From positions 1-64,000 of the forward strand of contig CAIZHQ010000006.1 of the NCBI GenBank assembly GCA_903932865.1: a stretch of 64,000 nucleotides of DNA, read 5' to 3'. This DNA comes from an uncultured Burkholderiales bacterium (GTDB lineage: Bacteria > Pseudomonadota > Gammaproteobacteria > Burkholderiales > Burkholderiaceae_C). Numbering within the stretch: position 1 is the stretch's first letter; every line of letters starts with the position of its first letter. A program made the position numbers and the translations under genes. A model generated the notes under the pieces. The model was not told the DNA's origin, made no database searches, and was given only the letters and a program-made list of their open reading frames with translations. Below, in pieces: positions 1 through 64,000 of the stretch.

Positions 1-105
1 CTGGCTGCGCAGTTGCTGCATGGCACGCGCTTGGGTGGGTGCGCTCAGGCGCCCTTCCTGAATGCTGGCGTCGGCGCGGGCGGCTTTCCAGACGTAATCA
101 GGCAT
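1..105 (-). CDS. gspF: Type II secretion inner-membrane platform protein GspF (N-terminal fragment)
   Basis: Only the first 35 codons are in the window; the gene runs off the left edge. It opens MPDYVWKAA and continues to RAMQQLRSQ, which resembles the start of GspF/PilC platform proteins (Y-x-W/Y-K-A near the N-terminus, then a Q/R-rich helix). The ATG overlaps the last 8 bases of gspE, so the two are probably translationally coupled. GspF links the GspE ATPase to the periplasmic pseudopilus. The identity rests on the short N-terminus and the neighbour. Confidence 0.7.
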   Translation of the reverse strand, partial: MPDYVWKAARADASIQEGRLSAPTQARAMQQLRSQ

Positions 106-1816
106 CGGACTGGTCCTCGGTCACGCGCAGCAATTCGTCCAGCGTGGTGACGCCGTCGGCCACTTTGCGCAAGCCGTCTTCGTAAAGGGTGTGCATGCCG
201 GCCGCGGTGGCTTTGGTGTGCAGCGAGGCCGAATCGAGCCCGTCCAGAATGCCTCGGCGCATGACGTCGTCCATGACCAGCAGTTCGTGGATGCCGGTGC
301 GGCCCGAGTAGCCGGTTTGGCGGCACTGTGGGCAACCCACAGCGCGCCAAAGTTTGGGGGCGCTCAGACCCAGGCGGTCCATGCCGGCTTCTTTGACCAC
401 TTGAGGGTCTGGCACGTAGGCCTCTTTGCAATGCGGGCACAGGCGGCGCACCAGGCGCTGCGACAGCACGCCGTTGACCGAGGAGGTGATGAGGTAGGGC
501 TCGACGCCCATGTCTTGCAGACGGATGATGGCGCCGGCGGCGGTGTTGGTGTGCAAGGTGGACAGCACCAGGTGGCCCGTGAGGGCAGACTGCACGGCGA
601 TTTGCGCGGTTTCGGTGTCGCGCATTTCGCCGATCATGATGATGTCGGGGTCTTGCCGCAGGATGGAGCGCAGGGCGCGCGCAAAGCTCAGACCGATTTG
701 CTGGTGCACCTGGATCTGGTTGATGCCCTCGAGCTGGTATTCGACGGGCTCTTCGACGGTGATGATTTTGTGCGCGTCCGAGTCGATTTTGGACAGGGCC
801 GCGTACAAGGTGGTGGTTTTGCCCGAGCCGGTGGGGCCGGTGACCAACAAAATCCCGTGCGGCCTGCCCAACAGTTGGTTGAAGCGCGCCAGGGTGTCGG
901 TTTCGAAACCCATGGATTCGAGGCTGTAGCGCACGCTGGTGCGGTCGAGCACCCGCATGACCACGCTTTCGCCGTGCACGGTGGGCACGGTGGACACACG
1001 CAGGTCGAGTTCGCGGCCCTTGACGCGGGTTTTGATGCGCCCGTCTTGCGGCAGCCGGCGCTCGGCAATGTCCAAGTGCGCCATGAGTTTGACGCGCGAG
1101 TTGACCGCCGGGCTGAGCTGGGGCGAGACGATTTCTTCGGTGCGGATGACGCCATCGACCCGGTAGCGCACATGCAGGCCGTCGTCAAAAGGTTCGAGGT
1201 GGATGTCCGAGGCGCGCATGTCAATGACGCGGCCAATGATGAGGTTGACCAGCCGGATGACGGGGGCTTCGCTGGCCAGGTCGCGCAGGTGTTCGACAAA
1301 GTCGCCCACGTCGGTGCCCAGTTCGTCGTCGTCTTCACGTTCGGGTTCGTCTTGGCTGCTCAGGGCTTTTTCGATGTCCGAGGGGTTGGCCACGCAAGCA
1401 TGAATGCGCTGCCCAGTGGCCAAGCGCAGGGCTTTGAGCACAAAGGGGTCGTCGGCCGCGGCCATGGCCAGGCTCAGGCCAGACTCGTCGAGTTTGAGGG
1501 GGTAAATCAGGTGGGTGCGCAAGAAGTCGGGCTGCAGGCCTTCAACTTCGGGCATGACTTCGGGGAATTCGTCGGCCGCCACAAAGGGCAACTGCAACAG
1601 TTCGGCCAGAGCCTGGGTGACGTCGCCTTCGGACACCAGACCGAGGTTGACCAACACTTGTTCGAGCACGCTGCCGGTTTCGTCGCGTGCGTTGAGGGCG
1701 CGGTCGAGATCGCGTGCCGTGATTTTGCCTTGGCTGACCAGCAAATCGCCCAAGCGCGAGCGGGGCTGGGGCGGAGCAACATCCATGGGAGCGGGTGCGG
1801 TGGACAGTGCGGTCAT
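98..1816 (-). CDS. gspE: Type II secretion ATPase GspE
   Basis: A 572-residue cytoplasmic hexameric ATPase that powers pseudopilus assembly in type II secretion. An N-terminal GspE/PilB N1-type domain (about 20-150) precedes the catalytic core. The core shows Walker A GPTGSGKTTT near residue 325, a Walker B region with DPDIIMIGEMRD, a His-box region LVLSTLHTN, and the paired CPHC and CPQC zinc-binding motifs (about 457 and 498) typical of GspE/PilB. Length is normal for the family. It precedes gspF in transcription order with an 8-base overlap. PilB is the main alternative, but the single N1 domain and the length favour GspE. The ATG at 1816 has no strong ribosome-binding site. Confidence 0.93.
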   Translation of the reverse strand: MTALSTAPAPMDVAPPQPRSRLGDLLVSQGKITARDLDRALNARDETGSVLEQVLVNLGLVSEGDVTQALAELLQLPFVAADEFPEVMPEVEGLQPDFLRTHLIYPLKLDESGLSLAMAAADDPFVLKALRLATGQRIHACVANPSDIEKALSSQDEPEREDDDELGTDVGDFVEHLRDLASEAPVIRLVNLIIGRVIDMRASDIHLEPFDDGLHVRYRVDGVIRTEEIVSPQLSPAVNSRVKLMAHLDIAERRLPQDGRIKTRVKGRELDLRVSTVPTVHGESVVMRVLDRTSVRYSLESMGFETDTLARFNQLLGRPHGILLVTGPTGSGKTTTLYAALSKIDSDAHKIITVEEPVEYQLEGINQIQVHQQIGLSFARALRSILRQDPDIIMIGEMRDTETAQIAVQSALTGHLVLSTLHTNTAAGAIIRLQDMGVEPYLITSSVNGVLSQRLVRRLCPHCKEAYVPDPQVVKEAGMDRLGLSAPKLWRAVGCPQCRQTGYSGRTGIHELLVMDDVMRRGILDGLDSASLHTKATAAGMHTLYEDGLRKVADGVTTLDELLRVTEDQSDA

Positions 1817-1934
1817 GGGGACATCGTCGAAAGCTGAATAGCGATGGATGTTACCCCAGTCGCCCCAGTCAACGCCTGCCCACTCGCAGGGCCCGCCTCA
1901 ATGCCGCTGAAATGCCAGCACTGCCCCTGTTGGC

Positions 1935-1962
1935 GTCACCCCAGGCGAAGACCCGGGTCCAA
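1935..1962. repeat. Short imperfect palindrome (GTCACCCC...GGGTCCA type)
   Basis: The segment GTCACCCCAGGCGAAGACCC continuing to GGGTCCAA is an imperfect hairpin. It is nearly identical to the element at 3455-3484, which differs at only a few positions. Both lie in intergenic DNA around the 409-residue secreted-protein gene. This looks like a dispersed intergenic repeat family. Confidence 0.55.
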
Positions 1963-2018
1963 GGTTCTTGACAAACGTGGACCCCCGATCGCGTCGGAGG
2001 TGACAAAAAAAGTGGGTG

Positions 2019-2076
2019 ATGACAAATTAAAAATAACTAAAATTATCAGAAATATCTTTAATTCCAAAATTTCAAA
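2019..2076 (+). promoter_or_regulatory. AT-rich upstream region of the secreted-protein gene
   Basis: About 60 bases of very A/T-rich DNA (runs of A and T, including AAATTAAAAATAACTAAAA) stand directly before the start at 2077, in sharp contrast to the surrounding GC-rich sequence. There is no good Shine-Dalgarno and no clear -35/-10 pair. Such a tract fits an unstructured leader or a site for a nucleoid protein such as H-NS/MvaT. The assignment is compositional only. Confidence 0.35.
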
Positions 2077-3306
2077 ATGACACTGTTGACCAACCGCCTC
2101 CGAAGAGCTTTCATCGGTTCAGTTTTTTCTTTCATGGGTCTGGTGGCCCATCTCCCCATGGCTGTGGCCGGCGATTACAAGGACATCTGGTGGAACGCTT
2201 CGCAAAGCGGCATGGGGTTGAATTTGAGCCAGGTCGGCAACACGGTGTTTGGCGCTTGGTACTTTTATGCGGACAGTGGTCAACCGACTTTTTTGACTTT
2301 TTCGGGGGAGATCCAAAACAACCGACTGAGCGGTGCCCTGTACCGCAACACCGGGCCTGCACCGTCGTCCAATTACGATGCGTCCCGGGTCCAGTCGTCG
2401 GCCGTGGGCAGCGCGGTCATGGTGTTTTCGGCCAACGACCCCCATCTGGCCCGCTTTGAATACGCTTTTGAAGGCAAAACTGGCGCCATCGATTTGCAAC
2501 GCTTCAGCTTCGTTGACAATGCGCCCAGCTTGAACAAAGACTTCGATGGCATGGTCTACGGGATCAATGCCTCAAGTGGCATTCTGGCGCATTTCAATTT
2601 TTCTTTGGGCGGCGGCAAATTCAAGCTGACTCGGGAAATCACCGCTGGCAGCTGTGTTTTTGAGGGCACTTATGTGCCTCAGTCAGAAGCGGTGAGCGCG
2701 CGGGGCAGTTACCGCTGCACCGATCTGAGCGCCGGCACTTTTGTGGCCCCGCGCCTGCGCGTGACGCCCGAGGGCGTTTACGTGGGCCAAATCATCAAAA
2801 CCAGTTCCGCAGGTCAACTGGCCACAGAAACCCACGCGGGCATGGGCCTGGCCAGTGTGGCGGTGCTGGATTTCACGGGCAAGTCGATTCGCATTACCGG
2901 CTCATACAGCGATTGCAGCAACAAGGACTTCAGAACCAGCGCTGTGGCCCAGGTGACTGCGACAACCTTGACATTCACGGGTTCTGACAACACGATCACC
3001 GACAGCAATGCGTCTGACCCCAATTTCTGCCGCAGCGGCCCTTCGGTGAACGAGTTTTACAGCCTTGCCGAACTGCGCGCGATGGAGCCGTCCGACCCAT
3101 TTTTTCAATGCCTGCCCAAGTGCAATGTGGCCGTTTTGAACCAGACTTGGACGGGGATAGACCCGGACAGACGGACTTATCGGGGAACACTCCAACACAC
3201 GCCGGGTACGCAGCTGATCAACTACACCAAACAAGTTCTGCAGGACCCGCGCCAACCCGGCAGAACTTCATTTCCTTTGGGCTCCCAAATTTGGGTGGTG
3301 GAATGA
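2077..3306 (+). CDS. Secreted protein of unknown function with W-rich beta repeats
   Basis: A 409-residue protein with an N-terminal signal (basic MTLLTNRLRRAF, hydrophobic core, likely cleavage after MAVAG), so probably periplasmic or outer surface. The start of the mature part, with WWNASQSGMGLNLSQVGN and then WYFYADSGQPTF, follows a W-x-SGxGxxLxQxGNxxFxxWYxYxxxGxP pattern that recurs in secreted beta-rich proteins of betaproteobacteria. Cysteines at scattered positions (SCVFEG, YRCTD, FFQCLPKCN) may form disulphides. No catalytic motif was recognised. Function unknown. The start has no clear ribosome-binding site and follows an A/T-rich leader. Confidence 0.7.
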   Translation: MTLLTNRLRRAFIGSVFSFMGLVAHLPMAVAGDYKDIWWNASQSGMGLNLSQVGNTVFGAWYFYADSGQPTFLTFSGEIQNNRLSGALYRNTGPAPSSNYDASRVQSSAVGSAVMVFSANDPHLARFEYAFEGKTGAIDLQRFSFVDNAPSLNKDFDGMVYGINASSGILAHFNFSLGGGKFKLTREITAGSCVFEGTYVPQSEAVSARGSYRCTDLSAGTFVAPRLRVTPEGVYVGQIIKTSSAGQLATETHAGMGLASVAVLDFTGKSIRITGSYSDCSNKDFRTSAVAQVTATTLTFTGSDNTITDSNASDPNFCRSGPSVNEFYSLAELRAMEPSDPFFQCLPKCNVAVLNQTWTGIDPDRRTYRGTLQHTPGTQLINYTKQVLQDPRQPGRTSFPLGSQIWVVE

Positions 3307-3397
3307 TCGGGGGCTGATCATGCGGTGCTGGCGCACCCTGAGGCGCTGACTGGCACCGTCCCGTGAGCGGAAGCTTGAGCGGTTTTTCAGGGCCCAA

Positions 3398-3484
3398 TGG
3401 ATCCCGGACCAAGTTCGGGATGACTGACAAATCAGAGTTCGGGTGACATAGCTTGTCACCCGGGCGAAGACCCGGGTTCCATGG
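3398..3484. repeat. Pair of inverted intergenic repeat elements
   Basis: Two imperfect palindromes lie about 30 bases apart. The first (3398-3424) starts TGGATCCCGG and ends CGGGATGAC. The second (3455-3484) starts GTCACCCGGG and ends CCCGGGTTCC. Their outer ends are arranged in opposite orientation (TGGATCCC..GATGAC versus GTCACCC..GGTTCCA). The second copy matches the one at 1935-1962. They fill the convergent gap between the secreted-protein gene and the serine-hydrolase gene. Confidence 0.6.
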
Positions 3485-3545
3485 CGCTGCCTTGTGCACA
3501 CGCCCACTGCGCACACTGGGAACCGACTTCATGGCCTTTGGGGTG

Positions 3546-5210
3546 TCAGTTTCTGGGCTTGCTGCCCAGGCGCATCCAGTCCCGCGCAATCGGATAGACG
3601 AGGTCCATGTGGCGGTCGGCCGAGTTGCTGAACATCATGAAGATCCTGGCGTTGCCCGCTTCTGTGCTCCAGCCGATGCGTTGACCACCGTAACCCGCGG
3701 CCCAAAAGCTTTGCGGCGCCATGGCGTTTTCAGTGAAGGTGAAGTAACCGTAACCGGACATGTGGTTGACCAAGCCGGGCGCACGGATTTGGGTGCTGCC
3801 CATGTCCCGAATGAAACGGCCAAAGCAGCTGTCTTGTTTGCGCTCTTTGTCCACGTAAATGGCCAGCCTGATCCAATCGATCAGGGCCAAGCGCATGCCG
3901 TCGTTGGCACCCCGAAAATAACCACTGCGGTCGGTCGCCAAAACGGCCGAGTGCTCGGCACCCGAGGGGGCCAGCAATTGTTCTTCGACCCAGCGGGTGG
4001 CAGGCATGCCGACTGTTTTTTCCAGCATCATTGCGACGGTGTAGGGATCGCGTGACTTGTAGCTGAAGCGTTCACCTGGCTTGATTTTGGACAACACCCC
4101 CCGCTGGGCCGAGGATTGCCCAGGAGTGGCCAGCAAGCGCTCGAGGTTGCCAGCGCCTTCAAGGTGAAAGCGCGTTTCTTCTGCGGTGGTCCCCAAGTAG
4201 TCGCGTTCGCCAGGTTCGGTGGTGCCCGAGGCCATCATGAGCAAGTCGCGCAAGGTGGCGGTGCCCAAATCGGTGCCGGACAGCGCGGGGATGACCGCGT
4301 CGGCACGTTGCCCCAGGCTCAACCGGCCTGCACACATGGCCTTGCCCGCAGCGAGAGCGGTCATGGTTTTGGCCATGCTGGCGCTCAGCAAGCGGGAGTC
4401 GAGGCGGATGCCGCCGGTGGTGGTGATGCTGACGATTTCGCCGGCGTCCAGCAACACCAGCACCCGCGACTCGATCTGCTGCATCAACGCCTCGGCGCGC
4501 TGGATGATCGGGGCTTCTGTGGGCGTGGCTTGTCGGACGGGTACGGGCTGCGCTTGCGGACGCGGACTGGTGCGGTAGTGCCAAGCTTGGCCTGCGCCCA
4601 ACAACCAATCTTCAGGAAAGTAAAGTACTCCCCCCTCGCCCAGAGGGGCGCCACCGGGCCCTGGCGTGGTGGCAGCCTGGTTTTTGGGTGGGGTTTTGGG
4701 CGCGACCTCTCGGATCTGAAATGTTGTGTGGGTCAAGCCGGAGCGGGAAGTAGCTTGTGGGCCTTGGGCCGAGGCAGGTGGCACGGTGATGCCCGCGGTG
4801 CGGCTGAGGGACGCGCTGCAGCGCTCTCGCACCAGGGTTTTGCCATCTGCCGCGAACATTTGCCCCTGGAGTTCCAGCGTGCCGTTGGGGGCATGGCCGC
4901 TCAGGCGTGTGACCCAACGGGTCTCGGTGTCGGATCGGCGTCGGCCTTGGGACTGGATGTCCAGCTGGCCCGATGGTGCCCGCTGATAGGAAAAAGTCTC
5001 TACGGAGTGCTCGTCGGTGCGCTCAGAGGAGCCCGAAATGCCGGTGACGTTCAACGTCAGCGGCAGGGTGAAGCCGGGGCTGCGAATCGCGGTACTTTCT
5101 GAGCAGGTCAATGTACCGACCCAGCGTCCGTCCAGCGCATTGGCCCACGCCGTGGGGTTGGCCAAGGCCACCAAGGCCAGGGCCATGGCGGTCAGTTTTG
5201 AATGGTTCAT
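3546..5210 (-). CDS. Exported beta-lactamase-fold serine hydrolase with extra N-terminal domain
   Basis: The start at 5210 is chosen because AAAGGAG stands 6 bases upstream and the product then begins MNHSKLTAMALALVALA, a clean signal peptide cut near WANA; an upstream in-frame Met lacks both. The 554-residue protein has a roughly 130-residue N-terminal beta-rich region (GRWVGTLTC onward), a Pro/Gln-rich linker, and a class C beta-lactamase/6-aminohexanoate-dimer-hydrolase-like domain. The S-x-x-K nucleophile is SMAK near residue 278, the second motif reads YKS, and a G-rich strand GYGGQRIG occupies the KTG position. It probably hydrolyses an ester, amide or peptide in the periplasm; the substrate is unknown. 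It is likely monocistronic. Confidence 0.78.
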   Translation of the reverse strand: MNHSKLTAMALALVALANPTAWANALDGRWVGTLTCSESTAIRSPGFTLPLTLNVTGISGSSERTDEHSVETFSYQRAPSGQLDIQSQGRRRSDTETRWVTRLSGHAPNGTLELQGQMFAADGKTLVRERCSASLSRTAGITVPPASAQGPQATSRSGLTHTTFQIREVAPKTPPKNQAATTPGPGGAPLGEGGVLYFPEDWLLGAGQAWHYRTSPRPQAQPVPVRQATPTEAPIIQRAEALMQQIESRVLVLLDAGEIVSITTTGGIRLDSRLLSASMAKTMTALAAGKAMCAGRLSLGQRADAVIPALSGTDLGTATLRDLLMMASGTTEPGERDYLGTTAEETRFHLEGAGNLERLLATPGQSSAQRGVLSKIKPGERFSYKSRDPYTVAMMLEKTVGMPATRWVEEQLLAPSGAEHSAVLATDRSGYFRGANDGMRLALIDWIRLAIYVDKERKQDSCFGRFIRDMGSTQIRAPGLVNHMSGYGYFTFTENAMAPQSFWAAGYGGQRIGWSTEAGNARIFMMFSNSADRHMDLVYPIARDWMRLGSKPRN

Positions 5211-5344
5211 GCCGACTCCTTTGGGTGACAAGATGGTGGACAAAATGATGATCGTGTTGGGGGCTCAAGCGCCCTCTCCTCTCGGCCAACATGGATCCCA
5301 GGTCTGCAGTGGACCCACGCCAAGGCTTGGCCCCCCATGGGCGT

Positions 5345-6973
5345 TCAGCCTGCCGAGCCCAGCGCCAATCCCGCATGTTCGCGCAGGGGGTGGAAGTGGA
5401 TTTTGGGAAACCGCTCTTGCGCCAGGCGCACGTCGTACGGGCTGGTGCACAGATAGGCCAAGGTGCCTGCCGCATCCAGCGACATGCGCTGCGGGTAGGC
5501 GTTGGTGAACTCGCGCAACTCGGCCGGGGTGTCGGCGGTGATCCAGCGGGCACCGGTGTACTGGCAGCCTTCCAGTCGCACGTCGCAGTCGTATTCGGCT
5601 TTGAGGCGGTGCTGCACCACTTCGAACTGCAGCTGACCCACCGCGCCCAGCAGCATCGGGCCGCCGATTTCGGGTTTGAAGACCTGGATCGCGCCTTCTT
5701 CGCCCAACTGGTCGAGACCGGTTTGCAGTTGTTTGGTGCGCAGCGGGTTCTTCAGGATCACGGTCATGAAGAGTTCAGGCGCAAAAAAGGGCAGGCCGGT
5801 GAATTGCAGGTTGGCGCCATCGGTGATGGTGTCGCCCAACTGCACGCCGCCGTGGGTGGTAAAACCAATGATGTCGCCCGCATAGGCTTCGTCGACCGCT
5901 TCGCGCCTTTGCGAGAGGAAGGTCACCACGCTGGTGGGGCGCAGTTCTTTGGCCGTGCGCTGCACCTTGAGCTTCATGCCGGGGGTGTATTTGCCAGACG
6001 CCATGCGCACAAAGGCGATGCGGTCGCGGTGGTTGGCGTCCATGTTGGCCTGCACCTTGAACACCACACCCGAAAACGCGCTGTCTTCGGGCTGGATTTC
6101 TTTGACCACGGGCTGCTTGTTGACCAGCAGGTTGCTGGTGCGGGGCCGGGGCGCGGGGGCCAGGTCGACCAGGGCGTCCAGCACTTCCATCACACCGAAG
6201 TTGTTCACGCCGGAGCCGAAGAACACGGGCGTTTGCTTGCCCGCCAAGAACGCCGCTTCGTCAAACGCGGGCGACGCGCCCGTGGCCAGCTCCATGCTGT
6301 CCATGGCGGTTTGCCATTCCAGCCCAAAGCGCTCGGCCAGCTGGGCTTGCTCGGTGAGCGGGATGGTTTCAAAGTCTTGTGGCAGGCGTTCGCTGCCGGA
6401 GTCGAACACCGTCATGGCCTTCGTGCGCAGGTTGACGATGCCGCCAAAGCTCTTGCCCTGCCCCACAGGCCAGGTCATCGGCACGCAGGGCATGCCCAGC
6501 TCGCGCTCGACTTCGTCCAGGATGTCGAGCGGGTCGCGCACTTCGCGGTCCATCTTGTTGACGAAGGTGATGATGGGCGTGTCGCGCTGACGGCAGACCT
6601 CGATCAGGCGGCGGGTTTGCGCTTCCACACCGTTGGCCGCGTCAATGACCATCAGGGCCGAGTCCACGGCGGTGAGCACGCGGTAGGTGTCCTCGCTGAA
6701 GTCTTTGTGGCCGGGGGTGTCGAGCAGGTTGATGACGTGGTCGCGGTACAGCATTTGCATCACGGACGAAGCCACCGAGATGCCGCGCTGCTTTTCGATT
6801 TCCATCCAGTCAGACGTCGCATGACGCGAGGCTTTGCGGGCCTTGACCGAACCGGCGATCTGGATCGCACCCGAAAACAGCAAGAGCTTTTCGGTCAGCG
6901 TGGTTTTACCCGCGTCAGGGTGGGAAATGATGGCAAAGGTCCGGCGGCGCCGGGTCTCGTTGGCGTAGGTCAC
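5345..6973 (-). CDS. prfC: Peptide chain release factor 3
   Basis: RF3 is a cytoplasmic GTPase that removes RF1/RF2 from the ribosome after termination. The GTP-binding elements are clear: P-loop SHPDAGKTTL, switch II DTPGHKDF, specificity motif NKMDRE. The GTG at 6973 gives MTYANETRRRRTFAIISHPD, the usual RF3 N-terminus, with AGGA 6 bases upstream. The 542-residue length matches the family (about 530). The reading frame stays open to 7264, but that extension would overlap the divergent MFS gene and has no family counterpart. Confidence 0.95.
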   Translation of the reverse strand: MTYANETRRRRTFAIISHPDAGKTTLTEKLLLFSGAIQIAGSVKARKASRHATSDWMEIEKQRGISVASSVMQMLYRDHVINLLDTPGHKDFSEDTYRVLTAVDSALMVIDAANGVEAQTRRLIEVCRQRDTPIITFVNKMDREVRDPLDILDEVERELGMPCVPMTWPVGQGKSFGGIVNLRTKAMTVFDSGSERLPQDFETIPLTEQAQLAERFGLEWQTAMDSMELATGASPAFDEAAFLAGKQTPVFFGSGVNNFGVMEVLDALVDLAPAPRPRTSNLLVNKQPVVKEIQPEDSAFSGVVFKVQANMDANHRDRIAFVRMASGKYTPGMKLKVQRTAKELRPTSVVTFLSQRREAVDEAYAGDIIGFTTHGGVQLGDTITDGANLQFTGLPFFAPELFMTVILKNPLRTKQLQTGLDQLGEEGAIQVFKPEIGGPMLLGAVGQLQFEVVQHRLKAEYDCDVRLEGCQYTGARWITADTPAELREFTNAYPQRMSLDAAGTLAYLCTSPYDVRLAQERFPKIHFHPLREHAGLALGSAG

Positions 6974-7130
6974 AAGGGGTCCTGAGGTCGTGCGGGTGGC
7001 CAAACAGCCCCCGTGGTGACCAAACCCGTGCGGGCTGGCCAAAGGAGCAATTTTACCGGGCCATGCCAGACCACCAAGGCAGTCTCGCTGGGTCAGGATG
7101 CACGGCCTCTTTGGAACTACACTGCTCGGC

Positions 7131-8321
7131 ATGAATACTAACCTCATACTCCTCACGCTCTGCCAGGGCCTCTTTTTCACCAACAACGTCACTTTCATTG
7201 CCATCAATGGCCTGGTCGGCCTGTCGATGGCGCCGCTGGGCTGGATGGCGACTTTGCCGGTCATGGGCTATGTGGTGGGCGGTGCGCTGTCGACCGGCTT
7301 GGTGGCCAAGAGTCAATCGCTTTGGGGGCGCAAAGTGTCGTTTCAGCTGGGGCTGGTGGTGGCTTTGTTTTCGGCGCTGCTGGCCGCTTATGCCGCCTGG
7401 AGCCACAACTTTTGGCTGCTGGTGTCGGCCACGGTGATCGCCGGCTACTACAGCGCCAACGGCCAGTTGTACCGTTTTGCGGCGGCCGAGTTGGCCGCAG
7501 ACGGTTTCAAAGAAAAAGCCGTCTCGCTGGTCTTGGCCGGTGGTTTGATCGGGGCCATCGTGGGCCCCAATTTGGCTTCGCGCACCCGCACGCTTTACGA
7601 GGTGCCGTTTTTGGGCGCTTACATGGCGCTGGGCATCGTGGCCATTTTGGCCATGGTGAGCATGAGCTTCATCCGCTTTCCGGCCGTGCCCGCCAAAAAG
7701 CCGGGCGACAGCGCGGGCCGTCCTTTGCGCGAGATCATGCGCCAGCCGGTGTTCATTGTGGCGGCGGCTGCAGCGGCCCTGAGTTATGGCGTGATGAACC
7801 TGCTGATGGCCGCCACCCCGCTGGCCATGCAGGTGTGCGGCTTCAGTTTTGACGACGCGGCGCTGGTGCTGGAGTGGCATGTGATTGCCATGTTTGCGCC
7901 TGGTTTTTTCACAGGGCACTTGATCAAAAAATTTGGCACGCTGCCCATCATGGCGGTGGGCGTGGTCATCAACTTCGCGTGCATCGGCATTGCCCTGACC
8001 GGGGTTGAGTTGCACCAGTTCCTGATCTCGCTGTTTTTGCTGGGACTGGGCTGGAATTTTTTATTCACCGGCAGCACCACGCTGGCCATGAAGGCCTGGA
8101 CCCCTGCTGAAAAAGACCGGGGTCAGGCGGCCATCAATTTCTTTGTGTTTGCCACCATGGCCGTGACCTCGTTCGCATCAGGTGCTTTGGTCACCACTCA
8201 AGGCTGGACCTGGTTGAACATCGGATCGCTCGTGCCCGTGACCTTGACCGGGGTGGCTTTGGTGTGGATGGTGTTCAAACAGAGGGATGCGCAGAAAAAC
8301 GCGCCAGCAACCAGCGCTTGA
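7131..8321 (+). CDS. Major facilitator superfamily transporter
   Basis: A 396-residue inner-membrane carrier with about 12 hydrophobic segments, starting MNTNLILLTLCQGLFFTNN. The loop between segments 2 and 3 carries GLVAKSQSLWGRK, an MFS motif-A-like G-x-x-x-D/S-x-x-GRR/K turn. No specificity motif was recognised, so the substrate is unknown. The ATG at 7131 is preferred over an in-frame ATG at 7098 because the membrane segment begins right after it. It is divergent from prfC. Its 3' end overlaps the convergent hydrolase gene by 47 bases. Confidence 0.82.
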   Translation: MNTNLILLTLCQGLFFTNNVTFIAINGLVGLSMAPLGWMATLPVMGYVVGGALSTGLVAKSQSLWGRKVSFQLGLVVALFSALLAAYAAWSHNFWLLVSATVIAGYYSANGQLYRFAAAELAADGFKEKAVSLVLAGGLIGAIVGPNLASRTRTLYEVPFLGAYMALGIVAILAMVSMSFIRFPAVPAKKPGDSAGRPLREIMRQPVFIVAAAAAALSYGVMNLLMAATPLAMQVCGFSFDDAALVLEWHVIAMFAPGFFTGHLIKKFGTLPIMAVGVVINFACIGIALTGVELHQFLISLFLLGLGWNFLFTGSTTLAMKAWTPAEKDRGQAAINFFVFATMAVTSFASGALVTTQGWTWLNIGSLVPVTLTGVALVWMVFKQRDAQKNAPATSA

Positions 8322-9153
8322 GCGCAGCGAACACCTGAGCGCGGTAAAGGTCGTTGAAGATCTCGTGGTACATGGCTTCAAAGCACTCGGCCTGCAGCAC
8401 GGCGGCGGGTGCGGCCCGCGCAAAGTCGGCGCTGGCCTGTGCATTGACCAACCGGTCTTGCCCCGCGTAGAGCAGCAAAGTGGGCACCTTCCACTGCCCG
8501 GCGTCTGCCAGCGTTTGCGCCCCTTGCGTCAGAATCCAGGCCGCCAGACCCGCGGAGATGCGGCGGTGCACCAGCGGGTCGGTGTTGTAGGCTTTCACCA
8601 CATCGGGGTCGCGTGACACGAACTCGGATTTCAGGCCGTTGTCCACACGCAGGTGCGACAGCGCGCGGGGCAGGCTGGCCAGCAGCATTTTCTGGAACAA
8701 GTTGGGAAACGCGCCCAAGGCCGGCGACGACAAAACCGCCGCATCGACCGGGCGCAAGCCCTCGGCCAGAGTGCGCGCCACCACCAGACCGCCCATGCTG
8801 TGGCCCAGCAAAATGAGGGGTGTGCCCTGCAAAGACGGGTGCTGACGGGTGTCGTCGATCACCCGGCACAAATCGGCTTGCAAACTGCCGGGGCGCAGCA
8901 TGTCGCCACGGGCCCCTTCAGATTGGCCGTGGCCCTGCTGGTCGTAGGCGCGCACCGCAAACCCCCATTGGTACAAGTGCGCCGCCACCTCGCCGTAGCG
9001 CCCGGCGTGCTCGCCCAAACCGTGCACCAAGAGCACGGTACCCAGCGGTTTGTTGGCAGGCAGGGCCCAGTCGTACAACGCCAGTGGACCTGCCTCGCCA
9101 TGCAAGCCCGACACTTGGGGTCGGGGCAAGGAGGGGCGCGTGGTGACGTTCAT
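8275..9153 (-). CDS. Alpha/beta hydrolase, monoacylglycerol lipase/lysophospholipase type
   Basis: A 292-residue cytoplasmic hydrolase with VLLVHGLGEHAGRY (oxyanion HG), the nucleophile elbow GHSMGG, a catalytic-Asp region AGQDRLVN and a late His in EAMYHEIFND. The order and spacing match the PldB/monoglyceride-lipase Hydrolase_4 family (serine aminopeptidase S33). The ATG shares a base with the stop of the upstream dipeptidase gene (TGATG), which implies translational coupling. The likely role is turnover of monoacylglycerols or lysophospholipids. Confidence 0.85.
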   Translation of the reverse strand: MNVTTRPSLPRPQVSGLHGEAGPLALYDWALPANKPLGTVLLVHGLGEHAGRYGEVAAHLYQWGFAVRAYDQQGHGQSEGARGDMLRPGSLQADLCRVIDDTRQHPSLQGTPLILLGHSMGGLVVARTLAEGLRPVDAAVLSSPALGAFPNLFQKMLLASLPRALSHLRVDNGLKSEFVSRDPDVVKAYNTDPLVHRRISAGLAAWILTQGAQTLADAGQWKVPTLLLYAGQDRLVNAQASADFARAAPAAVLQAECFEAMYHEIFNDLYRAQVFAALKRWLLARFSAHPSV

Positions 9154-10634
9154 CAAGGCATGCGCGCCATCACTTCGGCCACGGCAGCGGTGAGTTTCTT
9201 GGCGTAAGGCACATGCAAAAACTCGTTGGGTCCGTGCGCGTTGCTTTTAGGGCCAAGCACGCCGCAGACCATCATTTGTGCCTTGGGAAAACCGGCGCTC
9301 AGCATGTTCATGAGCGGGATGGTGCCGCCTTGCCCGATGTAACCCACGCCAGCGCCAAAGTGCGCCTGACTGGAGGCGTTCAGAGCTTGCTCGAACCAGG
9401 GCGAGGTGTCGGGCGCGTTCCAGCCGGTCGCGCCGCCGCCGCTTTCAAAAGTCACCCGCGCCTGGTACGGCGCGTTGTCCTCCAGCAAAGCCTTCATTTC
9501 GGCCACGGCTTGCGCGGCGTCCACCAAAGGCGGCAGGCGCAGGCTGAGCTTGAAGGCGGTGTAGGGGCGCAATACATTGCCCGCGTCTTTGATCGCGGGA
9601 AAGCCTTCTGCTCCGGTCACGCTGAGCGTGGGCGTCCAGGTGCGGTTGAGCAGGGCCTGGGTCGGGTCGGTGGTGGTGGGCAGCGCAAAGCTGGTCGAGC
9701 CGCCGCAGTCGTAGTGCGCCCAAGGGAAGCGCTTGTACACCTCGTCACCCAAAATGGCGGCTGTGGCTTGGGCTTGCGCCAGTCGCTCGGCAGGAACTTC
9801 GCAGTGGAAGCTGGCGGGCAGCAGGCGACCGGTGGCGCTGTCTTCGAGGCGGTCAAGCACCTGGCGCATGATGCGAAAGCTCGAAGGCACCAGGCCCGAG
9901 GCATCACCCGAGTGGATGCCCTCGGTCAGGATTTGCACTTTGAGCGTGCCGCTGGCCATGCCGCGCAGGCTGGTGGTGAGCCACAGCTGGTCGTAGTTGC
10001 CCGCGCCGCTGTCCAGGCAAATCACCAGGCCCACGTCGCCCAGGCGGGTGCGCAGTGCGTCTACATACGGCAGCAGGTCGTAAGAGCCGGATTCTTCGCA
10101 GGTCTCGATCAAACCCACGATGCGCGGGTGGGGTGTCTTTTGAGCCTTGAGGGCCTGAACGGCAGCGATGCTGGCGTAGGCCGCATAGCCGTCGTCGGCG
10201 CCGCCCCGTCCATAGAGCTTGCCGTCTTCATAAACAGGGGTCCAGGGGCCGAGGTCGTTGCGCCAGCCGTTGAACTCGGGCTGTTTGTCCAGGTGGCCGT
10301 ACATCAGCACGGTCTGGCCTGAGCCCTCGCTGGCGGCGCGGGTGGCGGCCACTTCAAAAAACATGACCGGCGTGCGTCCGGGCAGCTGGATGATCTCGAG
10401 CGTGAGGCCTTCGACCTTCTGCACCTCGACCCATTGGGCTGCCCGGCGCAGCACCGATTCGATGTGGCCGTGCGCGGCCCAGTCGGCGTCAAACGCAGGC
10501 GACTTGGCGGGGATTTCGATGTACTTTTTCAGCTCGGGCAGGATGGTGCTGTCCCAGGCTTGGGTGACGTCGTTCAAGGCACGGACGCTGTCGAGCGCGC
10601 CATCGGGCATTTCGCGGTGCAGGGGGGCGTTCAT
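9153..10634 (-). CDS. M20 family metallo-dipeptidase
   Basis: A 493-residue cytoplasmic peptidase of the M20/carnosinase-like type. Metal ligands and catalytic residues appear in order: YGHLDKQPEF (His, then the catalytic Asp), GRGGADDGYA (bridging Asp), ETCEESGS (catalytic Glu plus ligand), CLDSGAGN, and a C-terminal HGPNEFLHV His. The start at 10634 (MNAPLHREM) has AAGGAGT 7 bases upstream; a longer frame to 10721 has no support. It ends in a TGATG overlap with the lipase-like gene. The substrate is probably a dipeptide or an N-acyl/carbamoyl amino acid. Confidence 0.88.
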   Translation of the reverse strand: MNAPLHREMPDGALDSVRALNDVTQAWDSTILPELKKYIEIPAKSPAFDADWAAHGHIESVLRRAAQWVEVQKVEGLTLEIIQLPGRTPVMFFEVAATRAASEGSGQTVLMYGHLDKQPEFNGWRNDLGPWTPVYEDGKLYGRGGADDGYAAYASIAAVQALKAQKTPHPRIVGLIETCEESGSYDLLPYVDALRTRLGDVGLVICLDSGAGNYDQLWLTTSLRGMASGTLKVQILTEGIHSGDASGLVPSSFRIMRQVLDRLEDSATGRLLPASFHCEVPAERLAQAQATAAILGDEVYKRFPWAHYDCGGSTSFALPTTTDPTQALLNRTWTPTLSVTGAEGFPAIKDAGNVLRPYTAFKLSLRLPPLVDAAQAVAEMKALLEDNAPYQARVTFESGGGATGWNAPDTSPWFEQALNASSQAHFGAGVGYIGQGGTIPLMNMLSAGFPKAQMMVCGVLGPKSNAHGPNEFLHVPYAKKLTAAVAEVMARMP

Positions 10635-10755
10635 GTGGGACTCCTTGGGGCGGCACAAAAGAAAAACACTGTAGCGCGTTTGGAAAGAGAGGGCCATGGC
10701 GGTTTCGCGCTGAGGTGACACCCGCGCGGCAGCGCTGCCGAATTACCCCGTCACA

Positions 10756-11469
10756 ATGGCCGATCTGCAACCGATACGGAGCGCTCGATTGAACGTGACA
10801 CCGCTTGTTCGGCCCACACCGGGGCCCGCACTGCGCACAGGTGGCCTCGTGCTGGCCGCCGGCGCGGGCAGCCGCATGGGCCATCGGCCCAAATGCCTGC
10901 TGCAGTTGGACGGTTTGAGCTTGCTGGAGCGGCAATTGCAGGCGCTGTCGCTGGCGGGCGTGATGCCCATTCGGGTGGTGCTGGGGCACCACGCAGAGCG
11001 CATCTTGCAAGAAGGTGCCTTGGCCCGCTGGGCGGCCCAGCCAGTGCGCAACCCGCAGCCCGACGACGGGCATGTCAGCTCATTGCGCATCGGATTGAGG
11101 GCCTTGCCAGCAGGGCTGGATGCGGTGGTGGTGGCGCTGGCAGACCAACCACTCATCAACGTGCAAGCGGTACTGGCGTTGCTGCAAGCTTTTGCGCAGC
11201 GCCCGGTTGGCACGCAGATGCTACAACCGAGTGTGAATGGTCTGCCCGGCAACCCGGTGGTGTTCTCCAGCATGGTGATGATGCAAATCCTGGAGGGTGG
11301 TGTGGAGATGGGTGCACGCCAATGGCAAAAAGCCCATCCCCAAAGCGTCTACCGCTGGGAAATCCCTCATGTGCACTACCGTCTTGATGTGGACAATGAA
11401 GCAGACCGTCTGGCGGTGGAGCAGTTGACCGGGCAAAGCCTGAGCTGGCCATACGATTTGAAACTCTAA
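10756..11469 (+). CDS. Molybdenum cofactor cytidylyltransferase-like NTP transferase (MocA family)
   Basis: A 237-residue nucleotidyltransferase with the signature LVLAAGAGSRMGHRPKCLL (about residues 33-51), a VVVALADQPLI metal-binding strand and a NGLPGNPVVF segment, all as in MobA/MocA enzymes. The first 30 residues are poorly conserved, so the true start may be internal. Its neighbours are an XdhC-like chaperone and IorA/IorB molybdo-hydroxylase subunits. This supports a job in making molybdopterin cytosine dinucleotide for that enzyme rather than the guanine form. Confidence 0.82.
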   Translation: MADLQPIRSARLNVTPLVRPTPGPALRTGGLVLAAGAGSRMGHRPKCLLQLDGLSLLERQLQALSLAGVMPIRVVLGHHAERILQEGALARWAAQPVRNPQPDDGHVSSLRIGLRALPAGLDAVVVALADQPLINVQAVLALLQAFAQRPVGTQMLQPSVNGLPGNPVVFSSMVMMQILEGGVEMGARQWQKAHPQSVYRWEIPHVHYRLDVDNEADRLAVEQLTGQSLSWPYDLKL

Positions 11470-11482
11470 ACAAGCGACGCCC

Positions 11483-12487
11483 ATGAACAGCATCGACATT
11501 GACGTGATCCGCACCGCCCTGGACTGGCAAAGCCGGGGCCACCGCGTGGTGATGGGCACCGTGGTGCGCACTTGGGGCTCGGCCCCACGCCCACCGGGTT
11601 CGCTGATGATCATCCGGGGCGACGGCCAGGTGGCCGGTTCGGTCTCGGGCGGCTGCATCGAAGACGACCTGATCCGCCGCGTGGCCGCAGGTGAGCTGGC
11701 CCTGCGCCTGCCCGACACCACCACCTATGGGCAGACGGCCGAAGAGGTGCGCCGCTTTGGCCTGCCTTGCGGGGGCTCGGTGCAGGTGGTGCTGGAGCCC
11801 TTGTCGCCCCAGTCCCAACTGCGCGAACTGCTGGTGTTGATCGAGCAGCACCAACGCGTGGAGCGCCGCTTGAACATGGCCACCGGCCTGGTGCGCATGG
11901 GGGCAGCCACCGATGGCGACAAGCTGCAATTTGACGGCCAAAGCCTGACCACTGTGCACGGCCCGCGCCTGCGTTTGCTCATCATTGGCGGCGGTCAGTT
12001 GTCGCGCTATCTGGCCACCATGGCCGTGATGCTGGACTACCAAGTCACGGTGTGCGAGCCGCGTGTGGAGTACCACGAGGGTTGGGAGGCCGTGAGCGGT
12101 GTGACCTTGTCCAAAGAAATGCCCGACGACCTGGTGCTGGCCATGCGGCTGGACCACAACAGCGCCGTGGTGGCGGTGACACACGACCCCAAGCTGGACG
12201 ATCTGGCGTTGATGGAGGCACTGCGCACGCCCGCGTTTTATGTGGGCGCATTAGGCTCTCAGCACAACAACGCGCAACGGCGCAAGCGCTTGCTCGACTT
12301 TGACGTGAGCGAAGCCGAAGTGCGTCAATTGCACGGCCCGGTGGGTTTGAACATCGGCGCACTCACGCCCCCCGAAATCGCCTTGAGCATCGTGGCCGAA
12401 ATGACCGCCATGCGCAGGGGTACCGATTTGACCCAGGCGCTCAGCAATTGGGAAGGCTCAAAAACGGTGTGCGGGCTGGTGAATTGA
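11483..12487 (+). CDS. XdhC/CoxI family molybdo-enzyme maturation chaperone
   Basis: A 334-residue cytoplasmic protein with the XdhC N-terminal signature GSAPRPPGSLM and GSVSGGCIEDDL (Cys near residue 60), and a C-terminal Rossmann-type domain starting LRLLIIGGGQLSRYLA with the end motif LNIGALTPPEIALSI. XdhC proteins bind the molybdenum cofactor, promote its sulfuration and insert it into xanthine-oxidase-family enzymes. It lies 13 bases after the MocA-like gene and upstream of iorA/iorB, so it probably serves that oxidoreductase. Confidence 0.9.
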   Translation: MNSIDIDVIRTALDWQSRGHRVVMGTVVRTWGSAPRPPGSLMIIRGDGQVAGSVSGGCIEDDLIRRVAAGELALRLPDTTTYGQTAEEVRRFGLPCGGSVQVVLEPLSPQSQLRELLVLIEQHQRVERRLNMATGLVRMGAATDGDKLQFDGQSLTTVHGPRLRLLIIGGGQLSRYLATMAVMLDYQVTVCEPRVEYHEGWEAVSGVTLSKEMPDDLVLAMRLDHNSAVVAVTHDPKLDDLALMEALRTPAFYVGALGSQHNNAQRRKRLLDFDVSEAEVRQLHGPVGLNIGALTPPEIALSIVAEMTAMRRGTDLTQALSNWEGSKTVCGLVN

Positions 12488-12657
12488 GTCTTGGGCCGTG
12501 AGCCTATCGCCACACTGCCCCTCAGGGTTTGCCCGAATTTGAGCCTTGTGCGACAACCTGGCCCAAGCGCTCGCTTTAACTTCTTGGTATCACGGTGCAG
12601 GCGCAATTTTGCGCGTCCTCAGTCAGGCTGCATCGGCTGACACCACTGGAGACACGC

Positions 12658-13131
12658 ATGGTTCGATTGAAAGTCAATGGCGAGGCCGTGTCGGTCGACG
12701 CCAAGCCGGAAACCCCTTTGCTCTGGGTCATCCGCGAAAAGCTCAATCTCACGGGCACCAAGTTCGGCTGCGGCATTGCGCAGTGCGGCGCCTGCACAGT
12801 GCACCTCAATGGCGCGCCGGTGCGCTCATGCTCGCTGCCCCTGTCGGCGGCCGAAGGCAAAGACATCACCACGGTCGAAGGTCTGATGAAAACGCCCACA
12901 GGCCAGGCACTGCAAGCCGGTTGGGTCAAGGCACAAGCGCCGCAATGCGGCTACTGCCAGTCGGGTCAGCTCATGACCGCGGCCAAGGTGATCAGCGTGG
13001 TCAAGAAGAACCTCAGCCGCACCGAAATCTTGGAAGCCATGAGCGGCAACATCTGCCGCTGCGGCACTTACAACCAGATCGCCAGCGCGGTCTCGCACGC
13101 CCAGAAAACCCTCCAAGGAGGCAAGGCATGA
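12658..13131 (+). CDS. iorA: Isoquinoline 1-oxidoreductase-type 2Fe-2S subunit
   Basis: A 157-residue small subunit with an N-terminal plant-type 2Fe-2S site (KFGCGIAQCGACTVHLNG, later Cys in RSCSLP) and a C-terminal 2Fe-2S domain (QCGYCQSGQ and NICRCGTYNQI). It shuttles electrons from the molybdenum centre of the large subunit. The ATG at 12658 is taken because GGAGA precedes it and the product then starts MVRLKVNGE, as in homologues. The ATGA overlap with iorB shows coupling. The substrate may be an N-heterocycle or an aldehyde; the family alone does not decide. Confidence 0.9.
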   Translation: MVRLKVNGEAVSVDAKPETPLLWVIREKLNLTGTKFGCGIAQCGACTVHLNGAPVRSCSLPLSAAEGKDITTVEGLMKTPTGQALQAGWVKAQAPQCGYCQSGQLMTAAKVISVVKKNLSRTEILEAMSGNICRCGTYNQIASAVSHAQKTLQGGKA

Positions 13132-15305
13132 ACACGATGAACACCCCACTGACACCGAACGTGTCACGCCGTTCCTTCATCCTCGGCTCGGGCAGCCTGG
13201 CCTTGGGCTTGTCGTTTGGCCTGACGCAAACCGAATTGGCTTTGGCCCAAGCGCCCAGCGCAGGCAGTTTTGCCGCCAACAACTGGATCAACATCGGCCT
13301 GGATGGCGTGGTGACCTTGATGTCGCCCGCCTCCGAAATGGGCCAAGGCACCATGACCGCCATGCCCATGCTGTTGGCCGAAGAGATGGACCTGGACTGG
13401 AGCCAGGTGCGCGTGGTGCAGTCGCCCAGCGACCCCAAGCGTTTTGGCAACCCCCGCTTTGGCGGCGGCATGACCACCGGCGCATCGCGCACGGTGCAAG
13501 GCTATTACGAGCCGCTGCGCCTGGCCGGCGCCCAAGCGCGTCTGGTGATGCTGAACGCTGCGGCCCAGGCCATGGGCGTGCCTGCTGCCGAGCTGCGCAC
13601 CGAAGCCAGCCGCGTCATCCACAGCAGTGGCCGCGCCATGACTTATGCCGACATCGCCAAGGTGGCCAAGGTCCCGGCCGAGCTGCCCAAGGTGGACAAG
13701 GGCATGCTCAAGCCCATGGCCCAGTTCCGCCTGATCGGCAAGGACATCCCCCGCGTAGACGTGCCTGCCAAGTCGAGCGGCCAGGCGCTGTATGGCATTG
13801 ACCAGCGTTTACCGGGCATGCTGTGGGCCAGCGTGCTGCGCGCGCCGGTGCAAGGCGAGGTGCCCGAGAGCGTGGACGAGACCGCTGCCCGTGCGGTGGC
13901 CGGTGTCAAGAACGTGGTGCGACTGCCTTACGGCGTGGCCGTGGTGGCCGATTCGTTTTTCACGGCCAAGACGGCACGCGACCAGCTCAAAGTGGTCTGG
14001 AGCCAAAAGTCCAAAGCCCGCGTGCAATACACCGACCAAATGCGCGTGGAATACACCAAGCGTGCGGAAGACCTGACCGACAAAGGCGTGGCCTTCATCG
14101 CCCATGGCGACGCAGCGGCCAAGTTGGCGGGGGCAAGCAAAACCTTCAGTGCTTCCTACATCAGCGAAATGGTCAGCCACATTTGCCTGGAGCCCATGAA
14201 CTGCACCGCTCGTGTGGACGGCGACAAGATCGAGGTCTGGGCTCCGGCGCAATCGGCCTCGTTTGTGACCGGCACGGTGGCGGGCGCAGGCGGATTCAAA
14301 CCGGAAAACATCACCGTCAACATCACCTTGCTTGGCGGTGGTTTCGGCCGCCGTGTGGAAGCCGATTACACGGCAGATGCAGCCCTTGTGGCCAAGGCCA
14401 TGCCCGGAACGCCCATTCAGGTGATCTGGACCCGCGAAGACGACATGGTGCACGACAAGTACCGGCCCATGACCGGTCAGCACCTGGTGGCCGGGGTGGA
14501 TGCGCAGGGCAAGTTGGTGGGCTTGTTGCACCGCGTGGTGTCCGAGGGCATTTATTCACGTGTGGTGCCGCCGGCCTTCAAAGCAGCCGGTGGCAAAGAT
14601 GCGCCCGTGATGGAAGGCACCGAAATCACTTACGACATCCCGGACCACAGCGTGCAGTTCATGATCGAAGATCGCGGCATTCAAGCCGGCTTCTGGCGTG
14701 CGGTGGGCCCGGGCTACACCAAGTTCGCCATTGAAACCCTGATCGACGAAGTGGCACGCGGCGTGAAAGCCGATCCATTGGCCTACCGCATGGACTTGCT
14801 CAAGAAACACCCGCGTGGCCAAGCCGTGCTCAAGGCGGTGGGCGAGATGTCGCAATGGGGCAAAGCCAAGCTGCCCAAAGGCCACGCACTGGGCCTGGCG
14901 TTTTCAGACGCCTGGAACACCTATTGCGGCATGGTGGTGCAGGTGTCCATCGAGAAGGGTCGCCCCAAGGTGCACAAGGTCTGGTCGGCGGTGGATTGCG
15001 GCCACGCTTTGCAGCCACAAAACATCCAGGCGCAGATCGAAGGCTCGGTCATCTTTGGCTTGTCGGCCGCCTTGCACGAGCGCATGGATTTCAGGGCCGG
15101 TGAACCCCTGCAAACCAACCTGAACAAGTATCAAGTGCTGCGCGCCAATGAAACGCCTGAAGTGTTTGTGAAGGTCATGCCCACCGACAACCACCCCGGT
15201 GGCATTGGCGAAGTGGGCCTGCCCCCGTTGGCGCCTGCCATGGCCAACGCGATTGCCACACTCAACGGCAAGCGCTTGCGCGCTTTGCCTTTCCCAATGG
15301 TGTGA
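13128..15305 (+). CDS. iorB: Isoquinoline 1-oxidoreductase-type molybdopterin subunit, Tat-exported
   Basis: A 725-residue large subunit of a xanthine-oxidase-superfamily hydroxylase. The N-terminus SRRSFILGSGSLALGLSFG is a twin-arginine signal, so the folded IorAB complex is probably periplasmic. Cofactor-binding features include the glycine-rich GGGFGRRVEADY segment, QGTMTAMPMLLAEE and, near the C-terminus, GGIGEVGLPPLAPA with the catalytic-type Glu. The start at 13128 overlaps the iorA stop (ATGA) and has AAGGAGG upstream; in-frame sequence 5' of it is shadow. Electrons likely pass to a cytochrome that is not encoded here. Confidence 0.9.
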   Translation: MNTMNTPLTPNVSRRSFILGSGSLALGLSFGLTQTELALAQAPSAGSFAANNWINIGLDGVVTLMSPASEMGQGTMTAMPMLLAEEMDLDWSQVRVVQSPSDPKRFGNPRFGGGMTTGASRTVQGYYEPLRLAGAQARLVMLNAAAQAMGVPAAELRTEASRVIHSSGRAMTYADIAKVAKVPAELPKVDKGMLKPMAQFRLIGKDIPRVDVPAKSSGQALYGIDQRLPGMLWASVLRAPVQGEVPESVDETAARAVAGVKNVVRLPYGVAVVADSFFTAKTARDQLKVVWSQKSKARVQYTDQMRVEYTKRAEDLTDKGVAFIAHGDAAAKLAGASKTFSASYISEMVSHICLEPMNCTARVDGDKIEVWAPAQSASFVTGTVAGAGGFKPENITVNITLLGGGFGRRVEADYTADAALVAKAMPGTPIQVIWTREDDMVHDKYRPMTGQHLVAGVDAQGKLVGLLHRVVSEGIYSRVVPPAFKAAGGKDAPVMEGTEITYDIPDHSVQFMIEDRGIQAGFWRAVGPGYTKFAIETLIDEVARGVKADPLAYRMDLLKKHPRGQAVLKAVGEMSQWGKAKLPKGHALGLAFSDAWNTYCGMVVQVSIEKGRPKVHKVWSAVDCGHALQPQNIQAQIEGSVIFGLSAALHERMDFRAGEPLQTNLNKYQVLRANETPEVFVKVMPTDNHPGGIGEVGLPPLAPAMANAIATLNGKRLRALPFPMV

Positions 15306-15328
15306 GCTGACCAAGGCTTGTGAAAGCC

Positions 15329-15376
15329 AAAGCCCACGAGACGCCACTTGCGTGGCATTTCGTGGGCTTTTTTGTT
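15329..15376 (+). terminator. Rho-independent terminator after iorB
   Basis: AAAGCCCACGA (15329-15339) pairs with TCGTGGGCTTT (15360-15370), with an inner GCCAC/GTGGC helix, followed by a TTTTTT-rich run on the plus strand. It ends the mocA-xdhC-iorAB unit before the convergent pseudogene. Confidence 0.85.
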
Positions 15377-15398
15377 GCGCTTGAAGAAGCTGGAGAAT

Positions 15399-16562
15399 TC
15401 AGTAGCCGCGCACAGCCTTCAATGCCGCCACACCCGCGGCTGGGAAGTCGCTGAACACACCGTCAACACCCAGCTTGATGTAATACTCCATTTCGGTTTT
15501 GACATCCTTAAAGCCAAGGTCGTAGCCACCGCTGTCACCGCGGAAAGTCCAGGTGTGGACCAGCAAGCCCTTTTGGTGGGCCATTTCGATCACGCCCGTC
15601 GAGCCATCCACACGGCGATCGACGTCGCTGATTTTGCCGTCGCCTGTGCGGTCAACTTTGTCGTTGACGGTTTTGACCAGGTAAGGCTTCCATGGGCCCA
15701 CACCGTCGGCATAGGTTTTGATGAAGTCCAAACCGCTGGCCGTGACCAGGTCTTTGAAAGTGCGCGGGTCATTTTTGACCACAAAGTCGTAAGGCTTGCG
15801 CCATGGGTTGTATGTGGCGGTGTCGACCTGGATGCTGCCGTCATCGAGCACATCGTAAGCATCGATCAACTGAACCAGCTTCAGGTTGGTTTTGGTGTTC
15901 AGGTACTGCAGGTTAGACACCTCGAAAGACTGAATGAACACAGGGGCCGTGGCCACGTTGCCATAAGCGTCATGCAGTGTCTTGACCAATTTGTCTTCGA
16001 ACACGTTTGGGCCAAACTTCACTTCGATGGCATGGAAAGTCGAATGCTTGATTTCTGGATAGATACCGATGGTGCGGTTCACTTTGGCACTTTCGCTTTT
16101 GGCCAAAGCAATCACTTCATCCAAGGTGGGGATGGCGTACTAACCGTCGTAAGCCTTCGAGCGGGCACCGTTGGGCTGGATGGCGCGCAGTGTTTTGATT
16201 TCGGCCAAGGTGAAGTCGCTGGCAAAAAATGCGGTGATTTGCTCACCATCCATGTTTTTGGTGGTCTTGCGGGTGGGGAACTTGATCGCCACATCGGTGG
16301 TGGCATCGAGCATCGGCTCATGGCGAGCAATCATCACGCCATCTTTGGTCATGACCAGATCGGGTTCAACGAAGTCAGCGCCTTGGTCAATGGCCGCTTT
16401 GTAAGCTTCTAGAGTGTGCTCGGGAAACAGTCCAGAAGCGCCACGGTGAGCAATCACCAACGGGGCATTGCCCGACAAGGTTTTAAACAAGGGCGCGCTG
16501 TCCCCGCCGCAAGCTTGCAGCAAGGCCACGGACGCTGCCGCGATCAGATACTTGATGTTCAT
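15399..16562 (-). pseudogene. Lipoprotein-like glycerophosphodiester phosphodiesterase interrupted by an in-frame amber codon
   Basis: Read through, this is a 387-codon GlpQ-type phosphodiesterase gene. The start at 16562 has GGAG 5 bases upstream; a short signal ends in a LLQAC lipobox. The catalytic region is intact: IAHRGASG (His-Arg), VEPDLV (Glu/Asp ligands) and ARHEP (second His). Codon 141 is TAG (16140-16142). The same frame then continues without shift through YAIPTLDEVIALAKSE, EIKHSTFHAIEV and the C-terminal TIM-barrel strands. The stop is best explained by a single CAG to TAG change. Either the gene is dead or it needs an amber suppressor. The downstream part is well preserved, which points to a recent event or a sequencing error. 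Confidence 0.85.
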
Positions 16563-16683
16563 GTTCACTCCAGATAAGGAAAATCTCTTCGGTGACAGGG
16601 GTCACTGAGGCCTTTCAGTATGAGAAGTGGATATGACCTTTTGATGAAGATTAAAAGCCAATTGCGTGTCGCGCAGGCGTGCG

Positions 16684-17430
16684 TCATGGGGTCCAAAATA
16701 CGTCCATGATCAGCTTGACGGAAATCGCCAGCAGGCCCAACTGGACCCATTTGAAGAACCAGTCATCGGCGATTTTGCGTGTGAGGTAGGCGCCCGCCAC
16801 GGTACCCACCAAGGCAAACGGGATCAGCACCAACGCGCCCATCAGTTCGTTGGGGCCATAGGGCTGCAGCGCGTGGTAGGGCCCCAGCTTGGCCAGGTTG
16901 ATGATGGCAAAAAACAAGGTCGAGGTGCCCGCAAACACCAGCTTGGGCAGTTTTTGGGGCAAGAGGTAAACCTGAAACGGCGGGCCACCGGCATGCGAGA
17001 TGAAGCTGGTAAATCCGGACAAACTGCCCCACAGCATGCCTTGACGCCAACGGGCAGGTTTCGGTGTTTGCTCGGCATGGCGCTTGCGCCATGCGTTGAG
17101 CACAAAGCCCACACCCAAGAGGCCGATCATCATTTTCACGACCGTGTCGGACACCAGTGATGCAGTCAGCCAGCCCACCAGCACACCGCCCACCCCAGCC
17201 GGAACGAGAATTTTCAGGTTGATGGTGCTGAAGTTTTTGCGGTACAACCACAACCCCACCATGTCAGAGATGATGTAAATCGGCAACAGCATCACCACTG
17301 CTTTGACCGGGGACATGAACAGCGAAAGTATCGGCACAGACAGCATGCCCACGGTGGGCAAGCCGCCTTTGGACAAGCCCACCATGGCCGCAGCCAGCCC
17401 TGCCCAGATCAGGTAATTCGAATCGGCCAT
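16684..17430 (-). CDS. TauE/SafE family anion exporter
   Basis: A 248-residue inner-membrane protein with about eight hydrophobic segments. It contains the family pattern GLSKGGLPTVG near the N-terminus and GFTSFISHAGGPPFQVYLLP in the middle, both typical of the TauE/SafE (sulfite exporter/DUF81) family. Members move sulfite, sulfoacetate or other small organic anions. No specific substrate can be read from the sequence. It lies in line with the sugar-acid operon (17491-22214), 60 bases downstream of otnI, and could be its last gene. Confidence 0.85.
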   Translation of the reverse strand: MADSNYLIWAGLAAAMVGLSKGGLPTVGMLSVPILSLFMSPVKAVVMLLPIYIISDMVGLWLYRKNFSTINLKILVPAGVGGVLVGWLTASLVSDTVVKMMIGLLGVGFVLNAWRKRHAEQTPKPARWRQGMLWGSLSGFTSFISHAGGPPFQVYLLPQKLPKLVFAGTSTLFFAIINLAKLGPYHALQPYGPNELMGALVLIPFALVGTVAGAYLTRKIADDWFFKWVQLGLLAISVKLIMDVFWTP

Positions 17431-17490
17431 GTCACATCAGGCGCTGCTTTGTGCTCATCCCTGATCGCACCGATGTTTGCATCTTCGTGC

Positions 17491-18324
17491 TCATAAATAG
17501 GCGCGCGCCCAAGCCAGGCCGCGCGAGGTGCCACCTGCCGAGGCATCGGCAGGGTTGTACTCACAGCCGATCCATCCGTCCCAACCACATTCGGCCGACA
17601 CCTTGTCAATGACCTGAAAGATGTGCGTCCAATTCAGTTCGCCCGTGCCCGGCTCGTGGCGGTGCGGCACCTCGGCGATCTGGAAGTGCCCGACCCGGCC
17701 TGTGGGCAAATATTGCGCAATCTTGGTGCTCAGGTCGCCTTCGACGATTTGGCAGTGGAACAGGTCCATCTGCACTTTCACGTTGGACGCACCCACGGCC
17801 TGCACAATGCGGTGCGCGTGGTCTTGGCGGTTGAGGTGAAAGCCCGGCACGCTGCGGGTGTTGATCGGCTCGACCAGCACATCACGCCCGGCCTTGGCAG
17901 CTTCTGCAGCAGCCCATTGCAGGTTGCCCACCAGGGTGGCGTCTGCGGCCTCTGCGCTGGCACCCTCAGAGCGCAAACCCACCATGGCGTGGATGCGTGG
18001 GCAGTTCAGGGCCTCGGCATAGATCAGGGCTTGGGCAAAGCCCGTGCGGAACTCGGCTTCGCGTCCGGGCACACTGGCCGTACCGCGGCTGCCGCTCTCC
18101 CAGGCGTGGGCGATGCTGGCGCTGTCGGTGCCGCCGGGTGGTGCATTGAAGAGCACCTGCTGCAAGCCGTTGGCCCTTAAGCGTGCGGCCAGTTCTTGCG
18201 CGGGAAATGCGTAGGGAAACAAATACTCCACGGCCTTGAAACCGTCTTTCGCCGCTGCTTCAAAGCGGTCCGGAAATGGCAGCTCGGGGTACATCATGGA
18301 GAGGTTGGCAGCTAATCGGGGCAT
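17491..18324 (-). CDS. otnI: 2-oxo-tetronate isomerase (hydroxypyruvate isomerase family)
   Basis: A 277-residue TIM-barrel sugar-phosphate-isomerase/epimerase family protein (MPRLAANLSMMYPELPF start). Metal-site segments are DVLVEPINTR (Glu), VQMDLFHCQIVEG (Asp/His), GHFQIAEVPHRHEPG and a late Glu in GWIGCEYNP. It resembles hydroxypyruvate isomerase Hyi. Its place behind ltnD-otnK-otnC identifies it as OtnI, which converts 2-oxo-tetronate to 3-oxo-tetronate. An 80-base gap separates it from otnC, longer than the other junctions. Confidence 0.87.
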   Translation of the reverse strand: MPRLAANLSMMYPELPFPDRFEAAAKDGFKAVEYLFPYAFPAQELAARLRANGLQQVLFNAPPGGTDSASIAHAWESGSRGTASVPGREAEFRTGFAQALIYAEALNCPRIHAMVGLRSEGASAEAADATLVGNLQWAAAEAAKAGRDVLVEPINTRSVPGFHLNRQDHAHRIVQAVGASNVKVQMDLFHCQIVEGDLSTKIAQYLPTGRVGHFQIAEVPHRHEPGTGELNWTHIFQVIDKVSAECGWDGWIGCEYNPADASAGGTSRGLAWARAYL

Positions 18325-18404
18325 GAGAGTCTTTCAGAAAAAAAGGCGTTCCAAGATGGGGGCTCTTACCCCGGACAGGATTCGAGGTCCATGTGCCGTG
18401 GGCA

Positions 18405-19070
18405 TCACCACCTCGCGCCGAAGGTCTGACGCAAATCGTCCAGGGCGCTCGCGTTCAGGGGTGCGGTGTGCGGGAACAGCAGTGAGAGCCTCGCGGTTTC
18501 TTCGAGCTCTTCAAGGGTAGCCATGGCTGCAGCGGGTGTGTCGTGCCAAACATTCGGCCCCAGGCGGGACAGCATCACGGCGCGGATCGGAGCAGCCTGA
18601 GCCGCGTATTGGCGGATCAGCGCGGCCACTTCTTTGGCCGCCTCGGGGCTGCCGGGGCGGTGGTAGCGCACCAGGGGTACATGGCCAACTTTCATCACGA
18701 AGTAGGGGGTGATGGGCGCCAGCAATTCAGGGCCGACGGCGTTCAGGCTGAGGGCCACGCAATGCGTGCTGTGCGTGTGGATCACGCAGCGCGTGTCGGC
18801 GTCCTGTTCGCAGGCAGCGGTGTAAATCTGGCGGTGCATGGCGATGGTTTTGCTGGCCTTGTCACCACTGACTTGCTGGCCTTGCAGGTCGAGTTTGGCC
18901 AGGCGGGCCGGGTCCAAAAAACCCAAGCACGCATCGGTGGGTGTGATGAGAAAACCATCACCGAGCCGCACGCTGATGTTGCCCGCCGTGGCGTGCACAA
19001 AGCCGCGTTCAAACAGGCTGCGGCCCACGCGGCAGATCTCTTCGCGGACTTGAGATTCGGTCAGGTTCAT
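18405..19070 (-). CDS. otnC: 3-oxo-tetronate 4-phosphate decarboxylase (class II aldolase family)
   Basis: A 221-residue class II aldolase/adducin-family enzyme. GNISVRLGDGFLITPT is the phosphate-binding region, and VIHTHSTHCVAL carries two metal-ligand His residues. The start at 19070 (MNLTESQVREE) overlaps the otnK stop by ATGA; a longer frame to 19235 lies inside otnK. In the four-carbon acid sugar route OtnC decarboxylates 3-oxo-tetronate 4-phosphate to dihydroxyacetone phosphate, which enters glycolysis. Confidence 0.88.
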   Translation of the reverse strand: MNLTESQVREEICRVGRSLFERGFVHATAGNISVRLGDGFLITPTDACLGFLDPARLAKLDLQGQQVSGDKASKTIAMHRQIYTAACEQDADTRCVIHTHSTHCVALSLNAVGPELLAPITPYFVMKVGHVPLVRYHRPGSPEAAKEVAALIRQYAAQAAPIRAVMLSRLGPNVWHDTPAAAMATLEELEETARLSLLFPHTAPLNASALDDLRQTFGARW

Positions 19071-20332
19071 GCCAACACTGTAAAGGCTTTGCTGAAAAAA
19101 TCTTCGGTGCCAAAGTTGCCCGACTTGAGCGCGATGTGCAGACCACCATGGGCGGAAGGCGCATGGCACCACGGCACGCCCGGGTCGATTTGTGGGCCGA
19201 TTTGCAGCTGGGCCATGCCCAGCGCCTGCACGCAAGCGCCCGAGGTTTCGCCTCCGGCCACCACCAACTGGCGCACGCCCAAACCCACCAGTCCACGCGC
19301 CACAGCAGCCAACGCATGTTCGACCAAGGCCCCAGCCTCGGCCACGCCCAATTGGGCCTGCACGGCTTTGACGGCGTCGGGTTCGGCGGTCGAATAAACC
19401 AACACAGGTCCGTCTTTCAAGAGCGGCGCGGCCCAGGCCAGCACCTGCTGCACCACCGCATCGCTTTGGCCATTCATCAGACTGGCGGGTGTAATGGCCC
19501 AGGCAGCTTGACCGCTGGCTTTGAAGTGCGCCACTTGCGCGTTGGTGGCCAAAGAGCAGCTGCCCGAGACCACGGCTTGCAATCCGCTGGCCGCTGGCAA
19601 CTGACTGGCCTGAAGTGAAGGCTTGAGGCCAAAGTTAGCAGGCAGGCCAATCGCCACGCCCGAACCAGCGGTGACGAGGGGCATGCCCTGCAAGGCTGGC
19701 CCGAGAAGGTGCAGGTCGGCGTTGCTGGTCGCGTCCACCACGGCCACGCCCACACCTTCGGCACGCAGCGCAGCGATGCGCTCGCGAATAGCCGTTTCAC
19801 CTTGTGCCACCGCTTTGTAGTCGATCAAGCCCACCGGGCGCTTGGTTTGCGCTTGCATCACGCGCACCAGGTTCGCATCCTGCATGGGCGTGAGCGGGTG
19901 GTTTTGCATGCCGCTCTCATTGAGCAGCACGTTGCCCGCAAACAAATAACCCTTGAACACGGTGCGGCCGTTGTCTGGGAAGGCGGGCGTGGCGATGGTG
20001 AAATCACAGCCCAGCGCGTTCATCAGCGCCTCTGTCACCGGGCCGATGTTGCCTTCAGGCGTGCTGTCAAAGGTGGAGCAGTATTTGAAATAGATTTGCT
20101 GTGCGCCTTGCGCTTGCAACCACTGCAAGGCGTCAAGAGATTGCGCGATGGCCTCGGCAGCCGGGATGGTTCGCGACTTGAGCGCCACCACGACCGCGTC
20201 CACGTCAACAGCCAAAGGCGCATCGGGCACACCAATGGTCTGCACCACCCGCATGCCCGAGCGCACCAGGTTGTTGGCCAGATCTGTCGCGCCGGTGAAG
20301 TCGTCGGCAATGCAACCGAGTTTGATTTTCAT
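19067..20332 (-). CDS. otnK: 3-oxo-tetronate kinase (DUF1537/four-carbon acid sugar kinase family)
   Basis: A 421-residue kinase of the former DUF1537 family. The N-terminal sugar-binding domain starts KLGCIADDFTGATDLANNLV, and the C-terminal nucleotide-binding domain ends with LVVAGGETSGACVQALGM, both family hallmarks. OtnK phosphorylates 3-oxo-tetronate at O4. The ATGA overlaps with ltnD upstream and otnC downstream show tight coupling. Length is normal. Confidence 0.92.
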   Translation of the reverse strand: MKIKLGCIADDFTGATDLANNLVRSGMRVVQTIGVPDAPLAVDVDAVVVALKSRTIPAAEAIAQSLDALQWLQAQGAQQIYFKYCSTFDSTPEGNIGPVTEALMNALGCDFTIATPAFPDNGRTVFKGYLFAGNVLLNESGMQNHPLTPMQDANLVRVMQAQTKRPVGLIDYKAVAQGETAIRERIAALRAEGVGVAVVDATSNADLHLLGPALQGMPLVTAGSGVAIGLPANFGLKPSLQASQLPAASGLQAVVSGSCSLATNAQVAHFKASGQAAWAITPASLMNGQSDAVVQQVLAWAAPLLKDGPVLVYSTAEPDAVKAVQAQLGVAEAGALVEHALAAVARGLVGLGVRQLVVAGGETSGACVQALGMAQLQIGPQIDPGVPWCHAPSAHGGLHIALKSGNFGTEDFFSKAFTVLA

Positions 20333-21228
20333 GCTTTGCCTTTCGGCAGTTCAATGCCCGGAAAAATCTTGATTACCGCGCTGTCGTCTTCCTTGGCAAA
20401 GCCTGCGGTGCTGGCCTGCATGAACATCTGGTGCGCGGTGGAAGACAGCGGCAGCGGGAATTTGCTGGCACGCGCCATGTCGAGCACGATGCCCAAATCC
20501 TTCACAAAAATGTCCACGGCCGACAGCGGCGTGTAGTCGGCCGCCAGCACATGAGCCATGCGGTTTTCAAACATCCAGCTGTTGCCCGCACTGTTCGTGA
20601 TCACCTCGTACAAGGCTGCTGCGTCCACGCCCTCGCGCAGGCCCAGCGCCATGGCTTCGGCCGCTGCGGCGATGTGCACGCCCGCCAGCAGCTGGTTGAT
20701 GATCTTGACCTTGCTGCCCGCGCCCGCGCTGTCGCCCAGTTTGTAAACCTTGGCGGCCATCGCGTTCAAAAACGGCTCAGCCACAGCATAAGCCTCTGGC
20801 TTGCCTGCGGTCATCATGGTCATCTGGCCACTGGCGGCTTTGGCCGCACCGCCCGAGATGGGCGCGTCCACGTAGCGCAAGCCCATGGCTTCGAGGCGTG
20901 CTTCCAATGCCACCGACCAGTTGGGGTCCACGGTGGAGCACATCACGAACACGCTGCCGGGTTTCATGCTGGCCGCACAGCCTGGGGTGGTGCCATCGCC
21001 AAACAGCACGCTTTCGGTCTGCGCCGCATTCACCACCACCGACACGACCACATCACACGCTGCACCCAAAGAGGCCAGGTTTTCATGCGCTGTGCCGCCC
21101 GCATTCGTGAAGGCGTCAGCCACTTCGCGGCGCACGTCAAACACCTGCACCTTGTACCCTGCCCGGCGCAGCGAAGACGCCATGCCCGAGCCCATGGCCC
21201 CCAAACCGATCAATCCGACTGTGCTCAT
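20329..21228 (-). CDS. ltnD: L-threonate dehydrogenase (beta-hydroxyacid dehydrogenase family)
   Basis: A 299-residue NAD-dependent 3-hydroxyisobutyrate-dehydrogenase-family enzyme. Seen: the dinucleotide fold GLIGLGAMGSGMA, substrate loop DAPISGGAAKAASGQ, catalytic-Lys segment KVKIINQLLAGVH. The start at 21228 follows AGGAGT by 7 bases. The neighbouring otnK, otnC and otnI point to oxidation of L-threonate (or a similar tetronate) to 2-oxo-tetronate. It begins 11 bases after the Bug receptor gene, in the same operon. Confidence 0.9.
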   Translation of the reverse strand: MSTVGLIGLGAMGSGMASSLRRAGYKVQVFDVRREVADAFTNAGGTAHENLASLGAACDVVVSVVVNAAQTESVLFGDGTTPGCAASMKPGSVFVMCSTVDPNWSVALEARLEAMGLRYVDAPISGGAAKAASGQMTMMTAGKPEAYAVAEPFLNAMAAKVYKLGDSAGAGSKVKIINQLLAGVHIAAAAEAMALGLREGVDAAALYEVITNSAGNSWMFENRMAHVLAADYTPLSAVDIFVKDLGIVLDMARASKFPLPLSSTAHQMFMQASTAGFAKEDDSAVIKIFPGIELPKGKA

Positions 21229-21239
21229 GTGTTGACTCC

Positions 21240-22214
21240 TCAATCCAGTGTGATCTTGGCGAAAGCCGCCACTTTTTTCCATTGCGCCGTGTCGGCCTGC
21301 ATGAAGTTGCCCAAGCCTTGAGCATTGGCCCAGGCGGGCTCGGCACCGGCTTTGAGCATGGCGGCTTTCACCTCGGGCTGGTTGGCCACGCGCTCCAGCG
21401 CTTGCTCCAGCTTTTGCGCAATCGGCGCAGGCAAGCCCGCAGGCGCGGCCACACCAAACCAGGCAAACACCTGGTAACCCTTCATGCCCGCTTCTTCCAT
21501 GGTGGGCACATTCGGCAAGGCGCTGCTGCGCTGGGGCGTGGTCACGGCCAAGGCTTTGAGCTTGCCGCCGTTGATCAGGCCCAGCGCCGAGGGCAGGTTG
21601 TCAAACATCATGTTCACCTCGCCCGCCATCAGGCCCGTGAGACCTGCGGCCGCGCCCCGGTAAGGGATGTGCGTGACGAAAGCGCCCGACTGGCTTTTGT
21701 ACAACTCGGCGCTCAGGTGCAGCGAGGTGCCCTGCCCGTTGGAGGCGTAATTGAGTTGACCCGGCTTGGACCTGGCCAGCGCAGTCAGTTCAGCCAGGGT
21801 GTTGATGCCCGATGCCGGGTTGACCACCAGCACGTTGGGCACGCGGCCCAGCAAGGCCACCGGGGCGATTTGCTCGGGCTTGTAAGGCAGCTTGCTGTAC
21901 AGCGCGGGGCTGATCGTCAACGGGGGCGAAGCCATGAGCAAAGTGTAGCCATCGGCCGCCGCACGCGCCGCCTCGGCCGCACCCAAGTTGCCACCGGCAC
22001 CGGGCTTGTTGTCGATGACGATGGGCTGGCCCAATTCGAGCGCCAGTTTGGGTGCGACCAGACGGGCCATGTTGTCAATCAGGCCGCCGGGGGGAAAGGG
22101 CACCACCAGCTTGATGGGGCGGGTGGGCCAGGCTTGGGCCCACGCTGACGAAGCCAGAAAAGGCGAGGCCATGGCCAAGGCGGTAGCGGCTACGAGCCAA
22201 TTTCTGCGTTGCAT
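21240..22214 (-). CDS. Tripartite tricarboxylate transporter receptor (Bug family), sugar-acid operon
   Basis: A 324-residue periplasmic solute receptor with signal peptide MQRRNWLVAATALAMASPFL (cut near SSAWAQA). The start of the mature protein, WPTRPIKLVVPFPPGG, and PLTISPALYSKLPY are typical of Bug/TctC proteins. It is the first gene of the operon leading to ltnD, so it probably binds threonate or a related tetronate. The TctA/TctB membrane partners are not in the window. Confidence 0.9.
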   Translation of the reverse strand: MQRRNWLVAATALAMASPFLASSAWAQAWPTRPIKLVVPFPPGGLIDNMARLVAPKLALELGQPIVIDNKPGAGGNLGAAEAARAAADGYTLLMASPPLTISPALYSKLPYKPEQIAPVALLGRVPNVLVVNPASGINTLAELTALARSKPGQLNYASNGQGTSLHLSAELYKSQSGAFVTHIPYRGAAAGLTGLMAGEVNMMFDNLPSALGLINGGKLKALAVTTPQRSSALPNVPTMEEAGMKGYQVFAWFGVAAPAGLPAPIAQKLEQALERVANQPEVKAAMLKAGAEPAWANAQGLGNFMQADTAQWKKVAAFAKITLD

Positions 22215-22223
22215 AGGGTGTTT

Positions 22224-22243
22224 CCTGATGTGAATTGATCAGG
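22224..22243 (-). promoter_or_regulatory. Candidate operator upstream of the sugar-acid operon
   Basis: CCTGAT (22224-22229) and ATCAGG (22238-22243) form a perfect 6-bp inverted repeat with an 8-base spacer, 10 bases before the Bug start codon. Just upstream of it (minus-strand sense) lies TTTGTATGATGA (22245-22256), which resembles a half-site of FadR/GntR-type operators. No regulator gene adjoins the operon. Confidence 0.4.
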
Positions 22244-22448
22244 TCATCATACAAATTTTGGACTCTCCCTGCATCAGGGTGAACACGGACAAGGGCGGAG
22301 GCAGTCTTGTTTATTCAGACGGCAAACTACCCAGTGCGGTCTGTCTTGCTCAGGCAGTTGCCCGTGCTCGGCGACCAGCCGTTACACACTTGTTGTGTTT
22401 TGCGGCCCCCACCCGCCATAGATGGCTTGCGTCACGGCGCACCCGTTC
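22244..22448. other. Non-coding gap upstream of the toxin-antitoxin region
   Basis: Apart from the half-site noted at 22245-22256, these 205 bases hold no convincing gene, RNA or promoter. The short open frames have no recognisable product or ribosome-binding site. Confidence 0.5.
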
Positions 22449-22500
22449 GTCATGGCGCCGTGATCCTGTCATTGCGAGGCCGCAGGCCGTGGCATTCCAC
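22449..22500 (+). repeat. Left copy of the repeat flanking the toxin-antitoxin pair
   Basis: The 32 bases at 22449-22480 (GTCATGGCGCCGTGATCC to CATTGCGAGGC) match 23215-23246 in the same orientation at 27 of 32 positions. From 22468 it runs on as a GTCATTGCGAGG...GGCATTCCA palindromic element, the same type as 23258-23290. This GTCATTGCGAG..CAATCCA family is a widespread dispersed intergenic repeat in proteobacteria. Confidence 0.7.
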
Positions 22501-22524
22501 GCAGTAACCCGTTTCAGGGACGCA

Positions 22525-22580
22525 TTGACGTCACTCGCCAGAAGTCAGCTATATAATAAAACTTATATATTTAATGGAGG
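22525..22580 (+). promoter_or_regulatory. Promoter and inverted-repeat operator of the toxin-antitoxin operon
   Basis: TTGACG (22525-22530) could be a -35. TATAAT (22552-22557), or the overlapping TATATA, could be a -10, though the spacing is longer than ideal. The -10 lies inside the inverted repeat TATATAA (22550-22556), 6-base spacer, TTATATA (22563-22569). A site covering the -10 suits repression by the antitoxin, the usual autoregulation in such modules. GGAGG at 22576-22580 is the ribosome-binding site. Confidence 0.55.
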
Positions 22581-22584
22581 CGTT

Positions 22585-22812
22585 ATGTTGAGCTTTAAAG
22601 TGACCACCGTCGGTGCATCAGAGGGTTTGATCCTGAACAAGGAGGCCAAGCGCATTTTGAATGTGCAAAAGGGCGATACGCTTTTTATGACCGAAGCCCC
22701 TGACGGCGCGATGCGCATCACGCCCTACAGCCCAGAGTTTGAGCGGCAGATGGCCTTGGCCGAGTCGATCATGCACGACGACCGCGAGATCCTGCGCGTT
22801 CTGGCCAAATGA
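22585..22812 (+). CDS. AbrB/SpoVT-type antitoxin
   Basis: A 75-residue protein beginning MLSFKVTTVGASEGLILNKE, with the V-T-x-x-G-x-S-x-x-x-x-x-P/N-K-E pattern of swapped-hairpin AbrB/MazE DNA-binding domains. An acidic helical tail follows (EFERQMALAESIMHDD) that would wrap the toxin. The start at 22585 has GGAGG 4 bases before it; a longer open frame to 22258 crosses the promoter and repeats. It overlaps doc by ATGA. It should neutralise Doc and repress the operon through the inverted repeat upstream. Confidence 0.85.
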   Translation: MLSFKVTTVGASEGLILNKEAKRILNVQKGDTLFMTEAPDGAMRITPYSPEFERQMALAESIMHDDREILRVLAK

Positions 22813-23204
22813 GCTGGCAGTGGGTCCACCGCGACACTGTGTTTGCGGTCCATGACAAGCAGTTGGCCGTGCATGGCGGCTTGGATGGCATACGGGACCT
22901 CAACGCGGTGGAGTCAGCGCTGCATCGGGCCCAAAACCTCGACGCTTACGGCAAACCAGGTCCCGATGCAGCAGACTTGGCTGCAGCCTACATTTTTGGC
23001 ATCGCCACCAGCCACGGGTTCAACGATGGCAACAAACGCACCGCATGGGTGGTCGGTCGCTTGTTTTTGGCCATCAACGATCAAAAGCTGGTGTTCGATC
23101 AGCTCGACGCCATCTACTTCATGCTGGCTGTTGCCGCCGGCAACATGACCCAGCCGCAAGTCGCCCAATGGATAAGGCAACGACTGGTGACGTCTTTGCC
23201 GTAA
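22809..23204 (+). CDS. doc: Doc/Fic-family toxin (death on curing)
   Basis: A 131-residue Fic-fold protein with the Doc core HGFNDGNKRTA (catalytic His, phosphate-binding N-D-G-N-K-R) near residues 77-87 and the N-terminal LHGGLDGIRD-like segment (VHGGLDGIRDLNAVESAL). Doc enzymes phosphorylate elongation factor Tu and stop translation. The gene overlaps its antitoxin by four bases. The partner is an AbrB-type antitoxin, unlike the Phd partner of the P1 prototype. Confidence 0.92.
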   Translation: MSWQWVHRDTVFAVHDKQLAVHGGLDGIRDLNAVESALHRAQNLDAYGKPGPDAADLAAAYIFGIATSHGFNDGNKRTAWVVGRLFLAINDQKLVFDQLDAIYFMLAVAAGNMTQPQVAQWIRQRLVTSLP

Positions 23205-23214
23205 CACTTCACCC

Positions 23215-23290
23215 GTCACGGGGCCGTGATTCCATCATTGCGAGGCGCGCCCCTTCCGTCATTGCGAGCAGCCTGCGACGCGGCAATCCA
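23215..23290 (+). repeat. Right copy of the repeat flanking the toxin-antitoxin pair
   Basis: 23215-23246 repeats 22449-22480 directly, with 5 mismatches in 32. A second unit, GTCATTGCGAGCAGCC to GGCAATCCA (23258-23290), follows at once, so the right side holds two tandem CATTGCGAG units. The array starts 10 bases after the doc stop. Confidence 0.7.
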
Positions 23291-23394
23291 TGCCTGTGCA
23301 CCACCATCCCATGGATCGCTTGTCGTGGTCCGCTTTTAGCACGGCTGACAAGAATCAGGTCAACTCATCTGGCACCGCCAAATTGGATACTCGA

Positions 23395-23433
23395 AAACAA
23401 AAGCAAAGCCCAATTTGAATCTGGGCTTTGCTT
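23395..23433 (-). terminator. Rho-independent terminator of the serine-hydrolase gene
   Basis: A perfect 12-bp stem, AAGCAAAGCCCA (23401-23412) with TGGGCTTTGCTT (23422-23433) and a 9-base loop, is followed on the minus strand by TTGTTTTC. It lies 9 bases past the stop of the gene at 23442. Confidence 0.9.
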
Positions 23434-23441
23434 AGCTTGGA

Positions 23442-24776
23442 TCAGTTCACAATGGCTTGTGAAACCAGATTTTTCATCAGCCTGCGGTAGCTGGCACGCA
23501 ATGGACTGGGTGACTGTGTCATGTAAACAGCGCACAATTTTTCTTTGGGTTCAGCCCAGAAAAAAGTCCCGGCAAATCCAGCCCACATGAACTCGCCCGC
23601 CGAGCCATGGACAGGGGCAATGCCGTCTTGCGATCGAACCAAAAAACCCAGTCCAAACGTGTAACCATTGGTGCCCAATAGGAGTTGGCCCGGGTTGGTG
23701 GTCGTGTTGATGGCGGTGCCCAGGTGATCGGCAGTCATCAACCGCACGGTAGAGGGCGACAGAATCCGGGCACCGTCCAGCGATCCGCCATTCAACATGG
23801 CTTGGCAATACCGCAAGTAGTCGCCCGCAGTGCCCACACCGCCAGCACCGCCCGAGTCATTGCCGGGCACTTTGGAAACGTCAATCAAAACGTTAGGCGC
23901 TCCCGTCAATGGGTCCTTGGCAAAAGGCTCAGCCAAGCGTGATGTATTGGCCGCAGGAACATGAAAACCTGTGTCCTTCATTTTGAGAGGCCCAAACATG
24001 CGCTCGGTCATGAAGTCATTCAAGCGTTTGCCACTGACGGCTTCGACAACGCGCCCCTGAATGTCCACAGACAAGGAGTATTCCCAGGTGGTACCGGGTT
24101 GCTGCGCAAGGGGCGCTTTACCAACGCCTTCAGACATCTCATTCGGTGTCACACCGCGTGCGTCAAAAGGGACACTGGGAAGGAAAACTTTGGCTTTGGT
24201 GTAAGCATCTTTCACAGGTGTATTAGCAGTGAGTTCGCCATACGCGATCCCCGAGGTGTGCCGCAACAAATCCTGAATCGTGGGCTCACTGTTGGCAGGC
24301 ACCATTTTGAAGGTCACGGCACCCGTGACGGGATGGATGGACGGAACACTGACTTGGGGATTTTTGAATGCAGGCAGAAATTTGGAGACGGGATCCGTCA
24401 GTTGAACTTTCCCGTCTTCCACCAGCATCATGAGTGCAGTAGAGACCAGCGGCTTGGTCATTGAATAGATTCTGAAAATGGAATCTTCTTTCATGTCCGC
24501 ACCACCGGCCTGGCCTGTTTTACCAAACGCTTCCGAGTAGACCAGCTTGCCATTGCGCGCAATCATCACAACAGCACCCGGCAGACGATTGCTGGAAACC
24601 TCTTGCTTCATGGTCGCAGACAGCACGGCCAATCTTTCTTTGGACATCCCGACAGACTCCGGTGAAGCTTTGGGCAAGGCTTGCGCCAGTGCAGATTGCG
24701 CGAGAAACAAAGCAGCGCCAGCCATGAGCAAACTGGGTTTGAATGAAATCGGTTTTTTCTTCAACGTGACGGTCAT
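23442..24776 (-). CDS. Exported class C beta-lactamase-related serine hydrolase
   Basis: A 444-residue protein starting MTVTLKKKPISFKPS, with a hydrophobic signal core AGAALFLAQSALAQA. The nucleophile motif is S-M-T-K near residue 103 (FRIYSMTKPL), the second motif YSLSVD falls where class C enzymes have Y-x-N, and the third is HGSAG (VHGSAGEFMW). It belongs to the penicillin-binding-protein-like esterase family (EstB type). Such proteins are often esterases, so antibiotic resistance should not be assumed. It is unrelated in its N-terminal part to the hydrolase at 3546-5210. Confidence 0.87.
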   Translation of the reverse strand: MTVTLKKKPISFKPSLLMAGAALFLAQSALAQALPKASPESVGMSKERLAVLSATMKQEVSSNRLPGAVVMIARNGKLVYSEAFGKTGQAGGADMKEDSIFRIYSMTKPLVSTALMMLVEDGKVQLTDPVSKFLPAFKNPQVSVPSIHPVTGAVTFKMVPANSEPTIQDLLRHTSGIAYGELTANTPVKDAYTKAKVFLPSVPFDARGVTPNEMSEGVGKAPLAQQPGTTWEYSLSVDIQGRVVEAVSGKRLNDFMTERMFGPLKMKDTGFHVPAANTSRLAEPFAKDPLTGAPNVLIDVSKVPGNDSGGAGGVGTAGDYLRYCQAMLNGGSLDGARILSPSTVRLMTADHLGTAINTTTNPGQLLLGTNGYTFGLGFLVRSQDGIAPVHGSAGEFMWAGFAGTFFWAEPKEKLCAVYMTQSPSPLRASYRRLMKNLVSQAIVN

Positions 24777-25059
24777 GCAAGTCTCCAAAATATGTATGTG
24801 ATGAGGTTTGTGAATCCAGTTCAAAATCCTGAAAAAACACCAATGCACTGAACTCCCCGTCATCTTGTTGGGTGAATAACCATCAATATGTCGCTTTCGT
24901 TACATGGGTTTTTCGCGATCAATCCTGCTGGATCGGGCCTTGGCGACCGGCCAGTTTGGATCGATACAGCCGGTCCTGTCACCCCCACAGCTGCCCTCGC
25001 TCAGAAATCCGGTTACGCTCCAAAACCTCACAACACCCTTGCCCTGTCCGGTTCCGTTC

Positions 25060-25917
25060 ATGCCCAAGTTCACCCGTCTTTGGCCCCTTGTGGCCCTGTG
25101 GCTGTTGCAAGCCTGCAGCAGCCTGCCCCCTGAAACCTACACGCCCAAGCTGGGGCAAATGGGCAAAGACGTGATGTGGTTGCCCACTCGGGACGAACTG
25201 GTCACACAGATGCTGGCGGCCGCACGCGTCGGCCCCGATGACGAGGTGGTGGACCTCGGCGCGGGCGACGGCAAGATCCCGATCGCGGCGGCGCGGCAGT
25301 TTGGGGCGCGGGCCTGGGGCATCGAATACAACAAGGACCTGGCCGCACTGGCCCAGCGCAACGCGCAGCGGGCGGGCTTGGCCGAGCGGGTGCGCATCGT
25401 GCATGGCGACATCTTCAAGGAAGATTTCTCCAAAGCCACGGTGGTCACCATGTACCTGCTGGAAGAGCTGAACGCGCAATTGCGCCCGACCATTTTGGCC
25501 ATGCGCCCGGGTACGCGGGTGTTGTCCAACACGTTTTCAATGGGCGACTGGGAGCCCGACCAAGTCATTCGCGCAGGCACCAACACGGGCTATTTCTGGA
25601 CCGTGCCTGCCCCTGTGGCAGGCCAGTGGTCGGTGCAGGGTCTGGCCCCGCAAGGGCCAGCTGTGCTGCGGCTGAGCCAGCGCCATCAGCGCTTGGGAGG
25701 CTCGTTGGCCTGGGGTGGGCAAACGCAAACCCTGGTCGGTGCGCGCCTGCACGGCGCTGACTTGCACTTCAGTTTTGTCCAGGCCGACGGGCAGCTCAAA
25801 GCCGTCCAGGCCCGGGTACAGGGACCATCGTTGCAGGGCGAAGTGGTCGGGCCGTATGGCATGGTCGATATCCAGCCCGAAGTCGTGAAAGTCACGGGCG
25901 AACGCCTGGGCGATTGA
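25060..25917 (+). CDS. SAM-dependent methyltransferase with lipoprotein-like N-terminus
   Basis: A 285-residue protein. The start at 25060 gives MPKFTRLWPLVALWLLQACS, a textbook lipoprotein signal (LQA-C at residue 19). A Rossmann methyltransferase domain follows: motif I VVDLGAGDGK (63-72), acidic IEYNKD, HGDIFKED, then TMYLLEELN and LSNTFSMGDWEPDQ. The latter segments resemble DOT1/FAM173-like protein-lysine methyltransferases. The last 95 residues form a separate beta-rich domain. It lies 30 bases upstream of the reductive dehalogenase and is probably co-transcribed. A SAM enzyme outside the cytoplasm would be odd, so the hydrophobic end may be an inner-membrane anchor. Confidence 0.72.
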   Translation: MPKFTRLWPLVALWLLQACSSLPPETYTPKLGQMGKDVMWLPTRDELVTQMLAAARVGPDDEVVDLGAGDGKIPIAAARQFGARAWGIEYNKDLAALAQRNAQRAGLAERVRIVHGDIFKEDFSKATVVTMYLLEELNAQLRPTILAMRPGTRVLSNTFSMGDWEPDQVIRAGTNTGYFWTVPAPVAGQWSVQGLAPQGPAVLRLSQRHQRLGGSLAWGGQTQTLVGARLHGADLHFSFVQADGQLKAVQARVQGPSLQGEVVGPYGMVDIQPEVVKVTGERLGD

Positions 25918-25947
25918 CGATCGTCCTCAACCCCACGGGCACCCACC

Positions 25948-28900
25948 ATGCGATTGTTTTCTTACCGTGACCGCCCGGTGCACCTGGGGCCTTATCCGTT
26001 GGAGCGCCTGCACCGCATGCATGCCGTGCCCGATGACAGCGGCCTGCCGCCCATGCAGGCGCTGCGCTTTGCAAAAGATGACCCTGAATCTTTGTCGCAC
26101 GCCATGGCCCGCTACATGGCCATGTTTGACTTGGTGCGCGACGGCGCGGTCAACCCCAAAGAGGGGGAGATTCCGACCGACCCGACCGAGCGGGCCCAGC
26201 ACCTGAAGGCCGCAGGTTATTACTTTGACGCGTCGATGATGGGCGTGTGCGCCCTGCCCGCGTCGGCTTGGCTGGTCGAGCCGATCCGCAACCCCGCCGT
26301 GCCTGCTTTGGGCGAAGAATTGGCGCAAAGCCAGCCCGCCAGTTTTGCGGCAGGCATGGACATGATCTTGGCCGATGTGCTGGATTCGGCGCGCACGGTG
26401 CACGGGCCGATAGCGCACCACAGCCACGCCATCATGATCCTGGTGGAATTTGCGCGAGACCCTAAAACCAATGAGCCCGGTTGCGACTGGTTGGCGGGCA
26501 CGCAGGCCCAACGCGCCAGCGTGTTGGCTGCGCAAACGGCGGTGCTGTTGTCGAGCTATTTGCGCATGCTGGGTCACGAGGCCCGCGCCCACAGTGCCAG
26601 CTGCAGCGACGTGGATTTGGGCCGCTTGGCTTTGGCCGCTGGCCTGACGTTGGGCGACGGCGAGAACCCGTATGTGGGCCAGCGCTTCGCCTTGGCTGCC
26701 GTCAGCACCACGCTGGCACTGGCCCCTGATCAGGCGCTAGCCCCGCAGCAAAACCGCTGGCAGAGCCACGGCCCCGCTTGGTGGCTGGGGCTGGGCACGT
26801 TCAAGAGCGCGTTTCACCAAGACGCTTTTGCGCAGCGTGAGTTTCGCCAAGGCGCACACCCGTTTGAATCCCTCAAGCGCCAGGCCACGCCCACCACCTT
26901 CATCGACCATGACCGGGTGCCGCGCTTTCCCAAGCGGGCCGACTTTTTTGCCCGCGCCTTGTTTGGCGATTTGGGCAAGACCGTGCAAGACAGCGCGAAG
27001 AACGCGCACTACGTGATGAAAAGCCCCATCGGGGCCTGCGCGCGCCGGGCGCTGGGGGCTTTGCTGCTCTTGCAGTTTGGTCCAGCCCGTGGCCCGGTGG
27101 CCGCCAGCACGCAAGACCCACAGCGCAATGCCGACAACCTGAAAGCCGCTTCGTACTACTTGGGCGTGGACGCGGTGGGCCTGTGCGCCGTGCCCGAATG
27201 GGCCTATTACTCGCACGACGCGGGCGGCAACCCCATGCCCGCGTACCACGCCAACGCTGTGAACCTGCTCATTGACCAAGGCCACGAAACCATGGAAGGT
27301 GCCAGCGGCGACGACTGGATTTCGGTGGCGCAAAGCATGCGGGCGTATCTGCGGTTTTCGCTCATGGGCGGCATCCTGGCCGAGCAAATTCGGCGGCTCG
27401 GTTATTCGGCCCGGGTGCATTCGGTGCTGGACGGCGATGTGTTGCAGCCGCCTTTGTTGCTGCTCTCGGGATTGGGTGAAGTCAGCCGCATTGGCGAGGT
27501 GATCCTCAACCCGTTTTTGGGGCCGCGCCTGAAAAGCGGCAGCGTGACCACCGACCTGCCCATGGCCCCTGACCAGCCCATTGACTTTGGCCTGCAAAGC
27601 TTTTGCGAAAGCTGCAACAAGTGCGCCCGAGAATGCCCTTCGGGGGCCATCACCGCAGGCCCCAAGCTGATGTACAACGGCTACGAGATCTGGAAAAGCG
27701 ACGCTGAAAAATGCGCCCGCTACCGCATCACCAACGCGGCAGGCGGCATGTGCGGCCGGTGCATGAAAACCTGCCCCTGGAACCTGGAAGGCCTGCTGGC
27801 CGACAGCCTGTGGCGGCAAGTGGCCATGAAGCTGCCCGCCGCCGCACCGGCGCTCGCGCGGCTCGATGACTTGCTGGAGCGCGGCAGCATCAACCCGGTC
27901 AAAAAGTGGTGGTGGGACATCGAGCTGGACAAAGACTCTGGCCGCTATGTTCGGGCCGCGCAAACACACCGCCGCACCCTGCAAAAAGACCTGGACCTGC
28001 GCTACGAAGACCAGACACTGGCCGTGTACCCGGCCGACAAAATGCCGCCGCCGTATCCGGTGACTTATCCGGTCAACCGCGAAGAGGGCATTGCCCGCTA
28101 CCAGGCTCTGCTCAGCCCTGCGCAGTACCAAGCCCGCTTGGCTGCAGGCCAGACCCACGGCTTGGCTCCGGGGCCTCAGCCCTTGCCCGCCGAGCCCCCC
28201 GTGTTCCCGGTGGTGCTGCACCGGCGCGAAGAGATGGCCGAAGGCCTGGCGCGTTACGAGTTCAAATCGCCCGATGGTGGCGAGCTGCCGCCGTTTGAGG
28301 CGGGCGGCCACATCGACGTGGTGATCGCCCCCGAATACCAGCGGCCCTACAGCCTGGCGGGCGACCCGGCCGACCGCAGCAAATATGTGCTGGGCGTGTT
28401 GCGCGAGCCGCCCGAACAAGGTGGGCGCGGCGGCTCGGCGCTGATGCACCGGGTGTTTCGCCAGGGGCGGCGCGTGTTCGTGACGCGCCCGGCCAACCAC
28501 TTTGCGCTGCACGAAGACGCCACGCACAGTTGGCTGTTTGCAGGCGGCATTGGCGTGACACCCATGATCGCCATGGCGCACCGCCTGCATGCGCTGGGCA
28601 AGCCCTTTGACTTTCATTACAGCGCGGCCAGCCGAACAACGGCGGGCTTTTTGAAAGACCTGGCCGAGGTGCCTTGGCTCGACCGAGTGAAGTTTCACTT
28701 CAAGGACGAAGGCCAGCGTGCCGATTTGATGCGGCTTGTGCCCGACTTTGCGCCGGGGCAGCATGTTTACACCTGCGGTGCGCCGCGCTTCATGGACGGC
28801 GTGTTCGAGGCCGCCATGGCGCATGGCTGGCCAGAAGACACACTGCACCGCGAATACTTCAGCGTGCCCGAAGCCGATGCTTGGGTGAACCAGCCCTTTG

Positions 28901-29166
28901 AGCTGGTGCTCAAAACATCAGGCCGCCGCCTGCAAGTGCCCGCAGATCGCAGCGCCACCGAGGTGCTGGCCGAGTCGGGCGTGGCCATCGATGTGAAATG
29001 CAGCGATGGCCTGTGCGGCGTGTGCGCCCGGCCTTACGATGTGCAGGCCTCTGACGCGGTGGAGCACCGCGACTTTGTGCTCAGCCAAAAAGAGCGGCAA
29101 CACAAAATCATCTTGTGCTGCTCACGCGCCCAGCATGCGGGGGGTGTGATCACCCTCGATTTTTAA
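25948..29166 (+). CDS. Self-sufficient cytoplasmic reductive dehalogenase fused to an FMN/2Fe-2S reductase
   Basis: A 1072-residue fusion that should remove halogen from (probably aromatic) substrates using cobalamin, two 4Fe-4S clusters and NAD(P)H. Residues about 390-615 are the catalytic RdhA part: CESCNKCARECP (553-564) binds one 4Fe-4S cluster, and Cys589 with CGRCMKTCP (602-610) the other. Tyr467, Lys529 and Arg593 have exactly the spacing (62 and 64) of Tyr426, Lys488 and Arg552 in Nitratireductor NpRdhA as I recall them. Residues 85-265 look like a duplicated cobalamin-fold region without clusters. Residues about 750-1072 are a phthalate-dioxygenase-reductase-like module: RPYSLAG (FMN), GGIGVTPM (NAD), CSDGLCGVC plus a late CC (2Fe-2S). 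No Tat signal or membrane anchor is present, unlike respiratory RdhA. The layout matches BhbA-type catabolic enzymes of aerobes. Confidence 0.92.
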   Translation: MRLFSYRDRPVHLGPYPLERLHRMHAVPDDSGLPPMQALRFAKDDPESLSHAMARYMAMFDLVRDGAVNPKEGEIPTDPTERAQHLKAAGYYFDASMMGVCALPASAWLVEPIRNPAVPALGEELAQSQPASFAAGMDMILADVLDSARTVHGPIAHHSHAIMILVEFARDPKTNEPGCDWLAGTQAQRASVLAAQTAVLLSSYLRMLGHEARAHSASCSDVDLGRLALAAGLTLGDGENPYVGQRFALAAVSTTLALAPDQALAPQQNRWQSHGPAWWLGLGTFKSAFHQDAFAQREFRQGAHPFESLKRQATPTTFIDHDRVPRFPKRADFFARALFGDLGKTVQDSAKNAHYVMKSPIGACARRALGALLLLQFGPARGPVAASTQDPQRNADNLKAASYYLGVDAVGLCAVPEWAYYSHDAGGNPMPAYHANAVNLLIDQGHETMEGASGDDWISVAQSMRAYLRFSLMGGILAEQIRRLGYSARVHSVLDGDVLQPPLLLLSGLGEVSRIGEVILNPFLGPRLKSGSVTTDLPMAPDQPIDFGLQSFCESCNKCARECPSGAITAGPKLMYNGYEIWKSDAEKCARYRITNAAGGMCGRCMKTCPWNLEGLLADSLWRQVAMKLPAAAPALARLDDLLERGSINPVKKWWWDIELDKDSGRYVRAAQTHRRTLQKDLDLRYEDQTLAVYPADKMPPPYPVTYPVNREEGIARYQALLSPAQYQARLAAGQTHGLAPGPQPLPAEPPVFPVVLHRREEMAEGLARYEFKSPDGGELPPFEAGGHIDVVIAPEYQRPYSLAGDPADRSKYVLGVLREPPEQGGRGGSALMHRVFRQGRRVFVTRPANHFALHEDATHSWLFAGGIGVTPMIAMAHRLHALGKPFDFHYSAASRTTAGFLKDLAEVPWLDRVKFHFKDEGQRADLMRLVPDFAPGQHVYTCGAPRFMDGVFEAAMAHGWPEDTLHREYFSVPEADAWVNQPFELVLKTSGRRLQVPADRSATEVLAESGVAIDVKCSDGLCGVCARPYDVQASDAVEHRDFVLSQKERQHKIILCCSRAQHAGGVITLDF

Positions 29167-29187
29167 AAGCAGCAAGGAAGAAGTTTC

Positions 29188-29907
29188 ATGAGCACGGTCC
29201 AAAAAGTCTTCATCACCGGTGGCACCAGCGGCATTGGCGCGGCCATTGCCCGGGCTTTTGCCGCCACCGGCGCCAGCGTCACCGCCACCGGGGCCACACC
29301 TGCCGAGGTGGAGGCAGCGCAAGCCCTGAGAGCCAACCGCCTGGTCGCCTTTCATGTGCTGGACGTGCGGCAAAACGAACATGTGCAAAACGTGCTCGGT
29401 GAGTTTGGCGAATTCGATGTGCTGGTCAACTGCGCGGGCATCATCCAGCGCAATGTCGAACATGACCCCGAGGTGTTTGCGCAAACCGTGGACATCAACC
29501 TGAACGGCACCATGCGCACCTGCGCCGCCGCCCGGACAGGCTTGAAGGCCCGCCAAGGCTGCATCGTCAACACCGCATCCATGCTGAGCTTTTTTGGGGG
29601 AGGCCTCACGCCGGGCTACAGCGCCAGCAAGGGCGGCGTGGCCCAGCTGACCAAATCACTGGCCATTGCCTATGCGGCCGACGGCATCCGCGTGAACGCA
29701 GTGGCCCCGGGCTGGATCGCCACGCCTTTGACCAAAGCCTTGCAAGACGACGCCACACGCAGCGCACAAATTGTGGGCCGCACGCCCATGGGCCGCTGGG
29801 GCCAACCCGAAGACGTGGCCGATCCGGTGCTGTTTTTGGCCAGCCCAGCGGCGCGCTTCATCACGGGCGTGGTTTTGCCCGTGGATGGCGGTTACTTGAT
29901 CCAATAA
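29188..29907 (+). CDS. Short-chain dehydrogenase/reductase next to the dehalogenase
   Basis: A 239-residue classical SDR: cofactor loop TGGTSGIGAAIA, NCAG, catalytic Ser in NTASMLS, YSASK (Tyr/Lys), and PG after the active site. The C-terminus GVVLPVDGGYLIQ is typical. It begins 21 bases after the dehalogenase stop and is probably co-transcribed, so it may oxidise or reduce the dehalogenated product or regenerate NAD(P)H. The substrate cannot be read from sequence. Confidence 0.88.
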   Translation: MSTVQKVFITGGTSGIGAAIARAFAATGASVTATGATPAEVEAAQALRANRLVAFHVLDVRQNEHVQNVLGEFGEFDVLVNCAGIIQRNVEHDPEVFAQTVDINLNGTMRTCAAARTGLKARQGCIVNTASMLSFFGGGLTPGYSASKGGVAQLTKSLAIAYAADGIRVNAVAPGWIATPLTKALQDDATRSAQIVGRTPMGRWGQPEDVADPVLFLASPAARFITGVVLPVDGGYLIQ

Positions 29908-29920
29908 GCCCCACCAAGGC

Positions 29921-30238
29921 TCAGGGCTGAGGCCCCCATGGCGCGGACAGCATGAGCTTGTTTTGCTGTTCGGCAATCAGCGGCCGAATTTTGGCGGCAA
30001 AGGCCATGAAGTCGGCGTCGCCATAGACGCCAGCCCAAAAAGCCCGGCGATCGGCATCGTCGTCAAACTTCCAGATGTGGATCAGCTGGTTCAAGGCCCC
30101 CACATCGCCCGTGAAGTAACCCACCAATTTGGGCGGGTGCTTGGCCAGCACAGGCCAGCCCTCGTTTTTGTAGTGCGAGGTGAGTTCCGACATTTTCCCG
30201 ACGATGGCGTTGTAGGTGCGCAGCTCATAAATGGCCAT
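29921..30238 (-). CDS. NIPSNAP family protein
   Basis: A 105-residue single-domain ferredoxin-fold protein starting MAIYELRTYNAIVGKM, with the family segment LNQLIHIWKFDD and a late NKLMLSAPWG. NIPSNAP proteins are small dimeric alpha/beta-barrel proteins without an agreed function; bacterial copies often lie next to degradation genes. It is convergent with the SDR gene and 13 bases from its stop. Confidence 0.85.
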   Translation of the reverse strand: MAIYELRTYNAIVGKMSELTSHYKNEGWPVLAKHPPKLVGYFTGDVGALNQLIHIWKFDDDADRRAFWAGVYGDADFMAFAAKIRPLIAEQQNKLMLSAPWGPQP

Positions 30239-30365
30239 GAAAAACTCCTGGTGGATGGACTGCCCACTTTAGGCGGGCCTGGGCGGCTGCGCTGTCGGCA
30301 AGGTGACGCTGTCGGTCCAAGCGCCCTGTAAGATCAATCCCAACCTGATTTTTTGGATGGACCCC

Positions 30366-31586
30366 ATGAATGCCCCTCTCACCCGCGCAGCCTTGGCGAA
30401 TGTGCAGGCCGCTGACTTGGCCGCCTTGCCCCTGATTGAAAAATGGATCGCCTTTGCCACGGTCTCACGCGACAGCAATCTGGCCTTACTGGACTGGACC
30501 GAGGCGTACCTGAAGGACTTGGGTATTGCCTGCAGCCGCACCTATGACGACAGCGGCCAAAAAGCCAACCTGTGGGCCACGCTGCCCGCGCACGATGGTG
30601 AAACCAAAATCGGTGGCTTGGTGCTGTCGGGCCACACCGACGTGGTGCCAGTCGACGGCCAGCCCTGGGACACCGACCCGTTCAAAGTCGTGGTCCAAGG
30701 CGACAAGATGTTCGGCCGTGGCGTGACCGACATGAAGAGTTTTGGCGCCATCTGTTTGATGATGGTGCCCGAGCTGCTGAAAAGAAAACTCAAGCGCCCG
30801 ATCCATTTGGCTTTCAGTTACGACGAAGAGGTCGGCTGCATTGGCGTGCGCCGAATGATTGCAGACATGCAGGCGCAGGGCTTCAAGCCCGCCGGCTGCA
30901 TCGTGGGCGAGCCGACCGGCATGCAAGTGGTCATTGCGCACAAAGGCAAGCATTCGTACAAAACCACGGTACACGGTTTTGAGGCGCATTCCTCGCTCAC
31001 ACCCTTGGGCGTCAACGCGGTCGAGATCGCCTGCGAGTTTGTCGCCCACCTCAAAAGCATGCACCGAGAGCTGGTGCAAAGCGGCCCGTTTGACCCGATC
31101 TACGATGTGCCCCACACCACCGTCCACACCGGCGTGATCGCAGGCGGCACGGCGCTCAACATCATCCCGCGCCAGTGCGAGGTGACTTGGGAAATCCGCC
31201 ACCACCACATGAACACGCCCGAAGATTTGTTTGCCCGCGCCAAGGCCTTTGGCGAAAGACTGGTACCCGCCATGCAGGCGGTCGCACCGGGCACGGGCAT
31301 CACGCACGAGCTCAAATCGGTATTGCCCGGCTTTGCCACGGCGGCTGACAGCGAAATCGCGCAGCTGTGTTTTGACTGCGCCGAAGTCGACCCGGCCAGC
31401 GGCGCGGGCAAAGTGTCGTTTGGCACAGAAGCGGCGCTGTTTCACCAAGCCGGCGTGCCCACCATCGTGTGCGGCCCCGGCCATATTGCGCAGGCGCACC
31501 AGCCCAACGAATGGGTCACGTTGGACCAGTTGGCCTGGTGCGAGCGCTTCATGCGCCGCCTGGCCGACCGGGTTTGCGTGGGCTGA
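30366..31586 (+). CDS. argE: Acetylornithine deacetylase/M20 amidohydrolase
   Basis: A 406-residue M20A-family enzyme. Metal ligands and catalytic residues appear as LSGHTDVVPVDG, FGRGVTDMKSF, YDEEVGCIG and GEPTGM, with a late His in GPGHIAQAHQPNEW. The pattern and length match ArgE, which releases ornithine from N-acetylornithine. Because betaproteobacteria normally recycle acetyl groups through ArgJ, this copy may act on another N-acyl amino acid. Two nearby ATGs are possible (30357 and 30366); the second fits MNAPLTRAAL and has GGA upstream. Confidence 0.85.
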   Translation: MNAPLTRAALANVQAADLAALPLIEKWIAFATVSRDSNLALLDWTEAYLKDLGIACSRTYDDSGQKANLWATLPAHDGETKIGGLVLSGHTDVVPVDGQPWDTDPFKVVVQGDKMFGRGVTDMKSFGAICLMMVPELLKRKLKRPIHLAFSYDEEVGCIGVRRMIADMQAQGFKPAGCIVGEPTGMQVVIAHKGKHSYKTTVHGFEAHSSLTPLGVNAVEIACEFVAHLKSMHRELVQSGPFDPIYDVPHTTVHTGVIAGGTALNIIPRQCEVTWEIRHHHMNTPEDLFARAKAFGERLVPAMQAVAPGTGITHELKSVLPGFATAADSEIAQLCFDCAEVDPASGAGKVSFGTEAALFHQAGVPTIVCGPGHIAQAHQPNEWVTLDQLAWCERFMRRLADRVCVG

Positions 31587-31624
31587 TTTAATGAATGGTT
31601 TGATCGAACTTCAAGGAAACACCA

Positions 31625-32593
31625 ATGATTCAACGTCGTGAAATTTTGACCTCCAGTCTGGGCATGGCCATGCTGTCGGCCGTGGGCTTGGCCCAGGCCC
31701 AATCCACCAAAACAGTGCGCATCGTGGTGCCCTTTGCCTCCAGTGGCGTGCAGGACACCCTGGCCCGCGCACTGTCGCAGGAAATGGGCGCAGCCTTGGG
31801 CCAAACGGTGATTGTGGAAAACCGACCCGGTGCAGGCGGCACTGTGGGCACCGGCTACGTGGCCCGCGCCGAGGCCGATGGCAGCGTGATGGTGGCCGCG
31901 GCCGCCAGCCACAACATTGCCGGGTCGCTCTACACCAAGCTGGCCTATGACCCGCAAAAGGACTTCACGCCACTGGCCCACATTGGCAGCGCGAGCTACG
32001 TGCTCATGGTGCACCCCGATGTGCCCGCCAAGACCGCCGCCGAATTCATCCGCCACGCCAAGGCCAACCCCGGCAAGATGAACTACGCCAGCGCAGGTGT
32101 GGGCAGCGCCACGCACTTGGCCATGGCTTACTTCACCGGTTTGGCGGGCATCGATGTGGTGCACATCCCGCTCAAGGCCACAGGCGAAGCCATCAACGAA
32201 GTGCTGTCGGGCCGTGCCCAGGCCGTGATTGCCGCGAGCATCGGGGCCCTGGCTTTTGCCAAAGACAGCCGCGTGCGTTTGTTGGGTGTGACCTCGCCAC
32301 AACGCAGCAAATACCTGCCCGATTTGCCCACAGTGGCCGAAAGCGGTTTGCCGGGCTACCAGTTCGATTCCTGGTTTGGTTTCCTGGGCCCTGCAGGCGT
32401 TTCCGCCGATCAGGCCAACCGCATCAACGCCGCCGTGAGCAAGTTGCTCAAAGACCCGGTGATTTTGGGACGTCTGGACAAGCAAGGCATCGAGCCGCGC
32501 GACATGAGCAACGCCGATTTCAGCAAGCTGTTGGCGGCCGACTATGTGCGCATGGCGCAGGTGGTCAAGGCCTCAGGCGCGAAGATCGACTGA
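31625..32593 (+). CDS. Tripartite tricarboxylate transporter receptor (Bug family)
   Basis: A 322-residue periplasmic receptor: signal MIQRREILTSSLGMAMLSAV, mature start STKTVRIVVPFASSG, then IVENRPGAGGTVGTGYVARA. AAGGAAA stands 6 bases before the start. It lies 38 bases after the argE-like gene, so an N-acyl amino acid or other carboxylate is a possible ligand. No membrane subunits are encoded nearby. Confidence 0.9.
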   Translation: MIQRREILTSSLGMAMLSAVGLAQAQSTKTVRIVVPFASSGVQDTLARALSQEMGAALGQTVIVENRPGAGGTVGTGYVARAEADGSVMVAAAASHNIAGSLYTKLAYDPQKDFTPLAHIGSASYVLMVHPDVPAKTAAEFIRHAKANPGKMNYASAGVGSATHLAMAYFTGLAGIDVVHIPLKATGEAINEVLSGRAQAVIAASIGALAFAKDSRVRLLGVTSPQRSKYLPDLPTVAESGLPGYQFDSWFGFLGPAGVSADQANRINAAVSKLLKDPVILGRLDKQGIEPRDMSNADFSKLLAADYVRMAQVVKASGAKID

Positions 32594-32604
32594 CCACCAA
32601 AGAA

Positions 32605-32628
32605 GAACGGGCTGGGAACAGCCCGTTC
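32605..32628 (-). terminator. Stem-loop between convergent Bug-receptor and uspA genes
   Basis: GAACGGGCTG (32605-32614) and CAGCCCGTTC (32619-32628) form a perfect 10-bp stem with a GGAA loop. On the minus strand it is followed by TTCTTCTTT, so it mainly ends uspA transcripts; the plus strand has no U-run. Confidence 0.7.
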
Positions 32629-33070
32629 AGTCAAAGCCCCTGACCAGCAGCACGGGCACAGGACTGGTGCGCAAAATCTGTTCTGAACCACTGCCCAGCA
32701 GCAAGCGGCCAAGGCCCCGGCGACCATGGCTGCCCACCACCACCAGGTCCGCCCCCCAGTCACCGACGGCGTCGGCCACGGATTGCCCAAGACGCTGACC
32801 TGCCCGCTCCAGCAACAAGGTGTCAGCATCCACACCCAGCTTTTGCGCAGCCGCCAGAGCATCTTGCAAGATTTTTTGGCCCGCCTGACGCGCTTGTTTG
32901 ATCAATTCACTGGAGTACTCATAAGCGTCAAGGAAGGACGTCTCGTCAATGCAGTGGAGCAACCGAACCCTGGCCAGATCGTCTTGTGCCATTCGCAAAG
33001 CAAAGTCCACGGCTTTGCTGGAAGTGGCGCTGCCGTCCACGGGCACGAGAATTTTTTTGAATACGGGCAT
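32627..33070 (-). CDS. Universal stress protein UspA family
   Basis: A 147-residue cytoplasmic protein starting MPVFKKILVPVDGS. The ATP-binding signature G-x2-G-x9-G-S is present in GSHGRRGLGRLLLGSGSEQI. The start at 33070 has GGGAG upstream; the frame extends to 33199 without support. It binds ATP and helps cells survive stress or low oxygen. An FNR-type box and matching -10 lie about 165-206 bases upstream, implying induction under oxygen limitation. Confidence 0.9.
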   Translation of the reverse strand: MPVFKKILVPVDGSATSSKAVDFALRMAQDDLARVRLLHCIDETSFLDAYEYSSELIKQARQAGQKILQDALAAAQKLGVDADTLLLERAGQRLGQSVADAVGDWGADLVVVGSHGRRGLGRLLLGSGSEQILRTSPVPVLLVRGFD

Positions 33071-33234
33071 GAAGTTCTCCCAAGTGAGTTGATGACTTAG
33101 GGCGCCACACTGCGCACTGAGACCCGGCTTGCAACGGGAAACAGTGTGGCCCCATGCTGAAAAGATGCACCCAACCACCACCACAAGACCGCTGACCACC
33201 CCCGGTTGTGTGCGTTCAGATCTGTAGCGCCTTC

Positions 33235-33276
33235 ATCATGGGTGATGCTGGCAATTCAAGGCTTGCGCTGGATCAA
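33235..33276 (-). promoter_or_regulatory. FNR/ANR-type class II promoter of uspA
   Basis: On the minus strand, TTGATCCAGCGCAA (33276-33263) is an FNR-family box (TTGAT-N4-ATCAA type). A -10-like CATGAT sits at 33240-33235. If the box is centred at -41.5, the start falls at about 33228 and the -10 hexamer at -12 to -7, exactly the class II geometry. The leader would be about 158 bases. Confidence 0.6.
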
Positions 33277-33334
33277 ACAAGCCCGCACATCGAACTGGGC
33301 TGAGGTCTTCGTGGTGTGACGTGCACCACGGGTT

Positions 33335-34120
33335 TCAGGCAAAGGTGTAGCCGTCCATGGCGATGACGTGGTCGCTGATGCCCCGGAAAAACGCCTCGGG
33401 CTGTGCATCGGGCCCCGCTGCGCCCAAAGCGGTGAACAGCGGCAGCAGGTGTTCATCCGTGGGATGGGCACGCTGGCCGGCGATTTGCTGACGGTAAGCG
33501 AGCAGACCGGGCACATCGCGGGCCATCATGTGGGCATGAATCCAGTCGGCAAAGGCCTGAACATAGGCGGGCGTGGCGCCGCCTTGCGAGCGCACGGCCA
33601 TCAAGTCGCGCAGGTTGTGGGTGATGTTGCCCGAGGCCAGCACCAGAATGCCTGGCTGCGCCAAAGGGGCCAGCGCCTGGCCCACGCGGTAAGCGTGTTC
33701 GGGGCCCAAATGGCTTTGCACCGACAGGGGCACCACGGGCACTTGGGCATCGGGAAACATCTGGCGCAGGGGCGTCCAGGCGCCGTGGTCCAGGCCGCGT
33801 TGGGCGTCTTGTGCCACTGAAAAGCCCGCCGCTTGCAGCGCGCTGACCACCTGAGTCGCCACTTCGGGGCTGCCCATGGCGGGGTATTGCATCTCGTACA
33901 GGCGCGGGTCAAAGCCGCCAAAGTCGTGAATGGTCTCGGGTCGGGTGGCAAAACCCACGGTGGGCACAGCGGTTTCCCAGTGCGGGCTGACCACCACAAT
34001 GGCCCGCAGGTCACCTAGTGGGGGCACCAATGCGCTCATGGCCGCGCCTGCCGCACCGGGGTGCAATGCAAACATGGGCGAGCCATGGGGGACAAACAAG
34101 ACGGATGAGGGTGTGTGCAT
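33335..34120 (-). CDS. DODA-type extradiol aromatic ring-opening dioxygenase (LigB superfamily)
   Basis: A 261-residue cytoplasmic protein with metal/active-site His residues in VPHGSPMFAL, VVSPHWETA, HDFGGFD, GLDHGAWTPL and SGNITHNL. It matches the 4,5-DOPA-dioxygenase/YgiD family, which cleaves catechol rings using a single metal ion. The natural substrate of bacterial members is often unknown. The start at 34120 (MHTPSSVLFVPHGSP) fits family length; sequence upstream in frame is not conserved. Confidence 0.9.
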   Translation of the reverse strand: MHTPSSVLFVPHGSPMFALHPGAAGAAMSALVPPLGDLRAIVVVSPHWETAVPTVGFATRPETIHDFGGFDPRLYEMQYPAMGSPEVATQVVSALQAAGFSVAQDAQRGLDHGAWTPLRQMFPDAQVPVVPLSVQSHLGPEHAYRVGQALAPLAQPGILVLASGNITHNLRDLMAVRSQGGATPAYVQAFADWIHAHMMARDVPGLLAYRQQIAGQRAHPTDEHLLPLFTALGAAGPDAQPEAFFRGISDHVIAMDGYTFA

Positions 34121-34297
34121 GGTGTGGATTTGGCTCTCAATATTTGGCTTCTGAGTGCCCCACTGTAGGCCAATGCAACGGTCACCTCTCTGTCTGTCTC
34201 GGGTTTGACCGACTTGTCGCAAAATGCGGCCACAATTTACCCATGGCCAAGGGCCTTTATTTTTTCATCGCCTCCCACTTGAATTCAGGAACACGAC

Positions 34298-35734
34298 ATG
34301 ACTTACCCCAACACCCAACTCTTCATCAACGGCCAATGGTGCGATGCCGAGGGTGGTCGCACCCTGCCCGTGTTCAACCCCGCCACCGGCATCGAAATCG
34401 GTCGACTGGCGCACGCGGGCATCCCCGACCTGGAGCGCGCCGCGCAAGCCGCGCAAAAGGGCTTCGAAATCTGGCGTGACACCCCCGCCAACGAGCGCAG
34501 CGCCATCCTGCGCAAAGCCGCCGCGCTGATGCGCGAACGCGCCCCGCAAATCGCCGACCTGCTCACGCAAGAGCAAGGCAAGCCCTTGGCCGAGGCCAAA
34601 GTTGAAGCCATGTCGGCCGCCGACATCATCGAGTGGTTTGCCGAAGAAGGCCGCCGCGTGTATGGCCGCATCGTGCCACCCCGCAACATCAACGTGCAGC
34701 AGCAAGTGCTCAAGCAACCCGTCGGGCCTGTGGCCGCCTTCACGCCCTGGAACTTCCCGATCAACCAGGCCGTGCGCAAGATGTCGGCCGCGCTGGCCAC
34801 CGGCTGCTCCATCATCGTCAAAGCGCCTGAAGAAACGCCTGCCGCGCCCGCCGAGTTGATCCGCGCCTTTCATGATGCGGGTGTGCCCGCTGGCGTGATC
34901 GGTCTGGTGTACGGCACACCGGCTGAGATTTCGAACTACCTGATCGCGCACCCGCTGATCCGAAAAATCACCTTCACCGGCTCCACACCCGTGGGCAAGC
35001 AACTGGCCGCCTTGGCGGGCCAGCACATGAAGCGCGCGACCATGGAGTTGGGCGGCCACGCGCCGGTCATCCTGGCCGAAGACGCGGACATCGCCCTGGC
35101 CCTGAAAACCGCCGGCGCGGCCAAGTTCCGCAACGCGGGTCAGGTCTGCATCTCGCCCACCCGCTTTTTGGTGCACCACAAAATTGCCGATGCCTTTGCG
35201 GAAGCATTTGCCGCGCAAGCGCAGGCGCTGAAGGTGGGCGATGGCATGACGGCAGGCACGCAAATGGGCCCCTTGGCCAACGAGCGCCGCTTGGCGGCCA
35301 TGCAGTCCATCGTGCAAGACGCCCGCGCCAAAGGCGCCAAAGTGCTCACCGGCGGTGAGCGCATCGGCACGCAAGGCAACTTCTTTGCGCCCACCGTGCT
35401 GTCGCATGTGCCGCTGGACGCCGATGTGGTGGTCAACGAGCCCTTTGGCCCCATCGCTGCGGTCCGCAGCTTCGAGAACATCGAAGACGCCATCGCCGAA
35501 GCCAACCGCCTGCCCTTTGGCTTGGCGGGCTACGCCTTCACCAACTCGATGAAAACCATGCATCTGCTGAACCAACGCTTGGACGTGGGCATGCTGTGGG
35601 TCAACCAGCCCGCCGCGCCTTGGCCTGAGTTGCCCTTTGGTGGCATGAAAGATTCGGGTTACGGCTCCGAAGGCGGCCCGGAGGCGCTGGAGGCTTACCT
35701 CAACACCAAAACGGTGTCGATCTTCAACGTCTGA
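34298..35734 (+). CDS. NAD(P)-dependent aldehyde dehydrogenase (succinate-semialdehyde type)
   Basis: A 478-residue ALDH-superfamily enzyme. Seen: PWNFPIN (oxyanion Asn), cofactor loop FTGSTPVGK, catalytic Glu in TMELGGHAP, catalytic Cys in [12 protein letters not shown], and the C-terminal [11 protein letters not shown]. It is closest in look to GabD-like succinate-semialdehyde or glycolaldehyde/lactaldehyde dehydrogenases. It lies 5 bases before pcp and probably shares its transcript. The aldehyde substrate is not defined by context. Confidence 0.9.
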
Positions 35735-35739
35735 CAGAC

Positions 35740-36405
35740 ATGGCCGTGGTGCGCATCCTGGTCACGGGCTTTGAACCCTTTGGTGGGCAAAGTCTCAACC
35801 CCTCCTGGGAAGTGGCGCATGCCTTAAATGGCCTGGCGTTGGAGGGGGCACAGGTCGTGTCGGTGCAATTGCCTTGCGTGTTTGCGCAGGCGCTGCCCGC
35901 CTTGCAGCAGGCCTTGGCCCAGCACCGGCCTGACATCGTGCTGGCGCTGGGCCAGGCCGAGGGGCGCTGTGATTTCTCGGTGGAGCGCGTGGCCATCAAC
36001 GTCATGGATGCGCGCATTGCCGACAACGCGGGGGCGCAGCCTATTGATGCGCCGGTGGTGGCGGGGGCGCCGGCGGCCTACTTCAGCACCTTGCCCATCA
36101 AGTCGCTGGTGGCGGGCTTGAAGGCCGCGGGCTTTCCCGCTTCGGTGTCGCAAACCGCAGGCACCTTTGTCTGCAACCAAGTGTTTTATGCCCTGCAGCA
36201 CACGCTGGCAGGGCTGGGGGTGCACAGCGGCTTTGTGCACCTGCCCCTGCTGCCCGAACAAGCTGCGCATTGGAAGGGCCCCACCCTGCCCAGTTGGCCC
36301 GCCCATCTTCAGATTGCGGCGGCGCAGCACGCCCTGGCCGTTCTGGTGGCACATTGGCAGCAGGGCCTGGCAGACGCGGCCATCAGCGGCGGCTCGCTGA
36401 ACTGA
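35740..36405 (+). CDS. pcp: Pyrrolidone-carboxylate peptidase (pyroglutamyl peptidase I)
   Basis: A 221-residue C15 cysteine peptidase that removes N-terminal pyroglutamate. The catalytic triad segments are VERVAINV (Glu), FVCNQVFY (Cys) and GFVHLPLLPEQ (His); the N-terminus ILVTGFEPFGG is diagnostic. Cytoplasmic. It follows the aldehyde dehydrogenase gene by 5 bases. Confidence 0.93.
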   Translation: MAVVRILVTGFEPFGGQSLNPSWEVAHALNGLALEGAQVVSVQLPCVFAQALPALQQALAQHRPDIVLALGQAEGRCDFSVERVAINVMDARIADNAGAQPIDAPVVAGAPAAYFSTLPIKSLVAGLKAAGFPASVSQTAGTFVCNQVFYALQHTLAGLGVHSGFVHLPLLPEQAAHWKGPTLPSWPAHLQIAAAQHALAVLVAHWQQGLADAAISGGSLN

Positions 36406-36620
36406 AACACCACAGTTTGGCCCACGACATGGGCTCCGCATAAACAAGACCTGCATGCAAGCCAACGCCCTTTGCACGTTGTTTTTTGAGGGCTCAACCT
36501 GTGCCCAGACACCAAGATAGGCAAAGGACAGGCCTAACCCGCCGATTTGGCGTGCCAACGCACAGACGCTGAATGCAGTCGTCACGATCATGAAGCTCTA
36601 GAAAAACAAATGGAGCCCAC

Positions 36621-37049
36621 ATGGACAAGCAAAGCATTTGCCGTTGCGTGATCGCCAGCGTTCTCAGCGTCACTGCATCCTCTTGGGCGCAAACTTCGGT
36701 CGGTCTGGGCCGTGTCGATTTCAAGGACAACTGCGCCAGTTGTCACGGTGCCTCCGGCAAAGGCAACGGCCCGGTAAGTCCGTTTTTGGTCAAGCCGCCA
36801 GCTGACCTGACCACCATCGCACAACGCCATGGCGGAAAATTTCCGCAAGAGCTGGTGTGGGAGGTGATCGATGGCCGCTGGTCGGGCGAAGGCGGCCCTC
36901 ACGGCTCGCGCGAGATGCCGGTGTGGGGCAACGAGTTCAGGGCCCGTGCCATGACCCACCCCAGCGACTCCGCCACCACCGCCGAGTGGTCGGCGCGCAA
37001 CCGCATCGTGTCCTTGCTCAAGTACCTGGAGACGATCCAGCAGCCCTGA
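36621..37049 (+). CDS. Periplasmic mono-haem cytochrome c
   Basis: A 142-residue protein with a signal peptide (VIASVLSVTASSWAQ) and one haem site NCASCHGASGKGNG (C-x-x-C-H near residue 39). The distal ligand is probably the Met in REMPVWGNEF. It is a class I cytochrome c of the Cytochrom_C family, a periplasmic electron carrier. The start at 36621 follows ATGGAGC. Its last 32 bases overlap the convergent oxygenase-like gene. Confidence 0.9.
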   Translation: MDKQSICRCVIASVLSVTASSWAQTSVGLGRVDFKDNCASCHGASGKGNGPVSPFLVKPPADLTTIAQRHGGKFPQELVWEVIDGRWSGEGGPHGSREMPVWGNEFRARAMTHPSDSATTAEWSARNRIVSLLKYLETIQQP

Positions 37050-37992
37050 ACGCCGGGGCCGTGAATGCGGGGTCCATGCGCTGGCGGGCGCGGGCAGCCA
37101 CGCCTGTGTCGGCAAAAGCCCAAGCCAGCGACGCGCCCATGCCTTGCAAGGCCGTGCGCACAGCGGCTTGCTCCAGCGGGCAACTGCGCTCGCGCCCCAA
37201 CATGTCCAGGGCCCAATCGGGGAGCATCTGAAACGCTGCCCGCACGATCAGGCTCACCAAGGGCCGGTCCAGCGGCGCACACGGGTAATGCTCGATCAGG
37301 TCAATCGTCTCTCGCGTGCGTTCGTCCACCCGCAGCTCAGGCCGAAAAGCTTGCAACTGTGTCAGCGCCTGGTAGCGCGTTTGGGGCAGGTCTTGCGCGC
37401 CCAGGCGCTCGCCAATTTGCGCCATTTCGGCAAAGTACAGGTCTTGCCTGTCCGAGCGCAAAGGCTGGAGCGACAGATCTTGGTAAGCCCGCAAAAAACT
37501 GGTGGTCTCGCCCAGGTGCACCCAGCGGATCAGTTCCGGATCACTGGCCACATAGGGGGTGCCATCGGGCAGCGTGCCGCGAATGTGCGCATGAATGCGG
37601 TTGACACGCTCGATGGTTTGCACGGCCGCTGCCGTGCCGCCGTAGGTGGTGGTGGCCACAAACAAGGCGGTGCGCCCCAAGCGTGCCTGCAGCTGGGAGC
37701 GAAAGCTGGAGTGGTCCCACACGGCGGCCAGCGCCCGGGGGTGCAGGGCTTGCAGCATCAGCGAAGACAAGCCGCCGGTCATCATGGCCACAAAGTGGGC
37801 GTGCACCTGCCAGGCGGCCGAGTCGGGGCCAAACAGACCGGGGTCGCCTGCTGGCTGCAAAAAGTCGCGCGCATCGCCGGTGGCCCCGGTCATGGCCCGC
37901 ACGCGCTGGCCCAGTTGGTCCTTGATCTGCGCTTGCAGGTGCGTTTGCAGCTGTGTGCGCCAAGGGGATTGAAAAAATGAAAAACTGGCCAT
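37018..37992 (-). CDS. MpaB/DUF2236 family oxygenase-like protein
   Basis: A 324-residue protein of the oxygenase MpaB/DUF2236 family. The family includes latex-clearing protein (a b-type haem dioxygenase) and fungal MpaB. Matching segments include LMLQALHPRALAAVWDHS (haem-ligand-type His region), TTTYGGTAAAVQTIERVNRIHAHIRG and WVHLGETTSFLRAY. It probably binds haem. The substrate is unknown. No signal peptide was seen. Its 3' end overlaps the cytochrome c gene in tail-to-tail fashion. Confidence 0.85.
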   Translation of the reverse strand: MASFSFFQSPWRTQLQTHLQAQIKDQLGQRVRAMTGATGDARDFLQPAGDPGLFGPDSAAWQVHAHFVAMMTGGLSSLMLQALHPRALAAVWDHSSFRSQLQARLGRTALFVATTTYGGTAAAVQTIERVNRIHAHIRGTLPDGTPYVASDPELIRWVHLGETTSFLRAYQDLSLQPLRSDRQDLYFAEMAQIGERLGAQDLPQTRYQALTQLQAFRPELRVDERTRETIDLIEHYPCAPLDRPLVSLIVRAAFQMLPDWALDMLGRERSCPLEQAAVRTALQGMGASLAWAFADTGVAARARQRMDPAFTAPAFRAAGSSPGT

Positions 37993-38107
37993 GGCCTGCG
38001 GGTTTGAAAAACCCCCAGTGTGGTTCAGCCGGCGCAGTCTTGCTTGGCCAAGGGCAATGACCTTGGCCGCCGCGCCTGCACGCAGGGTCTGCCCAAGTCC
38101 CTGAAGC

Positions 38108-38722
38108 TCAAGGCCGACTGGGTTCGATGCGTTTCAGGTCAAAGCCCCGGTCGTGCAGTTTGCCCAACAAGTCTTGGTAAGTGGCCGCAGGCATTTGCGG
38201 CGTGCGCGACAAGATCCACAAATACTCGCGCCGAGGCTCGCTCACCACCACCCACTGGTAATCCAGGTCCAGATCGATGACCCAGTAATCGCCCCAGACC
38301 AGCGGAATGAACGACAACCATTCAGGGGCAAAGCGCACCTTGAGCCGCGGAGAGTTGGGCCCGCCGATTTGGCGTGCCGCTCCCAGCGCCTCGGTCCATT
38401 CGCCCTTGTCGGTTTTGCAGCGGTTGAGCACCTGCACCCGACCATCGGCTTGCAGTGTGTAGGTGGCCTGCGTGCTGCTGGCGCATTTCCTCTGAAACCA
38501 GTTCGGGTATTTGGCGATCTCGTGCCAAGTGCCCATGTAGCGCGGCACGTCGACAGAAGGTACGGTGAGCAAAGGCGCGGGCTCGGCATGCGCTGGGGCC
38601 ATGGCCATGAAAGCAATCAGGACCAGGGCCAGCAATCCGCCCGCCATGCGGGCCAAAGCGGAAAGAACGGCTGGGGTGGCCCATCGGCGTGGCGCGTTCA
38701 TCGGTCGGGATGTGGGGTTCAT
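38108..38722 (-). CDS. Exported lipocalin (Blc-like)
   Basis: A 204-residue protein with an export signal (GGLLALVLIAFMAMAPAHA) and then a single lipocalin barrel: GTWHEIAKYPNWFQRKC (G-x-W family motif), YTLQADGRVQVLNRC, and WVVVSEPRREYLWILSRTP (TD/R motif area). Blc proteins bind lysophospholipids or fatty acids in the periplasm. There is no lipobox, so it is likely soluble. The start at 38722 has AGGA 7 bases upstream; a second ATG at 38701 would also keep the signal. Confidence 0.85.
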   Translation of the reverse strand: MNPTSRPMNAPRRWATPAVLSALARMAGGLLALVLIAFMAMAPAHAEPAPLLTVPSVDVPRYMGTWHEIAKYPNWFQRKCASSTQATYTLQADGRVQVLNRCKTDKGEWTEALGAARQIGGPNSPRLKVRFAPEWLSFIPLVWGDYWVIDLDLDYQWVVVSEPRREYLWILSRTPQMPAATYQDLLGKLHDRGFDLKRIEPSRP

Positions 38723-38802
38723 GGTCGGGTCCTGTAGGGCGTGTCGCAAGCGTCTGGGCCGGCGTGATGAGCTTGCCGCAGCGCCCGAACCGAGTCTGTC
38801 TG

Positions 38803-39597
38803 TTACACCACAATCGGGTTCATCGCACCGTCCATGCTCATGCAAATGCCGGTGACGTAACTGGCTTTGGGCGAAGCCAAAAACAGCACGACATGGGCGA
38901 TTTCTTCGGGCTCGGCCATGCGGCCCAAGGGGATTTTGGCGACCGCTTGCGCCATGGCTTCATCGGTGTCGATGCCTTTGATCCGCGCATCGGCCACCAT
39001 GCCTTCTTGCAGGCGATCGGTCAAGGTCAGGCCAGGGTTCACCGCATTGACCCGAATGCCCTGTGGCCCGTAAGCCGCCGCCATGCCCGCGCTCACCAAC
39101 ATCAAAGCCGCGTTGGCCGCACCGCCAGGCAAGTGGATGGGGCTGGCCACTTTGCCGCCATTGCCCACGATGTTCACCACCGTGCCCTGGCCCCGAGCGG
39201 CCATGCGCTGGATGGTGGGGGTGAGCATGTGGATGGTGGTGAAGTATTTGGCCTGCATCGCATCGGCAAAGGCCTCGGGCGTGAGCTCAGGCGCGGGCGT
39301 GCGCTTGGCCGCGCCAGCCGAGTTGACCAACACATCGACCGGGCCGAACGCGGCTTCGGCCGAGTTCAGCGCCACCAGGGCATGCGCCGCATCACGCAAA
39401 TTGGCCGCCACCATGTGGATGCGCTCGGCCGCAAAATGGTGGTGCAATTTTTGCAGGGCATTTTCCAGATTGGCCGTGTCACGCGAGACCAGCGTGACCC
39501 TCGCGCCTTCTTCCAGAAAGGCGTGAGCGCAAGCCAGGCCAATGCCTTTGCTGCCGCCGGTGATCAAAACATGCTTGTCGCTTAGGTGCAGATTCAT
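38803..39597 (-). CDS. SDR-family protein lacking the catalytic Tyr and Lys
   Basis: A 264-residue short-chain-dehydrogenase fold: the cofactor loop TGGSKGIGLACA, NSAGAA and the end segment SYVTGICMSMDGAM are intact. At the active site the usual Y-x-x-x-K is replaced by G-G-A-A-N (HLPGGAANAAL) and the preceding Ser region reads NIVGNGG. It should bind NAD(P) but cannot use the normal proton relay. It could be a different catalyst (isomerase- or hydratase-like) or a binding protein. It is divergent from the lyase gene at 39667, with which it shares a 69-base A/T-rich spacer. Confidence 0.82.
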   Translation of the reverse strand: MNLHLSDKHVLITGGSKGIGLACAHAFLEEGARVTLVSRDTANLENALQKLHHHFAAERIHMVAANLRDAAHALVALNSAEAAFGPVDVLVNSAGAAKRTPAPELTPEAFADAMQAKYFTTIHMLTPTIQRMAARGQGTVVNIVGNGGKVASPIHLPGGAANAALMLVSAGMAAAYGPQGIRVNAVNPGLTLTDRLQEGMVADARIKGIDTDEAMAQAVAKIPLGRMAEPEEIAHVVLFLASPKASYVTGICMSMDGAMNPIVV

Positions 39598-39666
39598 GGT
39601 GGACTCTTCTGATGAAATAACAAATTGAATGTCGTGATTTAAACACCCTTCTTTTTCCTTTGCCCC

Positions 39667-40539
39667 ATGAACTCAAAAACCTCTGCCCTGCGTGCGCGTT
39701 TGAACCAACCCGGACTGGTGGTCGCCCCCGGCGTGTTCGACATGGTCTCGCTGCGTCTGGCCGACAGTTTTGGCTTTGATGCGCTGTACATGACCGGCTA
39801 CGGCACCGTGGCTTCGCACATGGGCCTGCCCGATGCGGGCTTGGCCACTTACAGCGACATGGTCGGCCGCGTCACCGCCATGGCGGGCATGGCCCGCACA
39901 CCGCTCATTGCCGACGCCGATACAGGCTACGGCGGCCTGCTCAACATGCGCCACACCATCCGCGGCTACGAGGCCGCAGGCGCTTGTGCCATCCAGCTCG
40001 AAGACCAGGAGTTCCCCAAGAAATGCGGCCACACCCCTGGCCGCCGTGTCATCCCCATGGCCGACATGGTGCGCAAGATCCAGGTGGCGGTGGACTCGCG
40101 CGCATCGAAAGATTTTTTGATCATCGCCCGCACCGACGCCCGCACCACGCTGGGCCTCGATGAAGCGCTGCGCCGGGCCGATGCCTATGCCAAAGCCGGT
40201 GCCGACATCCTGTTTGTCGAGTCGCCCGAGTCCGAAGAAGAAATGCGCCGCATTGGTCAAAGTTTTGATGTGCCGCTGGTGGCCAACATGGTCGAAAAAG
40301 GGCGCACCCCCGTGCTGACCCGCCCCGAACTGGAAGCAATGGGCTACAAGATTGCCATCTTCCCCGTCACCGCCTTGCTGGCCGGGGTACAGGCCATGAC
40401 GCAGGTGTACCAGCAGTTCAAGGACACCGGCTCGTCGGCCAACGGACCAACGCCGCTGTACGACTTTGCCGACCTGACCAAGCTCATGGGTTTCGAAGAC
40501 GTGTGGGCTTTCGAAAAGCGCTACGCTGAAATCGATTGA
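39667..40539 (+). CDS. Isocitrate lyase/PEP mutase superfamily carbon-carbon lyase
   Basis: A 290-residue TIM-barrel enzyme with the lyase signature KKCGH (in EFPKKCGHTPGRR), the metal-binding ADADTGYGG and IQLEDQ, and ARTDAR. The KKCGH Cys marks the lyase branch (2-methylisocitrate, dimethylmalate or oxaloacetate-type substrates) rather than PEP mutase. A Bug receptor follows 33 bases downstream and is probably co-transcribed, suggesting a branched dicarboxylate or tricarboxylate is imported and cleaved. Confidence 0.88.
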   Translation: MNSKTSALRARLNQPGLVVAPGVFDMVSLRLADSFGFDALYMTGYGTVASHMGLPDAGLATYSDMVGRVTAMAGMARTPLIADADTGYGGLLNMRHTIRGYEAAGACAIQLEDQEFPKKCGHTPGRRVIPMADMVRKIQVAVDSRASKDFLIIARTDARTTLGLDEALRRADAYAKAGADILFVESPESEEEMRRIGQSFDVPLVANMVEKGRTPVLTRPELEAMGYKIAIFPVTALLAGVQAMTQVYQQFKDTGSSANGPTPLYDFADLTKLMGFEDVWAFEKRYAEID

Positions 40540-40572
40540 TTTTTCAATAACCAAAACCACACGGAGACCCGC

Positions 40573-41580
40573 ATGACCTCATTGACATCACCCCCCCGCC
40601 GCCACTGGCTGAAAACCCTGCTGGCCACCAGCATCACCTTGGGCCTGGCTCTGGGGGCGGGCAGCGCCGCAGCGCAAGCCGCTTACCCCGCCAAACCAAT
40701 CCGCCTGGTGGTGCCCTTTGCCACGGGTGGGGTGACCGACACCAGCGGCCGTCTGATCGCCGAACAACTGTCCAAAAGGCTGGGCCAGCAGGTGATCGTC
40801 GACAACAAGCCCGGTGCCTCGGGCAACATCGGCACGCAAATGGTGGCCTCGGCCGAGCCCGATGGTTACACCCTGCTGCTGGGCTTTGATGGCACCATGG
40901 TGATCAACCCACATGTGTTTCCCAAAGTGGGTTTTGACACCGCCAAAGACTTTGCCCCGATCGGCAAAATAGGTGATGCGATTTTGATTTTGGTGTCGCA
41001 CCCCGGCGTGCCCGCCAAGACACTCCAACAAGTCATCGCCCTGTCCAAAAACCAGTCGGGGGGCTTGTCGTATGGCACGTCCGGCACGGGCGGCACGCCG
41101 CACATCGCGGGTGAATTGCTCAAACAACGCACCGGTGCCAACCTCACGCACATCCCCTACAAAGGCGGCGGTCAGGCCATGATTGATGTGATGGGCGGCA
41201 CCATCCCACTGGTCTATACCGCCGTGGCGGGCGCGATTTCTCACGTCAAGGCGGGCAAGTTGCACGCTGTGGCGGTGTCCAGCGCGCAACGCGCCCCGTC
41301 CATGCCCGATGTGCCCACCTTCATCGAAAGCGGGGTGGCCGATTTCGACATCAACTCCTGGGTGGGCCTGCTGGCTCCCGCCAAAACGCCACGGGCGATT
41401 GTGGACAAGCTCAACACCGAACTGAACGCGGTCCTGAACGACCCGGCCGTGCGTGAACGCCTGAACACCCTGGGCATCACCGCCAGCCCGGGCGGCCCAG
41501 AAAAATTCGGTCGCGACATGGCGCGTGACCTGTCGCGCTACGCAGCGGTGGTCAAAGCGGCCAACATCAAGGCCGAGTGA
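40573..41580 (+). CDS. Tripartite tricarboxylate transporter receptor (Bug family)
   Basis: A 335-residue periplasmic receptor with a basic N-terminus (SPPRRHWLK), a hydrophobic signal ending SAAAQA, and the mature start YPAKPIRLVVPFATGG. IVDNKPGASGNIGTQMVA is the carboxylate-loop region. ACGGAGA precedes the start. It follows the lyase gene in the same direction and ends one base before the convergent FadR-type regulator gene. Confidence 0.9.
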   Translation: MTSLTSPPRRHWLKTLLATSITLGLALGAGSAAAQAAYPAKPIRLVVPFATGGVTDTSGRLIAEQLSKRLGQQVIVDNKPGASGNIGTQMVASAEPDGYTLLLGFDGTMVINPHVFPKVGFDTAKDFAPIGKIGDAILILVSHPGVPAKTLQQVIALSKNQSGGLSYGTSGTGGTPHIAGELLKQRTGANLTHIPYKGGGQAMIDVMGGTIPLVYTAVAGAISHVKAGKLHAVAVSSAQRAPSMPDVPTFIESGVADFDINSWVGLLAPAKTPRAIVDKLNTELNAVLNDPAVRERLNTLGITASPGGPEKFGRDMARDLSRYAAVVKAANIKAE

Positions 41581-41581
41581 T

Positions 41582-42355
41582 TCAGCCCTTCAGCCCTTTG
41601 ACCAGGGGCTGCGCCAGTCGCTCGCCTTCTTGCACCCAGAAGGCCGGGTCGGCGTTGCGAATGCGACCGATGGCGTTGTCCATGTGCGCGGCGGCGGCTT
41701 GCCGAGCCCGGCCAGGATCGCGAGCCCGCACGGCTTGCAAAATAGCCTTGTGCTCGCTGCGCACGGCGGCGGCAAAGTCACCACGTCGGGCCTCATTGGC
41801 CCGTGTGACCTGGGTGGCCCCGTGCAGGAACTGGCTGAGGTAGCCCAAGGTCTGAATCAAAAAAGGGTTGTGCGTGGCCGCGGCAATCGCCCGGTGGAAA
41901 TGCACGTCTTCGGCCACACCATCGCCGCCCGACTGGACGGCCTGTTCCAGCGCCTCGACCGACTGTTCGATGGCCAGCAGATCGCTGGCACTGCGCCGCT
42001 CAGCCGCCAACGCCGCCACTTCGGCCTCCAACGCGCGGCGCACCTCCACCATCTGAACCACGGCCTCTTGCGAAGCGGCTTGCCGAGCTTCGAACTGCAG
42101 CGGCGCAAAGGGCAGTTGGTGTCTGACAAACACCCCGCTGCCTTGGCGCGAGTCCACCAGACCCAGCGATTTGAGGCGCGACACCGCCTCGCGCACGACG
42201 GTGCGGCTGACGGCGAATTGCTCCACCAAGCGCGCCTCGGTGGGCAGTTTGTCGCCCGGTGCCAGACGGCCTTGCTTGATCTCGGCGCTCAGTTGCTCCG
42301 CCACCTGGTCGGACAAACGGGCGCCGCTGGAAACGGGGGTGAAGTGCTGGCTCAT
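41582..42355 (-). CDS. GntR-family regulator, FadR/FCD subfamily
   Basis: A 257-residue regulator. The N-terminal winged helix (LSAEIKQGRLAPGDKLPTEA, then VSRTVVREAVSRLKSLGLV) is followed by an FCD ligand domain with metal-ligand His and Asp residues (EDVHFHRAIAAATHN, SEHKAILQAV, AAAAHMDNAI). FCD proteins sense small organic acids. Its promoter holds a perfect TTTGT-CAT-ACAAA palindrome, suggesting autoregulation. It is divergent from the FAD-monooxygenase operon, its likely target, and convergent with the lyase/Bug pair. Confidence 0.92.
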   Translation of the reverse strand: MSQHFTPVSSGARLSDQVAEQLSAEIKQGRLAPGDKLPTEARLVEQFAVSRTVVREAVSRLKSLGLVDSRQGSGVFVRHQLPFAPLQFEARQAASQEAVVQMVEVRRALEAEVAALAAERRSASDLLAIEQSVEALEQAVQSGGDGVAEDVHFHRAIAAATHNPFLIQTLGYLSQFLHGATQVTRANEARRGDFAAAVRSEHKAILQAVRARDPGRARQAAAAHMDNAIGRIRNADPAFWVQEGERLAQPLVKGLKG

Positions 42356-42358
42356 GGA

Positions 42359-42371
42359 TTTGTCATACAAA
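42359..42371 (-). promoter_or_regulatory. Candidate FadR-type operator at the regulator start
   Basis: TTTGTCATACAAA is a perfect 5-bp inverted repeat with a 3-base centre, 4 bases upstream of the regulator's start codon. It has the A/T-flanked TTGT..ACAA shape of FCD-GntR operators. Confidence 0.55.
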
Positions 42372-42498
42372 AAACAAGCTCAGCTTAACGGGTCTGCCGG
42401 TTTCTGGCTTTCACACGGGCGAGATTCCGCTCATCAACGGTCAACTTTGCCCGGACATTGCAAGCCACAAAGCCGTGGCTTAGAATTACGTTTAGGTA

Positions 42499-42526
42499 AA
42501 TTGATTTATCCATAGTAAATTCAATT
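42499..42526 (+). promoter_or_regulatory. Candidate operator before the FAD-monooxygenase operon
   Basis: AATTGA (42499-42504) and TCAATT (42521-42526) are perfect inverted arms, extended by imperfect TTTA/TAAA pairing around TCCATAG. Just upstream, TTAC-N6-GTAA (42486-42499) forms a second small palindrome. Both lie in an A/T-rich patch 45-85 bases before the operon start. Confidence 0.45.
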
Positions 42527-42569
42527 GGGCACCGTGTGGTGCGTTTTGACCCTTTTTGGAGCGCGACTC

Positions 42570-44285
42570 ATGGGTGCTTACGTCAACCCGATTTATCCGT
42601 ACAAGTCACCTGCCGACTTGATGTCAACACCGCCGCAGCGCAAGCCGTTGATCGTCATTGGCGCGGGGCCTGTGGGCTTGGCCGCGGCCATTGATGCCCG
42701 TTTGCAGGGACTCAATGTGCTGGTGCTGGACGATGACAAGACCGTGTCGGTGGGCTCACGGGCGGTGTGCTATGCCAAGCGGTCGCTGGAAATTCTGGAC
42801 CGTCTGGGCATTGCCGATGCCGCTTGTGATCTGGGCGTGAGCTGGAACATTGGCCGCACCTTTCTCGAAGAAGACGAGGTGTACCAGTTCAACCTGGTGC
42901 CCGACGCCGGCCACAAGCGCCCCGGCATGATCAACCTGCAGCAATACCATGTGGAGGAAATGCTGATCGCCCGCGCGTTGGAACTGGGCGCGGACATTCG
43001 CTGGCAGCACAAGGTCACCGCCGTGGAGCGCCACGATGGCCACGCCACGCTGACTGTGGAGACGCCCGAAGGCACGTTCGACATCGAGGCCGAGTGGCTG
43101 GTGGTGGCCGACGGCGCACGCAGCCCGATCCGCCGCCACCTGGGCCTGGACATCGAAGGCCGCGTGTTCCAGGACCGCTTTCTGATTGCCGATGTGATCA
43201 TGAAAGCCGACTATCCCGCAGAGCGCTGGTTCTGGTTCGACCCGCCCTTTCATCCCAACCAAAGCGTGTTGCTGCACAAACAGAGCAACAACGTCTGGCG
43301 CATCGACTTTCAGCTGGGCTGGGACGCCGACCCCGAAGAGGAAAAAAAGCCTGAGAAAGTCATCCCGCGCCTGAAGGCCATGCTGGGCGATGAGCGCCCG
43401 TTTGAGCTGGAGTGGGTCAGCATTTACACCTTCCAATGCCGCCGCATGACCGACTTTCGCCATGGCCGCGTGCTGTTCGCAGGCGACGCGGCGCACCAGG
43501 TCTCGCCATTTGGCGCACGCGGGGCCAATTCGGGCTTTCAGGATGCCGACGATCTGATGTGGAAGTTGGCGCTGGTCATCCAGGGTCATGCCTCTGAAAA
43601 ATTGCTGGACACTTATGCGCACGACCGCCAGTTTGCCGCCGACGAGAACATCATGAACTCGACCCGTTCGACCGATTTCATCACGCCCAAGAGTCGGACC
43701 AGCAAGACCTTTCGCAACCAGGTGCTGGCGCTGGCCAAGCACCACCCGTTTGCGCGCAAGCTGGTCAATTCGGGCCGCTTGTCCATGCCGTCTTTCCTGA
43801 CCGACTCAGTGCTCAACACGCCCGACGCCGACGCGTTTGAAGGCAACATGGTGCCAGGCGCGCCGATGGACGATGCTCCGGTACAAGTGTGTGAAAAGGG
43901 TGAGGTGCAAGAAGCTTGGCTGCTCGATCAGACCGGCAAAGGCTTTCAGGTCATGCTGTTTGTGGATGCGCCGCCCACACCCGATGTGCTGGCGCAGCTC
44001 AATGCCCTGACGCCCTGTAGGAGAGCACCCCCGAGCGCGAATCCCCGGGCCAACCCCGTGCCCTTGAGCTCCCTCATCGTCACCCCGCATGCGCTGAACA
44101 TCCCCGACATGAATGTCATCGTCGACGCCCAAGGTCTGGTGGCCAAGCGCTACAACGCCACACCGGGCACCACCTACCTGCTGCGTCCCGACCAGCATGT
44201 GGCGGCGCGCTGGCGTGCGTTAGACGTTGCCAAGCTGCAAGCCGCCTTGGCCCGCGCCATCGGTGCCCACATCGGCACGGCCTGA
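42570..44285 (+). CDS. FAD-dependent aromatic-ring hydroxylase (PheA/TfdB-like) with a REP-derived insertion
   Basis: A 571-residue flavoprotein monooxygenase. The FAD fold starts IVIGAGPVGLAAAIDARLQG; VADGARSPIRRHLGL is the DG motif; RVLFAGDAAHQVSPFGARGANSG is the GD motif with the flavin-contacting loop. A thioredoxin-like C-terminal domain follows, as in phenol hydroxylases. The start at 42570 has GGAG 8 bases upstream. Near residues 482-500 an extra Pro/Arg-rich stretch (PCRRAPPSANPRANP) is encoded by a REP-like sequence and includes tandem AGG-AGA codons, unlike the rest of the gene. DUF2783 and VOC genes follow in the operon; together they suggest hydroxylation and then ring cleavage of an aromatic acid or phenol. 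Confidence 0.9.
   Translation: MGAYVNPIYPYKSPADLMSTPPQRKPLIVIGAGPVGLAAAIDARLQGLNVLVLDDDKTVSVGSRAVCYAKRSLEILDRLGIADAACDLGVSWNIGRTFLEEDEVYQFNLVPDAGHKRPGMINLQQYHVEEMLIARALELGADIRWQHKVTAVERHDGHATLTVETPEGTFDIEAEWLVVADGARSPIRRHLGLDIEGRVFQDRFLIADVIMKADYPAERWFWFDPPFHPNQSVLLHKQSNNVWRIDFQLGWDADPEEEKKPEKVIPRLKAMLGDERPFELEWVSIYTFQCRRMTDFRHGRVLFAGDAAHQVSPFGARGANSGFQDADDLMWKLALVIQGHASEKLLDTYAHDRQFAADENIMNSTRSTDFITPKSRTSKTFRNQVLALAKHHPFARKLVNSGRLSMPSFLTDSVLNTPDADAFEGNMVPGAPMDDAPVQVCEKGEVQEAWLLDQTGKGFQVMLFVDAPPTPDVLAQLNALTPCRRAPPSANPRANPVPLSSLIVTPHALNIPDMNVIVDAQGLVAKRYNATPGTTYLLRPDQHVAARWRALDVAKLQAALARAIGAHIGTA
44015..44044 (+). repeat. REP-like element inside a coding sequence
   Basis: CTGTAGGAGAGCACCCCCGA and the next GCGCGAATCC resemble the intergenic REP element at 52833-52860 read on the minus strand (TGTAGAGCGCACCC..GTGCGCGA), with some drift in the stem. 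It is read in frame as CRRAPPSANP within the FAD monooxygenase. Confidence 0.55.
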
Positions 44286-44303
44286 GCCGCACCCAGGACT
44301 GAC

Positions 44304-44546
44304 ATGAGCAAAGACATGCACACCGCTCTCAAAACCGACCCCAACTTCCATGAAGCCGGGCGCCGATTTTTTCGCGACTTTTCACCGGGTGACGAGTTTT
44401 ACGAAAACTTGATCGACGCCCACAACGGCCTGAGCGACGAACAAAGCGAAGCACTCAACGCCCGCCTGATTTTGCTGCTGGCCAACCACATCGGCGACTT
44501 GCGAGTGCTGCGCGAGGCCTTGCTAGCCGCCCGCCAAACCGACTGA
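44304..44546 (+). CDS. DUF2783 family small protein
   Basis: An 80-residue acidic helical protein containing EFYENLIDAHNGLSDEQSEA and LNARLILLLANHIGDL, the hallmark of DUF2783. This family is regularly found next to FAD-dependent ring hydroxylases, as here (18 bases after the monooxygenase). Function unknown; an accessory or chaperone role for the hydroxylase is a guess from context. Confidence 0.85.
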   Translation: MSKDMHTALKTDPNFHEAGRRFFRDFSPGDEFYENLIDAHNGLSDEQSEALNARLILLLANHIGDLRVLREALLAARQTD

Positions 44547-44596
44547 GCCCAACGACTGAGCCCACTGACAAGCCGCACTGAACACCGGAGACCGCC

Positions 44597-45133
44597 ATGA
44601 AAATCAACCGCATCCACCACGCCGCTTACCGCTGCAAAGACGCCAAAGCCACGGTTGAGTGGTACGTGAAAAACCTGAACATGGATTTCGTGCTGGCCAT
44701 CGCCGAAGACCTGGTGCCCTCCACCAAGGCCCCCGACCCCTACATGCATGTGTTTCTGGACGCGGGCGGCGGCAACGTGCTGGCGTTTTTTGAGCTGCCC
44801 AACTCGCCCGAGATGGGCCGTGACACCAACACCCCCGCCTGGGTGCAGCACATCGCGTTCAAGGTCGAGAGCCTGCAAGCGCTGGAAGACGCCAAGGCCC
44901 GGCTGCAAGCCAACGGCGTGGAGGTGTTGGGTCCAACCAACCACACCATCTTCAAGAGCATCTACTTCTTTGACCCCAACGGCCACCGCCTGGAGCTGGC
45001 CGCCGACGTGGGCACGCCCGAGATGTACGCCCAGCTCGACGCGTGCAAATGGGAGATGCTCAACGAGTGGGCGCAAACCAAACGCGCTCCCAAACACGCG
45101 GCCTGGATGCACGAGACCGAGTTGAACAACTGA
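44597..45133 (+). CDS. VOC family protein (extradiol dioxygenase/glyoxalase fold)
   Basis: A 178-residue vicinal-oxygen-chelate protein. The repeat units begin INRIHHAAYRCKDAKATVEWY (metal-type His) and WVQHIAFKVESLQALEDA (second His), and SIYFFDPNGHRLELAAD carries the Glu ligand, so a His-His-Glu metal site is plausible. It could be a ring-cleaving dioxygenase acting on the hydroxylase product, or a lyase. The start follows CGGAG by 6 bases. Confidence 0.85.
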   Translation: MKINRIHHAAYRCKDAKATVEWYVKNLNMDFVLAIAEDLVPSTKAPDPYMHVFLDAGGGNVLAFFELPNSPEMGRDTNTPAWVQHIAFKVESLQALEDAKARLQANGVEVLGPTNHTIFKSIYFFDPNGHRLELAADVGTPEMYAQLDACKWEMLNEWAQTKRAPKHAAWMHETELNN

Positions 45134-45321
45134 AGCAGCTTGACGCCAGGGGCTGGGCCTGATGGCCCGGTACGTTGGGTTTTGGCGCTGGCTCCGGACA
45201 AGATAGACCTGGGTTATGACGTCACCAACGGCTGATTTGCAGCGATTGCGGTCATAGCGGTAAACAAGCCAGTGATGACGCACGGGGTGATCTTGCGTCT
45301 GCGTTCCGGTTGAACCGGATG

Positions 45322-46926
45322 TCAGACCGCAGTGTCTTGATTCGGTGCGTGATCTTGGTCGGTGGGTGGCTCTTCGGAAGTTCTGGGACCAGGAGAGCAG
45401 TTCAATCGGTGTATTTGCGGTATCCCTGGATACAGCCTATCAACGATTTCAATCATGCCATTCAGAAACTCAACGGCGTCCTTCTCGACGCTTGCTTGAC
45501 GCCGAGCTAATGCTCTTGGAATCCGATGCAACCGATGCAAGGGATTGTGGCAAGTGACATAGTCGGTATCCCGAATTGCTCCCCACTGAGCATGTACAAA
45601 CCCAGAGGACCATCCGTAGAACTTGTCGTAAACATCCTTCTCATCGGCTTCTATGGCCATCCACCGCAGATTCCCCTTCGTCCAGTGCCCGAGATCGATG
45701 TCGAGGTATTCTTGCCAGATGTCTTCGTTAGCAAGTTGCTCAAGCTCTTCGGAACTGTAAAAGCCGGGAAGATCGGCAGAAGCCTCTTGTGCCTTGAGGA
45801 ATGCAAGCTTAACTTGTCCGGAGCCATAGATCCTCCATTGATTCCATAGCTTTTGCTCATCTCGAGAAGCGAGGAAGGCTAAGGATATTCGGGCCTCAAC
45901 CAAGGCACGCAGAGCTAGGCGGCCAAGCATGGTTTCTTGTGTCCGTGTGGCTGCTAGCGTTGTAATTAACGAGAGCGCATAAAGCGTGAGACCAAACACA
46001 GCGTCCAAGCGAGCGTCAACGCGTTCGCTCGACTTCACCTCAAAAAAACGCCCTGACAACTCGCGCCTACAACCGAATACCTCGCGTGGATCGAGGATGG
46101 ATGGATGACGTCGCAACTCTGTCTGAATATCAGTTGGGTCAATGCACGGCGTTTGCCGAACACACTCATCCCAGAATGATCGGATCCATGTCGGGGATGG
46201 ATTGCGCCGAATGACAACCTCTGCCGCGCGAATCGACGGTCTCACAGACCTAAGGTCACCACGATTCGGAAACTCAAGGATCTCGCGGACGTGCTCCTCA
46301 AAGCTAGGTCCGAACCTCATCCTACCGGCAACGATAGTAACTCCGAGCTTGAGCCAGCGGATGTCAGTTGAGGACTCCGACTGATGGTCGAGACACCTTG
46401 CAACAGCTCTAGCGAGTAATTCCCAATCACCGTTAGCAGGGGTCCCCACAATTAGGCTGTGCCATCGTTGTATTCCGGGCGGCGAGGTAAGTCGAAGAAG
46501 CGGTCTAAGTGCATCTCGTCCTAGGGGGTGAGCAACGAGAATGTCAAAGAATTGCTTGAACTGCTCGTCGGGCAACTGCGCAAGCGAGTCGAAGTCTAAG
46601 ATCGAATTGAAATTGATCTGATCTACCTTGGCTTGTGCGGGCGTTTGTCGGTCCAGAAGACCGCCATCAGCGAACCACGGACTACAGTGTGAAATCAATT
46701 TACGAAAGCAGTCCAGATAGTCTTGACGTGGCAATTTTTCAGTCAACAGAGATGCCCAAATCACTGGTGGTAAGTGGTCGTCCTGCCACGAGGTCAACGT
46801 AACCTTGTCAAGTTTGCGGAAGGGCGGAAGTAACGTCTTTCCCTCCAAGACGTGTTGAGACAATGTGCTGAAAGATCGACCCCCTCCCGGTCGCGACTTA
46901 TTGCTTCGCTTATTCTTCTTGGCCAT
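45322..46926 (-). CDS. DUF5677-like helical protein, two-gene island with a helicase
   Basis: A 534-residue protein. The start at 46926 has GGGAGG 6 bases upstream and gives a very basic N-terminus (MAKKNKRSNKSRPGGGRS). Residues about 50-290 are helical and not recognised. Residues about 310-500 fit DUF5677: TRTQETMLGRLALRALVEAR, then YGWSSGFVHAQWGAI with a conserved-type His and HNPLHRLHRIP. No signal or membrane segment. GC content and codon use (AGG, AGA, ATA, TTA) differ clearly from flanking genes, pointing to transfer. It follows the helicase gene by 117 bases in the same direction. An antiphage or other stress-defence role is only a hypothesis. Confidence 0.7.
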   Translation of the reverse strand: MAKKNKRSNKSRPGGGRSFSTLSQHVLEGKTLLPPFRKLDKVTLTSWQDDHLPPVIWASLLTEKLPRQDYLDCFRKLISHCSPWFADGGLLDRQTPAQAKVDQINFNSILDFDSLAQLPDEQFKQFFDILVAHPLGRDALRPLLRLTSPPGIQRWHSLIVGTPANGDWELLARAVARCLDHQSESSTDIRWLKLGVTIVAGRMRFGPSFEEHVREILEFPNRGDLRSVRPSIRAAEVVIRRNPSPTWIRSFWDECVRQTPCIDPTDIQTELRRHPSILDPREVFGCRRELSGRFFEVKSSERVDARLDAVFGLTLYALSLITTLAATRTQETMLGRLALRALVEARISLAFLASRDEQKLWNQWRIYGSGQVKLAFLKAQEASADLPGFYSSEELEQLANEDIWQEYLDIDLGHWTKGNLRWMAIEADEKDVYDKFYGWSSGFVHAQWGAIRDTDYVTCHNPLHRLHRIPRALARRQASVEKDAVEFLNGMIEIVDRLYPGIPQIHRLNCSPGPRTSEEPPTDQDHAPNQDTAV

Positions 46927-47043
46927 TATTTCCTCCCAGCCTTTTGGCGAATTGCAAGGGTGAAGTTTTGGAGTGCAACGGAATCGGCCGTCCATCCACG
47001 CTGGACATTGTTTCGAAGCTTTCCTGTTAGGTCATCGCGCGTC

Positions 47044-48654
47044 CTATCTGTTGGCGATAAACAACCGCTTCTTAGAACGGGTTAGCGCGACGTAGAGCAA
47101 TCGTGCGTCGTGGTCCAGCAAATAACGGTCGCCGCGGGAAATAGAAACGAGAGCTGTGTTGTCCATACCCATTCCTTTGGAGGTGTGTATCGTCTGAACC
47201 TGGATCTTGCTGTCGGTCCCCAGCACATCCTTTCGGTGGCAGAAATGCGGAATCTGCAAAGCGGCAAGTCCAGCAGAAACCATATCGCAAGTGGCCCGCG
47301 TAGGCGCCATGATGAGCCATTCCTCTTCCCTAGCCGCTTCAACCATACGGAATAGCCTGTTAAGACTCAGCGACTCCCGGGTGGGCTTGCCGGATGGGTC
47401 CTTCGCTGGTAGTTGAATCGACTGAATTACCTCTCCTGCGTGCTGTGCGTCCATATGTTCCGACCACTGCTTGTCTTTGCGACCCACGCGTTGCGCCAAT
47501 TTGGGAACGATCGCCTTGTCGATGAAGTCCTTGATGTTTTTCGGCAGTCGATACGAAACAGGTAGAACCTCATCTGGTTCAGTAGTTGGGAATGCATTAA
47601 ATAGGTGCGGTGCAGCCCCGAACCCCTCCATGATTGCCTGGTCATCATCGCCGGCAATGATGGTCGTTCGAGCCTTACCAGCGAGCTTGTTGACGACATC
47701 CCACTGCAGAGCACTGAGGTCCTGGGCTTCATCGATGATGAGCAGCTCGAATGTCGGAATCCTATCCGCCGGAAAGGCATCATTAGCCACTGAAAGGATC
47801 ACATCGTTGAAGTCAGCCAGCCTATTGTCATGTTTGAACGCTTGGTAGGCACCAAAGTACTTTTCGGCGTACTCATGAACATCTTCTTCGTCGAGCGACT
47901 GGCCGAAATATTGACCTAAGCACTGTTTGGCTGTTTCTAGTGACTTGCCCGAGAAGGATGGCACCTTATGCTTTCGGTTGAACATGATGCTGTACTCGCT
48001 GAGCACTGGGTGTTCGGGCCGAACTACAACGCTCGATGCATCGCCTGCTCGAAGCCATTCCTCTCGAATGCCTATGCTAGGGTCAAAGACCTTGAAGTGC
48101 TCCTTCTGGCACAGTCCCTTCCCTTCATTGCCCCCCATGCGCGTCGTGAGGCTGTGCAGCGTCGAAAAATTTGCGAACCGATTCGGTTCGAGGTCCAAGT
48201 CCTTGGCAATGCGGTCCCTCGCCTCATCGGCCGCCACGTTGGTGAATGCAAAGTAGCCTACGTCTTCTGGAGGCATGCCGGCTGCAATGGCGGTCTTGGC
48301 TATTTTCACAAGACTAGTGGTCTTGCCGGTTCCAGGTGGGCCGAAGATGCGCCGAACTGACTTTGTGCTCCAAGTCCTGTTCAAGGGAAACTGGCTTGCA
48401 CTAGCCGGAGGAGCTGCAATGGCCGTATTCATTGCAACGGCTGCCGATGCTGGCTTGACTGACATTACGTCCTGGAACCAAACCTCCTTGTCCCAGGATC
48501 CTGACGTCGCGTGCCGGATTTCTTGGCCAATCAAAGACCGGCACTTCTGCTCAAGTTGCTCAACGCCTCGCCAAGCAAGTGACTGCTTCCTTGTGCCCTC
48601 GTCGGTGTGGATGTAAAGGTAACGGAGGTCTTTTGAGACGTCTATAAGCTTCAT
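47044..48654 (-). CDS. UvrD-like superfamily 1 helicase
   Basis: A 536-residue SF1A helicase. Motif I is GPPGTGKTT (105-113), Ia FAFTNVAADEA, II IDEAQDLSALQW (about 305), III IAGDDDQAI, IV SYRLPKNI, V QTIHTSKGMGMDN and VI LLYVALTRSKKRL. The first 100 residues form an extra domain (SKDLRYLYIHTDEG..) not found in UvrD or Rep. It is shorter than UvrD (about 720) and lacks the large 1B/2B insertions. Lower GC than its surroundings. It likely forms a unit with the DUF5677-like gene downstream. The start at 48654 has a weak ribosome-binding site. Confidence 0.85.
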   Translation of the reverse strand: MKLIDVSKDLRYLYIHTDEGTRKQSLAWRGVEQLEQKCRSLIGQEIRHATSGSWDKEVWFQDVMSVKPASAAVAMNTAIAAPPASASQFPLNRTWSTKSVRRIFGPPGTGKTTSLVKIAKTAIAAGMPPEDVGYFAFTNVAADEARDRIAKDLDLEPNRFANFSTLHSLTTRMGGNEGKGLCQKEHFKVFDPSIGIREEWLRAGDASSVVVRPEHPVLSEYSIMFNRKHKVPSFSGKSLETAKQCLGQYFGQSLDEEDVHEYAEKYFGAYQAFKHDNRLADFNDVILSVANDAFPADRIPTFELLIIDEAQDLSALQWDVVNKLAGKARTTIIAGDDDQAIMEGFGAAPHLFNAFPTTEPDEVLPVSYRLPKNIKDFIDKAIVPKLAQRVGRKDKQWSEHMDAQHAGEVIQSIQLPAKDPSGKPTRESLSLNRLFRMVEAAREEEWLIMAPTRATCDMVSAGLAALQIPHFCHRKDVLGTDSKIQVQTIHTSKGMGMDNTALVSISRGDRYLLDHDARLLYVALTRSKKRLFIANR

Positions 48655-48730
48655 AGGAACGCGCCTGCTGCAAGTTAAATATTGCGCTACGACAGCCTTG
48701 CTTGGCCCACGAATGCGATGGAACCATCAT

Positions 48731-48780
48731 TAAGTGCCATTTGTCTAATTATAAAGAGCTTAAAAGTTTTATAAATTGGC
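48731..48780 (-). promoter_or_regulatory. A/T-rich promoter region of the helicase island
   Basis: On the minus strand, TTTATAAAACTTTTAAGCTC is followed by TTTATAATTAG, which contains a perfect -10 hexamer TATAAT. The -35 region is poor. The tract is far more A/T-rich than the flanks and lies 80-130 bases upstream of the helicase start. Confidence 0.4.
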
Positions 48781-48886
48781 AGTGATACGCAATTTCAGAA
48801 TTAGTCCATCACACAACAGCTTGGACCGCTTTCAGCCTGAAGCAGCCACTGAGACTCAAAAACCAGCGTTCAGCCATTTCGGCAAC

Positions 48887-50086
48887 TCAACGCCTGCGCA
48901 GGAAAAATTGCGCCACAGCGCCCGTCAGGGCAAAGCCCAGCATCACCCAACCCAAATTCACCGCACCCTCGTGCGGCACCAGCCCCACCAGATAGCCGCC
49001 CATGGCGCCGGTGAGTTGCTGCATCAGACCGGCCACCGCAGCGGCCGAGCCTGCCAGCGCAGGCACCACGCCCACTGTGCCCGCCAAGGTAGGCGGGTTC
49101 AGCAGGCCATGACCCCAGCCCAAAAGCAACAAGGGCAGGGCCACGGCCAGCGCCGTCTGCACACCACCCATGCCCAGCGCCAGCATCACCACCAAACCGC
49201 CCAGCGTCAGCGCCTGGCCCCAGGCCATGACGCGCGATTCGCCCGCATGCTGGATCAGGCGTGAGGTCATGAAGTTGCCCAAAATGTACGAAACAGGCAC
49301 GGCCATGATGAACCAGCCAATGCCATCCGGGCCGATACCGTAGCCCTTGAGCACGATGGGCGCACCTGCCAAAAAAGCGTAAAAGGTGGCGGTGGTGGCC
49401 GCGAGGATGGCGACGTAAAGCAAAAAGCGCGGCTCGCGCAGCAAGCGCGCATAAGCGCTGAGCATGGCCCGCAACCAGTGGCCCGTTGCAGGCGCGCTTT
49501 GGGCTGCGCGCGGCAAGCCCAGCCACGCCGCCACCAACAGCAGCACGGCCAAAACGGCCAGCATCACAAAGTTGGTTTGCCATCCAAAGCGCACATGCAT
49601 CTGCCCGCCGATCAGTGTGGCCAGGGGCGGGCACATGCCCAGCGCCATGCCGATGTAGGCCATGACCCGCGTGCGCTGAGGCCCAGCGAACAGGTCTTGC
49701 ACCATGGAGCGGCTGACCACCATGCTGGCGGCGCAGCCTGCGCCTTGCAGCACACGGGCGGCAATCAGTGTGGCGATGTCGGTGGCCAGTGCGGCCATGA
49801 CCGAGGCCAGTCCCGCCACAACCAGCCCGAGCATCAGGATGGGCTTGCGCCCATGCCGATCCGACAGGGGGCCGTACACCAGCTGCAAGGCCCCGTAAGC
49901 GACCACATAGCCGCTGAAGGTCAGCTGCACATCGGCTTGGCTGGTGTCAAAAATCGCGCCCCACTCTTGCATGGAGGGCAGGCACAGCGTCATGGCCAGC
50001 AGGCCAAAGGCGATTTGTGCCAACACGTTGGCGATGAGCCAGGGGCTGTGGGCGGCCGTGTCTTGGGTCCCAGACGCGCTGGCCAT
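48887..50086 (-). CDS. Bcr/CflA-type multidrug MFS exporter
   Basis: A 399-residue 12-segment inner-membrane protein. The motif-A loop PLSDRHGRKPILMLGL and the Bcr/CflA-type N-terminal LPSMQEWGAIFDTSQADVQL support drug:proton antiport. GAGCAASMVVSRSMVQDLF corresponds to motif C-type glycine-rich helix. It ends beside the helicase island and starts 1 base after the metW stop, so it may be read together with metX-metW. Confidence 0.85.
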   Translation of the reverse strand: MASASGTQDTAAHSPWLIANVLAQIAFGLLAMTLCLPSMQEWGAIFDTSQADVQLTFSGYVVAYGALQLVYGPLSDRHGRKPILMLGLVVAGLASVMAALATDIATLIAARVLQGAGCAASMVVSRSMVQDLFAGPQRTRVMAYIGMALGMCPPLATLIGGQMHVRFGWQTNFVMLAVLAVLLLVAAWLGLPRAAQSAPATGHWLRAMLSAYARLLREPRFLLYVAILAATTATFYAFLAGAPIVLKGYGIGPDGIGWFIMAVPVSYILGNFMTSRLIQHAGESRVMAWGQALTLGGLVVMLALGMGGVQTALAVALPLLLLGWGHGLLNPPTLAGTVGVVPALAGSAAAVAGLMQQLTGAMGGYLVGLVPHEGAVNLGWVMLGFALTGAVAQFFLRRR

Positions 50087-50087
50087 G

Positions 50088-50672
50088 TCAGCCGCGCTGC
50101 AACTTGTAAACCGCCGTGCCCGCCATCAGGTTGGGACACAGACGCACTTCCTGTCCGTTTTGCAGTCCAAAGGCATCCAACACACGCAGCTCGTTTTTGT
50201 GCGCCAAGTCACCAAAGTCGGCATAGGTGCCCACGCGGATGTTGGGTGTGTCGTACCACTGGTAAGGCAGGCGCTTGGTCACCGGCATGCGACCACGCAG
50301 CACGCTCAGGCGGTTGAACCAGTGCGCAAAATTGGGGAAGGCCACAATGCCCAAACGGCCCACGCGCACCGTCTCGCGCAGCATGGTCTCGGCGTTGCGC
50401 AGGTGTTGCAGCGTGTCGATCTGCAGCACCACGTCAAACGACTGATCGCCAAACAGGCTCAGGCCTTCGTCCAGGTTCAGCTGTATCACATTCACACCGC
50501 GTTGCACGCAGGCATGCACATTGGTGTCGTCCAGCTCCACGCCGTAGCCAGAACAGCCCTTGTGTTGTTGCAGATAGGCCAGCAAGGCGCCATCGCCACA
50601 ACCCAAGTCGAGCACGCGGGCGCCTTGCGGCACCAGGCGGGCCATGGCTTGCATGATCAAGGGGTCGCTCAT
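50088..50672 (-). CDS. metW: Methionine biosynthesis protein MetW
   Basis: A 194-residue SAM-fold protein with motif [17 protein letters not shown] and the family segment [16 protein letters not shown], ending TAVYKLQRG. MetW works with MetX in homoserine acylation in many proteobacteria. The ATGA overlap with metX ensures coupled translation. Cytoplasmic. Confidence 0.93.
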
Positions 50673-51823
50673 GCCACACCTCCTTTTGTCAGGGCATGGG
50701 CCATGTTGTCAAAGTAAGAGCGCACCACATTCATGTAGCGGGAGTCTTCCAGCAAGAAGGCGTCATGCCCGTGCGGCGCGTCGATCTCGGCATAGCTCAC
50801 GTCGCGCCGGTTGTCCAGCAGGGCTTTGACCATTTCGCGGCTGCGGGCGGGTGAAAAGCGCCAGTCGGTGCTGAAGCTGACCAGCAAAAATTTGCAATGG
50901 GCACGGGCCAGCGCTTTGGACAGGTCGCCGCCAAAAGCGCGCGCCGGGTCAAAATAATCCAGCGCTCGGGTGATCAGCAAATAGGTGTTGGCATCAAAGT
51001 ATTCGCTGAACTTGTCACCTTGGTAGCGCAGGTAGCTTTCAATCTGGAACTCGACTTCTTGTGTGGAGTATTTGTAGCCGGTGGCGTTGTGCGTCACGGC
51101 CTCGCGCAGCTCTCGGCCAAATTTCTCGTTCATCACGTCATCGCTCAGGTACGTGATGTGGCCGATCATGCGGGCGATGCGCAGACCGCGTTTGGGCACC
51201 ACACCTTGCGCGTAAAAGTGGCCGTTGTGAAAGTCCGGGTCGGTCACGATGGCGCGGCGTGCCACTTCGTTGAAGGCGATGTTTTCGGCGTTCAGGTTGG
51301 GGGCGCTGGCCACCACCACCGCGTGCTTGACACGCTCGGGGTATTGCAGCGTCCAAGACAGCGCCTGCATGCCGCCCAAACTGCCGCCCATCACGGCAGC
51401 CAGTTGTTCGATGCCCAAAGCGTCGAGCAATCGGGCTTGGGCGTTGACCCAGTCTTCTACAGTCACCACCGGGAAGTCAGCGCCATAGACGCGACCGGAG
51501 TCGGGGTTCTCATGCATCGGGCCGGTGGAGCCAAAGCACGAGCCCAGGTTGTTCACACCGATCACGAAGAATCGGTTGGTGTCGAGCGACTTGCCGGGGC
51601 CGATCATGTTGTCCCACCAGCCCAGGTTTTTGGGCTGGTCGGCGTACACGCCGGCCACATGGTGCGAGGCATTGAGCGCGTGGCAGATCAGCACCGCGTT
51701 GGACTTGTCGGCGTTGAGCGTGCCGTAGGTTTCATAGCTCAATGAATAGCCGCGGATGGACGCACCGCTTTGCAAAGGCAAAGGGGCTTCAAACAGCATG
51801 CTTTGGGGTTCGGCGATCAGCAT
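50669..51823 (-). CDS. metX: Homoserine O-acyltransferase MetX
   Basis: A 384-residue alpha/beta-hydrolase-fold acyltransferase that activates homoserine for methionine synthesis. Seen: [13 protein letters not shown], nucleophile [19 protein letters not shown], and catalytic Asp/His segments [11 protein letters not shown] and DAPHGHDAF. The acyl donor (acetyl- or succinyl-CoA) cannot be read with certainty. No Shine-Dalgarno precedes the ATG at 51823. Expression is probably set by the SAM-II riboswitch and terminator just upstream. Confidence 0.94.
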
Positions 51824-51841
51824 CGAAGGTGTTCAGGTGTG

Positions 51842-51884
51842 CAATAAAACAAAACCCGGCTTCGCAGTCAGCTGGGCCGGGTTT
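51842..51884 (-). terminator. Leader terminator upstream of metX
   Basis: On the minus strand AAACCCGGC (51884-51876) pairs with GCCGGGTTT (51860-51852); the 15-base loop has its own CAG/CTG helix, and TTTTGTTTTATT follows. It is a strong intrinsic terminator ending about 18 bases before the metX ATG and directly after the riboswitch, so it should act as the expression platform. Confidence 0.88.
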
Positions 51885-51900
51885 CTGTGAGATGAAACAC

Positions 51901-51967
51901 ACGCCATTTAGCTGAATTTCGAAACCATGGTGGTTCCGGCGCCCGCAATCGGGTTCAAATCGGCGCA
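51901..51967 (-). ncRNA. SAM-II riboswitch in the metX leader
   Basis: On the minus strand the leader reads GCGCCGATTTGAACCCGATT then GCGGGCGCC, a loop-closing hairpin (P1 GCGCC with GGCGC), and ends GAAATTCAGCTAAATGG. This matches the SAM-II core as I recall it (GCGCUGAUUUAACC..AUUGC..GCGC and AAAU..AGCUAAA) in order and spacing, apart from an added 17-base hairpin (GGAACCA/TGGTTTC) in the variable loop. SAM-II binds S-adenosylmethionine in an H-type pseudoknot. With the terminator downstream it would shut off metX-metW when SAM is plentiful. Confidence 0.85.
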
Positions 51968-52013
51968 TGGGGCGAGTATAAGGGCGAACAGCCCCCCACA
52001 ACTTGGAGAACGC

Positions 52014-52829
52014 ATGGCAGAACTCTACGGCTCCGACGCCTACAGCCCCGCCGAAATTGCCCGCCGCATCGAGGCGGTGGGCGAGGCCAAAGCCCGCATG
52101 ACCACACTGCCGCTGGCTTTGATGGGTGTGCTAGCCGGGGCCTTCATTGGTCTGGGGGCCATGCTGTTTGTGCTGGTCAAGTCCGACCCCACTTTGGGGT
52201 TTGCCGCCAGCGCGGTGCTGGGCGGGCTGGTGTTTGCCATGGGCTTGTTCATGGTGGTGGTGGCCGGGGCCGAGCTGTTCACCGGCAACAACCTGATCGT
52301 GATGGCCTGGGCCGATGGCCGGGTGAGCACGGCGCAGGTGCTGCGCAATTGGGGCATTGTGTGCGTGGCCAACTTCGTGGGGGCCGCAGGACTGGCGCTG
52401 GTGGTGTGGGCCAGTGGCCATGCCAGCCTGAACGGCGGTGCGGTTGGCCACCAAGTGGTGCAGATCGCGTTGGCCAAGCAGGAGTTGCCCTTTGTCACGG
52501 CCTTGCTGCGTGGTGTGCTGTGCAATGTGCTGGTGTGCATGGCCGTGTGGATGGCCATGGGTGGGCGCAGCGTGACCGACAAGGCAGTGGCCATGATGCT
52601 GCCGGTGATGGCTTTTGTGGCCGCCGGCTTTGAGCACAGCATTGCCAACATGTACCTGATGCCACTGGCCATGCTGCTGCAGCACGGCGGCCTGACGGGG
52701 GACACCGCCATCACATGGAGCGGCATGCTGGGCAATCTGCTGCCCGTGATTTTGGGCAATGTACTGGGTGGCGCGGTCTTAGTGGCGGGGGTTTACCACG
52801 TCATTTACAAACGCCAGCCGCCCAATTGA
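52014..52829 (+). CDS. Formate/nitrite transporter (FNT family) channel
   Basis: A 271-residue pentameric inner-membrane channel with six hydrophobic helices. AELFTGNNLIVMAWADGRV carries the family GxxLFTxN motif, and AGFEHSIANMYLMPLAML holds the second signature with the central His. The start at 52014 follows TTGGAG; an in-frame upstream extension overlaps the metX leader and is not conserved. It moves formate, nitrite or a similar monovalent anion. Confidence 0.9.
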   Translation: MAELYGSDAYSPAEIARRIEAVGEAKARMTTLPLALMGVLAGAFIGLGAMLFVLVKSDPTLGFAASAVLGGLVFAMGLFMVVVAGAELFTGNNLIVMAWADGRVSTAQVLRNWGIVCVANFVGAAGLALVVWASGHASLNGGAVGHQVVQIALAKQELPFVTALLRGVLCNVLVCMAVWMAMGGRSVTDKAVAMMLPVMAFVAAGFEHSIANMYLMPLAMLLQHGGLTGDTAITWSGMLGNLLPVILGNVLGGAVLVAGVYHVIYKRQPPN

Positions 52830-52832
52830 TTC

Positions 52833-52905
52833 CATCGCGCACAGGGTGCGCTCTACAAAGGAAGGCGCTGCCTGTTTGTAAGAGCCCACCCCGTGGGCAA
52901 GTGGG
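52833..52905. repeat. Inverted pair of REP-like palindromes
   Basis: Unit 1 (52833-52860, minus-strand sense CTTTGTAGAGCGCACCC..) has stem GCGCAC/GTGCGC around AGG. Unit 2 (52875-52905, plus-strand sense TTTGTAAGAGCCCACCCC..) has stem GCCCAC/GTGGGC around CCC. They face opposite ways with a 14-base spacer, like a BIME. The pair fills the convergent gap after the FNT gene and may also act as a terminator-like barrier. Confidence 0.7.
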
Positions 52906-52926
52906 CGTGGCACGGGCCACCGTTGT

Positions 52927-53493
52927 TCAAGCGCCCCAGCCCGACAGTGCGATCACGCCCAGCACGGCGAAGATGCCCGCCGAGATCAGGTGCACCATGC
53001 GCAGCGGCACGCGTTTGGTGATCGCGTCGCCAAACCACACCACGGGGGCGTTGGCCAGCATCATGCCCAGCGTGGTGCCCGCCACCACGGCGAACCAGGC
53101 GTTGTATTGCGCGGCCAGCATCACAGTGGCGATCTGGGTCTTGTCACCCATCTCGGCCAAAAAGAAGACCACCACGGTGGTGAGGAACACCCCCATACGC
53201 GGGGCGCTGTCGCCCTCTTCGTCGTCCAGCTTGTCGGGAATCAGCATCCACGCCGCCATGGCGATGAAGGACGCGCCCAGCACCCAGCGCAGCACATCGG
53301 GGCCCATCACAGTGGTGACCCAGCTGCCCAAGGCGCCGGCCAATCCATGGTTGGCCAAGGTGGCCACCAAAATGCCCAATACGATGGGCCAGGGCTTGCG
53401 AAAACGGGCGGCCAGCACAAGTGACAAGAGCTGGGTTTTGTCACCCATTTCGGCCAAGGCCACGATGCTGGTAGAGACGAGGAATGCTTCCAT
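52927..53493 (-). CDS. TMEM165/GDT1 (UPF0016) family cation transporter
   Basis: A 188-residue membrane protein with six helices and the two family signatures ALAEMGDKTQLLSL and FLAEMGDKTQIATV, separated by a central cytoplasmic acidic linker (DKLDDEEGD). Bacterial members export Mn(II) or exchange Ca/Mn. The start at 53493 (MEAFLVSTSIVALAEMGDKT) fits the family; the frame to 53544 adds unconserved residues. Divergent from amtB. No Mn riboswitch was recognised upstream. Confidence 0.88.
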   Translation of the reverse strand: MEAFLVSTSIVALAEMGDKTQLLSLVLAARFRKPWPIVLGILVATLANHGLAGALGSWVTTVMGPDVLRWVLGASFIAMAAWMLIPDKLDDEEGDSAPRMGVFLTTVVVFFLAEMGDKTQIATVMLAAQYNAWFAVVAGTTLGMMLANAPVVWFGDAITKRVPLRMVHLISAGIFAVLGVIALSGWGA

Positions 53494-53611
53494 AGGGGTG
53501 GTGCGGGCGTCAGCCTGAGCACTGAATCGGTAAGAGTTGCGCATCTTACGTGAGGGACCTGTGCACCCGTTTGGGGGTATGGCGATCGGTTCGGCACTGG
53601 TGACTTACTTT

Positions 53612-53627
53612 GGGTGCGTTTCTTGCT
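53612..53627 (+). promoter_or_regulatory. Candidate sigma-54 promoter of amtB
   Basis: GGGTGCGTTTCTTGCT has the invariant GG (53613-53614), ten bases, then GC (53625-53626), and agrees with the TGGCACG-N4-TTGCW consensus at most positions. Transcription would begin near 53638, leaving a 62-base leader. A sigma-54 promoter is expected for a nitrogen-regulated ammonium transporter. Confidence 0.55.
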
Positions 53628-53699
53628 TTTCTTTGGTGCGCGAGGGTGGATTGCCCCCGAAATGCACCAAATCAATTCAAAAATCCTCAAAGGACGATC

Positions 53700-54902
53700 G
53701 TGGAAGCACTGAAACAGGGCGCAGATGCGCTTTTTATTTTGCTGGGCGGCATCATGGTGCTGGCCATGCACGCCGGTTTTGCTTTTCTGGAGCTGGGCAC
53801 GGTCCGCAAAAAGAACCAGGTGAATGCGCTGGTCAAAATCCTGGTGGATTTTTCAGTGTCCACCGTGGTTTATTTTGTGGTCGGCTACAGCGTGGCCTAT
53901 GGCACCACTTTCTTTGTGGGGGCGGAGCAGCTGGCCGCCAAGAACGGTTATGACCTGGTCAAGTTCTTCTTTTTGCTGACCTTTGCCGCGGCCATTCCCG
54001 CCATCATTTCGGGCGGCATTGCCGAGCGGGCCAAGTTCTGGCCGCAATTGATCGCCACGGCGGTGATCGTGGGCTTTGTCTACCCTTTCTTTGAGGGCAT
54101 TGTCTGGAACCAGCACTTTGGCGTGCAGGCCTGGATCAAGGCCGTCACGGGCGATGAGTTCCACGACTTTGCGGGTTCGGTGGTGGTCCACGCCATGGGC
54201 GGCTGGATCGCGCTGCCTGCCGTGGTCTTGTTGGGTGCCCGTTACAACCGTTACCGCAAGGATGGCGTGGTGTCGGCGCACCCACCGTCGAGCATCCCTT
54301 TTCTGGCCCTGGGTTCATGGATCCTGATCGTGGGCTGGTTTGGCTTCAACGTGATGAGTGCCCAGACGCTGGACAAAATGTCAGGCCTGGTGGCGGTCAA
54401 CTCCCTGATGGCCATGGTGGGCGGGACTTTGGCGGCTTTGGTCTTGGGCAAGAACGACCCCGGCTTTGTGCACAACGGCCCCTTGGCCGGTTTGGTGGCG
54501 GTGTGTGCAGGTTCCGACCTGATGCACCCATTTGGTGCATTGGTCACAGGTGCTGTGGCCGGAGCCTTGTTTGTGGTGATGTTCACCCTGACCCAGAACA
54601 GGTGGAAAATCGACGATGTGCTGGGCGTGTGGCCTTTGCATGGCATTTGCGGTGCCTGGGGCGGTATTGCGGCTGGCATTTTTGGGGCCAGCAGTTTGGG
54701 CGGGCTCGGCGGGGTTAACCTGAATGCGCAACTGATCGGCACCGCCTTGGGCGTCGCCTGGGCTGTGTTGGGTGGTGTGGCAATTTACGGGATATTGAAA
54801 ATCACCCTCGGATTGAAACTCAGCCCCGAGGAAGAATATGACGGGGCGGATTTGACGATTCACAAAATCAGCGCCTCACCTGAGCGAGAAGTGAGTTGGT
54901 AA
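53700..54902 (+). CDS. amtB: Ammonium transporter AmtB
   Basis: A 400-residue trimeric inner-membrane ammonium channel with 11 helices. GTG at 53700 is taken as the start (AAAGGA 5 bases upstream; product begins VEALKQGADALFILLG). Family features: FLELGTVRKKNQVN, AERAKFWPQ, DFAGSVVVHAMGGW with the first pore His, and PLHGICGAWGGIAAGIFG with the second. It lacks an obvious signal peptide, as in many betaproteobacterial Amt proteins. No adjoining glnK is present. Confidence 0.92.
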   Translation: MEALKQGADALFILLGGIMVLAMHAGFAFLELGTVRKKNQVNALVKILVDFSVSTVVYFVVGYSVAYGTTFFVGAEQLAAKNGYDLVKFFFLLTFAAAIPAIISGGIAERAKFWPQLIATAVIVGFVYPFFEGIVWNQHFGVQAWIKAVTGDEFHDFAGSVVVHAMGGWIALPAVVLLGARYNRYRKDGVVSAHPPSSIPFLALGSWILIVGWFGFNVMSAQTLDKMSGLVAVNSLMAMVGGTLAALVLGKNDPGFVHNGPLAGLVAVCAGSDLMHPFGALVTGAVAGALFVVMFTLTQNRWKIDDVLGVWPLHGICGAWGGIAAGIFGASSLGGLGGVNLNAQLIGTALGVAWAVLGGVAIYGILKITLGLKLSPEEEYDGADLTIHKISASPEREVSW

Positions 54903-54992
54903 AACAACAAAAGTGTCTAACCTCATGCGTTTTGCATGGTGTTTAAAGAAAATACCTTGCATTTATTTTTATTTTCTCGAAGATAGTGGACA

Positions 54993-55019
54993 GGCTTCAG
55001 CGGTATTTTCACTGAAGCC
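54993..55019 (+). promoter_or_regulatory. Stem-loop in the leader of the RRM-protein gene
   Basis: GGCTTCAG (54993-55000) and CTGAAGCC (55012-55019) form a perfect 8-bp stem with an 11-base loop. No U-run follows, so it is not a standard terminator. It lies 111 bases before the RRM start, in an A/T-rich leader. A role in stability or temperature response of the mRNA is possible. Confidence 0.4.
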
Positions 55020-55130
55020 CAGTTTGCGGTGAACAGGTCAGTTTCGCTTTCCTTCCGATGTTTTCAGGTTTGTTGAATGCGCTTTCGGAACTCCATCGCT
55101 TTTATCTCTGTGTTTTGAGGAGTCCCTTTC

Positions 55131-55718
55131 ATGGGCAACAAACTTTACGTCGGCAACCTGCCTTATTCGGTGCGAGACGGTGATCTGGAACAAGCCTTCG
55201 GTGAATTCGGTGCGGTGACCAGCGCCAAAGTCATGATGGAACGCGATACGGGCCGCTCCAAAGGCTTCGGCTTTGTGGAAATGGGCAGCGATGACGAAGC
55301 CCAAGCCGCGATCAACGGCATGAATGGCCAGCCTTTGGGCGGCCGCAATGTGGTCGTGAACGAAGCACGCCCCATGGAAGCACGTCCTCCCCGCACTGGC
55401 GGTGGCGGTGGCGGTTTTGGTGGCGGTCGCCGTGAAGGCGGCGGTGGAGGTTACGGCGGTGGCGGTGGTTACGGCGGAGGCGGCTTCGGCGGCAGCCGAG
55501 AAGGCGGCGGTGGTTATGGCGGCGGCCGTGAAGGCGGCGGCGGTTATGGCGGCGGTCGTGGCGATGGCGGTGGCGGCTTCGGCGGCAGCGGCCGTGGTGA
55601 AGGTGGCGGCCGTGGTGAAGGCGGCGGTTTCCGAAGCCCCTACGGCGCGGGCCCCCGTGGTGGTGGTCGCCGTGAAGGTGGACGCGAAGGTGGACGCGAA
55701 GGCGGTGGCGGCTACTGA
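55131..55718 (+). CDS. Glycine-rich RNA-binding protein with one RRM
   Basis: A 195-residue protein: an RRM (residues 1-85) with RNP2 KLYVGNLPYSV and RNP1 KGFGFVEM, then about 105 residues of Gly/Arg/Tyr-rich low-complexity repeats (GGYGGG, REGGGG units). It resembles the cold-inducible RNA-binding proteins of cyanobacteria and plants and is common in betaproteobacteria. The tail is likely disordered and may drive condensation or RNA binding. The start has GAGGAG 9 bases upstream; the leader is long and A/T-rich. Confidence 0.92.
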   Translation: MGNKLYVGNLPYSVRDGDLEQAFGEFGAVTSAKVMMERDTGRSKGFGFVEMGSDDEAQAAINGMNGQPLGGRNVVVNEARPMEARPPRTGGGGGGFGGGRREGGGGGYGGGGGYGGGGFGGSREGGGGYGGGREGGGGYGGGRGDGGGGFGGSGRGEGGGRGEGGGFRSPYGAGPRGGGRREGGREGGREGGGGY

Positions 55719-55755
55719 TTGAGCAGAGGGGCTGATCACTCAGCCCATGAACGCC

Positions 55756-55786
55756 CAAAGCCCTGCATTGCAGGGCTTTGTTGTTT
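55756..55786 (+). terminator. Rho-independent terminator after the RRM gene
   Basis: CAAAGCCCTGCA (55756-55767) pairs with TGCAGGGCTTTG (55769-55780), followed by TTGTTT on the plus strand. It is nearly a perfect palindrome and can also work for the minus strand. Confidence 0.8.
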
Positions 55787-55885
55787 CTGGCGCCTTGCAT
55801 GGCGCAACCCTGCGGAAGAATCTGGCCCCATCCACCAGCATTTTGACAAGGCTTGAATCGGGCTGATTCCGGTTTTGTGGTCTTC

Positions 55886-56494
55886 TCAAGGATTCTGCCT
55901 TGGTGGCAGAACGGCGCGCACGCGGCCCTGCAGCTCGTAATGACCGCTTCGGGTGTCAAAGTTCATGCTTTGCGCCGTGAACACTTCAGCGCCGCGTGTG
56001 ATGCGCACCGGCTGGTCTGAAACCAGCCGCTCTTGTTCCAACCAAGCCGTGAATGTTTCACCGCGCAGCTCGACGCGCGGACCCTGAGCGTCTGACTGCC
56101 TCACCGCCTGCGCATCGCCGGTCAGGGTCACCTGTTGATCGGCTTCTCGGGAAATACCTTTTTGTGCTTGGGCAGTCAGGCGTGTGCCCGCCTCGTTTTC
56201 GGCCAGAATGCGCACGCCCTCGACGTGCAGGCTTTGCGTGCCCGGAAAGTGGGTGGCGCGTTGTCCGCTGATTTCGCGGGTCAGGCGACCTGAAGCATCA
56301 AACGATCTGACCGTGAATTGATCGAGCCGGAAATCCGGGTCCTGACGCCACTGGGGGTCGATGCCGGGCGGCATCAACTCGGGCACGCTGCGCACCAGCC
56401 ACCAACTGCCTAAAGCCAAAATGGCAAACAGGAACAAGGGCAGGTAAATCGTCAACCGGTCCAGGGTGCGGCGCAGCCGCGCGAGCAAGTTCAT
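55886..56494 (-). CDS. lptC: LPS export protein LptC
   Basis: A 202-residue bitopic inner-membrane protein: one N-terminal helix (LTIYLPLFLFAILALGSWWLV) and a periplasmic beta-jellyroll (DPDFRLDQFTVRSFDASG, ATHFPGTQSLHVEGVRI). LptC passes lipopolysaccharide from the LptBFG transporter to LptA. The start at 56494 overlaps the kdsC stop by ATGA. The order kdsD-kdsC-lptC is the usual one; lptA and lptB would be expected further downstream but are not in line here. Confidence 0.9.
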   Translation of the reverse strand: MNLLARLRRTLDRLTIYLPLFLFAILALGSWWLVRSVPELMPPGIDPQWRQDPDFRLDQFTVRSFDASGRLTREISGQRATHFPGTQSLHVEGVRILAENEAGTRLTAQAQKGISREADQQVTLTGDAQAVRQSDAQGPRVELRGETFTAWLEQERLVSDQPVRITRGAEVFTAQSMNFDTRSGHYELQGRVRAVLPPRQNP

Positions 56495-57078
56495 GCCGAT
56501 GCGCCCGGGTGGTCGTGTGCCCCCACTTGCGCGAGCAAAGCGGCATAATGCCCGCCCGCCACCAGCAGCAGGTCGCAAAAGGCGCGGGCCGCGCCTTCGC
56601 CACCGCGCTCTGCGGTGGTGTGGTGGGCCAGCGCTTTGGCCTGGGCATGGGCATTGGCTGGGGCGCAAGCGAAAGCGGCGCATTGCATCACGGGCAAATC
56701 GGGCCAGTCATCTCCAATGGCGGCCGCTTGCGCCCAACTGAGGTTCAGTTCGATCAAAAAGGCTTCGGCCGCCGGGCGCTTGTCTTCGGTGCCAAATCGG
56801 GCGTGGGTGATGCCCAGCGCCTTCAGGCGCAAGCGCAGCGGAGCCGAGTCGCGGCCGGTGATGACCACAGGCGTGATGCCGGCCTTTTGCAGCAGTTTCA
56901 GGCCCTGGCCGTCGAGCGTATTGAAGCGCTTGAGGGTCTCGCCCGTTTCCGAAAAATACAGCCCTCCGTCGGTCAGCACGCCGTCAATGTCGAAGAACGC
57001 CACGCGAATGCCTTGCGCTTGCAGCAGCAACTCGGGCGGGTAATGCAGGGCGGGCGTCAGGGATTTCAGCGCTTGCAT
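56491..57078 (-). CDS. kdsC: 3-deoxy-D-manno-octulosonate 8-phosphate phosphatase KdsC
   Basis: A 195-residue HAD-superfamily type C0 phosphatase. Nucleophile motif FFDIDGVLTDGGL, motif II VVITGRDS, Lys in EDKRPAAE and motif IV IGDDWPDLPV. It makes free Kdo for lipopolysaccharide. One base separates it from kdsD, and it overlaps lptC by four. Cytoplasmic. Confidence 0.93.
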   Translation of the reverse strand: MQALKSLTPALHYPPELLLQAQGIRVAFFDIDGVLTDGGLYFSETGETLKRFNTLDGQGLKLLQKAGITPVVITGRDSAPLRLRLKALGITHARFGTEDKRPAAEAFLIELNLSWAQAAAIGDDWPDLPVMQCAAFACAPANAHAQAKALAHHTTAERGGEGAARAFCDLLLVAGGHYAALLAQVGAHDHPGASA

Positions 57079-57079
57079 C

Positions 57080-58066
57080 TCAGATCACCTTGGCCCGCAT
57101 CAGGTCGTTGGAGTTGATCGCGCCACACAGCAGACCCTGCGCGTCCACCACCAGGATGCTGGTGATGCGGTGCAACTCCATCATCTCGGCGGCTTCGACG
57201 GCCAGCGCGTCATGTCGGATGGTGTGCGGGTGGGGGTGCATGACTTCACGGGCGCTCAGGCTGCGCAGGTCTACGCCTGTTTCAATCAAACGGCGCAAAT
57301 CACCATCGGTGAATACGCCCAGCACGCGGCCATCGGCATCGGTGACCGAGGTGGCACCCAAGCCTTTGCTGCTCATCTCGCGCATGAGGATGGTGAATTC
57401 GGCATCAGGCCCAACTTGCGGTACATCGACGCCTTTGCGCATCACATCGCCCACATGCGTGAGCAGCTTGCGGCCCAGCGAACCACCGGGGTGCGAGCGG
57501 GCAAAGTCTTCGGGTTTGAAGCCCCGGGCATCGAGCAGGGCCACGGCCAGCGCGTCTCCCATGGCCAACTGGGCGGTGGTGCTGGCCGTGGGGGCCAGGT
57601 TCAGGGGGCAGGCCTCTTTGTCGACGGAGCAGTCCAGCACCACGTCGGCGTGGCGTGCGAGGGACGACTGCATCCCACCAGTCAGCGCAATCAGGGGCAC
57701 GCCCTGGCGCTTGAGCACCGGCAAAATGGCGATCAGCTCGTCACTTTCACCGCTGTTGGAGAGGGCCAGCACCAAGTCCACGGTTTTGATCATGCCCAGG
57801 TCGCCATGGCTGGCCTCGCCGGGGTGCACAAACAGGGCCGGGGTGCCGGTCGATGCGAGCGTGGCGGCAATCTTGCGGCCGATGTGCCCACTTTTGCCCA
57901 TGCCTGTGACGACCACCCGGCCTTGCACGCCCAGCACCATGTTCACGGCCCGGACAAAGCGCTCGTCCAGCCGGTCTTTCACTTGGAGCAAGGCGGCGGC
58001 CTCAATGTCGAGGGTCTCGCGGGCGAGTTGCAGGGTGTGAGCGGAATGGGCAAGCATGGTTTGCAT
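57080..58066 (-). CDS. kdsD: Arabinose-5-phosphate isomerase KdsD
   Basis: A 328-residue SIS-CBS enzyme that makes arabinose 5-phosphate from ribulose 5-phosphate. SIS-domain segments: VVVTGMGKSGHIGRKIAATLAS, LALSNSGESDE, and the basic loop RSHPGGSLGRKLL; two CBS repeats follow (VFTDGDLRRLIE, CGAINSNDLMRA). The start at 58066 (MQTMLAHSAHTLQ) has no strong ribosome-binding site; an ATG three codons later is also possible. Divergent from the KefB-type gene. Confidence 0.93.
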   Translation of the reverse strand: MQTMLAHSAHTLQLARETLDIEAAALLQVKDRLDERFVRAVNMVLGVQGRVVVTGMGKSGHIGRKIAATLASTGTPALFVHPGEASHGDLGMIKTVDLVLALSNSGESDELIAILPVLKRQGVPLIALTGGMQSSLARHADVVLDCSVDKEACPLNLAPTASTTAQLAMGDALAVALLDARGFKPEDFARSHPGGSLGRKLLTHVGDVMRKGVDVPQVGPDAEFTILMREMSSKGLGATSVTDADGRVLGVFTDGDLRRLIETGVDLRSLSAREVMHPHPHTIRHDALAVEAAEMMELHRITSILVVDAQGLLCGAINSNDLMRAKVI

Positions 58067-58145
58067 TTTATCGGGCGCCGTACATGGCCCTTGAAATGGA
58101 ACGGTTGCAGACCACGGGGCCTTGCGCGCTTGGTAACATGGAAAC

Positions 58146-60131
58146 ATGAGCGCTTTGGAGTTGACCCTGTTGTATTTGCTGGCGGCCGTGCTGGGTGTGG
58201 TGGGCTGCCGCATGCTCAAGCTGCCGCCCATGCTCGGCTATCTGGCGGTGGGGGTGGTGATTGGCCCGAACGCGCTGGCACTGGCGCAAAACTCCGAGGG
58301 CGTGAAACACTTGGCCGAATTTGGCGTGGTGTTCCTGATGTTCGTGATCGGACTGGAGTTCAACCTGCCCAAGTTGCGCTCCATGCGCAAACATGTGTTT
58401 GGCCTGGGCCTGCTGCAGGTATTGCTGACGCTGGTGATCGTGACGGTGTTTTCCTTGTTCGTGGCCACCCTGGCGCCCACCCTTTGGAAAATGGAGTGGC
58501 AAACCGCGCTGGCCCTGTCGAGCGCGATGGCCATGAGCAGCACAGCGATCGTGATCAAACTGGTGGCCGACCGGCTGGAGCTGGAGTCTGAGCATGGCAA
58601 GCGGGTGGTGGGTGTGCTGCTTTTTCAGGACTTGGCGGTGGTGCCGCTGATCGTGATGATCCCGGCTCTTAGCGCCCCGGCCGATGAGATGTTCACCGCC
58701 TTGATGATGGCCGCGCTCAAAGCCACCGTCTTGATCACCTTGCTCATGACGGGCGGGCAGCGCGTGATGCGCTGGTGGCTGACCTTGGTGGCGCGGCGCA
58801 AAAGCGAAGAGCTGTTTGTGCTGAACCTGTTGCTGGTCACGCTGGGCCTGGCCTGGATCACCGAGGTGGCGGGTCTGAGCCTGGCGCTGGGCGCTTTCAT
58901 CGCCGGCATGTTGATTTCCGAGACCGAATACAAACACCAGGTGGAGTTGGACATCCGGCCCTTTCACGATGTGTTGCTGGGCCTGTTTTTCATCACCATC
59001 GGCATGATGCTGGACTGGCACATCGTGGTCGAACGCTGGCCTTTGGTCCTGGTGCTGACCACCTTGCCGGTGATTTTCAAGCTGGTCTTGGTGACCGCTT
59101 TGGCCAAGTTCACGGGTGCGTCCAATGGGGTGGCGCTGCGCACCGGTTTGTACCTGGCGCAGGCGGGTGAATTCGGTTTTGTGTTGCTCACGTTGGGGGC
59201 GCAAAGCCAAATCATTCCACCGGCCTTGCTCAACCCGGTGCTGGCGAGCATGGTGCTGTCCATGCTGGCCACGCCCTTCATCATCATGCACAGCGACCGC
59301 ATCGTGCTCAAAGTGGTGGCCAGCGAGTGGTTGCAGCAGTCCCTGCAAATGACCTCCATCGCCCGCAAGTCAATCAACACCAGCAAGCACGTCATCATCT
59401 GCGGCTATGGGCGTTGCGGCCAGAACTTGGCACGCATGCTCGACAAGGAGAACATCCCCTACATGGCGCTGGACCTCGACCCGGACCGGGTGCGGCAAGC
59501 CGCTGCCGCTGGCGATTCTGTGGTCTTTGGCGACGCTGGACGACTGCAGTCGCTCATGGCCGCAGGCCTGGCCCGCGCCAGCGCGGTGGTGATCACGTAT
59601 CTGGACGTGCCCGCTGCCATGAAGGTGCTGGACCACACCCAAAGCCACGCGCCGCAGGTGCCGGTGATCGTGCGCACCAAGGACGATCTGGACCTGGAAA
59701 AGCTGCAACTGGCCGGGGCCACCGAGGTGGTGCCCGAAGCGATTGAGGGCTCCCTCATGCTGGCCAGCCATGCGCTGGCGCTGGTGGGCGTGCCGATGCG
59801 CCGCGTGATCCGCATCGTGCAGGACCAGCGCGACGCCCGCTACAACCTGCTGCGAGGTTATTTCCATGGAGCCGACGACGACACGTTGGACGAGATCGAC
59901 CACGAACGCCTGACCACAGTGGGTCTGCCCATGGCCTCGCCCTGGCTGGGCAAGCGGGTGAAAGACCTGGCCTTTCATGCCATGGGGGTGCGCGTGGTCA
60001 ACCTGCGCCGCGCCCATGGCCAACCCGAAAACGTGAACGAAGACACCGAGTTGCACGCGGGCGACACGCTGGTGCTGTCGGGCCAATCCCAAACGCTGGC
60101 GGTGGCCGAAGAAAAGCTCTTGCGAGGTTAA
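58146..60131 (+). CDS. CPA2-type monovalent cation:proton antiporter (KefB/YbaL-like)
   Basis: A 661-residue inner-membrane protein. About 12-13 membrane helices form the Na/H-exchanger domain ([47 protein letters not shown]). A cytosolic RCK domain ([27 protein letters not shown]) and a C-terminal TrkA-C domain follow. It probably exchanges K+ for H+ under nucleotide control. It precedes apt by 5 bases and may share its transcript. Confidence 0.9.
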
Positions 60132-60136
60132 ACAAC

Positions 60137-60691
60137 ATGGACGGTCTGAGCGTCAACGATGATTTGAAAAGCCACATCCGCACGGTGCCCGATTGGCCCG
60201 CTCCGGGCGTGCAGTTCCGCGACATCACACCGCTGCTGCAAGACCCGCGCGTGTTCCGGGTGCTGATCGACGCCTTTGTGCACCGCTACATGCACCCCGC
60301 TTTGCGCCCGGATGTGGTGGCAGGGCTGGATGCACGGGGCTTCATTTTGGGTTCAGTCGTAGCTTATGAACTGGGCCTGGGTTTTGTGCCCATCCGCAAA
60401 AAAGGCAAGCTGCCCTTCACCACGGTGGAAGAAACCTACGAATTGGAGTACGGCAGCGCCACGGTGGAGCTGCACACCGATGCGGTCAAGCCGGGTCAGC
60501 GGGTGCTGCTGATCGACGACCTGATCGCCACGGGTGGCACCATGCTGGCGGGCAAAAAGTTGCTTGAAAAACTCGGTGCTACGGTGATCGAAGGGGCGGC
60601 CATTGTGGATTTGCCCGAGCTTGGAGGCTCGCAGCGGATCCGGGACAGCGGCTTGAATCTGTTCACACTGGTGTCGTTCGAAGGACATTGA
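60137..60691 (+). CDS. apt: Adenine phosphoribosyltransferase
   Basis: A 184-residue type I PRTase for adenine salvage. The N-terminal [20 protein letters not shown] segment is diagnostic; the PRPP site is [20 protein letters not shown] and [17 protein letters not shown] form the base and flexible loops. Cytoplasmic. The start has GAGG and is 5 bases after the antiporter gene. Confidence 0.94.
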
Positions 60692-60776
60692 GGGCGCTGG
60701 CAGGTGTCGCGCAAGACGCAGACAGGCCCGGCGGTCCGCTTTAAGCTGTGCTCTTCATTTCTTTGCTCTCCTGGCC

Positions 60777-61313
60777 ATGAACGCACCCCACACCCCAGCA
60801 GCGGTCGCCGACGACCGCGTGCCTTACGCCAAACCTCAACCTTGGGGCATGGCCCCCGACATGGTGGTGCACGACGTGCAAACCGAAGACGAACACCTGT
60901 GGGCCCCGGTGGCCCCGGGCATTTGGTCACGCCCGCTGCACCTGAACGTGACGGGTGGCTTTTATGTGCACCTGCTCAAAGTCAAACGCTCGGGCCTGTT
61001 GCAGCGCCACCGCCATTCGGGCCAGGTGCATGCCCATGTGCTGCGCGGCAAATGGCTTTATCTGGAACACGACTGGGTGGCCGAAGAAGGCAGCTATGTG
61101 TTCGAGCCCCCGGGTGAAACCCACACCCTGGTGGTGCCCGACGACTGCCAGGACATGGTGACGATGTTCACCGTGCATGGTGCGTTGATGTACGTGGACA
61201 CGCAAGGCAACGCCACCGGCTATGACGATGTGTTCACACGCATCGACAAGTACCGTGCCCACTTTGAGGCGGTGGGCTTGGGTGCGGATTACGTGAAGAA
61301 ATTCATGCGCTGA
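60777..61313 (+). CDS. Cupin-family dioxygenase-like protein (2,4'-dihydroxyacetophenone dioxygenase type)
   Basis: A 178-residue single-domain cupin. HRHSGQVHAHVLRG gives the metal-binding His set, and EPPGETHTLVV the second cupin motif with a His. Length, and the FYVHLLKVKRSG and late GALMYVDTQGNATGYDD segments, match the 2,4'-dihydroxyacetophenone dioxygenase family, Fe(II) enzymes that split a C-C bond in an aromatic side chain. Whether this copy uses that substrate is unknown. A strong terminator follows. Confidence 0.8.
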   Translation: MNAPHTPAAVADDRVPYAKPQPWGMAPDMVVHDVQTEDEHLWAPVAPGIWSRPLHLNVTGGFYVHLLKVKRSGLLQRHRHSGQVHAHVLRGKWLYLEHDWVAEEGSYVFEPPGETHTLVVPDDCQDMVTMFTVHGALMYVDTQGNATGYDDVFTRIDKYRAHFEAVGLGADYVKKFMR

Positions 61314-61328
61314 TCCCACTGAGTGCCC

Positions 61329-61359
61329 AAAAAAACCGCTCTGTTGAGCGGTTTTTTTC
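61329..61359. terminator. Bidirectional Rho-independent terminator
   Basis: AAAAAACCGCTC and GAGCGGTTTTTT (ending near 61358) form a stem around a TGTT loop, with A-run and T-run on either side, so it can stop both the cupin transcript and the convergent liv operon. Confidence 0.9.
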
Positions 61360-61391
61360 TTGCCACTGAGCCGCAGCCCAGAGACATGGCC

Positions 61392-62351
61392 TCACAGCGG
61401 CTTCTTGATCCAGTTGGCGATCTCGCCAATGATGCCCCTGCGGAAAGCCAGCACGCAGACCACAAAAATCACGCCCTGGATGATGGTGACCCAGGCCCCG
61501 AATTGGGCGAGGTAGTTTTGCATGCTCACGATCACCGCTGCGCCCACCACAGGGCCAAACAAGGTGCCCAAGCCGCCCAGCAGGGTCATCAAGACCACTT
61601 CACCCGACATGGACCAATGCACGTCGGTCAGAGAGGCCAACTGGAACACCAGCGACTTGGTGGCTCCGGCGGTGCCCGCCAAAGCACCCGAGATCACGAA
61701 AGCGATCAACTTGAACATGTCGGTGTCGTAACCCAGCGAAATGGCACGGTCCTGATTTTCGCGGATGGCTTTGAGGATCTGGCCAAAGGGCGAATAAATG
61801 ATGCGCCAGATCAAGGCAAAACCGGCCAGGAAAATCGCCAGCACAAACATGTACATGGCCGAGTTCTCCGACAAATCGAACACGCCAAACAGCTTGCCGC
61901 GTGGCACCGACTGGATGCCGTCTTCGCCGCCTGTGAAAGGTGCTTGCAGGTAGAAGAAGAACACCATTTGCGAAAACGCCAAGGTGATCATCGCAAAGTA
62001 AATGCCTTGCCGGCGAATCGCCAACATGCCTGTCACCAGCGCCAGCAAGCCAGAGCAAGCGGTGGCGAACAACACCGCCAATTCGGGGTTCCAACCCCAG
62101 ACTTTGGCCGCGTGGGCGGCGGCATAACCTGCGGTGCCCAAAAACATGGCGTGGCCAAACGACAGCAGACCACCAAAACCAATGAGCAGGTTGAAGGCAC
62201 ATGCAAACAAAGCAAAGCACATGACCTTCATCAGGAAGATAGGGTAGACCCAGATCGGGGCGATGACCAGCACCATCACCATGATGGCAAAGGCCACCCA
62301 CTGGTGAGTGAACGACTGGGTCTTGAGTGAGGGGGTCGAGACAGTGGTCAT
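61392..62351 (-). CDS. livM: Branched-chain amino acid-type ABC permease LivM
   Basis: A 319-residue inner-membrane permease with 8-10 helices. The family segments GFGGLLSFGHAMFLGTAGYAA and LFGPVVGAAVIVSMQNYLA are present, with the EAA-type loop GQILKAIRENQDRAISLGYD. It starts 4 bases after livH ends. The substrate may be a branched-chain amino acid, urea or an aromatic/amide compound; LivF and LivG ATPases are not in the window. Confidence 0.9.
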   Translation of the reverse strand: MTTVSTPSLKTQSFTHQWVAFAIMVMVLVIAPIWVYPIFLMKVMCFALFACAFNLLIGFGGLLSFGHAMFLGTAGYAAAHAAKVWGWNPELAVLFATACSGLLALVTGMLAIRRQGIYFAMITLAFSQMVFFFYLQAPFTGGEDGIQSVPRGKLFGVFDLSENSAMYMFVLAIFLAGFALIWRIIYSPFGQILKAIRENQDRAISLGYDTDMFKLIAFVISGALAGTAGATKSLVFQLASLTDVHWSMSGEVVLMTLLGGLGTLFGPVVGAAVIVSMQNYLAQFGAWVTIIQGVIFVVCVLAFRRGIIGEIANWIKKPL

Positions 62352-62355
62352 GGTC

Positions 62356-63240
62356 TTACTTCTGGGTGCCGAACAGGCCTGCAGGCTTGATCAAAAGAAC
62401 GATGGTCATGATGATAAAAATCACCGTGCTGGAGGCTTCCGGGTAGAACACTTTGGTCAAGCCTTCGATCAGGCCCAAGCCAAAACCGGTGAGGATCGCC
62501 CCCATGATGGAGCCCATGCCGCCGATCACGACCACCGCAAACACCACGATGATGATGTCGGCGCCCATGGTCGGGTTGACCTGGTAAATGGGCGCGGCCA
62601 TCACACCGGCAAAAGCCGCCAAGCCCACGCCGAAGCCATAGGTCAGTGTGATCATGCGGGGCACGTTGACGCCAAAAGCCTGCACCAGGCTGGGGTTTTC
62701 AGTGGCGGCGCGCAGATAAGCGCCCAGCTTGGTGCGCTCGATCACGTACCAGGTGGACAAGCACACGACCAGCGAGGCGACAATGACCCAGGCACGGTAC
62801 TTGGGCAGGAACATGAAACCGGTGTTGTAAGCACCCTTGAAGACCTCGGGCACCGGATAAGGCATGCCCGAAGAGCCGAATTCGTGTCGGAACAAACCCT
62901 GAATGATCAAGGCCAGACCGAAGGTGAGCAGCAGACCATACAGGTGGTCCAGCTTGTACAGCTGTTTGAGCATGGTGCGCTCAATGAGCATGCCTGTCGC
63001 GCCCACCAGGATGGGCGTCAGGATGAGAGACACCCAGTAGTTGATGCCCAGCTTGGTCAGCGACAAATAGGCCACAAAGGCGCCCAGCATGTACTGGGCG
63101 CCGTGGGTGAAGTTGATGATGTTCAACAAGCCGAAAATCACGGCCAGGCCCAGCGAGAGCAATGCGTAAAAAGAGCCGTTGATCAGCCCGATCAGCAATT
63201 GCCCGAACAGGGCTTGCGAGGGTATGCCAAAGATTTCCAT
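62356..63240 (-). CDS. livH: Branched-chain amino acid-type ABC permease LivH
   Basis: A 294-residue inner-membrane permease. Family features: GLINGSFYALLSLGLAVIFG, LNIINFTHGAQYMLGAF and the loop GAYLRAATENPSLVQAFGVN, then GVMAAPIYQVNPTMGADIII. It partners LivM. It begins 36 bases after the solute-binding gene stop and is in the same operon. Confidence 0.92.
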   Translation of the reverse strand: MEIFGIPSQALFGQLLIGLINGSFYALLSLGLAVIFGLLNIINFTHGAQYMLGAFVAYLSLTKLGINYWVSLILTPILVGATGMLIERTMLKQLYKLDHLYGLLLTFGLALIIQGLFRHEFGSSGMPYPVPEVFKGAYNTGFMFLPKYRAWVIVASLVVCLSTWYVIERTKLGAYLRAATENPSLVQAFGVNVPRMITLTYGFGVGLAAFAGVMAAPIYQVNPTMGADIIIVVFAVVVIGGMGSIMGAILTGFGLGLIEGLTKVFYPEASSTVIFIIMTIVLLIKPAGLFGTQK

Positions 63241-63276
63241 GGTGATGTATCGACTTGCTTGAACAAAGGGTTGAAA

Positions 63277-64000
63277 TTACTTCTTGACCAGGGGGCACTC
63301 GCTCTCAGCCAGGGGGCGGAAAGCCTCGTTAGCAGGAATGGTGGCCACCAGCTTGTAGTAGTCGTATGGGCCTTTGGATTCGGCTGGCTTCTTGACCTGG
63401 AACAGGTAGGCCGGGTGGATCTTGCGACCGTCTGCGCGCACGGTGCCTTTGCCAAACAAAGGATCGTCGGTGGGCAGTTCTTTCATCTTGGCGGCGACTT
63501 TGCTGCCGTCATCGGTCTTGGCCGCATCCACAGCCTTCAGGTAATGGATCACGCTGGAGTAAACACCGGCTTGCACCATCGATGGGTATTTGCCACCCTG
63601 GATTGCGGCGAAACGCTTGCTGAAAGCGCGGGTGTTGTCGTTCAGATCCCAGTAGAAGGTTTCGGTCAGCATCAGGCCTTGCGCGATGTTCAGACCCAGC
63701 GAGTGCACGTCAGGCAGGAACACCAGCAAGCCGGCCAGATTTTGGCCGCCTTTGGTGATGCCGAACTCGGCCGCTTGCTTGATCGAGTTGGTGGTGTCAC
63801 CCCCCGCGTTGGCCAGGCCAATGATCTTGGCTTTGGAGGCTTGGGCTTGCAGCAAGAATGAAGAGAAGTCTTGTGTGGGGAAAGGTGTGCGGACTTTGCC
63901 GACCACCTTGCCGCCGTTCTTGTTCACCACGGCTTCGGTGTCGCGCTCCAGGGCGTGGCCGAAAGCGTAGTCGGCGGTCAAGAAGAACCAGGTGTCACCC
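63277..64000 (-). CDS. Branched-chain-type ABC transporter solute-binding protein (C-terminal part)
   Basis: The gene continues past the right edge; 241 codons are visible, opening within DTWFFLTADYAFGHALERD. Periplasmic-binding-protein type 1 features: ANAGGDTTNSIKQAAEFGIT, LTETFYWDLNDNTRAFSKRF and the late DPLFGKGTVRADGRKIHPAY. It is an ABC substrate receptor for livH/livM. The ligand is not certain; receptors of this look bind branched-chain amino acids, amides or aromatic acids. Confidence 0.87.
   Translation of the reverse strand, partial: GDTWFFLTADYAFGHALERDTEAVVNKNGGKVVGKVRTPFPTQDFSSFLLQAQASKAKIIGLANAGGDTTNSIKQAAEFGITKGGQNLAGLLVFLPDVHSLGLNIAQGLMLTETFYWDLNDNTRAFSKRFAAIQGGKYPSMVQAGVYSSVIHYLKAVDAAKTDDGSKVAAKMKELPTDDPLFGKGTVRADGRKIHPAYLFQVKKPAESKGPYDYYKLVATIPANEAFRPLAESECPLVKK

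What the first reader, a model, noticed from the sequence alone, without database searches (positions are those of the whole stretch)
25948..29166. Self-sufficient, NAD(P)H-driven reductive dehalogenase in an aerobic-type betaproteobacterial chromosome
One polypeptide joins a cobalamin/2x4Fe-4S reductive dehalogenase to a complete FMN/2Fe-2S reductase, with no Tat signal and no RdhB anchor. Organohalide-respiring enzymes are exported and need outside electron donors; this form should work in the cytoplasm with NAD(P)H alone, like BhbA of Comamonas. All eight 4Fe-4S cysteines and the four 2Fe-2S cysteines are present. The surrounding genes (SDR, methyltransferase) form an arrangement I do not know from described examples. 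No cobalamin synthesis genes are in the window, so B12 must be made elsewhere or imported.
Basis: partly seen in the sequence, partly recalled or inferred. Interest (0 to 1): 0.85.

Follow-up and report, generated by a model that had tools for sequence, protein, structure and literature searches.

The report
Self-contained freshwater bacterial dehalogenase enzyme
A freshwater bacterium carries one large protein that should strip bromine or iodine (perhaps chlorine) from phenol-like molecules using vitamin B12 and the cell's own reducing power; it belongs to an enzyme group already described, and the new part is its patchy, repeatedly lost presence in a common lake genus.

Summary
ORF 25948-29166 (+, 1072 aa) is a catabolic reductive dehalogenase fused to a phthalate-dioxygenase-reductase-type module. 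It passes the curated RDH cut-off (TIGR02486). Its RdhA part is 45% identical to NpRdhA over the aligned core; an AlphaFold model matches NpRdhA (TM 0.90-0.92 by target) and phthalate dioxygenase reductase. All eight 4Fe-4S and four 2Fe-2S cysteines are present in 48 of 48 fused sequences aligned; catalytic S/Y/K/R in 44 of 44 counted. The kind is published: JtRdhA is a self-sufficient, NADPH-driven example (PMC10463259). The 'arrangement' is Limnohabitans synteny, not a pathway cluster. B12 import genes with a riboswitch lie elsewhere in the genome. Added here: the enzyme sits in a mostly Burkholderiales clade, not BhbA's branch; 11 of 60 genus genomes hold the fused gene as one open frame, 10 of 60 a more distant RdhA, and four show remnants of the fused gene. 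Substrate unproven. New member of a known kind; modest interest.

The parts
25948..29166 (+). [quoted passage not shown]
26179..26739 (+). residues 78-264: vestigial second copy of the cobalamin-binding domain
   Evidence: BLASTP of residues 1-380 against 381-660: 27% over 192 columns, E 1e-14
26260..26415 (+). residues 105-156: insertion in the vestigial half, present in 48 of 48 fused sequences aligned and absent from the 2 reductase-free ones and from NpRdhA
   Evidence: PMC10463259 section 4 mentions an insert specific to RdhA-PDOR fusions that folds over the active site in its model; that it is this insert is inferred
27088..27927 (+). residues 381-660: functional cobalamin and 2x[4Fe-4S] core, strongest purifying selection (dN/dS about 0.01-0.05 against ten close orthologues)
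27334..27348 (+). S463, M464 and Y467 (NpRdhA S422, M423, Y426: substrate hydroxyl contact, pocket wall, proton donor)
   Evidence: 44 of 44
27532..27534 (+). K529 (NpRdhA K488)
   Evidence: 44 of 44
27724..27726 (+). R593 (NpRdhA R552)
   Evidence: 44 of 44
27604..27774 (+). eight cysteines of the two 4Fe-4S clusters (C553, C556, C559, C563; C589, C602, C605, C609)
   Evidence: 48 of 48
28213..29163 (+). residues 756-1072: phthalate-dioxygenase-reductase-like module (flavin/NAD(P)H part plus 2Fe-2S ferredoxin)
28999..29118 (+). four cysteines of the plant-type 2Fe-2S cluster (C1018, C1023, C1026, C1057)
   Evidence: 48 of 48
29188..29907 (+). SDR oxidoreductase, 21 bases downstream; possibly co-transcribed; no role in dehalogenation shown
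24904..25917 (+). class I methyltransferase of unknown target; upstream border of the optional rdhA slot
29921..30238 (-). NIPSNAP-family protein, genus backbone
31625..32593 (+). TctC-type substrate-binding protein (tripartite tricarboxylate transporter receptor), genus backbone

Best explanation
The gene encodes a soluble cytoplasmic catabolic reductive dehalogenase that carries its own electron supply. Inferred steps, by analogy with JtRdhA and NpRdhA: NAD(P)H gives a hydride to the flavin of the C-terminal module; electrons pass through the 2Fe-2S cluster and the two 4Fe-4S clusters to base-off cobalamin; the substrate, an ortho-halogenated phenol, sits over the cobalt with its hydroxyl held by S463, K529 and R593; the carbon-halogen bond is cut at the cobalt and Y467 gives the proton, releasing halide and the dehalogenated phenol for aerobic ring cleavage. 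The N-terminal half is a degenerate cobalamin domain standing in for the partner subunit of respiratory RdhAs. Brominated or iodinated hydroxyaromatics are the likeliest substrates; chlorinated ones are possible. Cobalamin is imported through a BtuB-like receptor and an ABC transporter. The gene is an optional trait of one Limnohabitans group, kept at one locus and lost more than once. Shown here: sequence, domain order, residues, predicted fold, phylogeny, selection, remnants of loss, B12 salvage genes. Not shown: activity, substrate, cofactor content, expression.
For: TIGR02486 over cut-off. NpRdhA is the top PDB match by sequence and fold; phthalate dioxygenase reductase and self-sufficient P450 reductase modules match the C-terminus; model mean pLDDT 85.5, pTM 0.83. 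Catalytic residues in 44 of 44 and cluster cysteines in 48 of 48 fused sequences aligned. Internal duplication. dN/dS of the catalytic core about 0.01-0.05 against ten close orthologues (nine named Limnohabitans, one named Comamonadaceae), so the enzyme is used. Precedent: JtRdhA, same domain order, NADPH:product 1:1, active in air (PMC10463259, abstract and sections 4, 10, 15). Own genome: cobalamin riboswitch, BtuB-like receptor, periplasmic binding protein, ABC ATPase, CobT, CobS; PobA over cut-off and five LigB-family hits for hydroxybenzoate-type products.
Against: PF13486 does not match. No halogen-specific gene adjoins it; the direct neighbours are generic. The BtuB-like protein scores 369.6 bits, below the BtuB cut-off of 599.7; the ORF at the permease position had no Pfam match. 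Close BtuB orthologues (at least 62% identical) are found in only 7 of 12 fused-carrier genomes and CobS in 3 of 12. Four pocket residues differ from NpRdhA (Y355, V356, V460, V493), so the substrate range is a guess. JtRdhA did not turn over chlorinated phenols (PMC10463259), which are probably the commoner organohalogens of fresh water (recalled, not looked up).
Confidence: 0.9

Rival explanations
1. It is a direct counterpart of BhbA, acting on 3,5-dibromo-4-hydroxybenzoate taken up by a TctC-dependent transporter and fed into 4-hydroxybenzoate catabolism.
For: Same fusion architecture, 52% identity to BhbA; TctC-type genes lie in the window (21240-22214 by similarity; 31625-32593 by Pfam); PobA and LigB-family genes exist in the genome. 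On pBHB ligAB and a TctC gene directly precede bhbA.
Against: BhbA and the Nitratireductor OM-1 enzyme pair with 100* support, outside the other 46 fused rows (that group 83, not starred), and have S, S and A where the window has Y355, V460 and V493. The TctC genes are genus backbone, present also beside the remnant of G026 (L099).
Confidence: 0.25
2. It is an epoxyqueuosine reductase-like (QueG) or other cobalamin/4Fe-4S enzyme without dehalogenase activity.
For: The core shares the class III cobalamin fold; TIGR00276 (QueG) matches weakly, 28.9 bits.
Against: QueG score is far below its cut-off of 200 bits while TIGR02486 is above its own; the RdhA catalytic S/Y/K/R set is complete; the vestigial duplication and reductase fusion match catabolic RdhAs.
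Confidence: 0.03
3. It is a non-functional or decaying gene.
For: Related genomes hold remnants: G011, G026, G045 and G047.
Against: The window copy is a full ORF with all catalytic residues and very low dN/dS in the core; 11 of 60 genus genomes, own included, hold it as one open frame.
Confidence: 0.03

Closest known systems
JtRdhA, self-sufficient catabolic RdhA of Jhaorihella thermophila (PMC10463259)
   Same: RdhA with duplicated cobalamin domain, no Tat signal, C-terminal PDR-like module; F291, S422, M423, Y426, K488 and R552 equivalents conserved (paper's sections 4 and 15; for the window)
   Different: From a moderately thermophilic marine bacterium; its sequence was not in hand here, so no identity is given. 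Substrates of the window enzyme unknown
BhbA of Comamonas sp. 7D-2 plasmid pBHB (locus L104)
   Same: Same fusion, 52% identical
   Different: Separate branch, three pocket differences, on an IncP conjugative plasmid among ligAB, TctC, porin and IS genes
NpRdhA of Nitratireductor pacificus (PDB 4RAS, 6ZXU, 6ZXX, 6ZY0, 6ZY1)
   Same: Fold of the RdhA part, catalytic and Fe-S residues, vestigial domain
   Different: Lacks the reductase module and the 105-156 insertion; differs at four pocket positions
Fused RdhAs of Limnohabitans, Ramlibacter, Hydrogenophaga and Rubrivivax records (among L001-L018)
   Same: 74-94% identical, full length
   Different: Different gene neighbourhoods outside the Limnohabitans group

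Membership tests
Catabolic self-sufficient reductive dehalogenase (RdhA-PDOR fusion) | RDH family core over the curated cut-off | tested here: met
   TIGR02486 183.9 vs 160.35 bits
[quoted passage not shown]
   Residues 78-264 vs 390-545, E 1e-14; fold match to whole NpRdhA
Catabolic self-sufficient reductive dehalogenase (RdhA-PDOR fusion) | Two 4Fe-4S motifs (eight Cys) | tested here: met
Catabolic self-sufficient reductive dehalogenase (RdhA-PDOR fusion) | Catalytic Tyr with Lys, Arg and Ser (NpRdhA Y426, K488, R552, S422) | tested here: met
   Y467, K529, R593, S463; 44 of 44
Catabolic self-sufficient reductive dehalogenase (RdhA-PDOR fusion) | C-terminal phthalate-dioxygenase-reductase module with 2Fe-2S cysteines | tested here: met
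Catabolic self-sufficient reductive dehalogenase (RdhA-PDOR fusion) | No Tat signal, no separate RdhB | tested here: inconclusive
   N-terminus and next gene read directly show neither; no signal-peptide predictor was available and RdhB was not searched genome-wide
Catabolic self-sufficient reductive dehalogenase (RdhA-PDOR fusion) | Binds cobalamin and flavin; NAD(P)H-driven halide release | not testable with these tools
   needs protein
Pfam Dehalogenase PF13486 | Match over the gathering score | tested here: not met
   no match
BhbA orthologue group | Groups with BhbA and shares its pocket residues | tested here: not met
BhbA orthologue group | Encoded beside protocatechuate 4,5-dioxygenase ligAB | tested here: not met
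   direct neighbours; a LigB-family gene lies about 4 kb downstream of rdhA (33335-34222)
QueG epoxyqueuosine reductase | TIGR00276 over cut-off | tested here: not met
   28.9 vs 200 bits

The most novel reading that the evidence does not exclude
Limnohabitans, a genus of freshwater plankton, runs a natural aerobic organohalogen-scavenging step in lakes. Its enzymes belong to a pocket class (Y355/V460/V493) distinct from BhbA and act on another substrate, for example halogenated 4-hydroxyphenylacetate or tyrosine-derived phenols from algae or zooplankton. The fused and the reductase-free RdhAs are alternative solutions that replace one another within the genus.
Probability: 0.25. Interest if true: 0.5.

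Novelty: new member of a known kind. Interest (0 to 1): 0.3.

Why it matters
Self-sufficient RdhAs are attractive for clean-up of brominated phenols because they work in air with NADPH. Finding conserved, selected copies in free-living freshwater Limnohabitans suggests a natural supply of halogenated phenols in lakes, and gives a genus with natural presence/absence pairs in which the role could be tested. The enzyme kind itself is already published.

Tried and rejected
PF13486 in the own genome gave nothing, also in its 14 controls, and was dropped in favour of TIGR02486. A functional gene cluster with the SDR or methyltransferase was rejected: the SDR follows rdhA in 10 of the 11 most similar loci (L001-L011, all but L010), but among the other 69 (L012-L080) only L023 has an SDR match downstream (34% identical, roughly 0.5 kb away) and seven have weak SDR matches upstream (29-40%). 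Several loci are cut by contig ends, so some absences are uninformative. De novo B12 synthesis was tested by CobI only: 51.4 bits against a cut-off of 163.25, read as another tetrapyrrole methyltransferase without further test. Strict exclusion of fused and distant forms was considered: no overlap among 12 and 10 genomes of 60, but a random draw gives that with probability 0.087, so it is only a hint. The pristine-empty-site idea for G045 and G047 was rejected: the 87-base gap still holds the end of rdhA. The promoter scan gave one site against 0.6 expected, not before rdhA.
Full report
What is there. The ORF at 25948-29166 (+) is complete: 1072 aa, ATG start. TIGR02486 (reductive dehalogenase) scores 183.9 bits against a cut-off of 160.35; Pfam gives 4Fe-4S domains and a sub-threshold 2Fe-2S domain, and not PF13486. 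The best solved relatives are NpRdhA for residues 1-104 and 157-737, and phthalate dioxygenase reductase and self-sufficient P450 reductase modules for about 755-1068. An AlphaFold2 model from 44 aligned sequences (mean pLDDT 85.5, pTM 0.83) matches NpRdhA chains with TM-scores of 0.90-0.92 by target length and 2pia with 0.71.

Anatomy. PMC10463259 (introduction read) names this duplication as the mark of catabolic RdhAs. Through the alignment printed, the NpRdhA residues that bind or protonate the substrate (passages of PMC7565698; PMC10463259 section 15) map to F334, S463, M464, Y467, K529 and R593, all unchanged and the same in 44 of 44 fused sequences counted, window included. Four pocket positions differ from NpRdhA: Y355 (F310), V356 (P311), V460 (A419), V493 (N452). 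V493 occurs in 43 of those 44, A in BhbA and OM-1, N in the two reductase-free Limnohabitans enzymes compared. The insertion 105-156 is present in 48 of 48 fused sequences and absent from those two; PMC10463259 section 4 describes an insert specific to RdhA-PDOR fusions; I infer it is the same one. The twelve cluster cysteines are present in 48 of 48.

Relatives. A scan of genome contigs confirmed 451 of 471 candidate stretches; the best 80 were kept and each matches over nearly the whole length. The nearest, L001-L009 and L011 at 91-94%, are Limnohabitans records except L011 (Comamonadaceae bacterium PBBC1); the window therefore lies in a Limnohabitans-like genome (contig C6, 191 kb; 3.77 Mb in all). 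Limnohabitans homologues sit in contigs of up to 1.02 Mb (L007), so a chromosomal place is likely. In a tree of 50 proteins the window falls in a clade of 15 (100*), labelled Burkholderiales, Betaproteobacteria or families of them except L030 (Fonsibacter bin) and L039 (unassigned Pseudomonadota), sister to alphaproteobacterial enzymes; BhbA and the Nitratireductor OM-1 enzyme pair (100*) outside the other 46 fused rows (83) (rooted on the two reductase-free rows; quick search, SH-aLRT only). In plasmids, 8 of 72,556 records hold at least 80% of the query in one place.

Selection. Against ten close orthologues (L001-L009, L011), dN/dS (Nei-Gojobori with Jukes-Cantor) is about 0.01-0.05 in the cobalamin core and about 0.1-0.2 in the reductase part. 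The gene is kept functional.

Gene neighbourhood. SDR, NIPSNAP, ArgE-like and TctC genes, and in part the methyltransferase, are the local Limnohabitans backbone; they do not travel with rdhA elsewhere. Elsewhere rdhA sits beside other things, each in a minority of loci: a MarR gene (cluster of 8 loci, one representative Pfam-checked), TRAP transporter parts, TctC genes (Pfam-checked in L016 and L026; annotated in L104), a VanA-like Rieske oxygenase (L030), cobS and cobT (clusters of 4 loci each, L038, L052, L053, L054; one representative of each Pfam-checked), and in L010 a fumarylacetoacetase-type, a glyoxalase-fold and a FAD-hydroxylase-type gene. On pBHB and pOM-1 ring-cleavage dioxygenase genes are close, on pOM-1 also pobA; in Ruegeria TM1040 and Aminobacter SS-2016 none was listed within 8 kb (plasmid gene tables are incomplete). 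The recurring themes are aromatic catabolism, solute uptake and B12, but none is universal.

Presence and loss in the genus. Of 60 genomes of the genus (own included), 11 have the fused gene as one open frame (G000, G007, G016, G021, G023, G027, G028, G038, G039, G043, G059); G049 has it in pieces on two contigs, seemingly in two frames on one. Ten have a more distant RdhA, 43-47% identical to the RdhA part: G001, G010, G025, G030, G032, G035, G045, G051, G055, G057. These are reductase-free where the frame ends inside the contig; G057 is cut by its contig and G055 is split by a stop; the two stops flagged for G032 lie outside the 694-aa frame seen. Remnants of the fused gene lie between methyltransferase and SDR in G011 (about the last 52 codons, with a stop), G045 and G047 (an 87-base gap that still ends in the rdhA tail), and before the SDR in G026, where no methyltransferase was found. 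In G047 the loss joins sequence near the start codon to the last eleven codons, at two similar 8-base stretches (window 25944-25951 and 29131-29138), which suggests deletion between short repeats. In G052 methyltransferase and NIPSNAP adjoin, with neither rdhA nor SDR; whether that is the older state or a bigger loss I cannot tell. No genome was found with both forms; G045 has the remnant plus a distant RdhA, but on a 5.5-kb contig of a 560-contig draft. By chance no overlap of 12 and 10 among 60 has probability 0.087. In a family-wide draw 7 of 200 genomes (own included) have an RdhA match at E 1e-100: own, three fused, one cut by its contig and two at 45%. The genus is thus enriched (22 of 60 against 6 of 199 others, Fisher p 4e-11), but relatives are not independent and the 199 include some of the same genus.

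Vitamin B12. CobS occurs in 7 of 60 genus genomes, the window's among them, and in 3 of 12 fused carriers. In the own genome a BtuB-like receptor (369.6 bits, below the BtuB cut-off 599.7), a periplasmic binding protein, an ABC ATPase and CobT lie next to CobS; an ORF at the permease position had no Pfam match. A cobalamin riboswitch precedes btuB (67.3 bits against 31.5). CobI is below cut-off. So the strain probably imports cobamides and can finish or rework the lower ligand; lack of de novo synthesis rests on one marker. Close BtuB orthologues (at least 62% identical) are in 7 of 12 fused carriers and 10 of 48 others (Fisher p 0.027, not corrected for kinship); two further carriers have only 33-34% matches, and three, drafts 62-84% complete, have no hit at the set threshold.

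Fate of products. PobA (690 bits, over cut-off) and five LigB-family hits are in the genome, one of them in the window at 33335-34222; another lies beside a second, sub-threshold PobA-like gene and a MarR gene. This is compatible with use of 4-hydroxybenzoate, not proof of a linked pathway.

Compared with what is known. PMC10463259 (abstract, introduction, sections 4, 10 and 15 read) divides RdhAs into four subfamilies, two of them catabolic, and shows that the fused JtRdhA is driven by NADPH with 1:1 coupling, also in air, on bromo- and iodophenols and not on the chloro analogues tested. Its tree lists Burkholderiales RdhAs (JOSHI_001, Noviherbaspirillum, Ottowia), though the text I saw does not say which subfamily each falls in. 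PMC13101508 (abstract and passages) says putative bhbA homologues are widespread in the Roseobacter clade and describes a marine catabolic debrominase. Three held papers name both Limnohabitans and 'reductive dehalogenase'; in the two I looked into, the passages are a genus table row and remarks on the genus in nitrogen and sulfur cycling, besides references; the third (PMC8704592) was not opened. Searches for 'catabolic reductive dehalogenase' and for a six-term combination with Burkholderiales and freshwater listed no title on this genus. The library lacks most subscription journals, so absence from print is not shown.

Verdict. A sound observation, correctly interpreted in its main line, of a published enzyme kind. 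What is added is the mostly Burkholderiales clade, its distinct pocket class, its optional place and repeated loss in Limnohabitans, and a genomic answer to the B12 question.

Noticed in passing
L091:8707-10785, L095:7840-9921 (G001 and G032): Reductase-free, NpRdhA-like RdhA genes of the genus lie near a haloacid-dehalogenase-like hydrolase and GST genes, perhaps a small dehalogenation island.
   Followed up: partly
L094:8693-10906 (G030): Another reductase-free RdhA sits beside a ring-hydroxylating dioxygenase alpha and beta pair.
   Followed up: partly
L015:3385-4638: A phage-type integrase lies about 1.4 kb from the fused rdhA in a Hydrogenophaga bin, hinting at island transfer.
   Followed up: no
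L038, L052, L053, L054: cobS and cobT lie within about 2-4 kb of rdhA in four alphaproteobacterial loci, a genomic link between this enzyme and B12 (one representative of each checked).
   Followed up: partly
window 22258-23204: Small upstream ORF plus a Fic/DOC-family gene (PF02661), resembling a Doc-type toxin-antitoxin pair; the part of the small ORF that was scanned (22588-22809) had no Pfam match.
   Followed up: no
window 22448-22480 and 23214-23246: A 33-base direct repeat, 85% alike, on either side of the Fic/DOC gene.
   Followed up: no
L112:5297-5543 (own genome C15): Cobalamin riboswitch before a BtuB-like receptor gene.
   Followed up: yes
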